From: Blastopirellula sp. J2-11
Lineage (GTDB): Bacteria; Planctomycetota; Planctomycetia; Pirellulales; Pirellulaceae
Length of the DNA: 64,000 bases
Reading direction: 5' to 3'
Assembly (NCBI RefSeq): GCF_024584705.1
Contig: NZ_CP097384.1
Location: 4,898,001 to 4,962,000, forward strand
A program made the translations under genes and the position numbers. Under the pieces are notes generated by a model, which searched no databases, was not told the origin of the DNA, and saw only the letters and a list, made by a program, of their open reading frames with translations. Positions 1-64,000 of the stretch are shown here, one piece after another. How positions within the stretch are numbered: position 1 is the first letter of the stretch; every line of letters starts with the position of its first letter.

Positions 1-1
1 G

Positions 2-466
2 GTCAGTCCGAAACCGAAACTCTTGAAAGAAGAACGTCGCGAACATGTTCAACTGTTCAACCTGATCGGCGATCCCTTGCTGCGATTGCCGCGCGTCGAG
101 TCAGCCCAGATTGAATCGCCCGCCGAAGCCCAAGCCGGCGAAACCTTGTTGGTCAGCGGCGTTTCGCCGGTAGCCGGTAAAGGACGGCTCGAAATCGTCT
201 GCCGCCGCGATCTGCTGACTTTTGCGCCAGAAGCGCGGACCGACTACGAAGCCAGCCTGCCCGACTTTCCCAATATTTACCGTCAGGCCAACGATCGACG
301 CTGGCATAGCCTAGATCTTGATCTGCCGGCAGGTCCCTTCCAAGCCGAGATTCCACTGCCGGCCCATTGCTCTGGCGAATGCCATGTACGCCTCTTTGTC
401 GAAGGCGCCGAGATGTGCGCCCTAGGATCGTGCGACGTGGCCGTTTCTCCTGCCGAGAGCGAATAG
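2..466 (+). CDS. C-terminal part of a large protein, probably gingipain-like (peptidase C25) secreted protein; 5' end outside window
   Basis: The reading frame is open from base 2 to a TAG at 464-466, so only the last ~154 residues are present; a TTG at 23 would give a start but has no ribosome binding site and the frame continues upstream. The segment around residue 20 (LFNLIGDPLLRL) resembles the end of the catalytic region of C25 cysteine peptidases found in planctomycetes, where a 'xxNxxGDPxLR' string precedes a beta-rich tail. The rest looks like an Ig-like beta domain (alternating short hydrophobic strands, SGVSP, RLFVEGAE). Family assignment rests on that one motif and is tentative. 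No catalytic Cys/His is visible because that part lies outside the window. The next gene starts 245 bases downstream on the same strand. Confidence 0.5.
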   Translation, partial: VSPKPKLLKEERREHVQLFNLIGDPLLRLPRVESAQIESPAEAQAGETLLVSGVSPVAGKGRLEIVCRRDLLTFAPEARTDYEASLPDFPNIYRQANDRRWHSLDLDLPAGPFQAEIPLPAHCSGECHVRLFVEGAEMCALGSCDVAVSPAESE

Positions 467-711
467 CACTAGCCGTAAGTCGTTACTTTGGCTTATCCTG
501 CGCAGATTGAGCAGGATGGCGAACGGTTCTGCGGGGCATCTCGCATTTCCCGATGGATGGAACAGATCGCCATTTCGAGTAAACAGAGGATCGATACTCC
601 CCGCTGGGGATGTTATAATCGCGTTGACTCCATTCCCTTCTGATTTGGTGGGTTCCGCACTCACCCCCACCTTCGATTTCGAATTTCCTTCCTTGCCCGT
701 CAGGTATCGGC

Positions 712-3700
712 ATGAGACTTTTCTCAGCGAACTCTCCCTGTTCATGGATGATTCTCGGCGTCATGATTTCGTTGAGCTGGATACATTCCAGCCGAGCGGA
801 GGAAGAGGTCGATTTTGGCGCCGATATCCGGCCGCTCCTGTCGAACAATTGCTACGCTTGCCATGGCCCTGACGAAGAACATCGCAGCGGCGGGTTCCGT
901 CTTGATCTGGAGGGCAGCGCCTATGGAGAAGCCGACTCTGGCGAACATCCGATCGTTCCCGGCGATGTCGACGCTAGCGAAATCATGGCGCGAATCCTCA
1001 GTACCGATCCTGATGTGCAAATGCCGCCGCCTGACTCGAACAAGTCGCTGAAGCCGGCGGAGATCGCCAAGATTCGCCAGTGGGTCGCCGACGGCGCCAA
1101 GTATGAACTTCACTGGTCATTCCAACCGCTCACCAAGCCAGAACCGCCGACTGTCAAGCAAACCGACTGGCCGACCAATTCGATCGATTCGTTTGTACTC
1201 GCGAAGCTCGAAAAGCTGGGGCTATCTCCAACCGATTCCGCCAGCAAAGAACGACTGATCCGCCGCGTCACGTTTGATCTGACCGGGTTGCCGCCGACGC
1301 TGAACGAGGTCGACGCGTTTTTGGCGGACGAATCTCCCGACGCCTACGAGAAAGTGGTCGATCGCTTGCTCGCTTCTCCCCACTACGGAGAGCATATGGC
1401 TCGCTTTTGGTTAGACGCCGCTCGCTTTGGCGATACGCATGGCCTGCATCTCGATAACTATCGCGAGATGTGGCTATATCGCGATTGGGTCATTCAAGCA
1501 TTCAACAACAACCAACCGTTTGACCAATTCACCATCGAACAACTTGCTGGCGATTTGCTCGAAAATCCGACCGAAGACCAGAAGATCGCGAGCGGTTTTA
1601 ATCGTTGCCATGTGACGACCAACGAAGGGGGATCGATCAAACAAGAGGTCGAGACTCGCAACGTGATTGATCGCGTCACGACAACCGGCACCGTATTCAT
1701 GGGGCTGACATTTGAGTGTACTCGTTGTCACGATCACAAATACGATCCGCTGACGATGAACGACTTCTACTCGATGTACGCGTTCTTCAACAGCTTTGAC
1801 TACAACCCTATGGACGGCAACGTCAAGGATCACGCGCCGACGATCCGCATGGTTCCGTCCGACGATCAACAACAGATCGCCAAGTTGCAGCAAGAAATCG
1901 AGCAGACGAAAACCAAGATCAGCGAGCAACTAGCCGCTATCGAGTACACAGAACCAGATGCGGCGACGCCCACCGAGGATGAGCCGGCGGTGGATGTTGT
2001 CTGGATTGACGACGACACTCCCCCCGGCGCTAAGTTGCATGGCAATCTCTATCCCTGGCAGTGGGTTGAAGCGCCGGAGCCTGTCTTCGCTGGCAAACGT
2101 TCGTCCAAACGGACGAGCAAGGAACTCGATCAGCACTACTTTACCGAAGCGACCGAGCCGCTGACCATTTACGAAGACGATGTGCTGTTTACCTATGTCT
2201 ATCTCGATCCGGCCGATCCGCCGAAAGAGATCATGCTGCAATGGAACAACGGCAATTGGAACTTTCGCGCCTATTGGGGCGAAAACCTGATTCCCTTTGG
2301 TTCGGACGGCACGACCTCGCGGCAGCATCAGGGAGATCTTCCCGCGCTCGGCGAATGGGTTCGCCTGGAAATTCCGGTTAGCGCTATCGAGCTGAAGCCG
2401 GGTGAAAAGATCAACGGCTGGGCGTTTACGCAATGGGGCGGAACCGTCTACTGGGACCAATCCGGCGTCGCGACGCGGGAAGGTCGCCCGCGCGTCTATC
2501 GTTCGTTGGCCCAGTGGTCAACCGAACTGGCGGCAAAGAAAAAGCCGACCGAACCGAAAAAAATCGTCGCGATCGCGAAAAAGGAAGCCGAGAAGCGGAG
2601 CGAAGCGGAACAAACGCAACTGCAGCGTTATTTTGTGGAGCATGTATTTGCCGACACGCGTGAAATCTTCACTCCGCTTCAACAAACAATCGCCGCCAAT
2701 GAAAAAACGATCGCCGACATGACCAATGCGTCGCCGACGACGTTGATCTCGAAAGAGAAGGACAAGCCGGTCACCGCCTACATTTTGGAACGCGGAGAAT
2801 ACGATCAACAGGGAGAGGAAATCGGACGCGCCACTCCCGGGATGTTACCGCCGATGCCGGCAGACGCGCCCCTCAATCGATTGGGTTTGGCGCGGTGGCT
2901 GGTCAATCCAGAACATCCGCTGACAGCTCGCGTCACGGTGAATCGACTTTGGCAACATGCGTTTGGAACCGGCCTGGTGAAAACCGCCGAAGACTTCGGG
3001 CTGCAAGGAGATCCGCCGAGTCATCCCCAATTGCTCGATTGGCTGGCCTCCCAGTTCATCGCCGATGGTTGGGACGTCAAAACGATGATGAAACGCATCG
3101 TCCTTTCGTCGACCTACCGTCAGTCGTCCAAGATGACGCCGGAAGCAATCGCTCGTGACCCCAACAATCGTCTCCTCGCGCGGGGACCTCGATTTCGTCT
3201 TGACGCCGAAATGATTCGGGATCAAGCGTTGGCGGTCAGCGGTTTGCTGGTCGATCAGATCGGCGGTCCCAGCGTCAAACCTCCGCAGCCGGCGGGTCTC
3301 TGGAAGTCGGTCGGTTACAGCGGCAGCAATACGGTCCAATTTAAAGCGGACGAAGGGCACGCAAAGGTGCATCGCCGCACGCTTTATACGTTCGTCAAAC
3401 GAACCTCGCCGCCGCCGCAAATGAGCACGCTCGACGCGCCGTCACGCGAATCCTGCACGGTCCGTCGTGAGCGAACCAATACGCCGCTCCAGGCGCTGAT
3501 GTTGATGAACGACCCTCAGTTTGTCGAAACGGCTCGCGCTTTGGCGATACGAACCAGGAAAGAAGGGGGCGAAACGCCCCAAGCGCAGGCCGCATTCTTG
3601 CTTCGCTTATGCATGAGTCGAAATCCCCACGAGCAGGAAATCGCAGAAATCGTGCAGTTAGTCAGCGCTGCACAAGCGCACTTCGCCGCCGAACCGAAAG

Positions 3701-3837
3701 CGGCCGAAGCGCTGCTTAACGTCGGTGAAATCCCGCCTGACGCCAGCATCGACGTCGCCGAAAATGCCGAAGCAGCGGCCTGGACGTTGGCCGCCAATCT
3801 GGTGCTGAATCTCGACGAAGTGATTACCAAAAACTAA
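712..3837 (+). CDS. Planctomycete cytochrome-type protein, PSCyt1-DUF1549-DUF1553
   Basis: 1041 residues with a signal-like N terminus (hydrophobic residues 12-24, cleavage possible near SSRA). The first domain holds a haem-binding CYACH motif at residues 47-51 (PSCyt1). DUF1549 follows (about 150-360) and includes a second CxxCH, CTRCH, at 336-340. A spacer with a coiled coil and a beta-sandwich-like insert occupies about 390-620, and DUF1553 covers about 720-1000 (NRLWQHAFGTGLV; RRTLYTFVKRTSPPPQM; RERTNTPLQALMLMNDPQF). Such proteins are nearly always encoded next to a DUF1501 protein, as here 48 bases downstream. The pair is thought to be a periplasmic c-type cytochrome plus partner, with an unproven role in polysaccharide or sulfate-ester breakdown. 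A TATAAT lies at 614-619, but no good -35 box is placed upstream of it. Domain calls are firm; the biochemical role is not known. Confidence 0.92.
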   Translation: MRLFSANSPCSWMILGVMISLSWIHSSRAEEEVDFGADIRPLLSNNCYACHGPDEEHRSGGFRLDLEGSAYGEADSGEHPIVPGDVDASEIMARILSTDPDVQMPPPDSNKSLKPAEIAKIRQWVADGAKYELHWSFQPLTKPEPPTVKQTDWPTNSIDSFVLAKLEKLGLSPTDSASKERLIRRVTFDLTGLPPTLNEVDAFLADESPDAYEKVVDRLLASPHYGEHMARFWLDAARFGDTHGLHLDNYREMWLYRDWVIQAFNNNQPFDQFTIEQLAGDLLENPTEDQKIASGFNRCHVTTNEGGSIKQEVETRNVIDRVTTTGTVFMGLTFECTRCHDHKYDPLTMNDFYSMYAFFNSFDYNPMDGNVKDHAPTIRMVPSDDQQQIAKLQQEIEQTKTKISEQLAAIEYTEPDAATPTEDEPAVDVVWIDDDTPPGAKLHGNLYPWQWVEAPEPVFAGKRSSKRTSKELDQHYFTEATEPLTIYEDDVLFTYVYLDPADPPKEIMLQWNNGNWNFRAYWGENLIPFGSDGTTSRQHQGDLPALGEWVRLEIPVSAIELKPGEKINGWAFTQWGGTVYWDQSGVATREGRPRVYRSLAQWSTELAAKKKPTEPKKIVAIAKKEAEKRSEAEQTQLQRYFVEHVFADTREIFTPLQQTIAANEKTIADMTNASPTTLISKEKDKPVTAYILERGEYDQQGEEIGRATPGMLPPMPADAPLNRLGLARWLVNPEHPLTARVTVNRLWQHAFGTGLVKTAEDFGLQGDPPSHPQLLDWLASQFIADGWDVKTMMKRIVLSSTYRQSSKMTPEAIARDPNNRLLARGPRFRLDAEMIRDQALAVSGLLVDQIGGPSVKPPQPAGLWKSVGYSGSNTVQFKADEGHAKVHRRTLYTFVKRTSPPPQMSTLDAPSRESCTVRRERTNTPLQALMLMNDPQFVETARALAIRTRKEGGETPQAQAAFLLRLCMSRNPHEQEIAEIVQLVSAAQAHFAAEPKAAEALLNVGEIPPDASIDVAENAEAAAWTLAANLVLNLDEVITKN

Positions 3838-3885
3838 GCTCTCCATCGCCGAACCACCCACGGCTCTCACAAGGAACGTCGAATC

Positions 3886-5343
3886 ATGGATCCTCGCCAA
3901 GAATACGGTCTGGCGCTATCGCGCCGCCATTTCTTCAAACTCGGCGGACTCGGTCTCGGAACGGCGGCGCTCAGTTCGATGCTCCCCGAGCGCGCTGGCG
4001 CTGCTCCCCTTTCGACATCCGGAGGGCTACCCTCGATTCCTCATTTTGCTCCCAAGGCGAAACGCGCGATCTATCTGTTCATGGCCGGCGCGCCAAGTCA
4101 GATGGACATGCTCGACTACAAGCCGAAGATGAAAGACTGGTACGACAAAGATCTGCCAGAATCAATCCGCGCGGGACAGCGTTTGACGACGATGACATCC
4201 GGTCAAACGCGTTTTCCCATTGCGCCCTCAAAATTCAAGTTCGCGCAACATGGCCAGTCAGGCGGGTGGTTCAGCGAATTGCTCCCCCACACCGCGAAGA
4301 TGGCGGACGACATCGCCGTGGTTCGCTCGGTCAATACCGAAGCGATCAACCATGACCCAGCGATCACCTATATTTGCACCGGCAATCAGTTGCCGGGTCG
4401 CGCCAGTCTCGGCGCGTGGCTCAGCTACGGCTTGGGATCCGAGAACAAAGACCTGCCGTCGTTCGTCGTGATGACCCCTAACTGGACCGGCCGCCAACAA
4501 GCCCAGGCCCTTTACAATCGGCTATGGGGCTCTGGCTTTTTGCCAAGTAAATACCAAGGGGTCGCACTCCGCAGTCAGGGTGATCCGATTCTGTTTCTCT
4601 CGAACCCCGACGGCGTTGGCGGCGATCTGCGCCGTCGCATGCTTGATTCGCTGGGGCGCATGAATCAACAAGCGTTCGCCGAAATCGGTGATCCCGAAAC
4701 CCAGTCCCGTATCGCGCAATACGAGATGGCGTTCCGGATGCAAACGTCAGTGCCGGAATTGACCGATCTCCGCGACGAGACGCAGCAAGTTCTAGATATG
4801 TACGGCCCGGAAGCGAGTACGCCTGGGACGTTTGCGTCGAGTTGCTTAATGGCTCGTCGAATGATCGAACGGGATGTTCGCTTCGTGCAAATCTTCCACC
4901 GCGGCTGGGATCAACACGGCAATATCGCCGGCGATCTGCCCAATCAATGCCGCGATATCGATCAGCCTGCTTGGGCGCTGATTCAAGATTTGAAACAACG
5001 CGGCCTGCTAGACGATACGCTGGTGGTCTGGGGTGGTGAGTTTGGTCGCACCGTCTATTGCCAGGGAGGTTTGTCCCAAGAAAACTATGGTCGTGACCAT
5101 CATCCGCGCTGTTTCAGCATTTGGATGGCTGGCGGCGGAATCAAGCCGGGGGTCGTTTACGGCGAAACGGATGATTTCGGCTACAACATCACCAAAGACC
5201 CGGTGCACATTCATGATTTGAATGCGACAATTTTGCATTGCCTGGGGATCGATCACCGCAAGTTGTCGGTGCAATTCCAAGGTCTCGATATGCGACTGAC
5301 CGGCGTTGAAGAACATCAGGCCGTCCGCGATCTTTTGATCTAG
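3886..5343 (+). CDS. DUF1501 (sulfatase-like fold) protein with Tat signal
   Basis: 485 residues. The N terminus has a twin-arginine motif (SRRHFFK at 12-18) followed by a glycine/alanine-rich hydrophobic stretch and an Ala-x-Ala site near residue 39, so export in folded form by the Tat pathway is likely. The rest matches DUF1501, a family related to alkaline phosphatase/sulfatase folds: [16 protein letters not shown] near the start, [10 protein letters not shown] about residue 345 and WGGEFGRT about residue 385. RBS AAGGA sits 10 bases before ATG. It is the standard partner of the DUF1549/DUF1553 protein encoded just upstream and probably shares its mRNA. A hairpin with a T-run overlaps the stop codon, so the two-gene operon ends here. 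The catalytic activity of the family is not established. Confidence 0.92.
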
Positions 5344-5368
5344 AGCTCGATTGCTCTAGTCGTTTTTT
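5340..5368 (+). terminator. Intrinsic terminator of the DUF1549/DUF1501 operon
   Basis: A 7-bp stem (CTAGAGC / GCTCTAG) with a 6-base loop is followed by TCG and six T. The left arm contains the TAG stop codon of the DUF1501 gene. Confidence 0.7.
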
Positions 5369-5524
5369 ACACGGGGATCGGCGTGTTCGTCTCGCTGATC
5401 CCTGCCGTCGACGCGCCGCTTCGTTCGCTTCCCCGCCCGATGTGCCCACGGAAAAGAGGGGAGAGAAACAAACGTCGCCACGTACTTTGCGCCGACGGCG
5501 ACCTCTCGCGCCACGGCAGTTCAA

Positions 5525-6664
5525 CTACGGTTTTTGGCTAACGAAAATCGGTTCCTTCACTTCTTGGTGCTCCACGATCAACTGATTGGCTCGCGTCTGC
5601 ACGTCTAAGCCGTTCGTCTTGCTGACCAACTGCTCGATTTCACGATGGCTATTGGCCAATTGTCGCACGGCTGGCTCCAGCAGCATGATTTCGGCCAGGC
5701 CGTTGCGAATCCCAACGCTCGTGGCTACCACCGCTGACAACGAGTGGTTCAGTCCCTGGATCGTTTCCACATTGTCGACCAAACCACCGATCGACTCTCG
5801 CAACGTCGCGACATCTTGATGAATCGCGTCGATCTGTTGCAGATTCGCCTGAGTTGTCGCCAAACGTGGAGACTGCGAATTCAAGTACTCGCAAACCCAA
5901 ACCATTTCGTCGAGAGCAGACAAAGCGCGTCCTGAATTACGACGATTGTCAACGAGCGCCCCTTGCAGTTCGGCCGATTGAGCCGCGACTTCCGCAGCCA
6001 AGTTGAGCGCCGTTTGGGCGGACGTGATATCCTCCCCCAGTTGCACTTGCTTGTCTAAGACCGTTGCGACGCGATCGACTGTCAGCTCATTTTCTTCGAG
6101 CGAACCGGCGATCTGCTGCATCTTCGCCTGGTTTTTGGCGAGCGAGTCGAGCGAACGTTTCGCTGAGTCATGCGCCGTAGCAAGATCGATCAGTTGGTAC
6201 TGCACGCCTTTTTGCTGATCGAGCGCCGCCGCCAATTCGCTGGCCAGACATTGCTGATTCACAATTTGCATTTGCAGTTCTTCCATGCGAGCCAACACGG
6301 CCTTGGCGTCATCAATCCGTGACGCGGCCATTTCGACCTTGGCGAGCGTATGTTCCAGTTCGCCGGCCAACAATTGGTTTTCAGCCAGCGACGTTCGCTG
6401 GCGGCGAAGTTGACCAAGCAAAGAGTTCGTCTTTAGCGCATCGTCCGCGTATCCGGTCATTAGCTGGATATCTTGACGAGACGCGGCGAGTTCCGACTTC
6501 AGCGAAGCGAGCTCGCGATGGAAGTCTTGTTGCGCGAAGAACATTCCCCCGGCTGCTCCGGCGGCGATGCCCAGCAAGACCAGGGCGAACGTGACGAATC
6601 CAGATCGCTCCTCGTTAGAAGCGTAAAGATCGTTGGAATCGTGATATTTCGAACGTGATGACAT
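5525..6664 (-). CDS. Membrane-anchored coiled-coil protein, unknown function
   Basis: 379 residues from the ATG at 6664, chosen because a GGAGG lies 7 bases upstream; the frame is open for 16 more codons but without a binding site. One transmembrane helix (about 22-42, FALVLLGIAAGAAGGMFFAQ) follows a short polar N terminus. The remainder is almost wholly helical with heptad-like Leu/Ala/Gln patterning and few Pro or Gly, which predicts a long coiled coil outside the cytoplasm or in the periplasm. There is no recognisable enzymatic domain. Layout resembles stalk or spacer proteins, or methyl-accepting-protein-like helical bundles without a signalling hairpin. It is convergent with the DUF1501 gene and divergent from slyD. 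I do not recognise the family. Confidence 0.8.
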   Translation of the reverse strand: MSSRSKYHDSNDLYASNEERSGFVTFALVLLGIAAGAAGGMFFAQQDFHRELASLKSELAASRQDIQLMTGYADDALKTNSLLGQLRRQRTSLAENQLLAGELEHTLAKVEMAASRIDDAKAVLARMEELQMQIVNQQCLASELAAALDQQKGVQYQLIDLATAHDSAKRSLDSLAKNQAKMQQIAGSLEENELTVDRVATVLDKQVQLGEDITSAQTALNLAAEVAAQSAELQGALVDNRRNSGRALSALDEMVWVCEYLNSQSPRLATTQANLQQIDAIHQDVATLRESIGGLVDNVETIQGLNHSLSAVVATSVGIRNGLAEIMLLEPAVRQLANSHREIEQLVSKTNGLDVQTRANQLIVEHQEVKEPIFVSQKP

Positions 6665-6921
6665 AGATTTCCTCCGTGGCGAAATTGCGTCCTCTTTCCG
6701 TGTTAGCCGCACTTACCTTATCGATTCGCCCACCGCAAACAGAAAAGGGAAGTGCTGGCGTTTCCCCAATCTTTTCCCAAGCCCCCAGGAACAGCCTGTA
6801 AAACCGACATATCACGCAACCGGTCTCAAGAGGCAATTAAGTTTTCCCTTACTTTTGCAACTAGCTTGAAGGCTCTTCGGAACTTAGACTACAGGCAATC
6901 TTTCTCTACTAGGGCTGCACG

Positions 6922-7386
6922 ATGAAAATTGGAAAAAACACGGTCGTCACCATCGACTACACGTTGAAGGATGCCGAAGGCGAGATCATTGACACCTCCA
7001 GCGGAGCCGAGCCGCTCGTCTATCTGCACGGCATCGGCGCATTGATCGCTGGGATGGAGTCTGCGCTCGACGGCAAGTCTCCTGGGGACGAATTCCAGAT
7101 CGTCATTACGCCTGAGCAAGGCTATGGCGAATATGACGAAGAAGACGTCATGGAGATCGACCTTGCCGCCTTTGAGGATCCCAGCCAGGTGCAAGTCGGC
7201 ATGGAGCTGGTCCTGGAAACGGAAGACGAAGGCGAGTTCGCCGCGGTCGTGACCGAAGTCGGCGAAGAAGCGGCGATCGTCGATCGCAATCACCCGCTGG
7301 CCGGCATGACGCTGCACTTTGAAGTCGCAGTCCGCGCAGTCCGCAAAGCGACGCCCGAAGAGATCGATCACGGTCACGCCCACTAA
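6922..7386 (+). CDS. slyD: FKBP-type peptidyl-prolyl cis-trans isomerase, SlyD-like
   Basis: 154 residues. The N-terminal FKBP half has VTIDYTLKDAEGEIIDTS and the LHGIGALIAGMESALDG segment; the middle, from about residue 70 to 125, is the insert-in-flap chaperone domain typical of SlyD (PEQGYGEYDEEDVMEID and NHPLAGMTLHFEV). The C terminus ends in a short His-rich tail (DHGHAH), much shorter than the metal-binding tail of E. coli SlyD, so nickel storage is probably reduced or absent. The protein is cytoplasmic, with a folding and isomerase role. It is divergent from the coiled-coil gene and convergent with uvrC, 31 bases away. Confidence 0.9.
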   Translation: MKIGKNTVVTIDYTLKDAEGEIIDTSSGAEPLVYLHGIGALIAGMESALDGKSPGDEFQIVITPEQGYGEYDEEDVMEIDLAAFEDPSQVQVGMELVLETEDEGEFAAVVTEVGEEAAIVDRNHPLAGMTLHFEVAVRAVRKATPEEIDHGHAH

Positions 7387-7417
7387 AGGGGCGTGGTCCG
7401 ATCGGACTAATTGATCG

Positions 7418-8794
7418 TTATTCGCCGAACGTATTCTTCTTCCGCAAGATATGGTGGTAATGCTGCGCAAAGCGGTGCGCTTCATCGCGCACATACTGCA
7501 ATAGCCGCAGCGCGTAAGCATGCCGACTCAGTCTTAGCGGTTCCGACTCGCCAGGGCGGAAGATCTCTTCGTCCTTCTTGGCTAACGATACCAATGTCGG
7601 CGGTTCGATCTGCAAGTCGCGAAACGCCGCCAGCGCCGCGTTCAATTGCCCTTTGCCGCCATCGATTAGCAGCACATCCGGAAAGACTTCGCCGTCGGCG
7701 TGCAGCTTTTTGAAGCGACGCGCGACCACTTCATGAATGCTGCGAAAGTCGTCGATTCCTTTCACTCCTTGGATCTTATAGCGACGATAGCCCGGCTTGA
7801 ACGGCAATCCGTCCAAAAACTGCACCAAGCTCGCAACCGTTTCGCCTCCCTGCAAATGGGCGATGTCGACTCCTTCGATCGACCGCGGCGTCGTCGACAA
7901 TTGCAGCACTTTGCGCAGCCCGGCTAATCCCTTTTTGGGATCAATGTAAAACACCTCCGGCTGCGCGTGCGTTTCCAGTTCGCCCCGTTCGTCCAGTCGC
8001 TCAAGCATATCGATCTCGTCGCGCAGCTTCGCCGCTTTTTCAAACTGCAACTCCTTCGACGCTTCCAGCATCTCTTCGCGCAGCTGTTTCAACAGACGAT
8101 CTCGGTTCCCTTCCAAAAACATCTGCAGGCGACGAATGTCTTTGCGGTACTCTTCTTTCGAGATCCGCAAGTTGCAAGGCGCCGTGCATTGATCGATGCT
8201 CGCCAACAAGCAAGGGCGAAACCACCGCCAACGCTCGTCGTTCTCGTCAATGTCGAGACTGCAGGTCCGAAACTTGAAAATCCGCTGCAGCACCTGGATC
8301 GCGCCCCGCAGCGCCCCCGCATTGGCGAACGGCCCGTAAAGTTTGGCGTTCTTTTCTTGCGGTTCGCGGGTGAATTCGACCCGCGGGAAATCTTCCCGCT
8401 GCGAAATCATCAAATAGGGGAACGACTTGTCGTCTTTGAGGTCTTTGTTGAACTTGGGCTGGATATCTTTGACCAACCGCGATTCCATCAGCAGCGCATC
8501 GACTTCGCTATCGGTCTCCACAAAGTCGGCGTCGGCGATTTCTTTCACCCAATAGCCGGTACGCACGTCCACCGCCGCTTCCGCGTTGAAATAGCTGCTG
8601 GCTCGGCTGCGTAAGTTTTTCGCTTTGCCTACATAGATCACTCGGCCTTGGCTATCTTTCATCAGATAGACGCCCGGCGTGGTCGGAAATTTTCGCACCT
8701 TATCGGCCGCTAGCACAAACGGGACATGCTCTTGCGGCTTCCCCTCGGTCGAGTGGCTTTCGGGCTCGGCAGGCGTTTCGGCAGGTTCAGTCAT
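7418..8794 (-). CDS. uvrC: Excinuclease ABC subunit C-like, lacking the C-terminal HhH domain
   Basis: 458 residues from ATG 8794 (a GTG two codons earlier is also possible). Domains in order: GIY-YIG nuclease at about 36-115 (PGVYLMKDSQGRVIYVGKAK), a cysteine-containing middle region, a UVR motif for UvrB contact (FEKAAKLRDEIDMLE) at about 255-270, then the RNase H-like 5' nuclease domain with EGVDIAHLQGGE, LLIDGGKGQL and RDEAHRFA supplying the usual Asp/Asp/His residues. Typical UvrC is about 600 residues and ends in a tandem helix-hairpin-helix domain. Here the protein stops about 15 residues after the catalytic His, so that DNA-binding part is missing. The stop is clean, with no in-frame continuation of homology seen downstream. 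Both nuclease centres look intact. See findings for the hairpin directly upstream of its start. Confidence 0.9.
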   Translation of the reverse strand: MTEPAETPAEPESHSTEGKPQEHVPFVLAADKVRKFPTTPGVYLMKDSQGRVIYVGKAKNLRSRASSYFNAEAAVDVRTGYWVKEIADADFVETDSEVDALLMESRLVKDIQPKFNKDLKDDKSFPYLMISQREDFPRVEFTREPQEKNAKLYGPFANAGALRGAIQVLQRIFKFRTCSLDIDENDERWRWFRPCLLASIDQCTAPCNLRISKEEYRKDIRRLQMFLEGNRDRLLKQLREEMLEASKELQFEKAAKLRDEIDMLERLDERGELETHAQPEVFYIDPKKGLAGLRKVLQLSTTPRSIEGVDIAHLQGGETVASLVQFLDGLPFKPGYRRYKIQGVKGIDDFRSIHEVVARRFKKLHADGEVFPDVLLIDGGKGQLNAALAAFRDLQIEPPTLVSLAKKDEEIFRPGESEPLRLSRHAYALRLLQYVRDEAHRFAQHYHHILRKKNTFGE

Positions 8795-8800
8795 GCGCAC

Positions 8801-8832
8801 AAAAAATGAGGGAGAAAAAGTTCTCCCTCATT
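8801..8832 (-). terminator. Strong hairpin plus T-run between phosphohexomutase gene and uvrC
   Basis: On the minus strand a perfect 12-bp stem (AATGAGGGAGAA / TTCTCCCTCATT) with a 4-base loop is followed by six T. It is placed as the terminator of the mutase gene, whose stop is 38 bases upstream, yet it ends 6 bases before the uvrC ATG. It therefore leaves no room for a promoter or a normal ribosome binding site for uvrC and may act as an attenuator. Confidence 0.75.
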
Positions 8833-8870
8833 GTAGAGCGTCGCTCGAAATCGGGCAGGGGCAGCTTCGC

Positions 8871-10679
8871 CTAGATCGCAGCTGCGTATGCTTTTAGCTC
8901 CGTTTCCAAGGCGTTGATCCGCTCCTGCATCGCCGACTTGGCCATGTCCAACAGCGACAGTTGTTCTGGCTCGACGTAAGTGAACATGTAAAATTTCACC
9001 TTCGGTTCGGTCCCAGACGGGCGAACCGCCACATAATTTCCTTCGGCCAAGTCAAGAATCACCATGTCTCCCGGCGGACCGTTGAGCGGCGACTTCTTGC
9101 CGTCGGGAGTGACAATCACGTTGTTTTTGTAATCCCGCACGCGCTGAAGAGCCATTCCGTCCAACGAAGTGGGGGGCTGCTCACGGAATTTGGCCATCAG
9201 CTTTTTCATGTTGGCCATCCCCTCCGAGCCTTCCATTTTCTGGTTCAACAGATGTTCAGCATGATAGCCATACTGCCACCAGAGCGACTCCAACTTCTCG
9301 TGCAGCGATTGACCGTTGGCTTTGCAATCGGCCGCTAGTTCGCACAGCAGCATCGACGCGACGGCCGCATCTTTGTCGCGCGCATACTGGCCGACCAAGT
9401 AGCCGTGCGACTCTTCGCAGCCAAACAAGAAGTTGTCAGGCCCTTCTTCATCCATCGTGCCGCCGATGTACTTGAAACCGACCTGCAAATTTCCGTACGT
9501 CTTCACGCCGTAGCTATCGGCGATGCGACGCACCATTTCGGTGGTGACCAGCGTCTTGACGACGTAATTCTCGGCCTCGACGCCGACGCCTGATTTCTTT
9601 TTGCCCAGGACAAAGTCGCACAACAGCACGGCGATTTGATTGCCGGTGAACGTGCGCCACTCCCCTTTCAGGTCCGTTGTCACAGGCGCCGAGCAGCCGA
9701 CCCGATCGCAGTCAGGATCGGTCGCCAAAACAAACTCGGCGCCGGTTTCTTTGGCTCGCTCGATGATCGCGTCAAAGACGTGCGGATTTTCTGGATTCGA
9801 AACATGTCCCGGCACGTTCGGAAAATCGCCGTTCGGTTCGGCATGCGGCCCGAAGATTTCCACATCGGCGAAACCGTCCGCCTGCAAAGCAGGGATCACG
9901 GCCGAAGCGCCTACGCCATGCAGCGGCGAATAGATCAGCTTCAAATCGCGTGGCCCGCTAAAACGCTGGGCTTTAACATTCTCGATGAACGACAGATCGA
10001 CTTCGTCCGTGCAGATTTCGATACTTCCCTTCCCCACCGCTTCGCTAAATACAACGTCCAGCGGTAACTCTTCGACATTCATCACCCGGTCGATGATCGC
10101 TTTGTCGTGCGGCGGCAGAACCTGACCGCCGGTCGACCAGTAGACCTTCACCGCGTTGTCGCTGGGTGGGTTATGGCTGGCCGTGACCATGATTCCGCAA
10201 CTACACCGCTTGTAGCGGACCAGGTACGAGAGTTCCGGCGTGCTGCGATAATCGTCAAGAAAATAAACCTTAAACCCGTTGGCGACCATGATCCGCGCAC
10301 ACAACTCGGCGAATTCGCGCGAGCGATGCCGCGTATCGTAGGCGATCCCGCATGACAGCGGCCCTTCGACGTTGTCATTGATATACGAAGCGAGACCTTG
10401 CGCACTTTCGCCGATCGTTCGCTCATTGATCGCGTTTGACCCGATCGGATACATTCGGCCACGGCGCCCGCCGGTGCCAAACGGAATCACCGTCCAGAAC
10501 GCGTCGTCCAGGGCCTGCCATTTTCCGGCTTGGATATGGTCGGCGACTTGCGAAGCGTACGACGCATACCGCGGCTGGGTGAGCCAAATCTTGATGTTTT
10601 CGGCAGCGCTGGCCGTAATCTTTTGGGCGTCAACAGCCGCTTGAACTTCGCTCAACAGTGGGTCGACTTCGCTGGTCAT
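8871..10679 (-). CDS. Phosphoglucomutase/phosphomannomutase, alpha-D-phosphohexomutase family (PgcA-like)
   Basis: 602 residues, the long form of the family. It interconverts hexose 1- and 6-phosphates through a phosphoserine intermediate. Visible motifs are the active-site serine loop TASHNPPSDNAVKVYW (about 170), the metal-binding DPDCDR (about 325), the sugar-binding GCEESHGYLVG (about 430) and the phosphate-binding RPSGTEPKVKF near the C terminus. The ATG at 10679 is preceded by AAGGAG. It is divergent from a second, shorter phosphohexomutase gene with 178 bases between them. The substrate (glucose or mannose phosphate) cannot be decided from sequence alone. Cytoplasmic; it feeds glycogen and nucleotide-sugar pathways. 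Confidence 0.9.
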   Translation of the reverse strand: MTSEVDPLLSEVQAAVDAQKITASAAENIKIWLTQPRYASYASQVADHIQAGKWQALDDAFWTVIPFGTGGRRGRMYPIGSNAINERTIGESAQGLASYINDNVEGPLSCGIAYDTRHRSREFAELCARIMVANGFKVYFLDDYRSTPELSYLVRYKRCSCGIMVTASHNPPSDNAVKVYWSTGGQVLPPHDKAIIDRVMNVEELPLDVVFSEAVGKGSIEICTDEVDLSFIENVKAQRFSGPRDLKLIYSPLHGVGASAVIPALQADGFADVEIFGPHAEPNGDFPNVPGHVSNPENPHVFDAIIERAKETGAEFVLATDPDCDRVGCSAPVTTDLKGEWRTFTGNQIAVLLCDFVLGKKKSGVGVEAENYVVKTLVTTEMVRRIADSYGVKTYGNLQVGFKYIGGTMDEEGPDNFLFGCEESHGYLVGQYARDKDAAVASMLLCELAADCKANGQSLHEKLESLWWQYGYHAEHLLNQKMEGSEGMANMKKLMAKFREQPPTSLDGMALQRVRDYKNNVIVTPDGKKSPLNGPPGDMVILDLAEGNYVAVRPSGTEPKVKFYMFTYVEPEQLSLLDMAKSAMQERINALETELKAYAAAI

Positions 10680-10857
10680 CGGTGCTCCTTCAGCAACACG
10701 GCAGTTTTTTCCAGTTTCGATTTTACGGCGGAGGGGGAAGTTGCTTCAATCGGGCATCCCCAGTTCGACCTTGACTTCGCTGCGCCAAAGCAGGGAAATT
10801 GGTCCCATACTCGTGACCGCCGCCCCCGCGACAGCTTTGTTTTACAAGGAAGAATCT

Positions 10858-12198
10858 GTGAAGGACCCGATCATCAGCGTTTCTGGGCTGCGCGGCGTCG
10901 TCGGCGAGTCGCTGACTCCCAGCGTCGCGGTGCGGTATATCGCCGCTTTCGCCGAACAAGTTTCGCCGGGCCCCATTCTGATCGCGCGCGACGGGCGCCC
11001 CAGCGGCAAGCCGTTGGCCGAACTGATCGCTGGAACCCTCAACTTCTGCGGACGAGACGTGATTCAAGCCGATATCGCAGCGACTCCGACGGTCGGCGTG
11101 CTGACTCGGCAGTATCAATGCGGCGGCGCCGTGCAGATCTCGGCCAGTCACAATCCGCCCCAATACAACGGCATCAAGCTGATGGGCGCCGACGGACGCG
11201 TTATTCCGGCGAATCAAGGAGAATCGGTACTGACCGCCTATCACGCAAACTCTGCGAGTTGGGTAACGCACGAAAAACTGGGCTCGCTAACCCATTGCGA
11301 CGACACGCTATCGCAACATTTGGAAAAGGTGCTGGCCATCGTCGATGTCGCCAAGATCAAAAAGAAGAAATTCCGCGTGCTGCTCGATTCCAACGAAGGA
11401 GCCGGCAGCTTGCTCGGGCGACGACTGCTGGAAGCGTTTGGATGCGAGTTTGAAATCTTGGGAGATTCAGCGAGCGGCAATTTTCTCCATACGCCGGAAC
11501 CAACCGCCGCCAACCTGCAAGGAGTTTGCGCGAAGATCGTCGAGTCAGGCGCCGATATCGGCTTTTGCCAAGATCCTGACGCTGATCGCCTGGCGATCAT
11601 CGACGCCGCCGGACGTTACATCGGCGAAGAATACACGGTCGCCCTTTGCCTCGATCATGTACTGACTAGTCGTAAAGGCCCAGTGGTGATCAACTGCGCC
11701 ACCAGTCTGATGAACGAGGCGCTGGCGAAAAAGCATGGAGCCCCGATCCTTCGTTCAGCCGTGGGAGAAGCGAATGTCACTGACATGATGATCGCCCAAC
11801 AGGCGATCTTTGGCGGCGAGGGGAACGGCGGCCCAATCGATCCGCGGGTCGGCTACATCCGCGACAGTTTCGTCGGCATGGCGCTGGTGCTCGATGCAAT
11901 GGCGGCGTCGGGTTCGACAGTCGCTAAGCTTGCGGATGCGATTCCCCGTTTTGAAATTCTCAAAACCACCATGCCGCTCGATCGCGAACAGTTGGCCGGT
12001 TCTCTCGATCGGTTAACGGCTCACTTTTCGGATGCGCAAGCAAGTCGACTCGATGGGCTCCGTTTTGCCTGGGATGACGCCTGGCTATTAATTCGCGGCA
12101 GCAATACCGAGCCGATTGTGCGAATCATCGCCGAGAGTCCGTCGAGTGAACGTAGCGCCATGCTGTGCCAAGAAGCGGCGCAGGTGATGCAAGGTTAG
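10858..12198 (+). CDS. glmM: Phosphoglucosamine mutase / phosphomannomutase (GlmM-like)
   Basis: 446 residues from a GTG at 10858 preceded by AAGGAAG; the frame is open further upstream, but the protein family begins at KDPIISVSGLRG, so the GTG is preferred. Active-site serine S97 lies in ISASHNPPQYNG, metal ligands in DPDADR at about 238, a sugar loop in GEGNGGPIDPR and the phosphate loop in RGSNTEPIVRI. The RGSNTEP variant is more common in the archaeal-type GlmM/phosphomannomutase branch than in classical bacterial GlmM (RPSGTEP). GlmM makes glucosamine 1-phosphate for UDP-GlcNAc. A phosphomannomutase role is the alternative. It is convergent with the SpoU-type methylase gene across a palindrome. 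Confidence 0.85.
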   Translation: MKDPIISVSGLRGVVGESLTPSVAVRYIAAFAEQVSPGPILIARDGRPSGKPLAELIAGTLNFCGRDVIQADIAATPTVGVLTRQYQCGGAVQISASHNPPQYNGIKLMGADGRVIPANQGESVLTAYHANSASWVTHEKLGSLTHCDDTLSQHLEKVLAIVDVAKIKKKKFRVLLDSNEGAGSLLGRRLLEAFGCEFEILGDSASGNFLHTPEPTAANLQGVCAKIVESGADIGFCQDPDADRLAIIDAAGRYIGEEYTVALCLDHVLTSRKGPVVINCATSLMNEALAKKHGAPILRSAVGEANVTDMMIAQQAIFGGEGNGGPIDPRVGYIRDSFVGMALVLDAMAASGSTVAKLADAIPRFEILKTTMPLDREQLAGSLDRLTAHFSDAQASRLDGLRFAWDDAWLLIRGSNTEPIVRIIAESPSSERSAMLCQEAAQVMQG

Positions 12199-12205
12199 AC
12201 TTCGC

Positions 12206-12285
12206 GCGTGCCACGGCTCTGTGAGCCGTGTGAACCAGATTGACGTCTCTACGCAATTCACACGGCTCACAGAGCCGTGGCACGC
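12206..12285. repeat. Inverted repeat, family R1 (GCCACGGCTCTGTGAGCCGTG)
   Basis: Two 29-base arms (12206-12234 and 12257-12285) are perfect reverse complements, separated by 22 bases. Each arm also contains a smaller palindrome (CACGGCTC / GAGCCGTG). It fills the space between the convergent glmM and methylase genes. A second, single-arm copy occurs at 36704-36730, also between convergent genes. Confidence 0.9.
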
Positions 12286-12290
12286 CCAAC

Positions 12291-12791
12291 TTAGCCTTGC
12301 GGGAACTGTCGGCAAAACTCGTAGAGGGCCATGCAGGTCGCCGTCGCCACGTTAAAACTGTAGGGCATTCCATAGACCGGGATCTCCACCACATCGTCCA
12401 GCAGCCGCAGCACATCGTCGGGCGTTCCCTGGCGTTCGTTGCCGATCACCAACACGGTGTTGCGGACGAACGAATAGTGATGGATATCTTGCGAGTTGGT
12501 CGTTTGTTCGAGACCGACCAGACGATACCCTTCACTTTTTAGTTCCTTCAATACCGGCGGCAACGAACGATGCCGCGAGATCGGCAGTTTTTCGGCGCCA
12601 TCGCGGGCAATTTTCGGGTCGATTTTCATGTTGCCGGTCACAATCACTCGAGAAACGGCGCAGCACGATGCCGCTCGGACAATTCGCGATAGATTGACAT
12701 TACTCCGAAACTGGCAGCAGGCGACGATCAACTGCCGCGGTTCGACGAGAGCCGTGGGAGGTTTGTGACGGAGATGTTCGAAATCAGACAT
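12291..12791 (-). CDS. SpoU/TrmH-family RNA 2'-O-methyltransferase
   Basis: 166 residues, the minimal SPOUT domain without an N-terminal substrate-binding extension. Motif 1 is QFRSNVNLSRIVRAASCC (about 28-45), motif 2 is VLVIGNERQG (about 113), and motif 3 is PVYGMPYSFNVATATCMALYE (about 139-160), in which the usual SLNV is SFNV. These form the trefoil knot that binds S-adenosylmethionine. The likely substrate is a 2'-OH in tRNA or rRNA; the target nucleotide cannot be told. No clear Shine-Dalgarno is seen before ATG 12791. It is divergent from the thioredoxin-like gene. Confidence 0.88.
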   Translation of the reverse strand: MSDFEHLRHKPPTALVEPRQLIVACCQFRSNVNLSRIVRAASCCAVSRVIVTGNMKIDPKIARDGAEKLPISRHRSLPPVLKELKSEGYRLVGLEQTTNSQDIHHYSFVRNTVLVIGNERQGTPDDVLRLLDDVVEIPVYGMPYSFNVATATCMALYEFCRQFPQG

Positions 12792-12877
12792 TTTGGAAAG
12801 GTGAGTTGGGCGACAATCGAGAATTCCTTATGCTAGTGTCACCTTTCCCCCACGAATAGATAGCGAAAGCCAGTCCT

Positions 12878-13495
12878 GTGAAACCTCTTTTTCGATTGTC
12901 GTTGTTGGTTTTTGTCACGCTATACGCAGCACTTGGCTGTGCGCCGTCGACCAGTGAAGAACCTGCGGCCCAGTCGAGCAATGCGTCGACAGCGGCCATG
13001 CCGGCTCCGATTCCCAAAAAAGAAGTGACCGTTCGCGTCTTGGACTTTGAAGCGATTCGGATGCTGATTGAAAGCCAGCGCGGCAAGATTGTGGTGGTCG
13101 ACTACTGGTCGACGAGTTGCCCGCCGTGCCTGAAAGAATTCCCGGGGTTGGTCGATCTTGATCGGCAATACGCCGACCAAGGAGTCGTTTGTATCAGCGT
13201 CAGTCTCGACTTTATCGGCGGCAAGAACCAAACGGCCGCAGGTAGCATCCCGCGCGTGCAGGCTGTTTTAGAGAAATTTGGCGCAACGTTTGATAACGTC
13301 CTGGCCGGCGACGACACTGACACGATGCTGGAGAAGCTGAAGCTGGGAGCGCCGCCTGCAGTTTACGTTTACGCGCAAGACGGATCATTAGCCAAGCGAT
13401 TTGACAACGCTGGCGCAACGTCCGAAGAGGAATCTTTTACCTACACGGACGTCGAAAACCTCGTCGTCGAGTTGCTGGCCGCGAACCACCAGTGA
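12878..13495 (+). CDS. TlpA/ResA-like thioredoxin-fold lipoprotein
   Basis: 205 residues starting at GTG. A lipoprotein signal ends in LYAALGC with Cys21 as the lipidated residue. A Ser/Ala/Pro-rich linker leads to a thioredoxin fold (about 50-200) with the redox centre STSCPPCLKEF at about 85 and a downstream VSLDFIGG segment typical of the TlpA/AhpC-TSA-like group. The likely role is an extracytoplasmic thiol-disulfide reductase, for example keeping cytochrome or other exported Cys reduced. The cis-Pro region (KLGAPPAVYVYAQDGS) is present. There are no cytochrome maturation genes nearby, so the partner is unknown. Confidence 0.88.
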   Translation: MKPLFRLSLLVFVTLYAALGCAPSTSEEPAAQSSNASTAAMPAPIPKKEVTVRVLDFEAIRMLIESQRGKIVVVDYWSTSCPPCLKEFPGLVDLDRQYADQGVVCISVSLDFIGGKNQTAAGSIPRVQAVLEKFGATFDNVLAGDDTDTMLEKLKLGAPPAVYVYAQDGSLAKRFDNAGATSEEESFTYTDVENLVVELLAANHQ

Positions 13496-13540
13496 TCGTC
13501 CGCGGCCAGCCTCTCCGACTTTGGTCATTTCTCAGACCGA

Positions 13541-14029
13541 CTACGTCCCCATTGTGAAATAGCGTACGCAATGCTCTTGCACGCGCAGTTCGCTATTGTC
13601 GACGCCGGGGGTGTGCTGGAACAACTGTTCCATCAATTCGCCGACGCGGTCTGGCAAAATTCGATAGAAGTTGTGCTTGCCGTCACGGCGCGAATCGACC
13701 AATCCAGCGACGCGCATGAGCGCCAAGTGGTGGCTGACCGCCGGTTGGCTTTGTCCGAGCAGTTCGCACAGCGTGCGAACGTTCAATTCTTTCTCTTGCA
13801 ACAAAAAGCAAAGAATTCGCAGCCGAGTTTCGTCGGCCAACAACTTGAACAACTGGACGAGATCTTTCGCCGTAGCGTCATTCAAGGGATCGGGACCAAT
13901 CGTCGCCGTTGCTGCTGGAGCTTCGACCGGAACGCTTCCATTTTCGTTCGGCTGAAAAGTTCGAGCAGTTTGAGGCGTCGCGGGGCGATCCGAGAGTGAG
14001 CTGAACGCGTAATCTTGCGCTAGCGACAT
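13541..14029 (-). CDS. ArsR-type winged-helix transcriptional regulator
   Basis: 162 residues from ATG 14029, preceded by AAGGA at a 9-base spacing. Longer in-frame starts exist but add an arginine-rich stretch without homology. After a ~60-residue low-complexity N-terminal tail comes the winged helix: LVQLFKLLADETRLRILCFL, recognition helix QSQPAVSHHLALMRVAGLV and wing RRDGKHNFYRI. The classical ArsR metal ligands (ELCVCDL) are replaced by VRTLCELLG, with one Cys only, so metal sensing of that type is doubtful. It is divergent from the oppA gene across 555 bases, so regulation of the peptide transporter is possible but unproven. Confidence 0.85.
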   Translation of the reverse strand: MSLAQDYAFSSLSDRPATPQTARTFQPNENGSVPVEAPAATATIGPDPLNDATAKDLVQLFKLLADETRLRILCFLLQEKELNVRTLCELLGQSQPAVSHHLALMRVAGLVDSRRDGKHNFYRILPDRVGELMEQLFQHTPGVDNSELRVQEHCVRYFTMGT

Positions 14030-14584
14030 GTGCTGAGTTCCTTGTGTGATACATCTACCGCGCACGGAGATACGAAAGGTCGCAGACCGTGTGCGTCGAA
14101 CAGCAGGATGCGTGAGCAAAACGCGGCAGATGTGACGCCGTACAGTGCGAATGAGAAGTCGCGACTCATTCGCGCGGCGCAACAAGGTTCCAACGAAGCG
14201 CGCTTGCGTACCAATACTCCTGCGGTTCGACTAAACCGTTTCCGCAAAAGCTGACCATCTTATCGTTGCGATTTCCTTCGCTCCGACAAGCAAGCAAAAT
14301 AATAGGTCTTCCTAGCTAGAAGACAACGATGCCTTGCGCCCGATTTGAAGTGGTTACGTCTGGCATTCTAGAAATGTTCATGTGAAAACGGAATAGCCGA
14401 GCTATTGATTCAACACGAGAACTCCGCACGCAAAAATTCTCTTGTGGAGAAATCACAGCCACAGCGTCGAAAAGGGCCAATCTTCCTAACCATCATGGGG
14501 AAAACAGGTTGAGTTCCAAGCGCCCGCCGCCTACATTCAGACTTAGGTCGTCGTATCCGCACTATTCTATGTTTGCGCAAAATC
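14030..14584. other. Non-coding region between ArsR-type regulator and opp operon
   Basis: 555 bases between divergent genes. No supported gene, RNA or strong promoter was recognised. The spacing suggests it carries the promoters of both genes and perhaps operator sites. Confidence 0.5.
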
Positions 14585-16585
14585 ATGAAATTCCCTCTGC
14601 GCTATCTTCTTCCCCTCTTCTTTTTAACGCTGGCGGCGATTGCATTCGCGACGATCTTCCAGTTCAGCGACCTCCCGCCGGCCGATTTTACCTTCGCCAA
14701 CGGGACCGAAGTAAAGTCGGTCGATCCCAAAATGGTGACCGGCGCGCCGGAAGGTCGCGTCATCGAAGCGTTGTTTGAAGGCTTGTACCAGCGACTTCCC
14801 AGCCAAGAAGACCCAACCGTCCTGGTCACCGCTCCTGGACAAGCAACTTCCTACGATTTGTCCGAAGATAAACTGACATACACGTTCCATATTCGTGAAG
14901 ACGCAGTCTGGACCAATGGCGAGCCGGTCACGGCCCACGACTGGGTCTTCTCTTGGCAACGCTTTCTCCATCCGCAGCTTCCTTCGGAATACGCCTACCA
15001 ACTTTGGTATGTGAAAAACGCGGAGAAATTTTCGCTTTCGAAGGTCGACATTGGGGATCGCGTCGAGATCGAGTTGCCGGATCGCCCCGGCCCCGCCCAA
15101 TTGCCGGCGACCGATGGTAACTCTGAACAGCATTACCCACGCGGCACAATCCTGTCCGGCATTCTGAAAGCGGAAGAAAAAGTTTCTGTTCAAGTCGGCG
15201 ACGAAATGGAAGAGGGGTCGGTTTTTGAAGTCGACGTCAAACCGACGAAAGAGGGGAAGATCGACTGGGACGCGCCCGGCAAAACACAGAAGTTCATCCG
15301 CCTTTCCGAATTGGACGCCGTTCGCAACGCAATCGCGACCGAGGACCCTCAGGTCCAGCCGGTCAACTTCCTCACGATTCACTTTGACGAAGTCGGCATC
15401 AAAGCGGCGGACGATCATACGCTGGTCGTCACGCTCAACAATCCAACGCCTTATTTTCTCGATCTAGTCGCGTTCTATCCGATGCACCCCGTGAATCGAA
15501 CCTGCATCGAGACGTACGGCTATCCAGGGTGGACCAAGCCGGAGAACATCGTCTCGAACGGACCTTTTACGCTTGAGTTTCGCCGGATTCGTGATCGCAT
15601 TCGACTTCGTAAAAACCCACAGTATTGGGACGCCGAACACGTCAAGCTAAACATCATCGACGTGCTGGCGGTGCAGTCCGATACGACCGTCTTGAACATG
15701 TATATGAACGGCCAAATTGACTGGGGAATCACCGTGCCGACCCCTGCTCTGCCGGCATTGCTGAAAAGAGACGCTGAAAAACCGACAGGCTCGCTGCCTG
15801 ACATGCGGATCGCTCCGATGCTGACCACCTACTTCTATCGGGTGAACACGACCAAGCCGCCGCTCGACAATCCCAAAGTCCGTCGCGCGATTAACCTGGC
15901 GATCAACAAGCAAGAGATCGTCGATTACATCACCAAGGCAGGCCAAATTCCGGCGACAAGTTACGTTCCGCCAGGATTAGCTGGTTACGGTGGTGGACAC
16001 TCTGGCGAATTCAATCCGGCCGAAGCGCAACGCCTGCTCGCCGAAGCAGGCTATCCCGGCGGCAAGGGACTTCCCAAAGTTCAGATTTTGTACAACACGC
16101 ACGAAGGACACAAAGACATTGCATCGGTCGTGCAGCAGCAATTGAAAAAGAATCTGCAAATCGACGTCGAGTTGCGCAACCTGGAATGGAGCGTTTTCCT
16201 CGCTTCGTCGCGAAACTTGGAATTTGACATCGCTCGCGCCGGGTGGATCGCCGACTATCCCGACCCCAATACATTTCTCGACATGTTTGTCACCGATGGC
16301 GAAAACAACCAGACAGGCTGGAGCAACGCCGAGTATGATCGACTCATCCACGATTCGCAGTCCGAGGCAGATCCGGTCAAACGGCTGGAAATGCTTAGCC
16401 AAGCCGAGCAAATCTTGATGGACGAAATGCCGATCTTGCCGATCTACTACTACGTATCGCTGAATATCGTCCGCCCTTACGTCAAAAATTTTTATCCCAA
16501 CATTCAGGATTTACATCCCTTGCACATCTTGGAAATCGACAAGGCGGAGAAACAACGCATTTTTGAGGCGGAGGGTCTCCGTTGA
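14585..16585 (+). CDS. oppA: Oligopeptide ABC transporter substrate-binding protein
   Basis: 666 residues from ATG 14585 (a TTG four codons upstream is the alternative). SBP family 5: RVIEALFEGLYQ, YTFHIREDAVWTNGEPVTAHDWVFSW near the N terminus, YFYRVNTTKPPLDNPKVRRAINLAI at about 420, GWIADYPDPNTFLDMFV near residue 550. It binds peptides for the OppBCDF importer. Two points are odd. There is a hydrophobic N-terminal segment but no lipobox Cys, so it may be held by an uncleaved anchor. The protein is also about 120 residues longer than E. coli OppA, because of an insert at about 155-265 rich in charged residues (KVDIGDRVEIELPDR...KFIRLSELDAVRNAI). It is first in a five-gene operon and overlaps oppB. 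Confidence 0.92.
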   Translation: MKFPLRYLLPLFFLTLAAIAFATIFQFSDLPPADFTFANGTEVKSVDPKMVTGAPEGRVIEALFEGLYQRLPSQEDPTVLVTAPGQATSYDLSEDKLTYTFHIREDAVWTNGEPVTAHDWVFSWQRFLHPQLPSEYAYQLWYVKNAEKFSLSKVDIGDRVEIELPDRPGPAQLPATDGNSEQHYPRGTILSGILKAEEKVSVQVGDEMEEGSVFEVDVKPTKEGKIDWDAPGKTQKFIRLSELDAVRNAIATEDPQVQPVNFLTIHFDEVGIKAADDHTLVVTLNNPTPYFLDLVAFYPMHPVNRTCIETYGYPGWTKPENIVSNGPFTLEFRRIRDRIRLRKNPQYWDAEHVKLNIIDVLAVQSDTTVLNMYMNGQIDWGITVPTPALPALLKRDAEKPTGSLPDMRIAPMLTTYFYRVNTTKPPLDNPKVRRAINLAINKQEIVDYITKAGQIPATSYVPPGLAGYGGGHSGEFNPAEAQRLLAEAGYPGGKGLPKVQILYNTHEGHKDIASVVQQQLKKNLQIDVELRNLEWSVFLASSRNLEFDIARAGWIADYPDPNTFLDMFVTDGENNQTGWSNAEYDRLIHDSQSEADPVKRLEMLSQAEQILMDEMPILPIYYYVSLNIVRPYVKNFYPNIQDLHPLHILEIDKAEKQRIFEAEGLR

Positions 16586-17499
16586 TTCGCTTTCTCATCC
16601 GGCGAGCCGTGTGGATCGTGATCACGCTCTGGCTCGTCTACACGCTCAGTTTCTTCCTCATGTTGGCGGTCCCCGGCGGGCCGATGTCAGGCGAGCGCGC
16701 CTATCCGCCAGAGATCGAAAAGATGCGCAAGGATCGCTTTCATCTGAATGATCCTTGGCCGGTGCAGTATTGGTACTACCTAAGCAACGCGTGTCGCGGC
16801 GACTTCCTGTCGAGTCAGGTGCTCAACGACTACGAAGTGAGCGAGATCATCTCGCAAGGCTTTCCGATCAGCGCCACGCTGGGCGTATTGGCGATGTCGA
16901 TGGCGCTGATTCTGGGTCTCTCGGCCGGAATTATCGCCGCACTCTGGCGCAACTCATTGTTGGATGTTTTCTTCCGCTCGCTCGCGACCATTGGGATCGC
17001 GGTCCCCAATTTTATCTTGGCGGGCCTGGCGATCATGATCTTCGTCTTTCAATTGAAATGGTTCCCAGCCGCCGGCTGGGGCAAGCCGATCGACATGGTG
17101 CTTCCCTCGTTGTGCCTGGCGGCGCCGTTCGCCGCTTACATTTCGCGTCTGACGCGAACCGGCATGCTCGACGTGTTGGGGCAAGATTACATTCGCACCG
17201 CCTACGCCAAAGGCTTGATGCCTAGCACCGTCGTGCTCAAACATGCGGTTCGCGGCGCGCTTTTGCCGGTCGTTTCGTATCTGGGTCCTGCGGTCGCCGG
17301 CATTTTGACCGGTTCGCTGGTGATCGAACGGATTTTCTTTCTGCCGGGGCTGGGAACGCACTTTATTGAAGCGGTGACCCAGCGCGATTACACCACGTCG
17401 CTCGGCATTGTCATGGTCTCGACGGCGCTGGTGTTGGTCATGAACACGTTGGTCGACGTCTCGTACCAATTGCTCGATCCGCGTATCAAACTGAAATAG
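16582..17499 (+). CDS. oppB: Oligopeptide ABC transporter permease
   Basis: 305 residues. The start is TTG 16582, preceded by GGAGGG and overlapping the oppA stop (TTGA), which indicates translational coupling. The family hallmarks are an N-terminal helix (ITLWLVYTLSFFLMLAVPG), a periplasmic loop and five further membrane helices, with the EAA-type cytoplasmic loop DYIRTAYAKGLMPSTVVLKHA at about 208-228 that docks onto the ATPases. With OppC it forms the membrane channel for peptides. Length is normal for the family (about 306). Confidence 0.95.
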   Translation: MIRFLIRRAVWIVITLWLVYTLSFFLMLAVPGGPMSGERAYPPEIEKMRKDRFHLNDPWPVQYWYYLSNACRGDFLSSQVLNDYEVSEIISQGFPISATLGVLAMSMALILGLSAGIIAALWRNSLLDVFFRSLATIGIAVPNFILAGLAIMIFVFQLKWFPAAGWGKPIDMVLPSLCLAAPFAAYISRLTRTGMLDVLGQDYIRTAYAKGLMPSTVVLKHAVRGALLPVVSYLGPAVAGILTGSLVIERIFFLPGLGTHFIEAVTQRDYTTSLGIVMVSTALVLVMNTLVDVSYQLLDPRIKLK

Positions 17500-17522
17500 C
17501 CCTTTAGTCATCGGCTCGTCCT

Positions 17523-18644
17523 TTGAACTCAAATAACCGTAATTTTGAAGCCGCCTTGCCGCCGCTAGATCGCTATCGCGATATGCTGCGCGATGCGGAC
17601 GCGATCCAGGGCGTTTCGCTCTGGCAAGACGCCTGGCGTCGCCTTCGCCGCAACTGGGTCGCGATGGGGTCGCTGACCTTTCTGATCTTGCTCAGCGTCG
17701 CGGCCGTTTTGACGCCGCTCTTTCCGCTGCAATCTCCGGTCGAACAGCATCTGCGCGATCGTTCGTTCGCCGCGCCAAATCGGCAATCGGTCCAGCTAGG
17801 ATTGGTCGGGCTGGATGAAGAACAGCGCAGTATCGCGATCAAGACGCTCTGGAATGATCCCAGCGCCTTTGATGAAGCCCTGATCCGCACGCGCTTATCC
17901 ATTTTCGGCGATTGGGCGGTTCCCAGCTTGTGCGGCTCCGACCACCTTGGCCGCGATATGCTCTCGCGACTTTTCTGGGGGGCGCGCGTTTCGCTAATCG
18001 TCGGCGTGGTCGCGACCTTCGTTTCGCTTATCATCGGCGTCAGCTATGGAGCGATCTCCGGCTTCGCCGGCGGTCATATTGACGACGCGATGATGCGAGT
18101 GGTCGATATCCTCTATTCGATCCCGTTTATCTTCATTGTGATTTTTGTCGTCATGGTGATCAGCGAGCCGACGATCAAAGGCCCGCTTGAGAGTTTCGGC
18201 GTCAATCGTCTGGTCGCGTTTTACTTTCTGATCGGCGCGATTTATTGGCTGACGATGGCCCGCGTCGTCCGGGGACAAATCATCAGCTTGAAGAACGAAC
18301 AATTTGTCGACGCCGCTCGCACCATCGGCGCCGACTCGGCTCGCATCGTCTTCGTTCACTTGGTGCCCAACGTCCTGGGCGTGGTGATCGTCTACCTGAC
18401 GCTGACAATTCCATCGGTGATGCTCTTCGAGGCGTTCCTTTCGTTCCTGGGGATCGGCGTGGAAGAGCCGAACGTCTCGTGGGGGCTGCTCGCCAACGAA
18501 GGGCTGAAAGTGATCACGCCGATTCGGATCTATTGGTGGTTGATCGTCTTTCCGGCGGCCGCACTAGCTTCGACCCTGTACTCGCTCAACTTTCTCGGGG
18601 ACGGACTTCGCGACGCTCTCGATCCTCGCATGAAGAATCGCTAA
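17523..18644 (+). CDS. oppC: Oligopeptide ABC transporter permease
   Basis: 373 residues from TTG 17523, 23 bases after oppB. The N-terminal cytoplasmic tail (SLWQDAWRRLRRNWVAMGSL) leads into the first membrane helix. A periplasmic insert of about 70 residues (about 75-140, including PNRQSVQLGLVGLDEEQRS) makes it longer than E. coli OppC (about 300). The helices with GSDHLGRDMLSRLFWGARVS, VRGQIISLKNEQFVDAARTIG (EAA loop) and LGIGVEEPNVSWG are typical. It is the second channel subunit of the importer. An unrelated start further downstream would lose the first helix. Confidence 0.94.
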   Translation: MNSNNRNFEAALPPLDRYRDMLRDADAIQGVSLWQDAWRRLRRNWVAMGSLTFLILLSVAAVLTPLFPLQSPVEQHLRDRSFAAPNRQSVQLGLVGLDEEQRSIAIKTLWNDPSAFDEALIRTRLSIFGDWAVPSLCGSDHLGRDMLSRLFWGARVSLIVGVVATFVSLIIGVSYGAISGFAGGHIDDAMMRVVDILYSIPFIFIVIFVVMVISEPTIKGPLESFGVNRLVAFYFLIGAIYWLTMARVVRGQIISLKNEQFVDAARTIGADSARIVFVHLVPNVLGVVIVYLTLTIPSVMLFEAFLSFLGIGVEEPNVSWGLLANEGLKVITPIRIYWWLIVFPAAALASTLYSLNFLGDGLRDALDPRMKNR

Positions 18645-18654
18645 GGAGCCTCGC

Positions 18655-19692
18655 ATGACGTCAATCAACGCCAGCAACGAACCGCTGCTCCGCGTCGAAG
18701 ATCTCCGCGTCGAGTTTCATACCGATGATGGACTGGTCACCGCCGTACGGGGAGTCGATTGGGAATTGCGCGCCGGCGAAACCTTGGGCGTGGTCGGCGA
18801 ATCCGGCTCGGGCAAGTCGGTCACCGCGCTGGCCCTGATGGGGTTGATTCCGCAGCCGCCTGGCAAAATTGTCTCGGGTCGCGCGATGTATCGCGGTCAA
18901 GATCTGCTGAAGATGCCGTCGCGGGCACTGTCCGACATTCGGGGCAATCGCATCGCGATGATCTTTCAGGATCCGATGACCGCGCTCAATCCGTTTCTGA
19001 CGGTCGAAGATCAACTGACCGAAGTGACGCGTCGGCACATGGGACTGACCGCACGCGAAGCGACCGCCCATGCGATTGATATGCTCGAAAAGGTCGGCAT
19101 TCCGTCAGCTAGTAAACGCGTCTTTGAATACCCGCATCAATTCTCCGGCGGGATGCGTCAGCGCGTGATGATCGCGATGGCCCTCTCTTGCAAGCCAGAC
19201 ATCTTGATCGCTGACGAACCGACCACGGCGCTCGACGTGACGATTCAAGCACAGATTTTAGAGTTAATGAAAGAACTGCAAGAGCAGGAAGGAACCGCGA
19301 TTTTGATGATCACGCACGACCTGGGCGTGATCGCCAACATCGCCCATCGCGTGCAAGTGATGTACGCTGGCCGTGTCGTCGAGAAAGCGACCGTCGACGA
19401 ACTATTCGCCAACCCGCGTCATCCCTACACGTTGGGTTTGCTCGAATCGGCGCCGCGGGTCGACAAGCTGGAAGCCGAGCTTCGCCCGATTCCGGGTCAA
19501 CCGCCCGACCTTTCCAAACTTCCGGGAGGTTGCTCGTTCCGTCCACGCTGCCCGTTTAGCATCGCCGACTGCAGCACGATTGATCCGCCGCTTGTGAAAT
19601 CGAACTCCGACGGCAGTTACGCCTGCCTGGTCAACATTGACGAAGCCCCGCGACACGACGCGACGTCGCAAATCAGCGAGGAACTCTCGTGA
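18655..19692 (+). CDS. oppD: Oligopeptide ABC transporter ATP-binding protein
   Basis: 345 residues. ATG 18655 follows AAGGAG. Walker A is GESGSGKSV (about 42-50), the signature is FSGGMRQRV (about 162), Walker B is ILIADEPTTALDVT and the H-loop is MITHDLGV. The C-terminal extension specific to peptide transporters (PYTLGLLES...GCSFRPRCPFSIADC) carries the Cys-rich motif that can bind an iron-sulfur cluster in this family. It pairs with OppF as a heterodimeric motor. It overlaps oppF by four bases. Confidence 0.96.
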   Translation: MTSINASNEPLLRVEDLRVEFHTDDGLVTAVRGVDWELRAGETLGVVGESGSGKSVTALALMGLIPQPPGKIVSGRAMYRGQDLLKMPSRALSDIRGNRIAMIFQDPMTALNPFLTVEDQLTEVTRRHMGLTAREATAHAIDMLEKVGIPSASKRVFEYPHQFSGGMRQRVMIAMALSCKPDILIADEPTTALDVTIQAQILELMKELQEQEGTAILMITHDLGVIANIAHRVQVMYAGRVVEKATVDELFANPRHPYTLGLLESAPRVDKLEAELRPIPGQPPDLSKLPGGCSFRPRCPFSIADCSTIDPPLVKSNSDGSYACLVNIDEAPRHDATSQISEELS

Positions 19693-20717
19693 CGCTGGAA
19701 ATGAAAGAAGAGATCGTACCCGCCGTGGCCGCTTCACGCCCGCTCCTGGAAGTGCGCGACATGAAGGTTCACTTCCCCTTTCGTCGCGGCGGCTGGTTCA
19801 CCGGCGAATCGGGGTTTGTGCGCGCGGTCGATGGAATCAGCTTCACGCTCGGCGAAGGAGAAACGCTCGGCCTGGTCGGTGAATCAGGCTGCGGAAAATC
19901 AACCACCGCCAAAGCGATTCTTAATCTGACCCCGCCCACCTCCGGCGAAGTCTACATCGACGGGCATCGGATCGACGGGCTGACCGGCAGCGCGATGCGC
20001 CCCTATCGCCGCGACGTGCAGATGATTTTCCAAGATCCATTCGCGTCGCTTAACCCACGCATGACGGTCGGTTCGACCATCGGCGAGCCGATCAAGATTT
20101 ACCGCTTGGCTCGCGGCGTTGATCGCAAGCTGGAAGTGATGCGGCTGATGGAGCTAGTCGGGCTCAACCCGCGTTACATCAATCGATACCCGCACGAGTT
20201 CTCTGGCGGGCAACGTCAGCGAATCGGCATCGCGCGCGCTTTGGCGGTTCGTCCGCGGCTGATCTTGTGCGACGAGCCGGTTTCGGCGCTCGACGTCTCG
20301 ATCCAAGCGCAGGTCGTAAATCTACTGATGGATCTGCAGCAGAAGCTGGGACTTTCGTATCTGTTTATCGCGCATGATCTGTCGGTGGTGCGGCATATTT
20401 CGACCCGCGTCGGCGTGATGTATCTAGGACGCATTGTCGAGATGGCGCCGGCCGAAGCGTTGTATGAGTCGCCGCAGCATCCGTACACGCAAGCGCTGCT
20501 CTCGGCGATTCCGGTCCCTGATCCGGCGCTGGAACGGACGCGGCAACGGGTCGTTTTGCAGGGGGAAGTCCCGTCGCCCGACAAAGAGTACCCAGGTTGT
20601 CCCTTCGCCGATCGCTGTCCGATTGTCGACGATTCGCTCTGTCGCGACCATCCGCCGCAGCTGACAGGATCGGCACACAAAGCTTCGTGCTTTAAGGTCG
20701 ACACGAGCTCGCTCTAA
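19689..20717 (+). CDS. oppF: Oligopeptide ABC transporter ATP-binding protein
   Basis: 342 residues from GTG 19689, overlapping the oppD stop (GTGA). Walker A is GESGCGKST, the signature is [10 protein letters not shown], Walker B is [14 protein letters not shown], the H-loop is FIAHDLSV. The C-terminal part has [11 protein letters not shown] and the Cys-rich [17 protein letters not shown]. It is the last gene of the opp operon. The convergent small membrane protein gene begins only 6 bases beyond, and no clear terminator is visible between them. Confidence 0.96.
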
Positions 20718-20723
20718 GCGCGC

Positions 20724-21245
20724 CTAAGTTCGCGAAGTCGGTACCGGCGGAGCGTCGATCGAGTCGGCGCTGTCGTCGTGACGCAGAATCGACGAACCGC
20801 CGCCGGCGCGGCGAATCTGCAGATAGAACTCGATGATTTCCCGAATCTCATCGACTTGGCTAGGTCCCGAGATATAGACGTTACTTAACTCGGCGGCAGC
20901 CGAAGCGTCGGACGTGAGATAAATCACCACTCCTTTGCGCTGCAACTGGCAGCTTTCTACATTGCGCCACTGAATGCGGCGTTGGCCCCACAGGTTCTTC
21001 TGCACGATTCCGCGCGGACCGATTTCAAACATCGCCGGTAGCCACATTCGCCATGACGTGAGCAACAGCAGCAGCGTGCAGAGCAGCCCCAACGAGGAGT
21101 TCGTCGATGCGTAATAGGCGATCAGCCCCACCGCAGCAAAGGCGATCGCCATCGCTCCTGTCTCCCAAGGAGACTGCACCAGCGGCCAATGCCGCACAAG
21201 CAGTTCTGGTTGACGCGTTTCGTTTTGCCGGCTGGACGGACTCAT
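20724..21245 (-). CDS. Small membrane protein with PH-like domain, unknown function
   Basis: 173 residues. Two closely spaced membrane helices (about 31-47 and 51-70) precede a domain of alternating strands with EIGPRGIVQKNLWGQRRIQWRNV and a C-terminal helix (SQVDEIREIIEFYLQI). This layout is that of bacterial PH-like (bPH) proteins. It is third in a leftward set M20 peptidase - 119-residue membrane protein - this gene (43 bases apart), so it is probably co-transcribed. No function can be assigned. Confidence 0.7.
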   Translation of the reverse strand: MSPSSRQNETRQPELLVRHWPLVQSPWETGAMAIAFAAVGLIAYYASTNSSLGLLCTLLLLLTSWRMWLPAMFEIGPRGIVQKNLWGQRRIQWRNVESCQLQRKGVVIYLTSDASAAAELSNVYISGPSQVDEIREIIEFYLQIRRAGGGSSILRHDDSADSIDAPPVPTSRT

Positions 21246-21288
21246 GCAATCATTCTAATTCGAGACTGGCTCTCACGTGTAGGCGCCG

Positions 21289-21648
21289 CTACGTCCGGGA
21301 GTCGCCAAAATGGGATGAGGTTCGCATTGCTCCGGAGATCATCCAAACCGTCACCCAATACAGCAGCGTAACTATCAGCAAAACGAAGGCCAGTAAAACG
21401 TAATAATGATCTCTTAGCAGAACAAAAGTGGGCGGTTCGGTGCTTTTGGGCACCGTACGAGCTACTGGCGCTCCCCCCTCTTCCATCTGGGTCTGCACAT
21501 GATGACGAAAGTCGCTCCATTGCTCTCGGCTGTCTGCGGTATCCAATTCCACTAAAGCCCAACTTCGCGACGAACTGATCGCGCCGATTACCGCCGCGAC
21601 CAGCAAAAAATAGCCGCCGATCATTAAACCTATTCGCAATTTTTGCAT
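21289..21648 (-). CDS. Small two-helix membrane protein, unknown function
   Basis: 119 residues. Membrane helices at about 5-24 and 82-106 flank a ~55-residue polar loop (SREQWSDFRHHVQTQMEEGG...). Its start codon lies one base beyond the stop codon of the M20 amidohydrolase gene, so translation is very likely coupled. I do not recognise the family. The coupling to a secreted hydrolase and to the PH-like protein is the only hint of a role. Confidence 0.7.
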   Translation of the reverse strand: MQKLRIGLMIGGYFLLVAAVIGAISSSRSWALVELDTADSREQWSDFRHHVQTQMEEGGAPVARTVPKSTEPPTFVLLRDHYYVLLAFVLLIVTLLYWVTVWMISGAMRTSSHFGDSRT

Positions 21649-21649
21649 C

Positions 21650-22981
21650 CTAATTGCGCTGATCTGCGGCAGGAGGCGCCTGAAGCAAGTCGAGCACGCC
21701 TGCGATCATCACCCGCAATCCTGTTTCTAAGGTCGGCTCGATGTCCGGATAATATTTCGGCGAATGAAGCGAAGGAGGAGATTGCCCCAATTCGGCGAAT
21801 CGGTCTAACCGCTTCTGCTCAACCGACCCTAGCTGAAACATCAAAATGGGAACACCCGCCAAACCGTAGCGGCCAAAATCTTCCCCCCCCATCGAAGGCT
21901 CGCTCGGGACGACCTGCTCGTCTCCCAAGGTTTTACGAAAGACCGACACCATCCTTTTCGCCAATTCCCGGTCGTTAAACAAACTGGGCGTTCCTTCAGA
22001 GTAGTGGAGCGTCGGCTCCGGCGCGTTGTAAGCCTGAGCGATCGCGTTGGCTCGACGCGTAATCGCTTCCCGCAATTGCGCACGTACTTTTTCTCCGTAG
22101 CTGCGAACCGTCAGTTTCAAATCGCAGCGATCGCCGATCACGTTGTGCTTGGCGCCTCCATGGATTGCGCCGACCGTAATCACCGCTGGATCCACCGGCT
22201 TGATTTCGCGACTGACAATCGTCTGGAGCGACATCACCAGTTCGGCGGCCTGCACGATCGGATCGATGGTCGCATGGGGATAAGCGCCATGTCCGCCGCG
22301 TCCGTGCACCGTAATATCAACGCTGTCAACGTTGGCCATCGCGTACCCGGCCCGATAGCCGATCGTGCCGGCCGGCAACGTCGCGGCGACATGCAGCGCC
22401 AAAGCGTGATCCGGCTTCGGAAATCGTTCCAACAAACCGGCTTCCAGCATCGCTTTCGCGCCGCCGCCCCGTTCCTCGGCAGGCTGGCAAATCAAGACCA
22501 GCGTTCCTTGCCAAAGGTCGCGATGGGTCGCCATGAACCAAGCGACTCCAATCAGGTTGGTCATGTGGACGTCGTGACCACAAGCATGCATCACGCCGGT
22601 CTGGATTCCATCTTTGGTGGTGATCTCTTCTTGTGACGCATAAACCAACTCGGTTTGTTCCGTCACCGGCAGGCCATCCATGTCGGTTCGGACCATCAAG
22701 GCCGGGCCGTCGCCGTTTTTCAGAACTGCCACGACGCCATATCCCCCTACGTCGGTTGTCACCTCATAGCCGGAATCGCGCAGTAGATTGGTCAGCTTTT
22801 TCGAGGTGACTGCTTCTTCGTACGAAACCTCCGGGTGCGCATGGAGATCTTTGTAGATATCCAGCAAAGCCGGCAGCTTCTCTTCGATCCAAGCATCGGT
22901 CGCTTCACATTTGGCCTGTGCCGGAATCGAAACCGCTATCCAAAATGCCAGCAGCGCTGGAATGATTTGTCGCATTGCCAC
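21650..22981 (-). CDS. Secreted M20-family metal amidohydrolase (N-acyl amino acid hydrolase type)
   Basis: 443 residues with a cleavable signal peptide (IIPALLAFWIAVSIPAQA). Family M20D: LHAHPEVSYEE near the start, metal ligands in MHACGHDVHMTN (about 132-143) and CQPAEERGGGAKAML (about 165-180), a lid-domain segment GRGGHGAYPHATIDPI and the C-terminal His region with GGEDFGRYGLAGVP. It should release amino acids from N-acyl amino acids or small amides outside the cytoplasm or in the periplasm. A TATAAT on the minus strand at 23036-23041 is a possible -10 box. It is first of a three-gene leftward set. Confidence 0.92.
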   Translation of the reverse strand: MAMRQIIPALLAFWIAVSIPAQAKCEATDAWIEEKLPALLDIYKDLHAHPEVSYEEAVTSKKLTNLLRDSGYEVTTDVGGYGVVAVLKNGDGPALMVRTDMDGLPVTEQTELVYASQEEITTKDGIQTGVMHACGHDVHMTNLIGVAWFMATHRDLWQGTLVLICQPAEERGGGAKAMLEAGLLERFPKPDHALALHVAATLPAGTIGYRAGYAMANVDSVDITVHGRGGHGAYPHATIDPIVQAAELVMSLQTIVSREIKPVDPAVITVGAIHGGAKHNVIGDRCDLKLTVRSYGEKVRAQLREAITRRANAIAQAYNAPEPTLHYSEGTPSLFNDRELAKRMVSVFRKTLGDEQVVPSEPSMGGEDFGRYGLAGVPILMFQLGSVEQKRLDRFAELGQSPPSLHSPKYYPDIEPTLETGLRVMIAGVLDLLQAPPAADQRN

Positions 22982-23090
22982 GATTCGGCTCCGAAAAGAA
23001 AATTCGTCAAAAATTGCCCAAATGCTATTGCAATGATTATAACTGCTTTGCTAACCTACGTAGGTCATCTAACGGTCTACATTTCATAAA

Positions 23091-23131
23091 GAGCGAGCCG
23101 ACGTCATCCCAACGGCTCGCTCATTTTTTTT
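23091..23131 (-). terminator. Intrinsic terminator downstream of rdgB (partly bidirectional)
   Basis: A 10-bp GC-rich stem (GAGCGAGCCG / CGGCTCGCTC) lies 9 bases beyond the rdgB stop. On the plus strand it is followed by A and eight T; on the minus strand by TTTAT. Since rdgB is the only gene reading into it, it is assigned to the minus strand. Confidence 0.65.
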
Positions 23132-23139
23132 CTTGGGCC

Positions 23140-23790
23140 CTATCCGCCCCACTTCCCCGAGATCTGCAGTTGCCGCAATTGGGGCAGCAGTCGGCGGGAA
23201 GCTCTCGCTCGGTGGCTCAGCATTGCTTTGACCGCGCCTCCCATCTCTCCGAACGTCCGCCGATATTCGATCAGTTCGAAGAGCGGGTCATACCCAAATC
23301 CGCCGCTTCCACGCGCTTGGCCGACGATTCGGCCGCAGCAAACACCCTCACTGGCCGCCATGATCTCGCCGCTGGGAGCAGCAAGCCGCATACAACAAAC
23401 GTAGTGCGCCGTGCGGCGGGCGTCTGACACTCCGGCCAACTTTTCTAGCAGCAGTTGGTTGTTAGACGCGTCCGTCGCTTCCAGCCCCGAAAATCGGGCG
23501 GAGTAGATTCCCGGCTCGCCGGCCAGCGCATCGACGCAAAGGCCGCTATCTTCGGCCAGCACCCACATGCCCAGATGGATCGCCTGCTCGGTCGCTTTCT
23601 TCTCGGCATTCCCGCCAAACGAATCGGCGTCTTCCTCGACTTCGATGGCGCGCGGCGTTTGGGCCAGCGTTCGCAGTTCGATCCCCAGCGGCGCGAGCAG
23701 CTTGGCCATCTCGGCGCCTTTCTTTTTGTTGTGCGTCCCCAGCACCAACTCTCGATTTTCCGGCATCTCCCCCTCGCTCGAAAAGTCCAC
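23140..23790 (-). CDS. rdgB: Non-canonical purine NTP pyrophosphatase (RdgB/HAM1)
   Basis: 216 residues from GTG 23790; an ATG eight codons later (MPENRELVLGTHN) is equally plausible and nearer to the family start. It hydrolyses dITP, XTP and similar nucleotides to keep them out of DNA. Motifs are the substrate loop LGTHNKKK, the catalytic AEDSGLCVDAL with its Asp, SGGFGYDPLF and the C-terminal SHRARA. Length is normal. It stands alone between two hairpin terminators, so it is monocistronic. Confidence 0.94.
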   Translation of the reverse strand: MDFSSEGEMPENRELVLGTHNKKKGAEMAKLLAPLGIELRTLAQTPRAIEVEEDADSFGGNAEKKATEQAIHLGMWVLAEDSGLCVDALAGEPGIYSARFSGLEATDASNNQLLLEKLAGVSDARRTAHYVCCMRLAAPSGEIMAASEGVCCGRIVGQARGSGGFGYDPLFELIEYRRTFGEMGGAVKAMLSHRARASRRLLPQLRQLQISGKWGG

Positions 23791-23843
23791 CTATTGCAGT
23801 CAATTTAGCAAGCCCGCCGTCGCGACCATACAGGGGCGGCAGA

Positions 23844-23886
23844 AAAGAAAAGACTTCTCACCGGAGCGATGAGAAGTCTTTTCTTT
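23844..23886. terminator. Bidirectional intrinsic terminator between the SPOR-like gene and rdgB
   Basis: A 17-bp stem made of AAAGAAAAGACTTCTCA and its exact complement, with a 9-base loop. The A/T-rich outer part gives T-runs on both strands. It follows the stop (23916) of the secreted SPOR-like protein gene on the minus strand. Confidence 0.8.
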
Positions 23887-23915
23887 GTTCTAATTCGCAG
23901 TTGCAGACCGCGAAG

Positions 23916-25022
23916 CTATTTCAGGAAATTCCACTTCGCGTACTCGCCGCCCACGCTGCGCTTCGGTACGGTGACCGGCACCGGCTGCACGTCAAACGGT
24001 ACGCCGTCGATCGTTTTCGGCTTGAAGTTCGCGGTGCCAGGCTCGGGAGTCGCACGGAAGTCGTTGATGATTCGATTGATCTGCGGATTGATTTCCATCT
24101 TTCCATCGGCCCGCTCCGTGCCGACCGAATCAAACGAGCCGACAGTGACCATGCTTTCTGAGCGATCATGAAAGACGTAGGCCGGCACGCCTTGCTTGCG
24201 CAATCGTGCGGTCAAGCGTTCCGCTTTTTCGGCGGCGTCCGCCAAGCGCGTACGGCTTAGGTCATTCTTTTTTTCAATCTCAGCGATCTTCTTGGCGTCG
24301 ACTTCGGTCGCTCCTGAAAAAGTCGCGACGCGAACGCTGTACTTCCCTTCACAATCGAGCAAGCTGTTCACGACCCCGTTGTTGATCTTCAAGATCAGCG
24401 GATCGATCCCCTTCGGCGCGAAATACTCGTCGGGAAGCAGCGGATTCCGCGAGACGAACGCATGCCCCATCGGGCCTTTCTCTCGCTTCTCTTCGTCGGT
24501 GACCGCTTCCCGAATTTTGCGACGCAGATATTTGATCGGGTCATTTTGCGTGGTTTGCGTTTCGCCGGTCATGCATTTCGGCTTAGCGTCTTTTAGGTCC
24601 TTCAACGTCTTTTTTAAGACATCGTCGTCGACCGTTTCAAAGTTGCCGACCAACACGGCGATACTGGTGTATTTGCCTTCGTCGGCGTATCGCATCGTCT
24701 TGCGTTCGCCATATTGGTTGAAGCCCAGACCTTGCACCTTTTGGGTGAAGTCATACGACTGCTCGTAGACGTAGGCTTCCATATCGAAGTCCTTACGCAA
24801 TTCCATCACCAAATTGTGGGCGTCTTGCGCCGCGCCGGGACCACTGAACGAGGTCGCCATGATCATCCAGGGACCATTCGTGTCGGTCAGTTGATATGGC
24901 TGATTGACGTCGGCTTCAACGCTCTTAAACGGAATCAAACGAGCCCAGGGAGGAGCCGCAAGCGCTGCTGCGCTGACCGCCGCCAAAAGAATCGCCGCCA
25001 AAGTGATCTGTAGATTTCGCAT
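23916..25022 (-). CDS. Secreted protein with two SPOR-like segments, unknown function
   Basis: 368 residues from ATG 25022 (a TTG four codons upstream is possible). A signal peptide ends near AALAA. The mature part has two segments that follow the SPOR pattern of Gly/Ser-x-aromatic start, A-x-x-L-x-x-x-L helix and a final V-x-V-G-x-F. The first is GPWMIMATSF ... AHNLVMELRK ... IAVLVGNFET (about residues 50-125). The second is YSVRVATFSG ... LTARLRKQG ... MVTVGSFDS (about 235-315). A basic/acidic linker separates them. SPOR domains bind peptidoglycan stripped of stem peptides, so a cell-wall association is inferred. Planctomycete walls and division are unusual, which makes this worth testing. 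I know no named family for the whole protein. Confidence 0.75.
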   Translation of the reverse strand: MRNLQITLAAILLAAVSAAALAAPPWARLIPFKSVEADVNQPYQLTDTNGPWMIMATSFSGPGAAQDAHNLVMELRKDFDMEAYVYEQSYDFTQKVQGLGFNQYGERKTMRYADEGKYTSIAVLVGNFETVDDDVLKKTLKDLKDAKPKCMTGETQTTQNDPIKYLRRKIREAVTDEEKREKGPMGHAFVSRNPLLPDEYFAPKGIDPLILKINNGVVNSLLDCEGKYSVRVATFSGATEVDAKKIAEIEKKNDLSRTRLADAAEKAERLTARLRKQGVPAYVFHDRSESMVTVGSFDSVGTERADGKMEINPQINRIINDFRATPEPGTANFKPKTIDGVPFDVQPVPVTVPKRSVGGEYAKWNFLK

Positions 25023-25305
25023 CCTTGCTCTCAAGTTCGCACGGACGTAAAGATTGTCGCGACCTACAAAGGCCGCGCGACCGGGGCGAACAGTAGCAAA
25101 AGCACGTCGGCGAGAGCAAGCCGAATCTTGAGCCGATTTTTAGCGAGAAGAAACGTAACTACAGCGGGATAACCTTGCTAGCGGGCCAGAGCGGTTTCTT
25201 GCTAGCCGCCCTATTTTGATTTTCCCACGATAGAAAATGAAGAGGGTGCTGCGCGTCGCCGCCGAAAGAACTGTCGCCGGTGAGACATGGCGCGGCCCGT
25301 ATCAC

Positions 25306-25400
25306 ATCAGCCGCACGGCGTTAGCCGCGGTTTCTGATAGGAACGCATTGCCGACGGAAAATTGGAGACAAGAAACCGCGGCTAACGCCGTGCGGCTGAT
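25306..25400. repeat. Inverted repeat, family R2 (ATCAGCCGCACGGCGTTAGC)
   Basis: Arms at 25306-25335 and 25371-25400 are complementary over 30 bases, with a 35-base loop. Related copies are at 39891-39984 and 42433-42525. The rest of the 443-base gap 25023-25465 has no gene that I can support; a short open frame over it is created by the repeat. Confidence 0.9.
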
Positions 25401-25465
25401 TTTGGGGGAGAAGCTAGACGACAGGGGACTATTGGTTCCGCTTGCTGGAAAGCGAACTAGCTCCG

Positions 25466-26401
25466 TTAGCAAATTCCGGCTGCTTCGCGGATCTTCACGA
25501 CCAACTCGTCATACCGCGGCTTGGCGACTTGGCACGAGACTCCAACCTGCCGCCCCTTCTTTTCGTTATCGCGTGAGACCAGCGACGAAAAGATGACAAT
25601 CGGCAATTCAGCGAGCACCTGGTGGCTGCGAATTTGTTTCGCCAGGCTGAAACCATCCATCCGCGGCATTTCGACATCGGTCACCACCACGCTGACAGCC
25701 GAACGAATTGTCGATGCGTCGTGCTGAGTCGCCATTTGACGCAGATAATGCAACGCGTCTTCACCATCGGTAAATCCACGCAGGTTCGAGAAGCCCGCTG
25801 CGTGCAACGAATCCTGAATCATCTCCGAGATCATGCGTGAATCTTCGGCGAAGACGATCGGACAATCGGCGGCGCTGATATGCTCCACATGATTTTGCTG
25901 GCTCGACTCGGCCAGGCCAAAATGCCCGATGCCGTTGCCGATTGATTCAAAATCAAGAATCTGAATCAGTCGCCCATCCAACAAGATAATGCTAGTGACG
26001 GGAGGATTCATGCCGGCCACTTCCGGCAGCGGCTTGGTCGACGCCCAACTAACGCGATAGATCCGCTGAATGCTTTGCACGCGAAACGCAAGCTGTTGCG
26101 AATTGAATTCGAGCAACAACAAATAGTCTTTGCCGCTGTTTGTCCGCGAGAACTCTTCCTCACCATAGAGAAAGCGAGCGAGATTCACCAGCGTTACGAC
26201 CTCGTTGCGAATCTGCGCCAAACCTTCGATCGCAGGATGCCCGTGCGGAATCGACGTCACTTCGCCGATTTCCAGCACTTCCTTCACTTTGGCGACATTC
26301 ACGCCAAAGTTTTGATCTCCAACTTGAAAGACGAGAATTTCCGCTTCGTTGGTGCCTGCTTCCAACAGAATGCCGGCTTCTTTTGATACTGCAGTCGCCA
26401 C
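25466..26401 (-). CDS. CheV-like chemotaxis coupling protein (CheW domain plus receiver)
   Basis: 311 residues from GTG 26401. A CheW domain spans about 20-160 (ILVFQVGDQNFGVNVAKVKEV, IPHGHPAIEGLAQIRNEVVTLVNL). A response regulator receiver domain spans about 182-308, with acidic pocket EDS at 186-188, phospho-acceptor Asp242 in VVVTDVEMPRMDG and the conserved Lys in VAKPRY. CheV couples chemoreceptors to CheA and adapts the signal. No cheA, receptor or flagellar genes are nearby, so it works with partners elsewhere. It stands between the R2 repeat and mtaB and seems monocistronic. Confidence 0.92.
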   Translation of the reverse strand: MATAVSKEAGILLEAGTNEAEILVFQVGDQNFGVNVAKVKEVLEIGEVTSIPHGHPAIEGLAQIRNEVVTLVNLARFLYGEEEFSRTNSGKDYLLLLEFNSQQLAFRVQSIQRIYRVSWASTKPLPEVAGMNPPVTSIILLDGRLIQILDFESIGNGIGHFGLAESSQQNHVEHISAADCPIVFAEDSRMISEMIQDSLHAAGFSNLRGFTDGEDALHYLRQMATQHDASTIRSAVSVVVTDVEMPRMDGFSLAKQIRSHQVLAELPIVIFSSLVSRDNEKKGRQVGVSCQVAKPRYDELVVKIREAAGIC

Positions 26402-26572
26402 TTGGTCGCCTCGCTTCGGAATGCCTTCGGTGCAGGGTGCACATTTCTCTTCTCTATTTCATCGGCGATTAGCGAGCGGCGCGGCAGAAAACGCTAGCAT
26501 CGAGCAAATGGAACGATCGTATGGTTTGCGCCTTCGCTACAACCGTTCTGTTGCTCTTGAGCAAAACCCGAA

Positions 26573-27862
26573 TCAGGTCAAAGTCGCGATCAAATGATCC
26601 GCCTGGGCCGACTTCACAAGAACTCGTCGGAGATTTCCAACATCATCGGCCGCCCCTTCAAACGTGACCGGCGCATAGCGGCACGCGGTTCCCCGCACGA
26701 GGGCGCGGCCAGACTCGTCGGTCTCGGACGATTCGCCCAAGACTTCCAGCTGTCGCCCGACGAGCGAATCAAAATAGATTTGTCGAGACGCCGCTTCGAC
26801 GTCCGCCAGACGACGGCGGCGATCCGATTTCACGTCGCCGGGAATGTGATCCGGCATTTCCGCCGCAGGCGTTCCCTTGCGTGGACTAAACGGGAAGATA
26901 TGAATCTTCGAGAACCCCACTTCTCGCGACACCGCACAGGTCTCTTCGAACTCGGCTTCGGTTTCGCCGGGGAAGCCGACGATGATGTCGGTCGAGATCG
27001 CCGGCTGATCCAGACTGGTCTGCAGCAACTTGCAGCGATCGACAAATCGTTGCGCTCCCCAGCGACGACGCATCCGCCGTAACACTGAGTCCGATCCGCT
27101 TTGCATCGAGATATGCAAGTGAGGGCAAACGCGATCGGGAAACTCCCCCATTACCTCGATCAGCTCACGGGTCACCTCGGTCGCTTCGATACTGCTCATC
27201 CGAATACGAAAGTCGCCGTCCAGTTGCGCCAAACTTCGCACGAGATGCGCTAGACGCATCCATTCCGCTTTTGACTTGCCCCGATTTTGATCGACGCCGT
27301 AGTGCCCCAGATGAATTCCGGTCAGGACGATCTCACGAAAGCCGTTGTCGGCCAGACGAGCGGCTTCGGCGATGATCTCTTCGCTAGAGCGGCTGTACAT
27401 CTCCGGACGAACTGTCGGAATGATGCAAAACGTGCAGCGCAGCAGACATCCATCCTGCACCTTCACAAAGGCGCGATGGCGGTCGCCGAAAGTCGAGAGC
27501 CCCGTGGGAACGTCGATCACGCCAAAGCGACCCAATAAATCGGGAATTTCCCGCTTGTTCTCCACCACTTCGACGACATTTGGCAACACGGCCAGCTCTG
27601 CTGGAGCCCGGGTCGCGTAGCATCCCATGACGACAATTCGTGCGTCGGGATTGTCGCGCGCCAGTCGGCGAATGACCTGACGACTTTTCGAGTCCCCTTC
27701 GTTGGTGACTGTGCAAGTGTTCACGATACAGAGATCGGCCGGCTCTTCGGTAATCGCATCTCGATAGCCGGCGGTCACCAGACCTTCGCGGACAAGTTCT
27801 GTTTCGTACTGGTTGACTTTGCAGCCCAGCGTGACCGTTTTCAGTGCTTTTTCAGTCATCAT
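26573..27862 (-). CDS. mtaB: tRNA-t6A37 methylthiotransferase (MtaB-type radical SAM enzyme)
   Basis: 429 residues from ATG 27862 (the next codon is also ATG). The N-terminal UPF0004 domain holds three cluster Cys in LGCKVNQYE, VNTCTVT and VMGCYATR. The radical SAM core has CLLRCTFC (CxxxCxxC). A TRAM domain closes the protein (about 370-429, GRQLEVLGESSE). The short GCKVNQYE type and overall length fit MtaB rather than MiaB or RimO. It adds a methylthio group to t6A at position 37 of ANN-decoding tRNAs. The start has no evident Shine-Dalgarno. Confidence 0.92.
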   Translation of the reverse strand: MMTEKALKTVTLGCKVNQYETELVREGLVTAGYRDAITEEPADLCIVNTCTVTNEGDSKSRQVIRRLARDNPDARIVVMGCYATRAPAELAVLPNVVEVVENKREIPDLLGRFGVIDVPTGLSTFGDRHRAFVKVQDGCLLRCTFCIIPTVRPEMYSRSSEEIIAEAARLADNGFREIVLTGIHLGHYGVDQNRGKSKAEWMRLAHLVRSLAQLDGDFRIRMSSIEATEVTRELIEVMGEFPDRVCPHLHISMQSGSDSVLRRMRRRWGAQRFVDRCKLLQTSLDQPAISTDIIVGFPGETEAEFEETCAVSREVGFSKIHIFPFSPRKGTPAAEMPDHIPGDVKSDRRRRLADVEAASRQIYFDSLVGRQLEVLGESSETDESGRALVRGTACRYAPVTFEGAADDVGNLRRVLVKSAQADHLIATLT

Positions 27863-27941
27863 CGCCAACAAAATAACCGATCCCGCGCAGTGCGCGGATC
27901 GGTTCGGGTGAGATCGAATTGTTAAACAGGGAAATTTACGG

Positions 27942-28295
27942 CTATTCTATCGGTTCAATCGTCGCCGACATCGACCCTTTGGATCGGGCCATCAGCTCAT
28001 CCTTGCCGTAAGCGTGGATCTGGTCCCGCTTTAGCTCGGCATGTTCTCGCGTCGTGGTCAAACAGACGGCTCGTCCAGCCGCGTCAACCGTTTCGGCGAT
28101 TTTGAAACCCGCTTCGACCGGATGCCCGAACAAATCACGCATCATTAAAATGACGTAATCGTACGTATGGTCGTCATCGTTCCACAAAATCACGTTATAA
28201 CGTGGCTGCTTTTTCCGTTTGGTGTCATTTTTCGGTTTTGATTTAACCGTCGTCGCTTCCCAAGGGTCAGCGACAGCTGATTCGTTGTTCCCCAT
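27942..28295 (-). CDS. clpS: ATP-dependent Clp protease adaptor ClpS
   Basis: 117 residues: a ~35-residue polar, lysine-rich N-terminal tail, then the ClpS core with YNVILWNDDDHTYDYVI (the substrate pocket region), MMRDLFGHPVEAGFKIAETV and CLTTTREHAELKRDQIHAYG. It delivers N-end-rule substrates to ClpA/ClpC-type unfoldases. No clp gene is adjacent. It is divergent from the M20 dipeptidase gene across 183 bases. Confidence 0.95.
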   Translation of the reverse strand: MGNNESAVADPWEATTVKSKPKNDTKRKKQPRYNVILWNDDDHTYDYVILMMRDLFGHPVEAGFKIAETVDAAGRAVCLTTTREHAELKRDQIHAYGKDELMARSKGSMSATIEPIE

Positions 28296-28478
28296 GCTTT
28301 CCGTCCAAAGGTTCCAGGCGAATACGCGTAAACTTCACTCCTCCAACAGGTTCCCGCTGTGGGGTGTGGCATACTCGTAGCTGCGGCCTGCCATTATATT
28401 GTACCGCTGCCGTTTGCGGGAAGTAATTTTTGCGGTCGATCCAAGGACCGCCCATCTTTCAATTCACTCTGAGTATTC

Positions 28479-29858
28479 ATGTCTGAACTACAGACGTTTC
28501 TAACCGAAAATCGGTCGAAGTTTGAAGCCGATCTTTGCGAACTGCTCAAAATTCCCAGCGTCAGCACCGACAGCCGCTACAAAGCGGACGTTCGTGACGC
28601 CGCCGCATGGTTGCATCGGCAGTTTGACCAACTTGGCTTTGAAACGAAAATTTTTGAAACGCCAGGGCACCCAATCGTCTATGCCGAGAGCCCGGCTGTA
28701 CCGGGCGCACCCGTCGCGCTGGTCTATGGACATTATGACGTGCAGCCGCCGGAGCCGCTCGAAGAATGGAAGAGCCCTCCATTTGAACCGACTATCCGCG
28801 ACGGCAATATCTACGCTCGCGGCGCTACCGATGACAAAGGGCAAATGCTGACGCATGTAAAAAGCGTCGAAGCTTGGATTAAATCGGTCGGTAAACTCCC
28901 GCTTCAGGTCAAGTTCCTGATCGAAGGGGAAGAAGAGATCGGCAGCGAACATCTGACGCCGTTCATCCAAGAACACGATGACCTACTCGAGTGCGACGTC
29001 GTCGTCATCAGCGACACGAGCCAATTTGGTCCTGGCCAGCCGGCGATCACCTATGGATTGAAGGGAATCGCCTATTACGAGCTGAAATTGTTCGGCCCGA
29101 AGCAAGACCTGCACAGCGGCACGTTTGGCGGAGCCGTCACCAATCCGGCCAACACGCTGAGCAAAATGCTCTCGTCGCTGATTGACGAGAAAGGCAAAGT
29201 CCAAGTCCCCGGCTTTTATGACGATGTCGATCCGCTGACCGACGAAGAACGAAATCAGTTTGGATCGCTCGACTTCAGCGACGCCGACTTCATGCGTTCG
29301 ATCGGCGTCGAAGGACTCACCGGCGAATCCGGCTATTCGACGCTCGAACGTCGCTGGACCCGGCCGACGTTTGACATCAACGGCATCACGTCAGGCTACC
29401 AAGGGGAAGGCGCCAAAACGGTTCTTCCCGCCAAAGCGTCGGCCAAATTCAGTTTTCGCCTGGTTCCGCATCAAGATCCTGCCCAGTTGTCCGAGTCGCT
29501 CAAAACGCATCTCGAAGCGCTTGTTCCTCCCGGCATTCGGATGGAACTGATCGATTTCCACGGCGCCCCCGGCTTTGTCGTGCCGTTGGACAGTCCCTAC
29601 ATGACGGCCGCGGCCGCGGCGATTGAAAAGGGATTTGGCCGTCCGCCGGTCTTTATTCGCGAAGGGGGCTCGATTCCGATCGTGACCAGCTTTGTCGAAC
29701 AGTTGGGCGTCGACGTCCTGCTGCTTGGCTGGGGACTCAACGACGACAACACGCACAGCCCCAACGAAAAATTCTGCCTGGCCGACTACCATCGCGGTAT
29801 CAAGGCCAGCGCCGCACTTTGGCACACGCTGAGCAAAATCACCCCGAACCAAGCCTAA
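28479..29858 (+). CDS. M20 family metallo-dipeptidase
   Basis: 459 residues without a signal peptide, so cytoplasmic. Metal ligands and catalytic residues are seen in VYGHYDVQPPEP (about 84-95), ARGATDDKGQML (about 117), LIEGEEEIGSEHL (about 152) and the C-terminal LGWGLNDDNTHSPNEKF. The lid domain has DLHSGTFGGAVTNP. It belongs to the CNDP/dipeptidase branch of M20, which cleaves di- and tripeptides after uptake and complements the Opp importer encoded earlier in the window. It lies 22 bases before serS and the two are probably one transcript. Confidence 0.93.
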   Translation: MSELQTFLTENRSKFEADLCELLKIPSVSTDSRYKADVRDAAAWLHRQFDQLGFETKIFETPGHPIVYAESPAVPGAPVALVYGHYDVQPPEPLEEWKSPPFEPTIRDGNIYARGATDDKGQMLTHVKSVEAWIKSVGKLPLQVKFLIEGEEEIGSEHLTPFIQEHDDLLECDVVVISDTSQFGPGQPAITYGLKGIAYYELKLFGPKQDLHSGTFGGAVTNPANTLSKMLSSLIDEKGKVQVPGFYDDVDPLTDEERNQFGSLDFSDADFMRSIGVEGLTGESGYSTLERRWTRPTFDINGITSGYQGEGAKTVLPAKASAKFSFRLVPHQDPAQLSESLKTHLEALVPPGIRMELIDFHGAPGFVVPLDSPYMTAAAAAIEKGFGRPPVFIREGGSIPIVTSFVEQLGVDVLLLGWGLNDDNTHSPNEKFCLADYHRGIKASAALWHTLSKITPNQA

Positions 29859-29880
29859 CTTTCCCCGATCTGTCTATATC

Positions 29881-31161
29881 ATGCTCGACCGTAAGTTCGT
29901 ACTCGACAACGTCGATCTCGTTCAAGAAAACTGCCGACTCCGCGGTGTTGACGCCGACGTAGCCAAAGTGGCTGCGCTCGAAACAGCCCGTCGTCAAAAG
30001 CAGCAAGAGACCGAGGATTTCAACCGTCGCGCCAACGAGACCAGCAAATTGATCGGCAAGGCCTCGGCCGAGGAACGACCGCAGATCATCGAAGAAGGTC
30101 GCAAGCTGCGCGAAGAGAAAGACGCCGCACAGAAGGAAGTCGATCGTCTCGACGCCGAGATCGTCGATCTGCTGCGGTTGATCCCCAATCTGACGCATCC
30201 GGCCGCGCCGATCGGCGCCGATGACCAGGCGAATCTCGAACTACGCCGCGGCAAAACCGAGCCCCGCAAGTTTGATTTCAAAGTGCTCGATCATGTCGAG
30301 TTGGGCGAAAATCTCGATCTGATCGACTTTGAATCAGGCGCCCAAGTCGCCGGCGCCGGGTTCTACTTCTTGAAAAACGAAGCGGTGCTGCTGGAACTGG
30401 CCCTGCAGCGGTACGTCCTCGAAATCCTCATGAAAGAGGGCTTCACGCCGACCATCACGCCCGATCTGGCTCGGACCGAAATTTTACATGGCGTCGGATT
30501 TATTCCGCGCGGCCCCGAGACCCAGATTTATAGCGTCGAAAATACCGACCTGAACCTGGTCGCGACGGCCGAGATCACCTTGGGCGGCATGAACGCCGGC
30601 AAAGTGCTGGAAGCGGAAGATCTGCCGAAACTTTATTGCGGCATGAGTCACTGCTACCGAACCGAAGCAGGCTCGGCCGGTCGCGCCTCGCGCGGGCTCT
30701 ATCGGGTCCACCAATTCACCAAGGTCGAAATGTTCGCGTTTACGCTGCCGGATCAAAGCGACGCGACGCTCGATAAATTCTGCGATCTGGAATGCCAGAT
30801 CTTCGATGGACTTGGCATCCCCTACCGCGTTGTTGACACGGCGACCGGTGACTTAGGGGGCCCCGCCTATCGAAAATTTGACCTGGAGGCTTGGATGCCG
30901 GGCCGCGGCGAAGCCGGCGAATGGGGCGAAGTGACCAGCACGTCGAACTGCACTGACTATCAAGCGCGGCGGCTCAACATTCGCTACAGAACCAAAGGGG
31001 AGAAGGGAACGCAGTTCGCCCACACCCTGAACGGCACCGCGATCGCGATCAGTCGCGGGATTATCGCCGTGCTGGAGAACTATCAACAGGCCGATGGGTC
31101 GATTGAGATCCCCGAGGTTTTACGCTCTTTCATGGGCGTCGATAAGATCGCCGCGAAGTGA
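29881..31161 (+). CDS. serS: Seryl-tRNA synthetase
   Basis: 426 residues, normal length. It has the N-terminal long coiled-coil arm (about 30-105) that binds the tRNA-Ser variable arm and a class II catalytic core with motif 2 CYRTEAGSAGRASRGLYRVH and motif 3 LNGTAIAISRGIIAVLENYQ. It charges tRNA-Ser with serine. It follows the dipeptidase gene closely. The next gene, ppdK, has its own promoter candidate and leader. Confidence 0.97.
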   Translation: MLDRKFVLDNVDLVQENCRLRGVDADVAKVAALETARRQKQQETEDFNRRANETSKLIGKASAEERPQIIEEGRKLREEKDAAQKEVDRLDAEIVDLLRLIPNLTHPAAPIGADDQANLELRRGKTEPRKFDFKVLDHVELGENLDLIDFESGAQVAGAGFYFLKNEAVLLELALQRYVLEILMKEGFTPTITPDLARTEILHGVGFIPRGPETQIYSVENTDLNLVATAEITLGGMNAGKVLEAEDLPKLYCGMSHCYRTEAGSAGRASRGLYRVHQFTKVEMFAFTLPDQSDATLDKFCDLECQIFDGLGIPYRVVDTATGDLGGPAYRKFDLEAWMPGRGEAGEWGEVTSTSNCTDYQARRLNIRYRTKGEKGTQFAHTLNGTAIAISRGIIAVLENYQQADGSIEIPEVLRSFMGVDKIAAK

Positions 31162-31213
31162 AAACCAGGGCGTTTTCGGGCAAAAAACTGACGCGGGCAC
31201 ATCTCTTGTGTAC

Positions 31214-31242
31214 TTGACGCTCGAAAGAAGCCTCCATTACAT
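31214..31242 (+). promoter_or_regulatory. Candidate sigma70-type promoter for ppdK
   Basis: TTGACG at 31214-31219 and TTACAT at 31237-31242 are separated by 17 bases. The start codon is about 145 bases further on, leaving a sizeable 5' leader. Pattern match only. Confidence 0.4.
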
Positions 31243-31388
31243 TGCTGGCTTTGTCTAGCTTGCAGATACCGATCTGTGGTAGGTGAACGCGCCCCTAACA
31301 GGCGTAATCTCCCTCGATCGCGACCATACAAAGCGGAATTTTCCCCACACACGCATCGTGCAACTCAACGTACAGAAGGTTTGAAAAG

Positions 31389-34070
<2,682 letters not shown>

Positions 34071-34112
34071 GTCAAACGCGGCCCGAGGCCGTTTTGATCG
34101 AATCCATCCAGA

Positions 34113-34144
34113 GGCCGTGAGCAGTTTGCTCACGGCCTTTTTTT
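34113..34144 (+). terminator. Intrinsic terminator of ppdK
   Basis: An 11-bp stem (GGCCGTGAGCA / TGCTCACGGCC) with a 3-base loop is followed by seven to eight T, about 40 bases after the stop. Confidence 0.9.
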
Positions 34145-34159
34145 GTGGAGACGCTATTC

Positions 34160-34501
34160 CTCGTAGCCCGAAGCGCGAGTTTTGAGGTTGCGCAATTTGG
34201 CCTGGTTGGCCGCGATAGCTCCGCTATCGGGGCCGACGAAGTCGGTAGGAGGCATTGAGCCGCGGTCGGACCTGACAACGGTGGTTGCCGCGCAGTTTGA
34301 AATGGCGAAATGGCCTCGAACTGCTTACCAGGAACCAATGCCTCTTACAGCTGCGCCGCCCCGATAGCGGAGCTATCGCGGCCAACCAGGGAAAGAGCGC
34401 AACCTGAAAAAGCGCGAGCGCGGGAAATGCGGTTGGCTACTTCGATCCGCCTTTGAGTCGCCGAGCGATTTTCCCTCGCTCGCGCATCGGGATACGAAGA
34501 G
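34160..34501. repeat. Composite inverted-repeat element, family R3 (MITE-like)
   Basis: Ends TCGTAGCCCGAAGCGCGAG (34161-34179) and GCGCATCGGGATACGAAGA (about 34482-34500) are imperfect terminal inverted repeats. Inside are inverted copies of TGGTTGGCCGCGATAGCTCC (near 34200 and 34365-34384) and a second hairpin of the GCGCGAGCG-GGGAAATGCGG type (34412-34485). It fills the gap between ppdK and lpxA; no gene is supported. Relatives are at 39759-39854, 48372-48524 and 58030-58137. Confidence 0.75.
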
Positions 34502-34519
34502 AGATGATCGTGCGATTTT

Positions 34520-35398
34520 CTAACCGGCTTGGCGAACGTTGATCTTTTCGCCTTGATCGGGCTGATCGCCTGGCATCACGCGTAGTTTGACCGGATCGTT
34601 GATCGGGCGTTGGCGACCGCGACTGCGAGCTTGGATGAAGCCTCGCTTGCTGGGCGCCAGGAACGTATGAAAATGTTCCGCGGCGCGACCCGAGAATTCC
34701 ATCCGGATTCGCTCAAGCGACTCGCCGTTGGTTAGGTTCGAGCGATACAGGATGCGGTACGCTTTTTTCAATTCGCGAATCGCTTCGGCGTCAAAGCCGT
34801 TGCGTTTCAGTCCGACCAAATTCAAGCCCACGACCAGGCTCGAACAGCCGTCGACTGTCACGTAGGGGGGAACGTCTTGCACGACGTGCGCTTGTCCGCC
34901 CACCATGGCGAAACGGCCGACGCGGCAAAACTGGTGGATCGCGACGGCGCCAGAGACATAGGCGCGATCTTCGATCACCACGTGCCCAGCGACGAGCGAA
35001 TTGTTGGTCAGAATAACGTTGTTGCCGATGTTGCTATCGTGGCCGATGTGAGCCTGAACCATCAGTAAGCAGTCGTTGCCGACAACCGTCGTTTCGCCGG
35101 CATTCAAGGCGCGGTGGATTGTAACAAACTCGCGAATCTGATTCCGATCACCGACAGCCACGCGGCCAGAAAGTTCGGGTGCACGAATGTGCTGGGCGGC
35201 GCCGCCAATGACAGCATGATCCCAGATGCGATTGTCGCAGCCGACGCTCGAGCCCGATTTGATGGTGACAAAGGACTCCAGTCGACAGCGATCTCCTACC
35301 TCCACGCCGGCTTCGATGACGCAAAATGGTCCGATTTGAACATCAGCGCCCAGGCGAGCCTGGGGCGATATGACCGCGGTCGGGTGGATCTCTGTCAC
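34520..35398 (-). CDS. lpxA: Acyl-ACP-UDP-N-acetylglucosamine O-acyltransferase
   Basis: 292 residues from GTG 35398, chosen because AAAGGA lies 6 bases upstream and the family starts at TEIHPTAVI. The left-handed beta-helix hexapeptide repeats run to about residue 190 (IHPTAVISPQARLGADVQIGP ...), with the catalytic His in SLVAGHVVIEDRAYVSG, and the C-terminal helical domain follows. It is the first step of lipid A synthesis, on UDP-GlcNAc. The protein is about 30 residues longer than typical LpxA because of a basic tail after the helical domain (ARSRGRQRPINDP...). No other lpx gene is adjacent. Confidence 0.94.
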   Translation of the reverse strand: MTEIHPTAVISPQARLGADVQIGPFCVIEAGVEVGDRCRLESFVTIKSGSSVGCDNRIWDHAVIGGAAQHIRAPELSGRVAVGDRNQIREFVTIHRALNAGETTVVGNDCLLMVQAHIGHDSNIGNNVILTNNSLVAGHVVIEDRAYVSGAVAIHQFCRVGRFAMVGGQAHVVQDVPPYVTVDGCSSLVVGLNLVGLKRNGFDAEAIRELKKAYRILYRSNLTNGESLERIRMEFSGRAAEHFHTFLAPSKRGFIQARSRGRQRPINDPVKLRVMPGDQPDQGEKINVRQAG

Positions 35399-35595
35399 AG
35401 CAAATCCTTTTGCTGATGGAAGTTGTATTGCCCTCGCTGCGGCCCTTGATAGCAATCCTTGCCAACGGAGCCGAGCTTATTCACTTCCCCGGTATATCGA
35501 CGAACTGGAGGCGAGAGAATCGCGCAAAACGTCCTAACCCGCGAAATCTCCTCGGTTTTACCCCGAAAGGCGTGCCTGCGTGAAGACCAAAATGA

Positions 35596-36186
35596 TCAAC
35601 CCAGCAGCACTCCAATCAGAATTAGTCCGCTCAAGATCAAAAGCGGCAAGCCGTTTAAGACCATTCCCACGATCGCCCAGCCTTTGCCAGAACCCGGCAA
35701 TAAAACGCCGATCCCTCCGACGATCAGTCCCGCTAGCATGACGACAAAGTTAAAACAAAAACTGAGTCCAATGGCGAGCAATACGGCCTCCGTCGGTTCT
35801 CCTCCGCCTTGATTTTCTTGGATCACCATAAAGACCACATAGCCAAAGAATCCCAGCAACAGCAACCACGACAGCGTTCCCAAACCGCACGAGACCATCC
35901 CCAGCCATCTCGCTGTTGAGGATCCGCTGTCATTGATGACGCGAACATCGGCTCGCGGCGAAGCGTAGGGAGAAGGCTCCGGTTCTAAGTCCCGAAAATC
36001 TCCATATTGATTGCCGCTTCCGCCGCGGAGCATCCTCTGCAATTCGGGGAAGTCACGGGCGCGGCGCCAATCATCGGTCCCTTCCAGACGAACCGGCGTC
36101 GATTCTGAAATCGGCTGCGATTCAAGCTGAAAGCGAGAAAAAGGGCCGCGCTGTTCGCCGCCGATCTGGAGGTAATACTCGCTCAT
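35596..36186 (-). CDS. Membrane protein with N-terminal GYF-like (DUF4339) domain
   Basis: 196 residues from ATG 36186; the frame is open 53 codons further, but the domain begins at SEYYLQIGGEQRGPFS. The first ~45 residues match the GYF_2 pattern (YY-x-x-x-G-x-x-x-GP-[FY]). A Ser/Pro-rich linker is followed by three or four membrane helices (about 96-116, 128-155, 165-195) rich in Gly and Leu. Such proteins are common in planctomycetes, function unknown. It is divergent from the small TPR gene. Confidence 0.78.
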   Translation of the reverse strand: MSEYYLQIGGEQRGPFSRFQLESQPISESTPVRLEGTDDWRRARDFPELQRMLRGGSGNQYGDFRDLEPEPSPYASPRADVRVINDSGSSTARWLGMVSCGLGTLSWLLLLGFFGYVVFMVIQENQGGGEPTEAVLLAIGLSFCFNFVVMLAGLIVGGIGVLLPGSGKGWAIVGMVLNGLPLLILSGLILIGVLLG

Positions 36187-36351
36187 TTTTTGCGTCGCCG
36201 ATCCAATCAGGTTAGCGCTAACTCCTGGCTGCGAAACGCCAATGTACTGAAGTTCACCGCTGGTTGCACGCCTGGGAATTCGCCGAAAATCACGTATAAT
36301 TCGAAGAAGTTGACCCAATCGTCGATTCCAACCCTGCCAGAGCATTTCCTT

Positions 36352-36684
36352 ATGTCGACCGCAAAAGAACTATACAAAGCCGGCGAGAGCCTCAAAGACG
36401 CTGGCAAGTTGGACGAAGCCGCCGCCCAGTACGAAGCGGCGATCGCCGTCGATCCAAGTCACGTCCTCTCTCACATGGCGCTCTCAATCGTCTACCAAAA
36501 GTTAGACAAGCACGCCGCGGCGGTCGAACATGCCGAGAAAGTCTGCGAGCTCGAGCCGACCGATCCGTTTAACTTCACCGCCCTGTCGGTGACCTACCAA
36601 CGCGCCTTCGAGGGAACTCGCGATCCGATGTTCATCCAAAAGGCCGAAGAAGCCAAATATCGCGCCGACATGGCGCGCGGTTAA
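36352..36684 (+). CDS. Small tetratricopeptide-repeat protein
   Basis: 110 residues from ATG 36352. Two TPR units are readable: AKELYKAGESLKDAGKLDEAAAQYEAAIAVDPSHVLSHMALSIVYQ and KHAAAVEHAEKVCELEPTD-type residues (about 4-80), followed by a third degenerate helix pair. No signal peptide. Likely a protein-protein adaptor with an unknown partner. Convergent with the KaiC-like gene across an R1 palindrome. Confidence 0.8.
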   Translation: MSTAKELYKAGESLKDAGKLDEAAAQYEAAIAVDPSHVLSHMALSIVYQKLDKHAAAVEHAEKVCELEPTDPFNFTALSVTYQRAFEGTRDPMFIQKAEEAKYRADMARG

Positions 36685-36703
36685 TAAGCCGTTCAACTTT
36701 CGT

Positions 36704-36730
36704 GCGCCACGGCTCTGTGAGCCGTGGCGC
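36704..36730. repeat. R1-family palindrome between convergent genes
   Basis: A 12-bp perfect stem (GCGCCACGGCTC / GAGCCGTGGCGC) with a 3-base loop. The core is the same as in each arm of the 12206-12285 element, and it is again placed between two convergent genes. Confidence 0.85.
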
Positions 36731-36741
36731 ATGCATACGTG

Positions 36742-37620
36742 CTACCCTTCAAAATGCAGACCGGCGTCGTCGATCGTGTACGGAACAATTTCGTCGGTCA
36801 CGGCGCTGCCGCGATGTTTGGGTACGTACATCGCGCGGCGTAATTTTCGCCCATCCATGAACTTGCCCAGATAGATGATCGTGTTCGCGCCCGAGAGGAT
36901 GTCTCCCTCGTCGAGCGGCCGCGAGATCAAGTCATCCAGCATCGCTTCTTTCGACGTCTGCAACAGCATGCATCCCACCTGCGCCGGATCGTACGCTTGA
37001 CGCTCCGCTTCGGCGGCATGCTCGCGAAACTTTTGGCGAAACAGATCTCTGGCGACCCACATCGGATCCTTGCGCATAACCTGGTGATAGACGTACTCGA
37101 ACAGATTGAACTGGATCGATTCGCTCGGCGTGTCGACCGGTTCGATTCCATCAATCACGACCCGGCGTGAACCGCGACAAAGATTGCCGTAGAGAAAACC
37201 GATTGTCGTCGCCAATTTTTCGTTCAACTCTCCTTGCCACTCGTGCCAGGCGTCCCAATCGAGATCGCGTTTGGTGACCCGCTTGCCGGCATAGTCAAAG
37301 ACGTGCAGGAAGTTGCCATAGTCGGCCTCGGTCGCAAAGAAGTCTTCGAGATTCGGCTTGGCCTGGGAGTCGCAGCGCGTCAGTTTCCAATCGACCATCC
37401 GCTGCGCGTAAGCGGCGTGATTCTGCGAGTCGCCGCGCGAGCTCATGTCAAAGAAGACGCCGCTCTTTCCTTCCGCGGCGACGCCGGCATGCGCGAAATG
37501 GACGCCCAGTTGCGTCTTCCCAATTCCAGTCGCGCCGACGACAACCGTCAGCGTGCCAGGGACGAGCCCTCCCCCCAATAGTTCATCCAATCCCGGAGCG
37601 CCGGTCGTTTGTCGCTGCAT
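36742..37620 (-). CDS. KaiC-like RecA-fold ATPase, single domain
   Basis: 292 residues. TTGAPGLDELLGGGLVPGT is the KaiC/RadA-type opening, Walker A is GATGIGKT at 29-36 and a Walker B-like string is RRVVIDGIE at about 165. The C-terminal half is less conserved and contains LLQTSKEAMLDDLISRPLDEGD and a YLGKFMDGRKLRRAMYVPKHRG strand pair like the KaiC arginine-finger region. It is a single RecA domain, so not a clock KaiC, and it lacks KaiA/KaiB neighbours. Probably cytoplasmic; function unknown. The 40-bp tandem array starts 180 bases upstream of its start codon. Confidence 0.85.
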   Translation of the reverse strand: MQRQTTGAPGLDELLGGGLVPGTLTVVVGATGIGKTQLGVHFAHAGVAAEGKSGVFFDMSSRGDSQNHAAYAQRMVDWKLTRCDSQAKPNLEDFFATEADYGNFLHVFDYAGKRVTKRDLDWDAWHEWQGELNEKLATTIGFLYGNLCRGSRRVVIDGIEPVDTPSESIQFNLFEYVYHQVMRKDPMWVARDLFRQKFREHAAEAERQAYDPAQVGCMLLQTSKEAMLDDLISRPLDEGDILSGANTIIYLGKFMDGRKLRRAMYVPKHRGSAVTDEIVPYTIDDAGLHFEG

Positions 37621-37801
37621 CGTTCGCTTTCGTAGGTCGAGGGGGTCGCGTAAGAGATTGCTCCGATTCTCAACAGGCGCCGCCGGAGCGTCAATCGCCC
37701 CCTCAGATGCCCCCCTTTCCCATGTCAGAAAAGAATCGAAGTGATTCCAGTCGCGTGCTCCAGGTTAATTTAGGTAGCTTAGCGATCTCGCCTGATATCC
37801 A

Positions 37802-38066
37802 AGTTGGACAGGACAACCAGACCGCCCAGTTTTCTCGCCCGAAAGGTTGGACAGGATCGGACCGCCTAGTTTTCTCGCCCGAAAGGTTGGACAGGATCGG
37901 ACTGCCTAGTTTTCTCGCCCAAAAGGTTGGACAGGATCGGACTGCCTAGTTTTCTCGCCCGAAAGGTTGGACAGGATCGGACTGCCTAGTTTTCTCGCCC
38001 GAAAGGTTGGACAGGACCGGACTGCCCAGTTTTCTCGCCCGAAAGGTTGGACAGGACCGGATCGTT
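37802..38066. repeat. Tandem array of a 40-bp unit, about 6.5 copies
   Basis: The string TTGGACAGGA recurs at 37804, 37847, 37887, 37927, 37967, 38007 and 38047; spacing is 40 bases except 43 for the first. Each unit continues with TCGGACTGCCTAGTTTTCTC and GCCCGAAAG, with single-base variants (CCTAG/CCCAG, GATCGG/GACCGG). The first unit differs after GGACA and the last is cut off. Because 40 is not a multiple of three, no stable protein can be encoded. The following 270 bases to 38338 have no supported gene. Confidence 0.95.
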
Positions 38067-38338
38067 TTTTTCGAGTTGTCAGGCGGCCCTCCCAGTTTGT
38101 CCAGAACTGGTTGGGTTGCGCAGCAACAAGATGCTTCCCCATGCGGTTGCAAAATTTGTTCCCCCATCCTCCCAATTCAAACTGGGCAATTTAGGCGCAC
38201 CAAGCCCTGTTAGCACGTTTGAGGTCGCGTCTCGACGCACGCGACGCCGATTTCCTACACGCCGCTCGGTAATCGACCACGAATCCGTGCGCATTGTCAA
38301 CGGACAATCTTCATCGCGCCAGGCCTGCAAAAAACCTG

Positions 38339-38562
38339 AGTAGGGTGCGTCGAGACGCACCTGGAACTTGCCGATTCGATCGCCAAGCATATCCGTGTGG
38401 CGACGCAACCGAGCGCTGCGATTGCGTTACCACGCTTGGTTATTTTCGGACGTGGTCGGCAGGACTTGTGCGTCTCGACGCACCCTACTTCTAGTGGAAC
38501 GATTTTCAGTATAGTAGGGTGCGTCGAGACGCACCTGGAACCTGCCGATTCGATCGCCAAGC
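38339..38562. repeat. Inverted and direct copies of a short palindrome (GTAGGGTGCGTCGAGACGCA)
   Basis: Forward copies start at about 38341 and 38516 and share about 45 bases, including CTGCCGATTCGATCGCCAAG-like sequence. An inverted copy (GTGCGTCTCGACGCACCCTA) is at 38469-38488. Each core can fold as a 7-bp stem (GGTGCGT / ACGCACC). It lies just downstream of the NifS-like gene stop. Confidence 0.8.
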
Positions 38563-39702
38563 TTAGCGGACCAGATTCGACCAGGCCGAGACTAGCAGAT
38601 CGGCCGCTTCTTCGATCTCTTCTTCCGACGTGTACCAGCCGACGCTAAAGCGAATCGTTCCGGCCGCCGCGTCTTCACCCATGCCGATGGCGGTGAGCGT
38701 GGGTGAATTTCCGGCTGGCCCGGTGTGCATCGATGCAGCCGTGTAGGCGCAGACCGAATCAGCTTGGCGCAAGAGACGTGCTGCGTTGACGCCGGGAAAT
38801 TGGACCGACATCGTATTGGGCAGTCGCTCTGCTTTGGCGCCGGGGATCCCCAGGCGATCAGGAATGCCGGCGCTAAGACGATCCTGCAGCATGTCGCGCA
38901 GTTTGGCTTGTGCGTCGGCCGACTCGTCCAGACAACGACGGACCAAATCCGCCGCGGCGCCCATGCCGATCAACGCGGCGATATTCTCTTGTCCGCTGCG
39001 CAGTCCACGTTCTTGCCCATCGCCGTGCAATAGCGGTGCGAGCGGCGTGCCGTTACGGATATAAAGTGCGGCGGCGCCTTTGGGACCGTAGAACTTGTGC
39101 GCCGAAAGGCTCAGCAGGTCGACCCCCAATTCTTGCACCTGAACCCGAATCTTGCCGCAGGCCTGAACAGCGTCGGCATGCAGCAGCACGCCGCGACTGC
39201 GGCAGATGTCGGCGATCTGGCGCAGCGGCTGAATCACGCCGATTTCGTGATTGGCCAGCGTCACGCAAACCAGGCGCGTCTCGGGGCGAATTGCATTTTC
39301 GACCGCTTCCGGGTCGACGACCCCATTTTTGTCGCAGCGCACGTAGGTCAGTTCGACTCCCAATTGCTTGAGAAACCGCGCGGTCTCGGTGACGGCCGCA
39401 TGCTCCAGCGCCGAGACGACCAGATGTCCGCTGATATCGGCCGGATTGCGAAAGAACGTTCCTTGAATCGCCAGGTTAATGCTTTCGGTTCCGCACGAGG
39501 TGAAGACAATTTCTTCGTTGGTCGCGCCGATCAAATTGGCGACCTGACCCCGCGCGTCCTCAAGCGTCTCTTCGACAATCCGCGACGGCGGATATTCAAA
39601 ATCAGGCGTCGAATAATACTCCGCCAAGAACGGCAGCATCGCCTCTTGCACGCTGGGAGCAATCGGAGTGGTCGTATTATGGTCAAGGTAGATTCGCCGC
39701 AT
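38563..39702 (-). CDS. NifS/IscS-like PLP protein with catalytic Cys replaced by Met
   Basis: 379 residues from ATG 39702 (RIYLDHNTTTP start); the open frame continues into repeat DNA upstream and is not counted. PLP residues are intact: His101 in LEHAAVTET, Asn151 in NHEIG, Asp177/Gln180 in HADAVQ and the Schiff-base Lys203 in SAHKFYGPKG. In the loop that holds the persulfide Cys of IscS/NifS (GSACTS or GSACHSG), this protein reads AASMHTG, with Met325 at the Cys position (codon 38730-38728). The flanking PS-x-L and IRFSVGWYTSEEEI are normal, so the alignment is clear. It probably cannot act as a normal cysteine desulfurase; another PLP reaction, or Cys322 nearby (SVCAYTAAS), may substitute. 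No iscU or other Fe-S genes are adjacent. Confidence 0.85.
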   Translation of the reverse strand: MRRIYLDHNTTTPIAPSVQEAMLPFLAEYYSTPDFEYPPSRIVEETLEDARGQVANLIGATNEEIVFTSCGTESINLAIQGTFFRNPADISGHLVVSALEHAAVTETARFLKQLGVELTYVRCDKNGVVDPEAVENAIRPETRLVCVTLANHEIGVIQPLRQIADICRSRGVLLHADAVQACGKIRVQVQELGVDLLSLSAHKFYGPKGAAALYIRNGTPLAPLLHGDGQERGLRSGQENIAALIGMGAAADLVRRCLDESADAQAKLRDMLQDRLSAGIPDRLGIPGAKAERLPNTMSVQFPGVNAARLLRQADSVCAYTAASMHTGPAGNSPTLTAIGMGEDAAAGTIRFSVGWYTSEEEIEEAADLLVSAWSNLVR

Positions 39703-39758
39703 GAGATTTTTCTTTCTCGTCCGAAATGCGAGTTTTGCAGCTCTTCGAGCCATTTGGA

Positions 39759-39854
39759 CACTAGCCCGCTGCGCGAGCGAGGGAATGCGGCTCACCACTT
39801 CAATCAGAGTCGGAATTGCCGACCGCATTCCCTCGCTCGCGCAGCGGGCTAGTG
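39759..39854. repeat. Perfect 32-bp inverted repeat, family R3
   Basis: Arms 39759-39790 and 39823-39854 are exact reverse complements (core GCGCGAGCGAGGGAATGCGG) around a 32-base loop. It sits 57 bases upstream of the NifS-like start codon. Confidence 0.92.
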
Positions 39855-39890
39855 TTCTGTCACGCGACAATTTTCAGGCGCCATGATTTT

Positions 39891-39984
39891 ATTAGCCGTA
39901 GTGCGTTAGCACCGGTTTCTGATGGGAACTCATTTGCGAAAGACAATTGGTAACAGAAACCGCGGCTAACGCCGTGCGGCTGAT
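39891..39984. repeat. Inverted repeat, family R2
   Basis: Right arm 39955-39984 is identical to that of the 25306-25400 copy. The left arm 39891-39920 has diverged at several positions. Together with the R3 palindrome it occupies most of the 329-base gap 39703-40031. Confidence 0.85.
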
Positions 39985-40031
39985 ATGGATACAGGCACGG
40001 CGTGTTCCATATCTTCTTTGTCCGCAAAACG

Positions 40032-40322
40032 CTAGATCTTAGGCAACGATCCGCTGAAACCAAATTCGTTGAACATCTTGGTCGGCACGACGGCCGTGAT
40101 TTTCAAACAAGCGATAGACTCGAAGGGGACAAAAACCTGGCGCCCCCCCATCGCGTCTGGGGCGGGTCGCTGCAGCAACATGATGTCGTCATCGAACACA
40201 AATCCGGTAAATGGGATCTGTTCGTTCAGCGTGGTGACGACCAATCCTTGTTGCGGCATTTTCTCGGGCCATGCCTTTAAGAGTCTCAACCAGCGGTTTT
40301 CTGTTCCGATTTCTCCCGTCAT
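40032..40322 (-). CDS. Small conserved-looking protein, unknown function
   Basis: 96 residues from ATG 40322, preceded by AAGGA. Mixed alpha/beta composition, no signal peptide or membrane helix. Readable features are ENRWLRLLKAWPEKMPQQGLVVTTL, a DDDIMLLQRPAPDA turn and FVPFESIACLKITAV, suggesting a small beta-barrel-like fold. The antisense frames look random, and the binding site supports coding. I do not recognise the family. Confidence 0.6.
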   Translation of the reverse strand: MTGEIGTENRWLRLLKAWPEKMPQQGLVVTTLNEQIPFTGFVFDDDIMLLQRPAPDAMGGRQVFVPFESIACLKITAVVPTKMFNEFGFSGSLPKI

Positions 40323-40582
40323 AACGATTATCCTTGCAAGCTGTTTGGTGATTTCGGCCGTCTGTCCCCCAAAACAGGCGGCAAGCACCCTCTTTTACCA
40401 AGTGGAAGCCGTCGCCGCGCAGGCTACGCAACCATAGGTCGCAATTACACTTACGGTTTCATGAATTCTCAGCGCGGGCCTCACCAAAGTCTCGACATCC
40501 ACGCCTATTTTTGCGATAGTGAATGCGGCTTAGCTTTTCGCGGTTGCTCCTCAAAATTTCTCTCCATCGAAGAGGATACGTC

Positions 40583-41590
40583 ATGTCTTCTCCAATCCGT
40601 CGTGGTTTTACGCTCGTCGAGCTGTTGGTCGTGATCACGATCATCGGCATTTTGGCGGGCCTGTTGTTACCTGCGGTCGGCATGGCCCGTGAAGCGGCGC
40701 GCAACGCCCAGTGCAAAAACAATCTGAAGCAGCACGGCTTGGCCGTCGTCAATTATCAAGCGTCAAAACAAAAAATGCCGCCACTGATGTCGTTTATCCC
40801 GACGACCGGCACGCTCTCCTATACCGGGACGCAGATTGTCAATTGGCCTGTTCCGCTGTTGTCAGAACTTGGCCGCAACGATTTGTCCGATATCTATAGT
40901 GAAAAATATCGCGCCGGTAATACCAACCCTGCTAACGACTCGACCGATCCAACTCTCCGAGGTCAGGTTCTCCCTATTCTGGTTTGCCCGAGCGATCCGG
41001 TCGATGTAATTGAAGATGACTCCAATCCGCTTGGCTATTTCGCGAACGGCGGCATCCAAAACGATTACACCGCAACCACGACTAACGCCATCGATATCGA
41101 AGCCAACGGCGCTTGGAGCGACAATGCGATCACCAGCGGCGAAGTGAAGGCGCTGCTCGATCGGATGAAAGATGGCGCTTCCAACACAATCTTGTTGGTT
41201 GAACGTGTCCAAACCTTGCAATCCAACCCCATCAAGTGGAATGTCATCGGCAGCGATGACAGCACGTATCCCAATGATTTCGAAGCCGCCGTTTTCTGGT
41301 ATGGCAGCACGTTTACAACAAGCATGACGCCGATCAACAGCGTTCTGGGTGACACGATTTCCAAGTCCGCCAATAACTCGCTTCCCTCCAGCAATCACTT
41401 CGGCGGCGCCAACGTCTGCATGGTCGATGGTTCGGTGAAATACCTGGATGAAAATATCAATGGCACGGTGCTAGGCCGACTGATGTCGTCCAACGGCGCC
41501 AAAGCCAACTCCACGCCGGGTACGCCCAGTGCAGCTCCTGAACCAGATTGGCAAAAGACGCCGGTCCTCGGCACCGATCTCGACCTGTAA
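40583..41590 (+). CDS. DUF1559 protein with type II/IV prepilin-like N terminus
   Basis: 335 residues from ATG 40583, preceded by GAGG. The N terminus is a prepilin signal: short basic leader RRG, then [24 protein letters not shown] with Glu at +5, so processing by prepilin peptidase is expected. Then [20 protein letters not shown], and the C-terminal DUF1559 signature [18 protein letters not shown]. Planctomycetes carry dozens of such proteins; they are thought to be pseudopilin-like surface or secretion components, individual roles unknown. A terminator follows the gene. Confidence 0.93.
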
Positions 41591-41618
41591 TCAAGTCACG
41601 TCGCATCCCCCCCTACCC

Positions 41619-41652
41619 AGCGTCCTCTTCCTGCAAGAGGACGCTTTTTTTG
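41619..41652 (+). terminator. Intrinsic terminator of the first DUF1559 gene
   Basis: An 11-bp stem (AGCGTCCTCTT / AAGAGGACGCT) with a 5-base loop followed by seven T, 29 bases after the stop. Confidence 0.92.
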
Positions 41653-41661
41653 TTTTTCCTG

Positions 41662-42177
41662 ATGGTCTGCTCACCCATGATTGATTCGGCCGAACCGCGC
41701 CAGTTTGAGTATCCTTCGTTCCACCAGATCTTCATGTATCAGGCGTTGGAACTTGCCGAGCAAGCGGCCCGCGAAAAAGAAGTCCCCGTCGGCGCGATCA
41801 TCGTGCACGACAATCGGGTGATCGCCGCCGCCCATAATCAGCGCGAAACGTTGCACGATCCGACCGCGCATGCCGAGATGATTGCAATCACCCAGGCAGC
41901 CGAGTCGCTGCAAAATTGGCGCCTGGAAAACTGCACGCTGTATGTGACGCTCGAGCCGTGCCCGATGTGCGCCGGCGCGATTCTACAGGCCCGCATTCCT
42001 ACGGTCGTCTTTGGCGCCGTCGATCCCAAAGCAGGCGCCGTGACGTCGCTGTACACGCTGCTCAGCGACTCGCGTTTGAACCATCGCTGCGAAGTTGTCC
42101 CCGGCATTCTGGCGCCGCAGTGCGGCGATGTACTAACCGAGTTCTTCCGCGCGCGCCGTGCGGAAGGGAAGAAGTAA
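41662..42177 (+). CDS. tadA: tRNA-specific adenosine deaminase
   Basis: 171 residues from ATG 41662; ATG 41677 (MIDSAEP) is also possible. A longer in-frame start at 41548 is rejected because it would run through the terminator of the preceding gene. The deaminase core has the zinc and catalytic motif TAHAEMIAI (His and Glu) and [12 protein letters not shown] (the two Cys). [15 protein letters not shown] and the C-terminal FFRARR match TadA. It deaminates the wobble adenosine of tRNA-Arg(ACG) to inosine. A ~20-residue N-terminal extension before [21 protein letters not shown] is longer than usual. Confidence 0.93.
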
Positions 42178-42184
42178 GCGGGGG

Positions 42185-42273
42185 AAATGTCTAATTTCTA
42201 AATCCTAATGTCTAATGAAGAATGCCGTATTTTCTTCAAGCATTCGACATTAGATCTTAGACATTCGTCATTT
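42185..42273. repeat. A/T-rich inverted repeat after tadA
   Basis: AAATGTCTAATTTCTAAATC with TAATGTCTAATGAAGAATG on the left (42185-42223) pairs imperfectly with CATTCGACATTAGATCTTAG and ACATTCGTCATTT on the right (42241-42273). It is much more A/T-rich than its surroundings. Confidence 0.65.
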
Positions 42274-42432
42274 ACGTAAAACCGCGCGATTCTCTGCGCG
42301 TGCCGCTGTCTGGCTTACCCAGCAGTGCTGCCCTGTTAACGATCTGGGCAGGTCTATCCGTTTCCAAATAGTCTCGTTTCGCTCCGTCGAAAGTAGCGAC
42401 TTGCTGCAGCGCGACAAACCGCGCGGGCGCCA

Positions 42433-42525
42433 ATCAGCCGCACGGCCTTAGCCGCGGTTTCTTCGGCGGTTGTTTGTCGCAGTAGAGTACGTGGAAGAAA
42501 CCGGAGCTAACGCTCTGCGGCTGAT
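42433..42525. repeat. Inverted repeat, family R2
   Basis: Arms 42433-42462 (ATCAGCCGCACGGCCTTAGC...) and 42496-42525 (...GCTAACGCTCTGCGGCTGAT), with a few mismatches. With the A/T-rich repeat it fills the 455-base gap 42178-42632; no gene is supported there. Confidence 0.88.
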
Positions 42526-42632
42526 GGACCAGTCTCCTGCTTAGCTGCAATCCTTTTTGCGTGGTCAAAAGTAGAGACATTTACGTAAAGCCGCGCCCAG
42601 AGCCAATTCTCTGGGCGCACTCTTCCTGTCGA

Positions 42633-44588
42633 CTACCAGACGAAGCGCAACCCACTATAGGCGCCGATCCCTAGCGTACCGAAGCCGGGGACTTCTTCGT
42701 AATCTTCGTCAAACAGATTATCGATCCGGCCGACCAAGGTAATATCCTGCGCCAGATCGTAGGCGCCTGCGACGTTGACCGTGATATACGAATCGAGCGG
42801 GCCTGACAGATCAAACCGGCTGTCGACGTACAGCAGATAGAGATTGACCGTCGCGTCGCTGGCGACCTGACGCTCTACCCCCAGGGTCGCTTTGTTCTTG
42901 GGACGTCGCTGCAACGGGCGATCGTTGTCCAAGTCGCGAGCACTGGTGAACGTGTAGGTCGAACGAATGTCGGTCCGTTCGTTCCAACCCCAAACGCCGA
43001 CCACTTCGACGCCGGTGGAGCGGGCCGTGCCGATGTTTTCGAGCATAAACGTATTAAAGTCGAACGCGATCAAGTCTTGAAAGTCGTTGCGAAAGTAGGT
43101 CACGTCAACCGAACCTTGGCGATCAAAAATATACTTGGTCATCCCCACGTCCCAGCCTTTGCTGCGTTCGGGCCGTAGATTGGGATTGCCAAAGGGAAAC
43201 AGGTTTTCGGCCAGCGACGGCGCTCGAAAGCCGGTGCCGATGCTGCCATGAAATTCGGACCCAATTTCCCACGCGTCGATCAAAAACGTAAAGCGATACG
43301 TCTGCGCCGTGCCGGCGACGCTATGATCGTCCCAGCGGACGCCTGCGGTTCCGTAGAAGCGATCGCCGAGTTGGTACTGGTCTTGCAGGAAGACGCCGGA
43401 AAGATACTGACTGACGGCCGGCGTCGACGTGTTGGACGCTTCCTCGTTCAAGTGGTTTGTGCCGACGGTAAAGATGTTATCTTCCAACAGCATCAAGTTC
43501 ATTTGATATTCAAACTGTTTCGTCGCTCCGTTGTACTGCGGATCGAGAAAACCAGGATCGGTATCAACCCGTTTGTAGTTCGTATGGTCAAACGCAACGC
43601 GATGCTCCACCAGGCCGTCAAATTGAAACGACTGCAACTGGATCTTCTCGTAAAAGACGTCGCTGAGGTTCGAGCGAATCAGATTGTCGACCGGCAACGA
43701 GCCGAACGGCTGATCGTCGACCGCCGCATGCACGTCGGCGTAGCGAAAAACGTAGTCGACGTTCAATAGCTCGGACGGAGTCCAGCCGTAACGCCCCGAG
43801 ATGGTGCCGTTGTAATAGCCGTCTCGCTCGGGATTGCCGTTGGCGAACTGGGCCGAGCTGACGCCGTCGGTTCCTTGGTAGCCCAAGCTGGTCGAATGAT
43901 AAAAGAGGTCGTTGCCGCCGCTCATGGTCAAGCTGGTGTTGGAAGAGTTGAAACTTCCTCCTTCGACCAGGGCCGTCGCGGTCAGCGGACCTTCGCCCCG
44001 CTTGGTGATGATGTTGATCACGCCGCCGATCGCATCGGATCCATACAACATGCTTTGCGGGCCGCGCAACACTTCGATCCGCTCGATGTTCTGGGTCGAC
44101 AACGTCGAGAAGTCAAAGCTTCGTCCGGCGTTGCTGGGATCGTTGATCGGAATGCCGTCGAGAATCACTTTGGTATGCTGCGAATTGGCGCCGCGAATAA
44201 AGACCGACGTGATCCCGCCGGGACCGCCGTTGCGCACCACATTTAGCCCTTCGACCTGTCGCAGCACTTCGGCCACGGTCGTCTGTTGGGTCCGTTGAAT
44301 CTCTTCGCCGGTGATCACCGTGACGCTGCTGCCGGTCTTGCCGACGGCGACCGTCGTACCGGTCGGCGTAATTGCGGCCGTATCGGGCAGCGGATTGGCC
44401 GGAAACGAATCAAGCCGGCCGACAACTTCGACCTCGGGCAAGACCAGGTCTTGCTGCGGGTCGAGCAACGGCACGATCTCGGTCTCGGCGAGCGGAGATT
44501 CGTTTTCAGGCGGTTGGGCGGGCAAGGAGGTTGTCCACCACGAAAGACATGCGGCTAGCGCGCAAGTAGAAGTCCAGCGAAATCGCAT
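42633..44588 (-). CDS. btuB: TonB-dependent outer membrane receptor, BtuB-like
   Basis: 651 residues from ATG 44588, preceded by GGATAGGA. The signal peptide ends near SLPAQ. After a ~75-residue linker comes the plug domain (about 85-190: TVAEVLRQVEGLNVVRNGG, VFIRGANSQHTKVILDGIPI, RIEVLRGPQSMLYGSDAIGGVINIITK), then the 22-strand barrel ending in GAYSGLRFVW with a terminal aromatic residue. Placement behind a cobalamin riboswitch makes vitamin B12 or a corrinoid the likely ligand. No btuCDF or TonB genes are adjacent. Confidence 0.93.
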   Translation of the reverse strand: MRFRWTSTCALAACLSWWTTSLPAQPPENESPLAETEIVPLLDPQQDLVLPEVEVVGRLDSFPANPLPDTAAITPTGTTVAVGKTGSSVTVITGEEIQRTQQTTVAEVLRQVEGLNVVRNGGPGGITSVFIRGANSQHTKVILDGIPINDPSNAGRSFDFSTLSTQNIERIEVLRGPQSMLYGSDAIGGVINIITKRGEGPLTATALVEGGSFNSSNTSLTMSGGNDLFYHSTSLGYQGTDGVSSAQFANGNPERDGYYNGTISGRYGWTPSELLNVDYVFRYADVHAAVDDQPFGSLPVDNLIRSNLSDVFYEKIQLQSFQFDGLVEHRVAFDHTNYKRVDTDPGFLDPQYNGATKQFEYQMNLMLLEDNIFTVGTNHLNEEASNTSTPAVSQYLSGVFLQDQYQLGDRFYGTAGVRWDDHSVAGTAQTYRFTFLIDAWEIGSEFHGSIGTGFRAPSLAENLFPFGNPNLRPERSKGWDVGMTKYIFDRQGSVDVTYFRNDFQDLIAFDFNTFMLENIGTARSTGVEVVGVWGWNERTDIRSTYTFTSARDLDNDRPLQRRPKNKATLGVERQVASDATVNLYLLYVDSRFDLSGPLDSYITVNVAGAYDLAQDITLVGRIDNLFDEDYEEVPGFGTLGIGAYSGLRFVW

Positions 44589-44637
44589 CGTTTTCCTATC
44601 CCTCGAGGAAAGCAATCATCGAATTGTCCATTCGCCG

Positions 44638-44850
44638 GACCAGATATCCTGGCTCCGAATCGTCCTACTGACCCTCCTTCCCGACTTTGCAAAAAGTCAG
44701 TGGCATACGCTGGGCGTTCGTCCTCGTTACAGTCGCGGGGCGGCGGGAGCATTTCACTCCGCTTCCCTGAAATCCGGCGAAACGTGCGTCTGAGCGCGCT
44801 TCCCCGATTTCGGGGAAAACGTCGATAGACGCTGCAGTCATCGACCATCC
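44638..44850 (-). ncRNA. Cobalamin riboswitch upstream of btuB-like gene
   Basis: Read on the minus strand: GGGAAGCGGAGTGAAATGCT, CCGCCCCGCGACTGTAACGA, the B12 box GCCACTG (44704-44698), then GTCGGGAAGG, AGTAGGACGA and GGAGCCAGGATATCTG close to 44640. These are the conserved core elements of the cobalamin aptamer in the right order. It ends about 50 bases before the btuB ATG, so control is probably by folding of the leader. Exact ends are uncertain. The remaining region 44851-45123 shows nothing I can name. Confidence 0.92.
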
Positions 44851-45123
44851 CCAGCGTTACCAATTAGTCTGATCATTCTGACCTTCCTGGTCGGTTGGAT
44901 TCTTCCTATTTTGAAGCGCCTGCCGAATATGCTGGCATTCTTTGGCAAATTTCCCTTACCAACGAGCGATTCTGGGGCGAGATTTACCACTAATTGTCTC
45001 CAAAGTCTGGACGTGAAGGCTGGCTTTTGACAAAATGAAGTTCTGGTAAGGCATTTCCTGCGCTAGCTTCCCTTCTCGCGGTTCTCGTCTTTGGCTTCTA
45101 GCGCTTATCACGGAGCGAAGTGA

Positions 45124-46101
45124 ATGTCTCGGATTCGTCGCGGCTTCACGCTGGTAGAATTATTGGTCGTCATCGCCATCATCGGCGTCTTGGCTGGTTT
45201 GCTATTACCGGCGGTTAATGCTGCGCGCGAAGCCGCTCGGCAAACTGTTTGTATCAATAACCAAAAGCAGCTTGCGCTGGGAGTTACGCAATTCGCGGCG
45301 AACAAGAAGCACTATCCGGGGTATGTTGAACCGCTGAATCCGGCGCTCGATCAAACCTGGATCCAGGCGATCTTTCCTTATATTGAGCAAACGGCGCTTG
45401 CTGAGAGATGGGAAGCGCTGTCGACAGCCCCAACCACAGGCAGTCCCCTGCTTCCCCAACTAGATATTCTGACCTGCCCCAGCGATCGCTCCGATTGGGT
45501 AGGCCCCTTCAATTCGTATTGCGGCAATGCCGGCAGGGCCAGTCAGGGACCGATTGTTGGTTCCTCCACCAGCTATGTCGCGGAAGGGACGGAGAACGGC
45601 ATCTTTGTCTATCGAGGTAGCCGAATCCCCGCTCTTGGATCGGCGTTTCCCAAGGTCACCGATGCGGCGATCAAAGATGGCCTCAGCAACACGTTGTTGA
45701 TTTCTGAGAACTTACAGGCCTCCAATTGGAATCGTCTCTCCACGAAGATTCAACAGGATGGGGTCGTCAGTCCTACGACTTATGGACGCAAAACCGGCGT
45801 GGTGATGACCTGGTTCACCAATTCCGCGTCGACTCCGAAGGTTGTCAATCCGCCGCCAGCCACTTGGATGCCAATCAACGGCGATAAATATGATGAAGAG
45901 CGAGAGACGGCGCCGCGTCCTTCGTCGGAGCATCCAGGCGTCGTCATCGCGGCCATGGCGGATGGCTCTGTTATGACGCTGGCCGAAACAATCGGCTACC
46001 AAGTCTATGCCCAATTGCTAGTCACTGACGCGACCAAGGTGCGAGACTCCGGCTCTGGCCCGCTGTCTTACACATTGAACGAATCCGACTACAAGAACTA
46101 A
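45124..46101 (+). CDS. DUF1559 protein with prepilin-like N terminus
   Basis: 325 residues. Prepilin signal RRG followed by [24 protein letters not shown], then [21 protein letters not shown]. The C-terminal signature is [19 protein letters not shown], a variant of the usual H-x-GG-x-x-x-x-x-x-DGS. Similar in layout to the protein at 40583-41590 but only distantly related outside the N terminus. Convergent with the DUF1080 gene, with only 10 bases between the stops. Likely membrane-tethered pseudopilin-like protein facing the periplasm or surface; role unknown. Confidence 0.93.
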
Positions 46102-46111
46102 GCGGTTAGAA

Positions 46112-46771
46112 CTAATCCGCTTTTTTCGCGTCTCTATTTTTCCCCACGTCGCGGATTTCAATCTTGCGAATTGCGGCGGTCGTTTGCCAGGCCGAAAAGC
46201 CAAGCGGCTGCGAGTCGGTCACTTCGTTTCGCGTCGTGATCTTGCGATCCTTGATATTCTGATCGATCACCAGCTTGTCATCGATCCAACCTGCAATCTT
46301 CTCCGGCGTCACTTTCAGACGAAAGCGATACCAGCGATTGTCGTCGAAACCCATATATTTGGTCGTTTCGTTCTGCGACGCGTCTTTGCCGTCGATGCTC
46401 GATAAGCCGACGACTGCGCCTCCCCAACCGCCGACGATCCAACTGCAAAACGAATCTTCGACGGGAAACGTCAGCCCGGCGAAAAAGTCGATTCCTTCGA
46501 GCCGTTTCGCTTCGAAGCGAATTTCGTAGTTGGTTTTCGGCGGCGCCTTTTGATAGGTCGCTCCGGTCAGATTAACTCCTTGCGCCATCAGAATCGCGCC
46601 CTCGCTGACCGAGACTTCCCCCTCGCCCCCAAAGTTGACCGACTTCCAATCGCCCAAGGTCTTGCCGTCAAACAACGAACGCCAAGGTTGCTCTTGGGCG
46701 CCTGCGCCGCTGCTGAAAGTGAGCAGGAGAAACGCAGCAGTCGCGATGCGAGTTTGAGAGCGGGCCAACAT
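46112..46771 (-). CDS. Secreted DUF1080 (3-keto-disaccharide hydrolase-like) protein
   Basis: 219 residues, with GGAGG 7 bases before ATG. The signal peptide ends near SGAGAQ. One DUF1080 jelly-roll domain: WRSLFDGKTLGDWKSVNFGG at the start, NYEIRFEAKRLEGIDFFAGLTF, RWYRFRLKVTPEKIAGWIDD and a final IRKIEIRDV strand. DUF1080 proteins share a concanavalin-like fold and some hydrolyse 3-keto-glycosides; others may only bind sugars. Small, exported, monocistronic. Activity on a given sugar is not predictable. Confidence 0.9.
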   Translation of the reverse strand: MLARSQTRIATAAFLLLTFSSGAGAQEQPWRSLFDGKTLGDWKSVNFGGEGEVSVSEGAILMAQGVNLTGATYQKAPPKTNYEIRFEAKRLEGIDFFAGLTFPVEDSFCSWIVGGWGGAVVGLSSIDGKDASQNETTKYMGFDDNRWYRFRLKVTPEKIAGWIDDKLVIDQNIKDRKITTRNEVTDSQPLGFSAWQTTAAIRKIEIRDVGKNRDAKKAD

Positions 46772-46862
46772 GGGGACGCCTCCACGGAATGTTTTGAGAT
46801 AGCCAAGTCGATATCAGAATAACCCGCGACGGCGCGAACGCCAAATCGAGGAAATCCGACAT

Positions 46863-47819
46863 CTACCCGTACCAGGACTGGAACCAGGCGACGTAGTCGC
46901 GGATTCCAGCTTCAATCGGCACCTGCGGTTCATAGTTGAGAAGGCGATGCGCTTTTTGCAAATTGGCGAACGTCACCGGCAGATCTTCAGGCCGTTCTGG
47001 CAATCGCTCGATATTCGCTTTCTTGCCGAACGCATTTTCCAAGAGCGCGATCAGCCCTCGCATCTCGATCGGCTCACTGTGCCCTAGGTTGATCGTTTCG
47101 CCGATCACGTTCTCTGCCGTCAGCGCCGCGATCAGACCATCGCAGATGTCGCTGACATGCGTAAAGTCGCGGCGGATCGTTCCATCGCCAAACAGCGGAA
47201 TCGTCGCGCCGGTATGGATCGCTTTGGCGAAAATCGTCAGCGCCAAGTCAGGGCGAAGCCGCGGCCCATACACGCTGAACGGGCGCAAACAAACGACCGG
47301 GGTTCCATGCAGTTCCGCATAGGTGAGCCCTAACAGTTCGGCCGCACGCTTGGTCGCGCCATAGGGACTTGCCGGCACGCCGTGGGGCGCATCTTCGGCA
47401 AACGGAATCGCAGCGCCGCGGCCATACACGGTCGAAGAAGAGGCCAGCAAGAACCGTTGGACCGGGTGACGGCGAACCGTCTCGAGCAAGTTCAGCGTTC
47501 CGCCGACATTCGTCTGTTGATAAAGCTGCGGCTGAGCGACGCTGACGCGCACGCCTGCGTACGCGCCAAGATGGACGACTGATTGGATCTGGTGCTCGGT
47601 AAACAGACTTTCCATCGCCGCCGGATCGCAAAAATCGGCTTCGATTTGCGTCACGCGCGGCTGATCGTCAAACTGAGCGGCGTTCGCCCGTTTTAGCGCT
47701 GGATCGTAGTAGTCATTGAAATTGTCAAGGCAAATCAGGTCGTCGCTCGATTGCACCAACAAACGCTCGATCAAGTGGCTGCCGATAAATCCGGCCCCGC
47801 CTGTGATTAGAATCGCCAT
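46863..47819 (-). CDS. NAD-dependent nucleotide-sugar epimerase (UDP-glucuronate/UDP-glucose 4-epimerase type)
   Basis: 318 residues from ATG 47819 (a GTG four codons earlier is possible). Extended SDR: Rossmann motif GGAGFIGSHL at 7-16, catalytic Ser in LASSSTVYG (about 125) and YGATK (about 150), and DDFTHVSDICDGL-like segment RRDFTHVSDICDGL near residue 225. LICLDNFNDYYDPALKRAN resembles UDP-glucuronate 4-epimerases. Cytoplasmic supplier of galacturonate or galactose donors for surface polysaccharide. Near a UDP-glucuronate decarboxylase gene, which fits a shared UDP-glucuronate pool. Confidence 0.9.
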   Translation of the reverse strand: MAILITGGAGFIGSHLIERLLVQSSDDLICLDNFNDYYDPALKRANAAQFDDQPRVTQIEADFCDPAAMESLFTEHQIQSVVHLGAYAGVRVSVAQPQLYQQTNVGGTLNLLETVRRHPVQRFLLASSSTVYGRGAAIPFAEDAPHGVPASPYGATKRAAELLGLTYAELHGTPVVCLRPFSVYGPRLRPDLALTIFAKAIHTGATIPLFGDGTIRRDFTHVSDICDGLIAALTAENVIGETINLGHSEPIEMRGLIALLENAFGKKANIERLPERPEDLPVTFANLQKAHRLLNYEPQVPIEAGIRDYVAWFQSWYG

Positions 47820-47936
47820 CCCTGCTATCACTCCTCTCGTATTTACTACAATGAAGTTACTTGGGCCGTCGATCTTGCGTCGGCCCTGCTTCGTCGTATT
47901 CGATTTTTACTTTGATTCTCACAACTTGATGACTGC

Positions 47937-48326
47937 ATGAATCGCCTGGTTGCAGCCCGCTGGTATATTTTAGCCGCTTCGCTGTGGCTGTTGGCTTTCG
48001 TCGCGACGCATTGGCCGGCAGAACGGTTTCCGAAAATCGCCAGCGGCTGGAACCAATGGGACAAAGGAATCCATTTCTTGCTGTTCGCCGTGCTGGCGAT
48101 AATTTTTTCGGTCGTCGCCGCCAAGTTTGGCAAATCTGCGCCTCTGCTGGTCTGGCCGCTGCTCGCTTCCTATGGTTTGTTGGACGAAGTCACGCAGTCA
48201 TTTGTGCCGGGACGAAGTTGCGATGGTCTGGATTGGCTGGCCGATTGTCTGGGCGCGGCGACCGGAGTCGGCGTCTATCTGCTATGGGCTCGGCTGCGCC
48301 CTGCTGAAACGGTTGACGCTCCATAG
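47937..48326 (+). CDS. VanZ-like membrane protein
   Basis: 129 residues with four hydrophobic helices (about 8-24, 45-62, 67-83, 103-120). Family motifs are WDKGIHFLLFAVLA and YGLLDEVTQSFVPGR followed by DWLADCLGAATG, matching the VanZ/phosphotransbutyrylase-like pattern D-K-x-x-H-F and Y-G-x-x-D-E-x-x-Q. Named after a teicoplanin resistance gene, but most members have no known role. Placed between two nucleotide-sugar genes of the opposite strand. Confidence 0.88.
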   Translation: MNRLVAARWYILAASLWLLAFVATHWPAERFPKIASGWNQWDKGIHFLLFAVLAIIFSVVAAKFGKSAPLLVWPLLASYGLLDEVTQSFVPGRSCDGLDWLADCLGAATGVGVYLLWARLRPAETVDAP

Positions 48327-48371
48327 TTGTGTTTCTTGAAGTTAACCTTGGGAAATCTGGCTGGCATTTCT

Positions 48372-48524
48372 CTTCGTAGCCCGACGCGCGAGTATTTGAA
48401 GCTGCGCTATTTTGAATCCATCGAACACTAGCCCGCCAGCGCGAGCGAGGGAATACGGCTCGCCACTTCAATCCGTGTTAGGATCGCCAACTCTATTCCC
48501 TCGCTCGCGCTTCGGACTACGAAG
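48372..48524. repeat. MITE-like element, family R3
   Basis: A 153-bp element with terminal inverted repeats of 21 bases, 19 of which match (CTTCGTAGCCCGACGCGC... at 48372-48392 against ...GCGCTTCGGACTACGAAG at 48504-48524). An inner hairpin uses GCGCGAGCGAGGGAATA / TATTCCCTCGCTCGCGC. Located between convergent vanZ-like and uxs genes. Confidence 0.85.
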
Positions 48525-48579
48525 AATAATAGGCGTCTGCGATTTCAAATGGCGTAACGTCCCAAGCAGTCATACAACC

Positions 48580-49557
48580 TTAATCGTGATTGGGCGTCGG
48601 AGCTCGATAGTGCGACATGTCGATGTTGCGAAACCATTCGATCGTCGCTTTGAGTCCTGCTTCTAATTCGATTTTTGGTTCCCAGTCCAATTTCTCTTTC
48701 GCCAACGTGATGTCAGGCTGACGTTGCAACGGATCATCTTCGGGCAACGGCTTATGCACGAATTTTGATTTCGAGCCTGTATATTTCACAACTAACTCCG
48801 CCAATTGGCGAATCGTAAATTCGTGCGGATTGCCGATGTTCACCGGACCAATAAAACTGCCGTCGCAGTCCATCATCCGAATCATCGCTTCGACCAGGTC
48901 GTCTCGATAGCAAAACGAACGCGTCTGACTGCCGTCGCCGTACAAGGTGATCGGTTCGTCGTTGATCGCCTGGCGGATGAAATTGGAAACGACGCGTCCA
49001 TCGTAAGGATGCATGCGCGGTCCATAGGTATTGAAGATGCGAACGATCTTGATCTCCACCCGATTCGAGCGGTGATAATCCATAAAGAGCGTTTCCGCGA
49101 CCCGCTTTCCTTCGTCATAGCAAGCGCGCGGTCCGATCGGATTGACGTTGCCGCGATACGACTCTGGCTGCGGATGAATCTCTGGGTCGCCGTAGACTTC
49201 GCTGGTCGACGCTTGCAACACGCGTGCTCGGCACCGTTTGGCTATGCCTAGCACGTTGATCGCCCCCATGACCGAAGTCTTGGTCGTCTTGATCGGGTTG
49301 TATTGATAATGTCCCGGAGCGGCCGGGCAAGCGAGATTGTAGATCTCGTCAACTTCCAGCCAAACCGGCATCGTGATATCGTGCCGAATGAACTCGAAGT
49401 TGTGAAAATCGAGCAACCGTTCGATGTTCGATTTTTGGCTAGTGAAGAAGTTGTCGAGACAGATCACGTCATGTCCCGCTTCGACGAGTCGTTCGCATAA
49501 ATGCGAACCGAGAAACCCGGCGCCTCCCGTTACTAGGATTCGCTTAATATGCGACAC
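48580..49557 (-). CDS. uxs: UDP-glucuronate decarboxylase (UDP-xylose synthase)
   Basis: 325 residues from GTG 49557, preceded by GAGGAG. Extended SDR with [10 protein letters not shown] at 11-20, active-site [10 protein letters not shown] and YDEGK (about 147). The string [20 protein letters not shown] is the hallmark of UDP-glucuronate decarboxylases. It converts UDP-glucuronate to UDP-xylose with NAD+ recycling. Divergent from the ATL-EndoV gene with only 71 bases between start codons. With the epimerase it uses UDP-glucuronate; no UDP-glucose dehydrogenase gene is in the window. Confidence 0.94.
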
Positions 49558-49628
49558 GCCGATTTCTCCTCAGAGGTAAGCTGGCAGTTCATGGTGAAAA
49601 GTCCTCGTACAAATTATCGAAATCCAGC

Positions 49629-50690
49629 GTGTGGGAACAAGCCGTGACTGACTTTTGGCGACTCGAACAGCAAATCCATGCTCGTTTGCCTGATTTGCCG
49701 GTCGAATTGCAACAACGAATCTCTCAAATTCCCCCCGGCAAAGTCGCCACCTATGGGCGAATCGCCCAATCGCTCGGCGATCGCCTGGCGAGTCGCTGGA
49801 TCGGCGAATGGCTGCTCCACTCCCCCCTTGCGACCACAATCGCCGCACATCGCGTCGTACGAGCAGCAGGCGAACTGGGACTCTTTCATACCGGCAGCAC
49901 CGTCGACAAGCGACGCTTGTTAGCGGCCGAGGGCGTTGCCGTCGGCAACGATCGTGTCGATTTGTCGAAATATGAATTTGCGGATTTCACCGGCGCCGCG
50001 CCGCTGACCGAACTTCGCGATTGGCAAAACGAACTCGCCGCCCAAAATCGCTTGAACTCGCTGACGCGGAAGCCAGAGCTCGTCGCGGGACTCGACGTTT
50101 CATATCACGGCGGCGAGGGAGTCGTCGCCTATGTGCTGTTCGACTACGACTCGCGTGAAGTTGTCTGGTCGCATTGCGTGCGGCGAACCGTTTTCTTTCC
50201 TTATATAACGTCTTATCTTTCGTACCGCGAATTGCCATTGCAGATGGCCGTGCTGGCGGAAGCAGCGCAAGCAGATCGTTTGGCCGACGTCCTGCTGGTC
50301 GATGGCAGCGGCGTTCTTCATCCTCGCCGCTGCGGTATCGCCAGCATGCTATCGGCGCTCACCGGACTTCCCACGATCGGCGTCACCAAAAAGCATCTCT
50401 GTGGGTCATTCTCTTCCAACGATCTGTCGACCGAGCATTTTTGTCATCTGCATGTCGAAAGTGAGCAGGGCCCCACTAAGTTGGGCGCGGCGATCTTACC
50501 AACCAAGAAAACCAAGCGGCCGATCTTTGTGTCGCCCGGCGGAAACGTCGACTTCGACGACGCTGAAACAATCTGCGCTCATTTCATGGTCGGCAAACGT
50601 CTGCCAACGCCGATTGCTGCGGCCGATCGACAGAGTCGACAAGCCGCTAGCGGCGAAACGAATCGGGGTGGACGAGCGAGCGAACAATAA
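49629..50690 (+). CDS. Alkyltransferase-like (Cys-less) domain fused to endonuclease V
   Basis: 353 residues from GTG 49629. Residues about 25-105 are the DNA-binding domain of O6-alkylguanine alkyltransferases: ISQIPPGKVATYGRIAQSLG with Tyr42, a candidate arginine finger Arg56 (ASRWIG), and PLATTIAAHRVVRAAG, in which the PCHR active-site motif is A72-A73-H74-R75, so the acceptor Cys is Ala73. Residues about 125-335 are endonuclease V: GLDVSYHGG (Asp156), PYITSYLSYRE (Glu201), LLVDGSGVLHPRRCG (Asp225), PTIGVTKKHLCGS. The nuclease cuts near deaminated bases such as inosine. An active AGT-EndoV fusion is known from the archaeon Ferroplasma; the Cys-to-Ala domain makes this one an ATL-type sensor. 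The C-terminal ~20 residues are polar and disordered. Confidence 0.92.
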   Translation: MWEQAVTDFWRLEQQIHARLPDLPVELQQRISQIPPGKVATYGRIAQSLGDRLASRWIGEWLLHSPLATTIAAHRVVRAAGELGLFHTGSTVDKRRLLAAEGVAVGNDRVDLSKYEFADFTGAAPLTELRDWQNELAAQNRLNSLTRKPELVAGLDVSYHGGEGVVAYVLFDYDSREVVWSHCVRRTVFFPYITSYLSYRELPLQMAVLAEAAQADRLADVLLVDGSGVLHPRRCGIASMLSALTGLPTIGVTKKHLCGSFSSNDLSTEHFCHLHVESEQGPTKLGAAILPTKKTKRPIFVSPGGNVDFDDAETICAHFMVGKRLPTPIAAADRQSRQAASGETNRGGRASEQ

Positions 50691-50746
50691 AGTAGTCTCC
50701 GCGACGATTTCGCTTCGCCGAAGTTCTACTTTCTGAGGAATGAACC

Positions 50747-51493
50747 ATGCTGCGTCTTTGGCTTGTGCTCGCTATCAGCGTCCTGATCACGAGCGCCCTA
50801 TCCGCCGCCGATTTTCAGGTCACCAACACGATCTTTGTCGGTGGGCAGAACCAACCGGTCTCGACCACGCAGACCATCTTTAAAGACAATGTCGTCTTTG
50901 ATCACTCGATGGGGCAATCCAGTCAGGCGATGATCATTGACTTCGACGCGAATCGAATCACGCTGCTAGACCCAGAGCGCAAATGCCAGCTTTCGCTCGA
51001 CATTCGGCGGATCATCGAAATGTCGACCTTTCTGCGAACCAACGGAGACTTCAAGACGCCGCTGTTGCAATTTTGCAACAATCCCGATTTCAAGCTCCAA
51101 GTCGAACCGCAAAACAATCGGATCCTCTTCACAGGCAATCCGATCAGCTATGACCTGACCACCCAGCCGATCGCCGACAAACGCGTGGTGGAAGACTACG
51201 CACGCTTTTGCGATTGGTCGGCGGATATCAACTTTACCTGTGCCGCCGGATTTCCCTCGCAAGCGCGCAAAGTGGTCAACGGCTACTTTGGAGAGAATAG
51301 CGTCCTGCCAAAAGAAATCCGCCGCGTGATTCGCAACGGCAATCCGGCCCAAAACCAGACGGTCCGCAGCCAGCACGTCTATCGCTGGATTCTCAACCAG
51401 ACCGATCTGGTGACCGTGCAGAAATTGCGTGACCAGCAGGCCGACTTTGCTCAGGTGACGCCAGAAGAGTGGATAAAAGGACAAGCGAAGTAG
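50747..51493 (+). CDS. Secreted protein of unknown function
   Basis: 248 residues, GAGGAA before ATG. The signal peptide is MLRLWLVLAISVLITSALSA. The mature protein has beta-rich segments (FQVTNTIFVGGQNQPVSTTQ, QAMIIDFDANRITLLDPERK, LQVEPQNNRILFTGNP) followed by a helical half with VVEDYARFCDWSADINF and a C-terminal HVYRWILNQTDLVTVQKLRD. Four Cys could form disulfides. I do not recognise it. It lies 56 bases after the ATL-EndoV gene and 71 bases before the DUF6807 gene, all on the same strand. Confidence 0.75.
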   Translation: MLRLWLVLAISVLITSALSAADFQVTNTIFVGGQNQPVSTTQTIFKDNVVFDHSMGQSSQAMIIDFDANRITLLDPERKCQLSLDIRRIIEMSTFLRTNGDFKTPLLQFCNNPDFKLQVEPQNNRILFTGNPISYDLTTQPIADKRVVEDYARFCDWSADINFTCAAGFPSQARKVVNGYFGENSVLPKEIRRVIRNGNPAQNQTVRSQHVYRWILNQTDLVTVQKLRDQQADFAQVTPEEWIKGQAK

Positions 51494-51564
51494 CACGACG
51501 AATTGCTAGCGATTAGGATAGAGGGCAGTCTGTAGTTATCCCGCCTACCTAGGAACTGCCCGCC

Positions 51565-52512
51565 ATGAATCGCTTGCTTGCTATGTTGGCCCTACTGGCC
51601 GCACCCCTGATCGCTTCCTCTGCTCTTTCTGCCGAAGTCACCGTCCGCGAAACGAAGGATGGCGCCGAAGTCTTGATCGACGGCGAACTCTTTACTCGCT
51701 ACCTGAAAAAGTCAGGCGCCAAGCCGATTCTCTACCCGATTATCGGCCCAGGCGAGATGCCCATGACTCGCAACTATCCGATGACCGCTGCGACGGCGGA
51801 TGAGAAGAACGACCACATCCACCATCGCTCTTTTTGGTTTACCCATGGCGTCGTCAACGATAGCGACTTTTGGGCCGAGACCGGCGACAAGCTGGGCACC
51901 ACCGAACATCGCGAGTTCAAGAAGCTCGCAAGCGGTGACGAAGGAGTGATCGTCGCCGCCAGCGACTGGGTCGATCACAACGGCAAGACCATCTTGAACG
52001 ATGTGCGGACCTACAAGTTTGGAGTCCTCGGCGATGCTCGCTATATCGATCTCGACGTCAAGCTGACCGCAACCGACGCTCCGGTCAAATTCGGCGATAC
52101 GAAAGAAGGCTCGTTCGGCATCCGCGTCCCCGGCACGATGAAAGTAGAAGCCCACAAAGGAGGCGAGATCGTCAACAGTCACGGCGATAAAGACCTGAAA
52201 GCGTGGGGCAAGCAAGCCCCGTGGGTCGACTATCACGGACCGGTTGGCGACAAACAGGGGGGAATCGCCATTATGGAACATCCGAGCAGCTTCCATGCTC
52301 CCACCTATTGGCACGTTCGCACCTACGGACTGTTCGCCGCGAACCCGTTTGGCGTGCATGATTTCGAGAAAGACAAGTCGCTGGACGGCTCCTACACGCT
52401 TCCGGCAGGCGAATCGATCGAGTTCTCGTATCGCGTGCTGCTGCACGCAGGGGACGAAAAGGAGGCCGATATAGCTGGCGCTTTCAAGAGCTATCAAGCC
52501 ACGAAACAGTAA
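51565..52512 (+). CDS. Secreted DUF6807 family protein (often annotated 'PmoA family')
   Basis: 315 residues with a signal peptide ending near ALSA. Family strings: LFTRYLKKSGAKPILYPIIGPGEMPMTRNYPM, DHIHHRSFWFTHGVVNDSDFW and a C-terminal PSSFHAPTYWHVRTYGLFAANPFG. The family is widespread in planctomycetes and is labelled methane oxygenase PmoA in databases, but it is unrelated to particulate methane monooxygenase. The fold is predicted to be beta-rich, with conserved His suggesting a sugar- or metal-related role. A strong terminator follows. Confidence 0.9.
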   Translation: MNRLLAMLALLAAPLIASSALSAEVTVRETKDGAEVLIDGELFTRYLKKSGAKPILYPIIGPGEMPMTRNYPMTAATADEKNDHIHHRSFWFTHGVVNDSDFWAETGDKLGTTEHREFKKLASGDEGVIVAASDWVDHNGKTILNDVRTYKFGVLGDARYIDLDVKLTATDAPVKFGDTKEGSFGIRVPGTMKVEAHKGGEIVNSHGDKDLKAWGKQAPWVDYHGPVGDKQGGIAIMEHPSSFHAPTYWHVRTYGLFAANPFGVHDFEKDKSLDGSYTLPAGESIEFSYRVLLHAGDEKEADIAGAFKSYQATKQ

Positions 52513-52543
52513 GCCAAGCAGCTTCAATCTTTAGACATTCTCC

Positions 52544-52575
52544 AAGCTCTACGAGAGAAAACTCGTAGAGCTTTT
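52544..52575 (+). terminator. Intrinsic terminator of the DUF6807 gene
   Basis: A 12-bp stem (AAGCTCTACGAG / CTCGTAGAGCTT) with a 6-base loop and a following short T-run. Confidence 0.85.
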
Positions 52576-52746
52576 GCTTGCGCTGAAGAACCTTAAAAAA
52601 CATCCAAACTACCGAGCCTTCCTCGTAAAACTTCACACCCCAGTCTGCCGATAGTTACCTGTATGACCAAGCCTCCCAATCATCCCAGTCATCGTCTTTT
52701 GCATATCGACGTCAGATGATGGCCTCGCTAGGAGTTGATATTCCAC

Positions 52747-53040
52747 ATGAGTAATGCGTTCCCGTGTTTTACGCGTTTGGAACATCTCCGTCAGTACGTT
52801 TATGAAATGCTTTGCCAACAGGAAAACCTTGAACCCAGCGTCTTCCCAATGACCGAACGCGTGCTTGTCCGCTCCGGCGATCCTTGTGGAATCTATTTCT
52901 GCTTACATGGACCGCGTAGCGTCAAATGCACGGCGATTTGGGAAACCGAGACCAATTCGATTTTGTTCTATGGTTCCAGCGGCGAACGATTTCTGCGAAC
53001 TCACCTGACGGCGGCGCCTGCGCTGCAAAATGCTGCTTAA
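52747..53040 (+). CDS. Small soluble protein upstream of csrA, unknown function
   Basis: 97 residues from ATG 52747, with AGGAG 12 bases upstream. Composition is that of a folded cytoplasmic protein: helical first half (FTRLEHLRQYVYEMLCQQENLEPSVFPM), then strands (RVLVRSGDPCGIYFCLHGPR, KCTAIWETETNSILFYGSSG). Four Cys, no signal peptide or membrane helix. Not recognised. It precedes csrA by 110 bases on the same strand, but csrA has its own promoter candidate. Confidence 0.6.
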   Translation: MSNAFPCFTRLEHLRQYVYEMLCQQENLEPSVFPMTERVLVRSGDPCGIYFCLHGPRSVKCTAIWETETNSILFYGSSGERFLRTHLTAAPALQNAA

Positions 53041-53075
53041 GAAACAGGGCTTAAAGTCAACGCAGTCGAAAACTC

Positions 53076-53108
53076 TTGACAAAAGCTCTGAACTACAGAC
53101 ACTATACA
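53076..53108 (+). promoter_or_regulatory. Candidate promoter of csrA
   Basis: A perfect TTGACA at 53076-53081 and TATACA at 53103-53108. The 21-base spacing is long; CACTAT at 18 bases is an alternative -10 box. Pattern match only. Confidence 0.35.
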
Positions 53109-53150
53109 TTTGAACACACAACCACCTGACACCTTAGAAGGCTCTAGATA

Positions 53151-53336
53151 ATGTTGGTACTGTCTCGCAAGGAAGGCGAACGGCTGAAACTAGGCGATTC
53201 AATCGTCATCACCGTGGTAAAAGTAGCAGGAGACAAGGTTCGCCTTGGAATCGAAGCTCCGCCCAACGTCCTGGTGCTACGCGATGAACTCGAGTTACAC
53301 GAGGAAGTCGCCGAAGCGATTGCTCCGGCCGCCTAG
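53151..53336 (+). CDS. csrA: Carbon storage regulator
   Basis: 61 residues, normal length. It starts MLVLSRKEGERLKLGDSIVI and continues VKVAGDKVRLGIEAP with the RNA-binding GIEAPxxVxVxRxEL pattern (NVLVLRDELELHEEV). It is a dimeric RNA-binding protein that blocks or stabilises mRNAs at GGA motifs. No flagellar or fliW genes adjoin it, unlike the arrangement common in other phyla. A hairpin follows the gene. Confidence 0.96.
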   Translation: MLVLSRKEGERLKLGDSIVITVVKVAGDKVRLGIEAPPNVLVLRDELELHEEVAEAIAPAA

Positions 53337-53371
53337 GACCGGCGTTGTTCGGAGAAAGAGAATCTTGTCGC

Positions 53372-53399
53372 CATCGACGAATCGCCTGATTCGTCGATG
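53372..53399 (+). other. Perfect hairpin after csrA
   Basis: A 12-bp stem (CATCGACGAATC / GATTCGTCGATG) with a 4-base loop, 36 bases after the csrA stop. There is no T-run, so it is a weak or Rho-type end, or an mRNA-stabilising element. Confidence 0.6.
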
Positions 53400-53474
53400 C
53401 TGGGCCTAGAGTTCAGAATGCGACCAGGCACGCAGAAATCGCTTGCCCCATGGGATTCGGAGCGTTGCGCGCAT

Positions 53475-53504
53475 AAAAAAGGGCGCTCGAATAAAACGGC
53501 GCCC
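53475..53504 (-). terminator. Intrinsic terminator of the 74-residue gene
   Basis: On the minus strand a GGGCGCC / GCGCCC stem with an ~11-base loop is followed by six T, starting 30 bases after the stop at 53534. Confidence 0.8.
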
Positions 53505-53533
53505 ATGCAGTCCTAATTGTTCGCTCCAGCCGC

Positions 53534-53758
53534 TTATTCGCGGGGGCGAATCGCTCCGGTCAAGCCAGAGTAATCGCAGCGATCATCTGAGTGCCATAGG
53601 GGCAAACCCAGTTCCACGCGGCGACGCAGGGTATCGATCTTTTCGGCAGATCCCGCCGGGGCGCTGGTCGCCGCAAATTCTTCCGAAGCATCCGGGACGA
53701 AGTCCTCGTCATGGCCATACTTCAGGATCGCGTCGAAAACGTTACGAATTTTCTGCAT
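53534..53758 (-). CDS. Short planctomycete-type protein, unknown function
   Basis: 74 residues from ATG 53758, preceded by GGAGGAAG. Longer starts in the same frame would add basic, random-looking sequence. The N-terminal half is acidic (KYGHDEDFVPDASEEF). The C-terminal half, EKIDTLRRRVELGLPLWHSD followed by DRCDYSGLTGAIRP, looks strongly constrained and resembles a motif I associate with small planctomycete proteins. Own promoter, structured leader and terminator are all visible, so it is expressed on its own. Confidence 0.75.
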   Translation of the reverse strand: MQKIRNVFDAILKYGHDEDFVPDASEEFAATSAPAGSAEKIDTLRRRVELGLPLWHSDDRCDYSGLTGAIRPRE

Positions 53759-53998
53759 CGAACTAACACTTCCTCCAAACAACACGGGGCCTCGTTTCCC
53801 TACTCCAGGTAACGAGGGAGGCTCGCGCGTACGGCGAACCCAACCTATCACTAACTCGGCAAAACACGGCTTTCGCTCCATTCCAGTCGAGCGATTCCGC
53901 AGAAAATACGCCTTCTTTTTCCGAAGGCGTACACCTCGTCGTCTGAACTTCCGTGGGTTGACGATTGACACCCTGTGGGCGTCTCGAAGGAGCGTTAC
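53759..53998 (-). other. Structured ~235-nt 5' leader of the 74-residue gene
   Basis: Two hairpins can be read on the minus strand: TACGCCTTC paired with GAAGGCGTA (about 53907-53932), followed by TTTTC, and CCTCGTTACC paired with GGGAAACGAGG (about 53791-53818). The first resembles an attenuator. No RNA family recognised. The remaining part of the gap, 54027-54304, holds no supported feature other than the binding site of yjbQ (GAGGACC). Confidence 0.4.
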
Positions 53999-54026
53999 AT
54001 TATTTACGCAAGGGGTGCAGTGTCAA
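53999..54026 (-). promoter_or_regulatory. Candidate sigma70-type promoter for the 74-residue gene
   Basis: On the minus strand TTGACA (54026-54021), a 16-base spacer and AATAAT (54004-53999). It overlaps an inverted repeat, ATTGACAC at 53964-53971 and GTGTCAAT at 54020-54027, which may be an operator-like symmetry. Confidence 0.55.
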
Positions 54027-54304
54027 TAGATTTTATAAGAGGATCGGCAACCCGCAGTTTTGCACGTAAGTTTTGACTTTTCAAACACTTCCGTTTCATG
54101 CGCAGAACCGCAAGCCGAAAGTCTCCCCCTTGTGTCAAGGAGGTCAACTCACTACCCCTTCACTCCTTTTTATGGAACCATAACTTACCTACCGCTTCCT
54201 TTTTCGACTTATCTGGATCTCCGGATCAGGGGATACTAGCAATGCTTGTCGATCCTGCGGCTGACCCCGGCCGCTAGCAGATTATTTTCTTTGAGGACCT
54301 CTTC

Positions 54305-54724
54305 ATGCCCTGGATTCAACGGACAATTACCTTGCCGGCGATGTCGCGCGGGTTCCATTTGATCACGCGAAACGTCGTGGAAACGCTTCCGCAAATGTCG
54401 TCGATTCAGGTCGGCTTGCTGCATGTCTTCATCCAGCACACCTCGGCGTCGCTCACGATCAACGAAAACGCCGACCCCGACGTCCGCACCGATCTCGAGA
54501 TGGCCTTTTCAAAAATCGCGCCCGAAAGCTTTCCGTATGTACATACGTTGGAAGGCCCCGACGACATGCCGGCCCACATTAAAGCCGCAATGCTCGGCAG
54601 CAGCGTCACCATTCCAGTGACCAGCGGTAGGCTGGCGCTGGGAACCTGGCAGGGAATTTACCTGTGCGAGCACCGCGATCGCGGGGGAAGTCGGCGTTTG
54701 GTGGTGACGCTGCAAGGAGAGTAG
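54305..54724 (+). CDS. yjbQ: YjbQ / UPF0047 family protein
   Basis: 139 residues, normal length, with GAGGACC before ATG. Family motifs: GLLHVFIQHTSASLTINENADPDVRTDLE (conserved His and Asn), DDMPAHIKAAMLGSSVTIPV and LGTWQGIYLCEHRDRGG. E. coli YjbQ has weak thiamine phosphate synthase activity, which gave the family its current name, but the true role is not settled. Soluble trimeric beta-barrel-type protein. Convergent with the beta-helix gene. Confidence 0.93.
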   Translation: MPWIQRTITLPAMSRGFHLITRNVVETLPQMSSIQVGLLHVFIQHTSASLTINENADPDVRTDLEMAFSKIAPESFPYVHTLEGPDDMPAHIKAAMLGSSVTIPVTSGRLALGTWQGIYLCEHRDRGGSRRLVVTLQGE

Positions 54725-54790
54725 TCGCCGTCGATAGCCAACGCCCCAGGGCTTGGCGCCAAGCACTAGGTCCGGATCGTCGATTGTCAG

Positions 54791-56008
54791 CTAATCAAAC
54801 GCTCCCAGTCCCTGCAGATCGCTATCGGGGCGGATGCGCAAGAAGTCGATGTGCGGCAAGTCTCCATTCGGCGCTCGCGGCCGCATCAGTTCTTTCCAGT
54901 CGGTGCTGACAAAGTCGTCGGCGTCGACTTTCACGCCGGGGCGAGTCCAAGAGTTATCGATCGCATTTTCTGGCGGCGTCGCGTCGTTTTTGAGGATCGG
55001 ACCGCGATACGCCAGGTTGCCGTGCAGCACTTCTAACTCGCCTGGGATGTCGGCGCTCATGTCGGCGCGTCTTTCGAGCATGTTGAAGTTGCCGCCGCCG
55101 TTGCCGTAGGCGGAATTGCGGATCCAGACCGCCGCTCGTCCCGGTTGATGATTTGCGTAAAACCCTTTCGCGCCATTCCAAGCCGAGATGCAAAACCGCA
55201 CTTCATGCGCTGGAACCGGATTGGGAGGAACCGTCCGCGGATCTGCGCCATAGCCGCCGATTTTAAAGCCATTCGAGTCGCCGCCGGCGCGATGATTGAA
55301 CGCCCAGCAATGATCGAAGAGACTTCCGGCGCGCGCGTTGATTGAGTCAAAACCATCGTCGCTATTGTTCCACGCACGGCAGTAGCGAAACTCCACACGT
55401 TCGGCATGCGCGCCAAAACCGTCGATGTTGCCGATGGACTTAGGATGCGTGCTGACGTTATCGTAAGCGTCGCAGCGCGTCGCCGAACCGCGCGAACGAT
55501 TGGTCCAGTAGAAACCGATCGCCGCGTTGCCATGGGCGACGCAATCGTAAAAATGAGCGCTAGCCCGCGAACCGTCGATCCGAAAACACTCGGACTGTTT
55601 TTGCTCGCCAACCGGCGTCCCAGTGACGTGAACGCCACGCATGGTGACATTCGTCCCCGAGATCAAAAAGCCGGTGACACGGCGATCGGTCGGCGCCGCC
55701 GAGAAATCGAAGATCGGCGTTTCGTCCTGATAGGCGACATAGTTGAGATCGCTTTTGTGCAAGTGGTTCGCGACGTTGTAGATGAAGATCTTCGCCGTCT
55801 TGGCGAACTTGTTATAAACGCCGCCGCGCAAGTAGATCGTATCGCCAGAAGAGGCTCGCTCTTGCGCCTTCATCACGCTGGCCAACGGCGCGTCGATCTC
55901 GCCTGACTGCGCGTCATCGCCATCCGGCGCGACATACCAATCGGCGGCATAAACTTCGGCAGCAAGCGTAAGTACGCTCAAGAGCGTGAGCAAACGAAGC
56001 AGAAACAT
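54791..56008 (-). CDS. Secreted right-handed beta-helix protein (pectate-lyase-like, DUF1565)
   Basis: 405 residues from ATG 56008; the signal peptide is FLLRLLTLLSVLTLAAEVYA. The mature protein begins ADWYVAPDGDDAQSGEIDAPLASVMKAQERASSGDTIYLRGGVY, the DUF1565 opening seen in pectate lyase family 9 and related lyases, followed by repeated short strands (NVTMRGVHVTG, HFYDCVAHGNAAIGFYWTN, DGFDSINARAGSLFDHCWAFN) that form helix coils. It may cleave uronic-acid polysaccharides such as pectin or alginate, but catalytic Lys/Asp cannot be assigned here. The gene is preceded by a perfect 24-bp palindrome. Confidence 0.85.
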   Translation of the reverse strand: MFLLRLLTLLSVLTLAAEVYAADWYVAPDGDDAQSGEIDAPLASVMKAQERASSGDTIYLRGGVYNKFAKTAKIFIYNVANHLHKSDLNYVAYQDETPIFDFSAAPTDRRVTGFLISGTNVTMRGVHVTGTPVGEQKQSECFRIDGSRASAHFYDCVAHGNAAIGFYWTNRSRGSATRCDAYDNVSTHPKSIGNIDGFGAHAERVEFRYCRAWNNSDDGFDSINARAGSLFDHCWAFNHRAGGDSNGFKIGGYGADPRTVPPNPVPAHEVRFCISAWNGAKGFYANHQPGRAAVWIRNSAYGNGGGNFNMLERRADMSADIPGELEVLHGNLAYRGPILKNDATPPENAIDNSWTRPGVKVDADDFVSTDWKELMRPRAPNGDLPHIDFLRIRPDSDLQGLGAFD

Positions 56009-56049
56009 GGCGGGGCCAAGCGTTGGTGACGTAGCGGCGAAGGCGGGGG

Positions 56050-56110
56050 CCAATAAATGGGGTCAGGTCCCAATTTTGCGGCAAAGTTGGGACCTGACCC
56101 CATTTATTGG
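56050..56110. repeat. Perfect 24-bp palindrome (AATAAATGGGGTCAGGTCCC)
   Basis: Arms 56050-56073 and 56087-56110 are exact reverse complements around a 13-base loop. The core GGGGTCAGGTCCC is, from memory, a widely dispersed repeat in bacteria, often linked with REP-associated tyrosine transposases; none is encoded in this window. It lies between holB and the beta-helix gene. Confidence 0.9.
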
Positions 56111-56126
56111 CTAACTCTACTCTAGT

Positions 56127-57200
56127 TTACTGCCCCAACGGCACATAACCTAACCGTCCGGCCGACGAGAGATCGTCCATCCACGCGTCGACCAAAGTCG
56201 CCAGATTCGCGTTGGATTCGACTTCTTGTTCCGCTTCGATGCAACGCGCCAAACAGGCCGCTGCTGCGTCTGGTCCGGCGGTAAACCGGGGAACTGCTCG
56301 TTCGACTTGTTTCCGCAGCAGGTCATCTCCCGCGACTGCGCTGCTGCAAAGGGCCCGCATCAGTTGCTCGTAGAACTCGGCGGCGAACTGCATCACCAAG
56401 ATCAAACGAGCACGGCGCGGAGGCGCCTCTTTCCCGGCGCGATCGACAAACTCGGCCGTCTCTTTCGCCAGCGGTACGCTCGGAAAATCAGGCGTTCCTA
56501 ACCGCGGCAACAGCGCAGCGCGAAACTCGCGCAACTCTGGATCGGCTACCTGCATGGCGCGTTCGAGACTTCCGTGCCCTAGTTCCGCCAAGACGCGGGC
56601 CTCTGCCAATTCGGCGACGACTCCCTGTTCCACTAAGAGCGTTGCGATCAGTTCGTTGGGCAACGGGTCGAAGCGGATAATCTGCGAGCGCGAGCGGATC
56701 GTGGGCAATTGCCGTTGCAAACTGGTCGACAGCAAAATCATGACGGATTTTGGCGGAGGCTCTTCAAGCGTCTTCAGCAAACAGTTGGCGCCTTCGACGT
56801 TCAAATAGTCAGCGTCGTCGATGATCGCCACTTTGCGTCCGCCCCGATACGGGCGCAACGTGATGTCGTGACACAGCCCTGCTCGCATCCGATTTTGCGC
56901 GTCGCCGATCAGCAGATCCACCGGAATTCGCGTCCGGTTGGCCGGTCGCGAAACCAGGATCAAATCGGGATGGGATTGGGCCCGCACTTGCACGCAGCTT
57001 TCGCACTTGCCGCAAGGGTTCAAGTCGGCAGGCGGATTCACTTCGCACAGCAGCGCTTCGGCCAGTTTCAACGCAAACTTCCGCTTGCCGATCGCCGGCG
57101 GCCCAACAAACAGGAAGGTGCTCGCCAAGCGTCCGCGCGCGACGGCGGTGCGAAACTTTGCCTGAACGGCGTCATGTCCTTGAATCTCGTCCCAACTCAT
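56127..57200 (-). CDS. holB: DNA polymerase III subunit delta'
   Basis: 357 residues. AAA+ clamp-loader fold: GHDAVQAKFRTAVARGRL, P-loop-like GPPAIGKRKFA (about 33-43), a zinc-binding cluster NPCGKCESC (about 62-70), Walker B-like KVAIIDDADYL, and the SRC-like TIRSRSQIIRF. Clamp-loader part of the replicase; the start ATG overlaps the tmk stop by four bases (ATGA), so the two are translationally coupled. The tmk-holB pairing is common in bacteria. Confidence 0.94.
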   Translation of the reverse strand: MSWDEIQGHDAVQAKFRTAVARGRLASTFLFVGPPAIGKRKFALKLAEALLCEVNPPADLNPCGKCESCVQVRAQSHPDLILVSRPANRTRIPVDLLIGDAQNRMRAGLCHDITLRPYRGGRKVAIIDDADYLNVEGANCLLKTLEEPPPKSVMILLSTSLQRQLPTIRSRSQIIRFDPLPNELIATLLVEQGVVAELAEARVLAELGHGSLERAMQVADPELREFRAALLPRLGTPDFPSVPLAKETAEFVDRAGKEAPPRRARLILVMQFAAEFYEQLMRALCSSAVAGDDLLRKQVERAVPRFTAGPDAAAACLARCIEAEQEVESNANLATLVDAWMDDLSSAGRLGYVPLGQ

Positions 57201-57814
57201 GCGCCGGTTTGTCGCTCCAACACGGTCAGGGCAATGCTGCGAATATCGGCCTGAATTTCTTCGACCTTACGACTCGCATCGATGACATGCACGTTTTCAA
57301 ACTTCTTCGCTTCGGCAAGAAAGCCTTCACGAACGCGTTCAAAGTATTCGATTCCGCGGCTCTCGACTCGATCGAGCGTGCGTTGTAAGCGACCGAGCGC
57401 CGCTTTGGTCGGAAGATCCAGCAGGAAGGTCGCATCGGGCAGAACGCCGTCGGTCGCCGCGAGACCAACGTTGCGAATCGTATCGACGTCGACTCCGCCG
57501 CCGTAGCCTTGGTAGGCGATATTGGCGAGCAAATAGCGATCCGAGACAACCGCGGCGCCTGATTCCAGCGCCGGACGGATCGTTTCGGCGACCAGCTGCG
57601 CACGAGCGGTCATATACAACAGCATCTCGCTGCGCGGCGCGATTTCGAGATCGCTTTTGTCGAGCAAGATCGACCGCAGCCGTTCTCCGAGCGGAGTGCT
57701 GCCGGGATCACGGCACGAGACGACCTGGGCGTTCTGCATCTCGAGCCACGCGGTGAACAACGTCTGCTGCGTCGATTTGCCGACGCCGTCCAATCCGTCA
57801 AATACAAAGAACAT
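57197..57814 (-). CDS. tmk: Thymidylate kinase
   Basis: 205 residues, normal length. P-loop FDGLDGVGKSTQ at 5-16, the DRYLLANIAYQGYGGG segment (about 92-107) with DR motif and substrate-binding Tyr/Gln, and a LID region RTLDRVESRGIEYFERVREGF. Phosphorylates dTMP to dTDP. First gene of the tmk-holB operon. Confidence 0.95.
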   Translation of the reverse strand: MFFVFDGLDGVGKSTQQTLFTAWLEMQNAQVVSCRDPGSTPLGERLRSILLDKSDLEIAPRSEMLLYMTARAQLVAETIRPALESGAAVVSDRYLLANIAYQGYGGGVDVDTIRNVGLAATDGVLPDATFLLDLPTKAALGRLQRTLDRVESRGIEYFERVREGFLAEAKKFENVHVIDASRKVEEIQADIRSIALTVLERQTGA

Positions 57815-58029
57815 GGTTGTAAGCTCACAGGCGCCGGAAACCGTTCCATTTTACGCACCCAGGGGGGAATCGAACAGTATGCGATCTGGTGACCAAGGTT
57901 TTGAAGTTGGGCAAATTCGCGCCGTGGTCCGACCGCTTTTTCTTCGAAGCCCTCACCTCGTCTGGTTGGCCTCTGATCGGTGGTTGGTTCAGTCGAGAAG
58001 GATTGAAAACCCCTATCCGCTGCGGATCC

Positions 58030-58137
58030 GCTAACAGAATCCGCCTATGGCTGCGCCGCCCCGATAGCGGAGCTATCGCGGCCAACCATACAAATAGCAC
58101 AACTTCAAAACAAAACGCGCGTTTCGGGCTACGAAGG
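58030..58137. repeat. R3-family element fragment overlapping the WYL gene end
   Basis: On the minus strand the sequence reads TTCGTAGCCCGAAACGCGCG ... TGGTTGGCCGCGATAGCTCC ... GGGGCGGCGCAGCC, the same order as in the element starting at 34160. The TCGTAG at its end contains the last codon and stop of the WYL regulator gene. The rest of the 314-base gap 57815-58128 has no supported gene. Confidence 0.75.
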
Positions 58138-59118
58138 ACCGCCGCCATTGTCCTGATACTTATCAATGATCGCCCGTGCGTGCGAGACGACGATCTGCTG
58201 CATCTCGGGGGGCTCTAGGACGGTCGCTTGTTCTCCATAGCCGAGAATCCACCATGACATTTCTCGCAATCCTGAAACGGTCACGCGGAAATCGATCGAG
58301 CCATCCTCGTTCCACGAGACTTGTTGCGTCTTGTGCCATTGCACTTCAGCGACGTTGGACGCGACCAGCTTATGAAAGCGGACGACAACCGCTTGATCCG
58401 GGCCTTCTTCGGGAATCATGTGCCAGGCGCTGCGCAGATAACGCTCGACGCGAAAGCCGGTGGGGATTTTGAATTCGTCTTCAAGCACGTCCAGCGACAA
58501 GATTCTCCCAACCTTGAAGGTGCGCGTCGAGCGATGCAACGACGATCGCCCGATCACGTACCAACTATGCCGACTGAAGAGAAGTTTGTAGGGGGAGAGC
58601 TTGGTGCTGATGTCAGCCTCATCGAAGAGACTTTTGTACTGGATGCGCACCGAACGTCGATTGCCGACGGCGTCAACCAGTTGCTGATAGACGGTCTCCG
58701 CTTCTTGCGGTTGCGGCGAGTGAGTCAGCTTAATTTCGACGGCGCCCGAAACACGTCGCAGACGACGACGCAGTCGATCCGGCAGACTGTTTTCCAGCTT
58801 GGTCGCCGCTTTGCGAGCGTTGGAGTAGTAAGGCAATCCCCCGCCGTCTCCTAGTTCGCTGCAGAGGACCATGACCGACAGAGCTTCTTCGGCGTTGAGA
58901 TTGGTCGGGCTCAGAAAGTAGGTATCGGGAATGTGATACCGCTGTGACTCAGAATCAAAAGCGAGGGGCACGCTGGCCCCTCGCAATGTATCAAGATCTC
59001 GGAAGATGGTCCGCCGGCTCACGCCGCACTCGACCGCTAACGAATCAACGTTTTGGGGCCTGCCACTTTGCAGCAGTCCGAGAAGTTGCAGCAGACGTTG
59101 AATTCGCGACAGGTTCAT
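58129..59118 (-). CDS. WYL-domain transcriptional regulator
   Basis: 329 residues. The N-terminal HTH starts at residue 3 (SRIQRLLQLLGLLQSGRP ... VECGVSRRTIFRDLDTLRGASVPL), so the start at 59118 is needed even though it overlaps the TolC-like gene by 74 bases. The WYL domain (about 145-225) has SVRIQYKSLFDE and HSWYVIGRSSLHRSTRTFKVGRI; the C-terminal WCX part ends in VLEPPEMQQIVVSHARAI. WYL regulators sense nucleic acid or nucleotide ligands, many in DNA damage or phage defence. The last residues come from repeat DNA. Confidence 0.9.
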   Translation of the reverse strand: MNLSRIQRLLQLLGLLQSGRPQNVDSLAVECGVSRRTIFRDLDTLRGASVPLAFDSESQRYHIPDTYFLSPTNLNAEEALSVMVLCSELGDGGGLPYYSNARKAATKLENSLPDRLRRRLRRVSGAVEIKLTHSPQPQEAETVYQQLVDAVGNRRSVRIQYKSLFDEADISTKLSPYKLLFSRHSWYVIGRSSLHRSTRTFKVGRILSLDVLEDEFKIPTGFRVERYLRSAWHMIPEEGPDQAVVVRFHKLVASNVAEVQWHKTQQVSWNEDGSIDFRVTVSGLREMSWWILGYGEQATVLEPPEMQQIVVSHARAIIDKYQDNGGGPS

Positions 59119-61450
59119 GGCTGGCGGCTGCCGGTGCTTTCTTAGCGGGCGTGGGCTGCGGGGATGCGGACGAGCGAACGTCCATATCCTTCATGACTTC
59201 CGAGAGACCTAGTTTATTAAAATCGAGCTTCGCTTGCGACTTGGGCGAAACGGCTTTCACCGAGCCGCTGGGACGAGCCGCTTGGGTTGGCTGTTCCAAC
59301 GAGACGCGGGCGACTTTCGATCCGTTTTGCGTCGGCTTCAAACCGATCGGACGCAGCGTGGCGCCGTCACCAGCGACTTGCTGTCGCTTAGCGGCGGGAA
59401 CCATCGCTTGCGTGTCCAGCGCGGCCGGAGTCGGCTGAGCCGCCGGGGTCGGCACTTCTTCCAGGTAAGGCTGGCCCGGCATCGGAGCCTCTTCCCACAT
59501 CACGCCTTCTTCGATGTGCTGCGAGCCGCTGGGGACGGCGCCGCGGCTGATGACGCCGGGACGAGTGTAGCCGTAGTTCATGTAATGGCTGGCCGCACGA
59601 CGTCGAGCGTTACCCTTGGCGTCGAAGTAAGCCTTGTCTGGCCACGGGCCTTCCGCCAAGTAGACGCCGTTGTAGTCCAACAGCGAACCCTTGCGAAGAT
59701 GAACGTCTTTGACGGCGATGTTGTACTCGACCAGAGCTTGGAAGTAAGCGATCTGAGCTTCGCTGCGACGACGCTGAGCTTCCAACAGCAAGTCGAGCGT
59801 GACCGTACCGGCGTCGTAGGCGGCTTGCACCGAGTCGACTTCTTTGTCGGCGGCGATCAGGCGATTCAGGTTCGACTGCACCAGGTTGTAGTTCGAGTCG
59901 AGATCGCGAACCGCATCGGTCAGCAGGTGCGACACTTCCAGTTCCATATCTTCCAGCACCGCTTTTTCGCGAGCGATGCGGAGTTGAGCGTTGCGTACTC
60001 CCGACAGAGCCTGACGGAAACCGATCGGCATGCTGTACTGAGCTCCCAAGGTCCATTCTTGATAGTTGCCGCCGGTCAGCTCTTGCCAAGCGGTCGAACC
60101 AACCGCCGGGAAGTCGCCGGCGCCGGGGTTGCCAGAGATCAACTTGTCGCCCACACCGAGGAAGCGGTACAAGCCGACCACGTCGAGTTGCGGCAACAGT
60201 TGGTTGCGAGCGGCGATCATTTCAATCTCACGCTGCTTCAGGCGCCAGCGCTGGCGACGCAGTTCGGCCGACATCGCAATCGCTTCTTCATGAATCTGGA
60301 ACCAGTCAAACTTTACCCAAGCGTCGCTCGGTTCTGACGAAGGACGAATCAGGCGACCATCGTTGGCGGCGATTCCCATGAAGTAACGCAGCGCGTTCTC
60401 GGCTTTGTACAAGTCGCGAAGCGCGGCCTGCGTACGAGCACGGAATTCATAGTATTGCTGGCGAGCTTGCGCTTCTTTCTCGGCTTCGCCCCCTTCGGCG
60501 CCTTTTTGCATCAGAGTGAAGATGCGGCGCCAGGTAACCAACGCACTGTCGCGTCCGGTCTTGGCCGCTTCCAGGTTGTGATAGGCGAAGTAGGTTTGCC
60601 AATAGGCTTCTTCGACGTCGCTAACCAAGTTGCGAACGTTGGTTTCAAAGTCGGCCAGGCTGACGTCTTCTCGTACGCGAGCCAACATCACGTTGACACG
60701 ATTGACCTGGACACCCGAACCGCGAAGCAACGGATGACGCGCTTCCAATTCGATGTTGGTTTGCCAGTCGCTGGGCAGCGGCCGCGTGAGCGGGCTACGA
60801 TTGTTCCATTCGTACTGATAGTTGTTTCGCAGAAAGAACTGCGTACCGGTCGCCGACTTCTTGGTCAACTCAATGGCGCCGGTTCCCAGATTTTGCTGAA
60901 AGACCGACGGGAACAACGTGTTGGACGAATAGTTTTGCGGGCGATCGTTGTTCTGGTAATTGGCCGTCATGTTCAATTGCGCGTCAAACTCCGACAGGGC
61001 GCCTTCCACACCCAAGGTCGGATCCGATTCGACAATCGCCGGATCGTAGATCGTCGGCATGCCGTCGTTTCGCGTAATCAAACTGGTCGGAATCGCCTGG
61101 CTGGTCAGCGTGGTGCCGGGGATGACGCGGAAAACCGCGTTGCCGCCAGCGGTACGCAGCACCTTGCTATTTTTAAGCGTGATGCTGACCGCTTCTTCGA
61201 GCGAGAGTTCCCAGATCTGGTTCTTCTCTAGCGAGAAGGGATCGGAAAGGGTGAACGGCTCGGCAGCGTTCTCTACCTCGGCCAGACTTGGCTCGTTGAC
61301 GTCCGGATACTCAATCTCGGTCGCTTTATCGAGGTAGGTCGAGAGATCGTTTCTCTCGGTAAAGTAGAACGGCTGCGTCGGATGACAACCCGTCAGTGCC
61401 GAAGCGCCGATCAGAATGATCGCCCAATACTTCGCGGTGTGCCGGCTCAT
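59045..61450 (-). CDS. TolC-family outer membrane lipoprotein
   Basis: 801 residues from ATG 61450; the lipobox SALTGC lies at about 19-24, so it is a lipoprotein. Two outer-membrane efflux (OEP) repeats are readable as long helical stretches: from SLEEAVSITLKNSKVLRTAGG through FETNVRNLVSDVEEAYWQTYFAYHNLEAAKTGRDSAL, and later SAELRRQRWRLKQREIEMIAARNQLLPQLDVVGLYRFLG to DAGTVTLDLLLEAQRRRSEAQIAYFQALVEYNIAVKDVHLRKGSLLDYNGV. The C-terminal ~150 residues are Pro/Ala/Gln-rich and probably disordered, making the protein much longer than TolC (~470). It would form the outer channel for an efflux or secretion pump; no pump genes are adjacent. Confidence 0.92.
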   Translation of the reverse strand: MSRHTAKYWAIILIGASALTGCHPTQPFYFTERNDLSTYLDKATEIEYPDVNEPSLAEVENAAEPFTLSDPFSLEKNQIWELSLEEAVSITLKNSKVLRTAGGNAVFRVIPGTTLTSQAIPTSLITRNDGMPTIYDPAIVESDPTLGVEGALSEFDAQLNMTANYQNNDRPQNYSSNTLFPSVFQQNLGTGAIELTKKSATGTQFFLRNNYQYEWNNRSPLTRPLPSDWQTNIELEARHPLLRGSGVQVNRVNVMLARVREDVSLADFETNVRNLVSDVEEAYWQTYFAYHNLEAAKTGRDSALVTWRRIFTLMQKGAEGGEAEKEAQARQQYYEFRARTQAALRDLYKAENALRYFMGIAANDGRLIRPSSEPSDAWVKFDWFQIHEEAIAMSAELRRQRWRLKQREIEMIAARNQLLPQLDVVGLYRFLGVGDKLISGNPGAGDFPAVGSTAWQELTGGNYQEWTLGAQYSMPIGFRQALSGVRNAQLRIAREKAVLEDMELEVSHLLTDAVRDLDSNYNLVQSNLNRLIAADKEVDSVQAAYDAGTVTLDLLLEAQRRRSEAQIAYFQALVEYNIAVKDVHLRKGSLLDYNGVYLAEGPWPDKAYFDAKGNARRRAASHYMNYGYTRPGVISRGAVPSGSQHIEEGVMWEEAPMPGQPYLEEVPTPAAQPTPAALDTQAMVPAAKRQQVAGDGATLRPIGLKPTQNGSKVARVSLEQPTQAARPSGSVKAVSPKSQAKLDFNKLGLSEVMKDMDVRSSASPQPTPAKKAPAAASHEPVANSTSAATSRTAAKWQAPKR

Positions 61451-61735
61451 GGAATTCCGTTTCCTGATTGAGCCGTACTCAAACGCAGCGCGTTTTTTTC
61501 GGCTCGGGAAGGTAATCAGTACGTTGGTTGGGCGCAGTTTCCTTGCGGAAACTAACGACAACAAAAGCACTGGATCCCCCCCCGGGACCGAACGCCCGCA
61601 GCATGTGCAGGGCGGCCGTAATCCAGCATGGAAGAGTTATCGGCCAACCTAACCGGCAAACTTTGAAGAATCCCTACAATCGTCAAAGTTTTCCAGCTGG
61701 GCCGCTAGCGAGTCATGGCTAGCGGCGGCATGCTG

Positions 61736-62212
61736 TTAGAGATACATGCCGACAAAACCGCCCGATTCGTCGCTTTCGGCCTGGATCTTTTGGATCCGCT
61801 GCTCCGTCGCAGAAAGGTCGCCAGCGGCGATATAGCGATCAAAATCGGCCAAAACGCTGCGCGAAACCGTCGATGCGAACCATTCCACGATCGGTTCCGA
61901 CAGCCAAGAGCAGGTCTCGCGCGTCAGCGATACGTCAAGATCGGCCTGTCGCGCCTTAGTGTCGTCGGCGTTGGTCAATACGGTTCCCTCGAATCGAAAT
62001 TCGAGCATCCCGTCGGTCTCATGATTCAGCAGATGGTAAACGCATTGGGCGTTGTACAGATAAAACGTGTTCAACGCTCCATGCTTTTCCAACGCCTGCT
62101 TCAGATTCATGCAGTGTTTTTGATACTTCGGCGACGCGTCGAGCGGGATATCCATCCGCCCAATCGACCGAAGCGGCAAGCAATCAAATTCAATCTCTAC
62201 CCAGCGCTGCAT
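61736..62212 (-). CDS. Conserved-looking soluble protein, unknown function
   Basis: 158 residues without signal peptide or membrane helix. N-terminal strand RWVEIEFDCLPLRSIGRMDIP, helical KYQKHCMNLKQALEKHGALNTFYLYNAQCVYHLLNHE, then EGTVLTNADDTKARQADLDV and a helical C terminus with EWFASTVSRSVLADFDRYIAAGD. Three Cys, no known motif. Its start is 48 bases after the stop of the large partial gene, so both are probably one transcript. Not recognised. Confidence 0.75.
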   Translation of the reverse strand: MQRWVEIEFDCLPLRSIGRMDIPLDASPKYQKHCMNLKQALEKHGALNTFYLYNAQCVYHLLNHETDGMLEFRFEGTVLTNADDTKARQADLDVSLTRETCSWLSEPIVEWFASTVSRSVLADFDRYIAAGDLSATEQRIQKIQAESDESGGFVGMYL

Positions 62213-62260
62213 AACGGGTGCTCTTAGAAAGTGAGGAGCCGCGTGTCGTTCGTTCGATAA

Positions 62261-64000
62261 CTATTTTACCGAATTCGCGCCGCTAGCGAGATCCTTGTTT
62301 GCCGTTTTCTTGACCGGCATCACCCAACCGAGCGTTGCCCAACCGTCGCTAACGACCAATTCTTCCAACTGCAACGGTCCAGCGCCTTCCCAGCGTCCTT
62401 TCAATTTCAGGCCTTCACCCACGATCTCCGGCTCAAACAACGCTTCAAACTTCTTATGCAGAAAGGTCTTCAGCGTAATATCACGGATCCCTTGGCGTTC
62501 GCGGCTCAAATATTCGACGGTGACGTCTCCCTCACGGGTCAGTTTGGCGCCTTTTTCTCCGCGTTCGACCAGATAGACGGCGCTAATCCGGGCAGGATTG
62601 TTGAACTCGCTCTCACCGCGGGTGAACTGACGTCCGCGAATCGAAATTTCGATCCGATCTTGCCCAAACCGGACCTCAACTGGCCGCTGATAGTCAAAGG
62701 TGATCGACCAGGGATCCTTTTCCGGCGTGATCTGCAATTCCTCGGGAACCTCTGTTCCCCGCTCTTTGAGCAGTTCCACCAATTTCACATCGGTAAGCTT
62801 GATCCCTCCTAGCAGCACTTCCCCCATATTGGTCGGCATCGACTCATGCAGTTGGACGCCGATATCCGTTGACGACGGTGCAGGCGCCGGCGGCAGCGTT
62901 GGCGCGGCTAGCTGAAACCGATTCGCTTTCATCATGACGACATGGACAGCGTCGGTGGTCGACGAGATCTCGAAGATCTCCGGAAATTCGTCGCGGCTAT
63001 CGAGCGGCTGACGAATTTCTTTGCGTAATCGCGTATTGGCGTCCCGTACGAGTTGGACGGTTTCTGCGTCCATGCGGCTGGCGACGCGCTGTTCGGCATG
63101 TTGCGAAGCGATCGCTTCAGCCTGCGACTTCTGTTGGTAAGCCTTATTGGTGGCGATATTTCGGACCAACCCCGAATTGGCGCGAATCGAGTTGAAAGTT
63201 GAGGATGTACGACAATCGGCTGTGGCTCTCGTATCACTCACGCCATTCGCATCGACCAACAACGATTTCTTGCCCAAGACCGAGGTGACTCCGCTAGAGT
63301 GAACGGTCACTGGACCGTTGCGGCCCACATTGTTGGTTCTTGTGACGGCGTCTAACACCAGCTGAACTTGGGCGGCGGCGGCGTTAGGAATCAAATTGAT
63401 CTTCAAATCGCCGACGGTTCGCCCAGTGCCGTAAATACTGGTTCCCAAAATGTTGTCACGAACCGGCTTCGTGTCATCGACTTTACGGTCGATGCCATAC
63501 CCAACGAATCGTTCCGACGCCGTTACGAACAGGTTCGGGTAGTTCAGCGAATCACGCGCACTTTTGACCAGTTCTGGTATTTGCCCGCCTTGCGCTAACC
63601 AACCGAGTTGGGCGCCGACCGCAGCCGCATCGTCGGCATTCGGATCCTCGGTATATTTCTTCAAGCTTTCGACAAGCAGCCCTAGCTGCATTTCGTACAT
63701 CTCTTTGTATTGCTCGGTCGACGCGAAGAATTGCAGGTCGATATAGCGACGCAGCGCGCGGCGAACATTGGCGAACTGCGGATACTCCAAACCTTTGGCG
63801 CCTGAGTGGAAACGAAGATAGCAACGTTCGAGCATCCCCAGATCAGGCGACTCGGCAGCTAGCTGCTGCGTCAGATCGTCCCACCGCAGATAGCTCTTCC
63901 AACCTTGTTCGGTGGCGCTGCCGCTGTTGTGGATGTACTTCTCCAAGAGACCGATCGCCGCTTCGAGTTTGGACTTTGCAGCGGCCGCTTGCTCTGCTGT
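62261..64000 (-). CDS. Large protein of unknown function, N terminus outside window
   Basis: At least 579 residues: the frame stays open to the right edge (base 64000), and the TTG at 63946 has no binding site, so the gene continues beyond the window. The visible part starts with a helical region rich in Ala/Glu, then LRRYIDLQFFASTEQYKEMYEMQLGLLVESLKKY. A central alpha/beta region with SIYGTGRTVGDLKINLIPNA follows. A C-terminal beta-rich part has DPWSITFDYQRPVEVRFGQDRIEISIRGRQF. KKYTEDPN and several Ala-rich helices suggest repeats. No catalytic motif or known domain is evident. Possibly exported. Confidence 0.7.
   Translation of the reverse strand, partial: TAEQAAAAKSKLEAAIGLLEKYIHNSGSATEQGWKSYLRWDDLTQQLAAESPDLGMLERCYLRFHSGAKGLEYPQFANVRRALRRYIDLQFFASTEQYKEMYEMQLGLLVESLKKYTEDPNADDAAAVGAQLGWLAQGGQIPELVKSARDSLNYPNLFVTASERFVGYGIDRKVDDTKPVRDNILGTSIYGTGRTVGDLKINLIPNAAAAQVQLVLDAVTRTNNVGRNGPVTVHSSGVTSVLGKKSLLVDANGVSDTRATADCRTSSTFNSIRANSGLVRNIATNKAYQQKSQAEAIASQHAEQRVASRMDAETVQLVRDANTRLRKEIRQPLDSRDEFPEIFEISSTTDAVHVVMMKANRFQLAAPTLPPAPAPSSTDIGVQLHESMPTNMGEVLLGGIKLTDVKLVELLKERGTEVPEELQITPEKDPWSITFDYQRPVEVRFGQDRIEISIRGRQFTRGESEFNNPARISAVYLVERGEKGAKLTREGDVTVEYLSRERQGIRDITLKTFLHKKFEALFEPEIVGEGLKLKGRWEGAGPLQLEELVVSDGWATLGWVMPVKKTANKDLASGANSVK

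Follow-up and report, generated by a model that had tools for sequence, protein, structure and literature searches.

The window, a stretch of 64,000 nucleotides from Blastopirellula sp. J2-11, carries on its forward strand an open frame of 353 codons (49629-50690) in which two domains follow one another without interruption. The first is an AGT/ATL C-terminal DNA-binding domain (PF01035, aa 29-103, 49713-49937), matched with an E value of 6.2e-18 and 64.9 bits against a curated cut-off of 27, and phmmer likewise finds 2kif (3.9e-07) and Atl1, 3gva (7.7e-06). The second is an endonuclease V (EndoV) domain (PF04493, aa 135-334, 50031-50630), matched at 4.2e-47 and also above its curated cut-off. 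Both profiles thus pass their cut-offs in one frame with the AGT part first, as in AGT-EndoV and ATL-EndoV fusions, and as the original prediction had proposed for a complete EndoV. The source genome consists of one contig of 6.43 Mb. The same two-domain frame recurs in three congeners (87, 71 and 69% identity), where the acceptor motif reads AAHR, AAHR and GAHR. Accordingly, a frameshift or assembly error is ruled out, and no sequencing error separates the domains.

The gene probably starts at the GTG at 49644 rather than at the GTG at 49629, since the codon equivalent to 49629 is no start in any congener (GCG in L006, the congener at 87% identity, and a non-start in both others), whereas the codon at 49644 is a start in all of them (GTG, GTG and ATG). 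The frame of L008 also has a stop downstream of the codon equivalent to 49629. The start at 49644 gives a protein of 348 aa (49644-50690) with the acceptor column at residue 68; residue numbers used here are those of the 353-aa frame. Scanning the surroundings of the gene for promoters and terminators yielded nothing notable above shuffled controls. The genes adjoining the fusion encode a sugar epimerase, a protein without a Pfam match and a DUF6807 protein. A protein without a Pfam match (50747-51493, forward strand, 248 aa) adjoins the fusion in both genera whose fusions lack the acceptor cysteine (12 of 12 relatives tested).

At residues 72-75 the domain reads AAHR where alkyltransferases (AGTs) have PCHR. 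The acceptor column, read from the sequence and from an alignment of 106 fusion rows, is Ala73 (GCA, 49845-49847), and no cysteine occurs anywhere in the AGT-like domain, so that the loss of the alkyl acceptor noticed earlier stands. The alignment shows that four other residues are retained, namely Tyr42 (49752-49754), Arg56 (49794-49796), His74 and Glu101, while the column of the asparagine hinge holds Ser65. Tyr42 corresponds to the base-flipping Tyr114 of human AGT and Arg56 to the arginine finger, human Arg128; the roles are those given in passages of PMC10779285, and the human numbering was matched in this analysis.

The domain therefore has neither of two features of an AGT, the nucleophilic Cys in an I/V-PCHR motif and the asparagine hinge ahead of the active-site loop. 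It does have the features of an ATL: an AGT C-terminal domain without the N-terminal domain (28 residues precede PF01035, or 23 from the likely start), a replaced acceptor Cys, though by Ala and not by the Trp usual in ATLs, and a retained Tyr and Arg without the Asn hinge. The ATL of Thermus thermophilus has Ala at the acceptor position. Passages of PMC10779285 describe ATLs by the same traits, a kept Tyr and Arg, a lost Cys and no Asn hinge. The likeness to ATL proteins (E. coli ATL; S. pombe Atl1, PDB 3gva; 2kif by sequence match) concerns the AGT C-terminal domain only, with its lost Cys, kept Tyr and Arg and missing Asn hinge. ATLs differ in that they stand alone, mostly have a Trp acceptor, recruit nucleotide excision repair (NER) and have no attached nuclease.

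The EndoV part is intact. Asp156 (50094-50096), Glu201 (50229-50231), Asp225 (50301-50303), His231 and Lys254 are all present, and the same residues occupy these columns in 106, 106, 104, 105 and 105 of the 106 distinct fusion rows, the remainder at Asp225 being one gap and one Asn. The three catalytic residues predicted at the outset are hence confirmed, in columns that are nearly invariant. The AlphaFold2 model of the window protein has a mean pLDDT of 95.7 and a pTM of 0.91, with nine residues below pLDDT 70 and residues 346-348 below 50. With Foldseek, its nuclease part matches the EndoV of E. coli and T. maritima at TM-scores by target length of 0.83-0.87. The best 50 matches listed are EndoV and Argonaute-type entries, and the assignment of the AGT part rests on the sequence matches (PF01035, phmmer) instead. 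The nuclease part thus combines the Asp-Glu-Asp triad with the EndoV fold and shares both with T. maritima 2w35 and E. coli 4xpu, which lack the extra N-terminal domain. EndoV enzymes cut at the second phosphodiester bond 3' of inosine, an activity predicted for the window protein. The fusion is the sole EndoV match in the source genome.

Fusions of this type have been described before. The AGTendoV of Ferroplasma acidarmanus (Kanugula 2005, as cited in passages of PMC10779285 and PMC3489907) is reported to be active both as alkyltransferase and as nuclease. Like the window protein it combines an AGT C-terminal domain and EndoV in one chain, but it keeps the acceptor, whereas in the window protein the acceptor column holds Ala and the domain is free of Cys. 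An ATL-EndoV fusion has also been reported in archaea (Tubbs 2009, as cited in passages of the 2023 review PMC10779285), in which an AGT-like domain without a transferase role is, as here, joined to EndoV; that fusion is archaeal, while the window protein is bacterial and has an Ala acceptor. According to the same passages, the EndoV of the archaeal fusion might act like the NER nuclease XPG; for archaeal ATL-EndoV fusions, a direct link from recognition to nuclease has been published as an idea before (PMC10779285). Among the open-access papers listed, judged by their titles or the beginnings of their abstracts, we found no description of a bacterial AGT-EndoV fusion, nor is one described in the passages seen of PMC7216122, PMC8307549, PMC3489907 and PMC7690668. 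The fusion type is known, the window protein represents a bacterial variant, and the new elements are the repeated loss of the acceptor and a linked His/Cys cluster, both described below.

The fusion is common among relatives of the source organism. In a same-order sample of 296 genomes, 54 gave a match, and in 42 of these (the window's genome included) an AGT-type domain stands in front; the acceptor of these 42 is Cys in 26, another residue in 15 and unreadable in one (G261, whose frame is broken). The other 12 genomes, all of family code f7, have an EndoV-only match, six of them read and six judged by the match start. A same-family sample gave matches in 16 of 199 genomes, one of which (G310) is weak and EndoV only. 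A phylum sample of 294 genomes added nine fusions, all from family code f21 in the same class. Six are Cys types, two (L189 and L190) are Trp types, and the ninth, L191, is shortened around the acceptor. In a scan of named species genomes, 582 candidates encode a relative, and 80 loci are listed. Labels among the loci listed include Planctomycetota, Bipolaricaulota/Acetothermia, Fraserbacteria, Thermoplasmatota, Methanomassiliicoccales, Aenigmarchaeota, Nanobdella and a few others.

After 15 duplicates and six EndoV-only rows were dropped, 106 distinct fusion rows remained, with Cys at the acceptor in 77, Ser in 14, Ala in five, Val in five, Trp in three and Thr in two. The original prediction had set a Cys-less fusion against the Cys-keeping one of Ferroplasma. 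The loss in the window protein stands, but the family turns out to be broad and most of its rows keep the Cys. Alignment of the PCHR column gives a similarly divided answer: homologues with an intact Cys are common in the family, in planctomycetes often without the P, yet none is found in the two genera around the window. All 13 fusions seen from these related genera are Cys-less (four of four in the source genus, g1, and nine of nine in the sister genus, g2), and all 13 keep the Tyr and Arg of base flipping. The replacement is Ser in g2 as against Ala in the window protein.

Other acceptor states and motif variants occur further afield. Two archaeal rows have a Trp acceptor, L113 (PWHR) and L132 (NWWR). 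Two Cys-less groups labelled Bipolaricaulota/Acetothermia have Ser and Val acceptors (L081, L083, L086, L088, L090 and L091; L085, L087, L093 and L119). L100, L102, L103, L080, L112 and similar rows read PC(Y/F)K in place of PCHR, and the column of the activating Glu is Asp in 20 of the 106 rows.

To place the acceptor states we used a tree of the EndoV columns only, with 68 rows (65 planctomycete-type and three others). L045 (incomplete), G261, L191, the EndoV-only rows and the remaining rows that are not planctomycete-type were left out, and the bootstrap of this tree has not settled. The tree calls for at least six changes of acceptor state (5-7 over the bootstrap trees), three of them forced by well supported branches. 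Parsimony counts do not distinguish gain from loss; we take the changes to be losses, since Cys predominates and is ancestral in AGTs, and on this reading the Cys appears to have been lost several times in planctomycete-type fusions. The g1 and g2 rows form a group whose support is moderate (94/89, not starred).

Gene order was compared for the same groups. Two downstream genes are common to g1 and g2 (three of three g1 relatives and nine of nine g2 loci tested). The upstream epimerase gene is common to g1 and L173 (76% identity), a Cys-type fusion from the same family, in which the downstream pair is absent from the stretch examined; upstream of the g2 fusions there is only a distant epimerase (28-30%). 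The simplest reading is that the Cys was lost from a standing fusion and that no new fusion arose, with L173 not firmly placed on the tree.

Despite the missing acceptor, the AGT-like domain is maintained. In the nearest pair, L005-L006, dN/dS is 0.13 for the domain and 0.18 for EndoV. Pairs within g1 give 0.10-0.23 for the domain (five of six finite, one saturated) and 0.16-0.18 for EndoV, and g2 pairs with finite values give 0.08-0.27 and 0.09-0.23. Measured by the raw proportion of differences that are non-synonymous, the linker is less constrained than either domain in nearly all pairs. dS is saturated in many pairs, and the result leans on L005-L006 and the other finite pairs. A dN/dS about as low as EndoV's means that the domain is not in decay: in g1 and g2 it is under purifying selection as strong as that on EndoV, and a decaying domain is disfavoured by the pairs with finite values.

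Loss of transferase activity from the fusion is affordable for the source genome, which has two further AGTs with an intact PCHR. A PF01035 scan of 41 fusion genomes found at least one match besides the fusion in 40 of them, and the eleven g1 and g2 genomes scanned have two further matches each. The UvrC gene, originally described as a neighbour of the fusion, is not one: it lies at 7418-8800 on the reverse strand, about 41 kb away, and a positional link between the two is ruled out. It encodes 460 aa with GIY-YIG, UVR and RNase H domains, gives no further Pfam match at 0.001 and ends soon after the RNase H domain. In UvrC proteins a helix-hairpin-helix region usually forms the C-terminal end.

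What might a Cys-less domain do in front of EndoV? ATLs mark O6-alkylguanine, and its removal needs other enzymes. The best reading, which we put slightly short of an even chance, is that the window protein belongs to a widespread AGT-EndoV family and that its domain, having lost the acceptor, persists as a binding module without catalysis and serves as a sensor to position the nuclease. The domain would scan DNA through its minor-groove helix-turn-helix and would flip an altered purine into the old pocket, O6-alkylguanine being the obvious candidate. The attached EndoV would be held beside the flipped purine and would nick the strand close by, presumably cutting because the lesion is bound, and excision would follow the nick. 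The intact frame, the kept Tyr, Arg, His and Glu, the intact EndoV site, the low dN/dS and the conserved gene place all argue for such a sensor. Against it, the acceptor read from the alignment is Ala and not the Trp of most ATLs, and Ser takes its place in the sister genus. Cys types exist, so the fusion is not tied to a sensor mode, and EndoV occurs without the domain in relatives (12 of 54 matched genomes) and therefore does not need it. EndoV also has a pocket of its own for recognising deaminated bases, and joint action of the two pockets on one lesion is hypothetical. Finally, the flipping residues do not always outlast the Cys: of the 20 planctomycete-type rows without it, only 16 still have the Arg finger and 17 the Tyr (Phe in three).

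The fully intact EndoV site also fits a domain that only aids DNA binding, tethering EndoV and raising its cutting of deaminated bases without recognising alkylated ones. The loose pocket of the Cys-less members, with A, S, T, V or W at the acceptor and a variable hinge column, and the conservation of Arg56 in 13 of 13 g1 and g2 rows would suit this quite possible, if doubtful, alternative. A pure tether, however, needs neither His74 nor Glu101, acceptor-site residues in AGTs that are each kept in 19 of the 20 Cys-less planctomycete-type rows. The domain could also be a normal ATL that recruits NER through UvrA or UvrC, both of which ATLs bind (passages of PMC10779285), with EndoV as a separate activity on the same chain. 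A UvrC gene is indeed present in the genome, but gene order, in itself weak evidence, provides no tie, as other genes adjoin the fusion, and we consider this improbable. Least of all do we expect the AGT domain to be a relic on its way out, with EndoV alone mattering. The repeated loss of the acceptor residue, the frame broken within the domain in G261 and the shortening around the acceptor in L191 would suit it, yet in g1 and g2 the domain has a dN/dS close to that of EndoV and is full length in 13 of 13 copies seen. For the sensor reading, the occurrence of the same fusion with and without an acceptor in related bacteria offers a direct test of whether a Cys-less sensor hands a lesion to the nuclease of its own chain.

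The two damaged copies have further particulars. In L046/L177 (G261) the frame is broken inside the AGT-type domain, and both decay and sequencing error are possible; in L191 (G533) EndoV is still found downstream of the shortened domain.

The relatives that keep the acceptor share a His/Cys cluster. Across the 45 Cys planctomycete-type rows (43 distinct, with identical copies L059/L180 and L068/L173), His occupies the Asn-hinge column (human Asn137) in 45, a Cys stands two before the acceptor in 45, and His-x-His is complete in 43. The hinge His, the second Cys and the His-x-His are each found in none of the 20 Cys-less planctomycete-type rows. The cluster is likewise found in none of 42 AGT-type proteins from other loci (30 of the non-fusion PF01035 matches, namely those listed as loci, together with two proteins of the window's genome and ten of other planctomycetes), of which 40 read PCHR and two have Trp. 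The base-flipping Tyr column is Cys in 13 Cys rows, all with both the acceptor Cys and the second Cys. Since the Asn hinge is absent and the Arg finger and Tyr are only partly kept (35 and 31 of 45), the Cys types are not ordinary AGTs and their transferase activity is putative. The AlphaFold2 model of one of them, L009, has a mean pLDDT of 96.6 and was read as secondary structure.

In a test of independent pairs, the three supported pairs, too few for significance, gave a mean agreement with the acceptor of 3.0/3 for Cys143 and 2.9/3 for His-x-His (median p 0.25). The association was not seen on the 106-row tree, because Cys types outside the planctomycete-type group mostly have an ordinary Asn hinge and no cluster. 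Judged from the alignment, the cluster reads like a unit lost whole, possibly a metal site that includes the acceptor. One could go further and suppose that in planctomycete fusions the acceptor Cys sits in a metal site (the hinge His, the His two on and the Cys-x-Cys) as a metal-activated alkyl acceptor. On several occasions that site would have disappeared whole, and each time a suicide repair domain would have become a sensor of lesions guiding the fused nuclease; the window protein would be one product. We regard this extended scenario as unlikely, and we know of no metal-activated alkyl acceptor in any AGT C-terminal domain. If the cluster of the Cys types does bind metal, it would represent a second chemistry for the AGT fold. 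Example Cys-type fusions with the cluster are L009, L012, L014-L016, L053, L054 and L057. The planctomycete-type motif is also found in L056 (labelled Nealsonbacteria) and L058 (Fraserbacteria), which may be misbinned.
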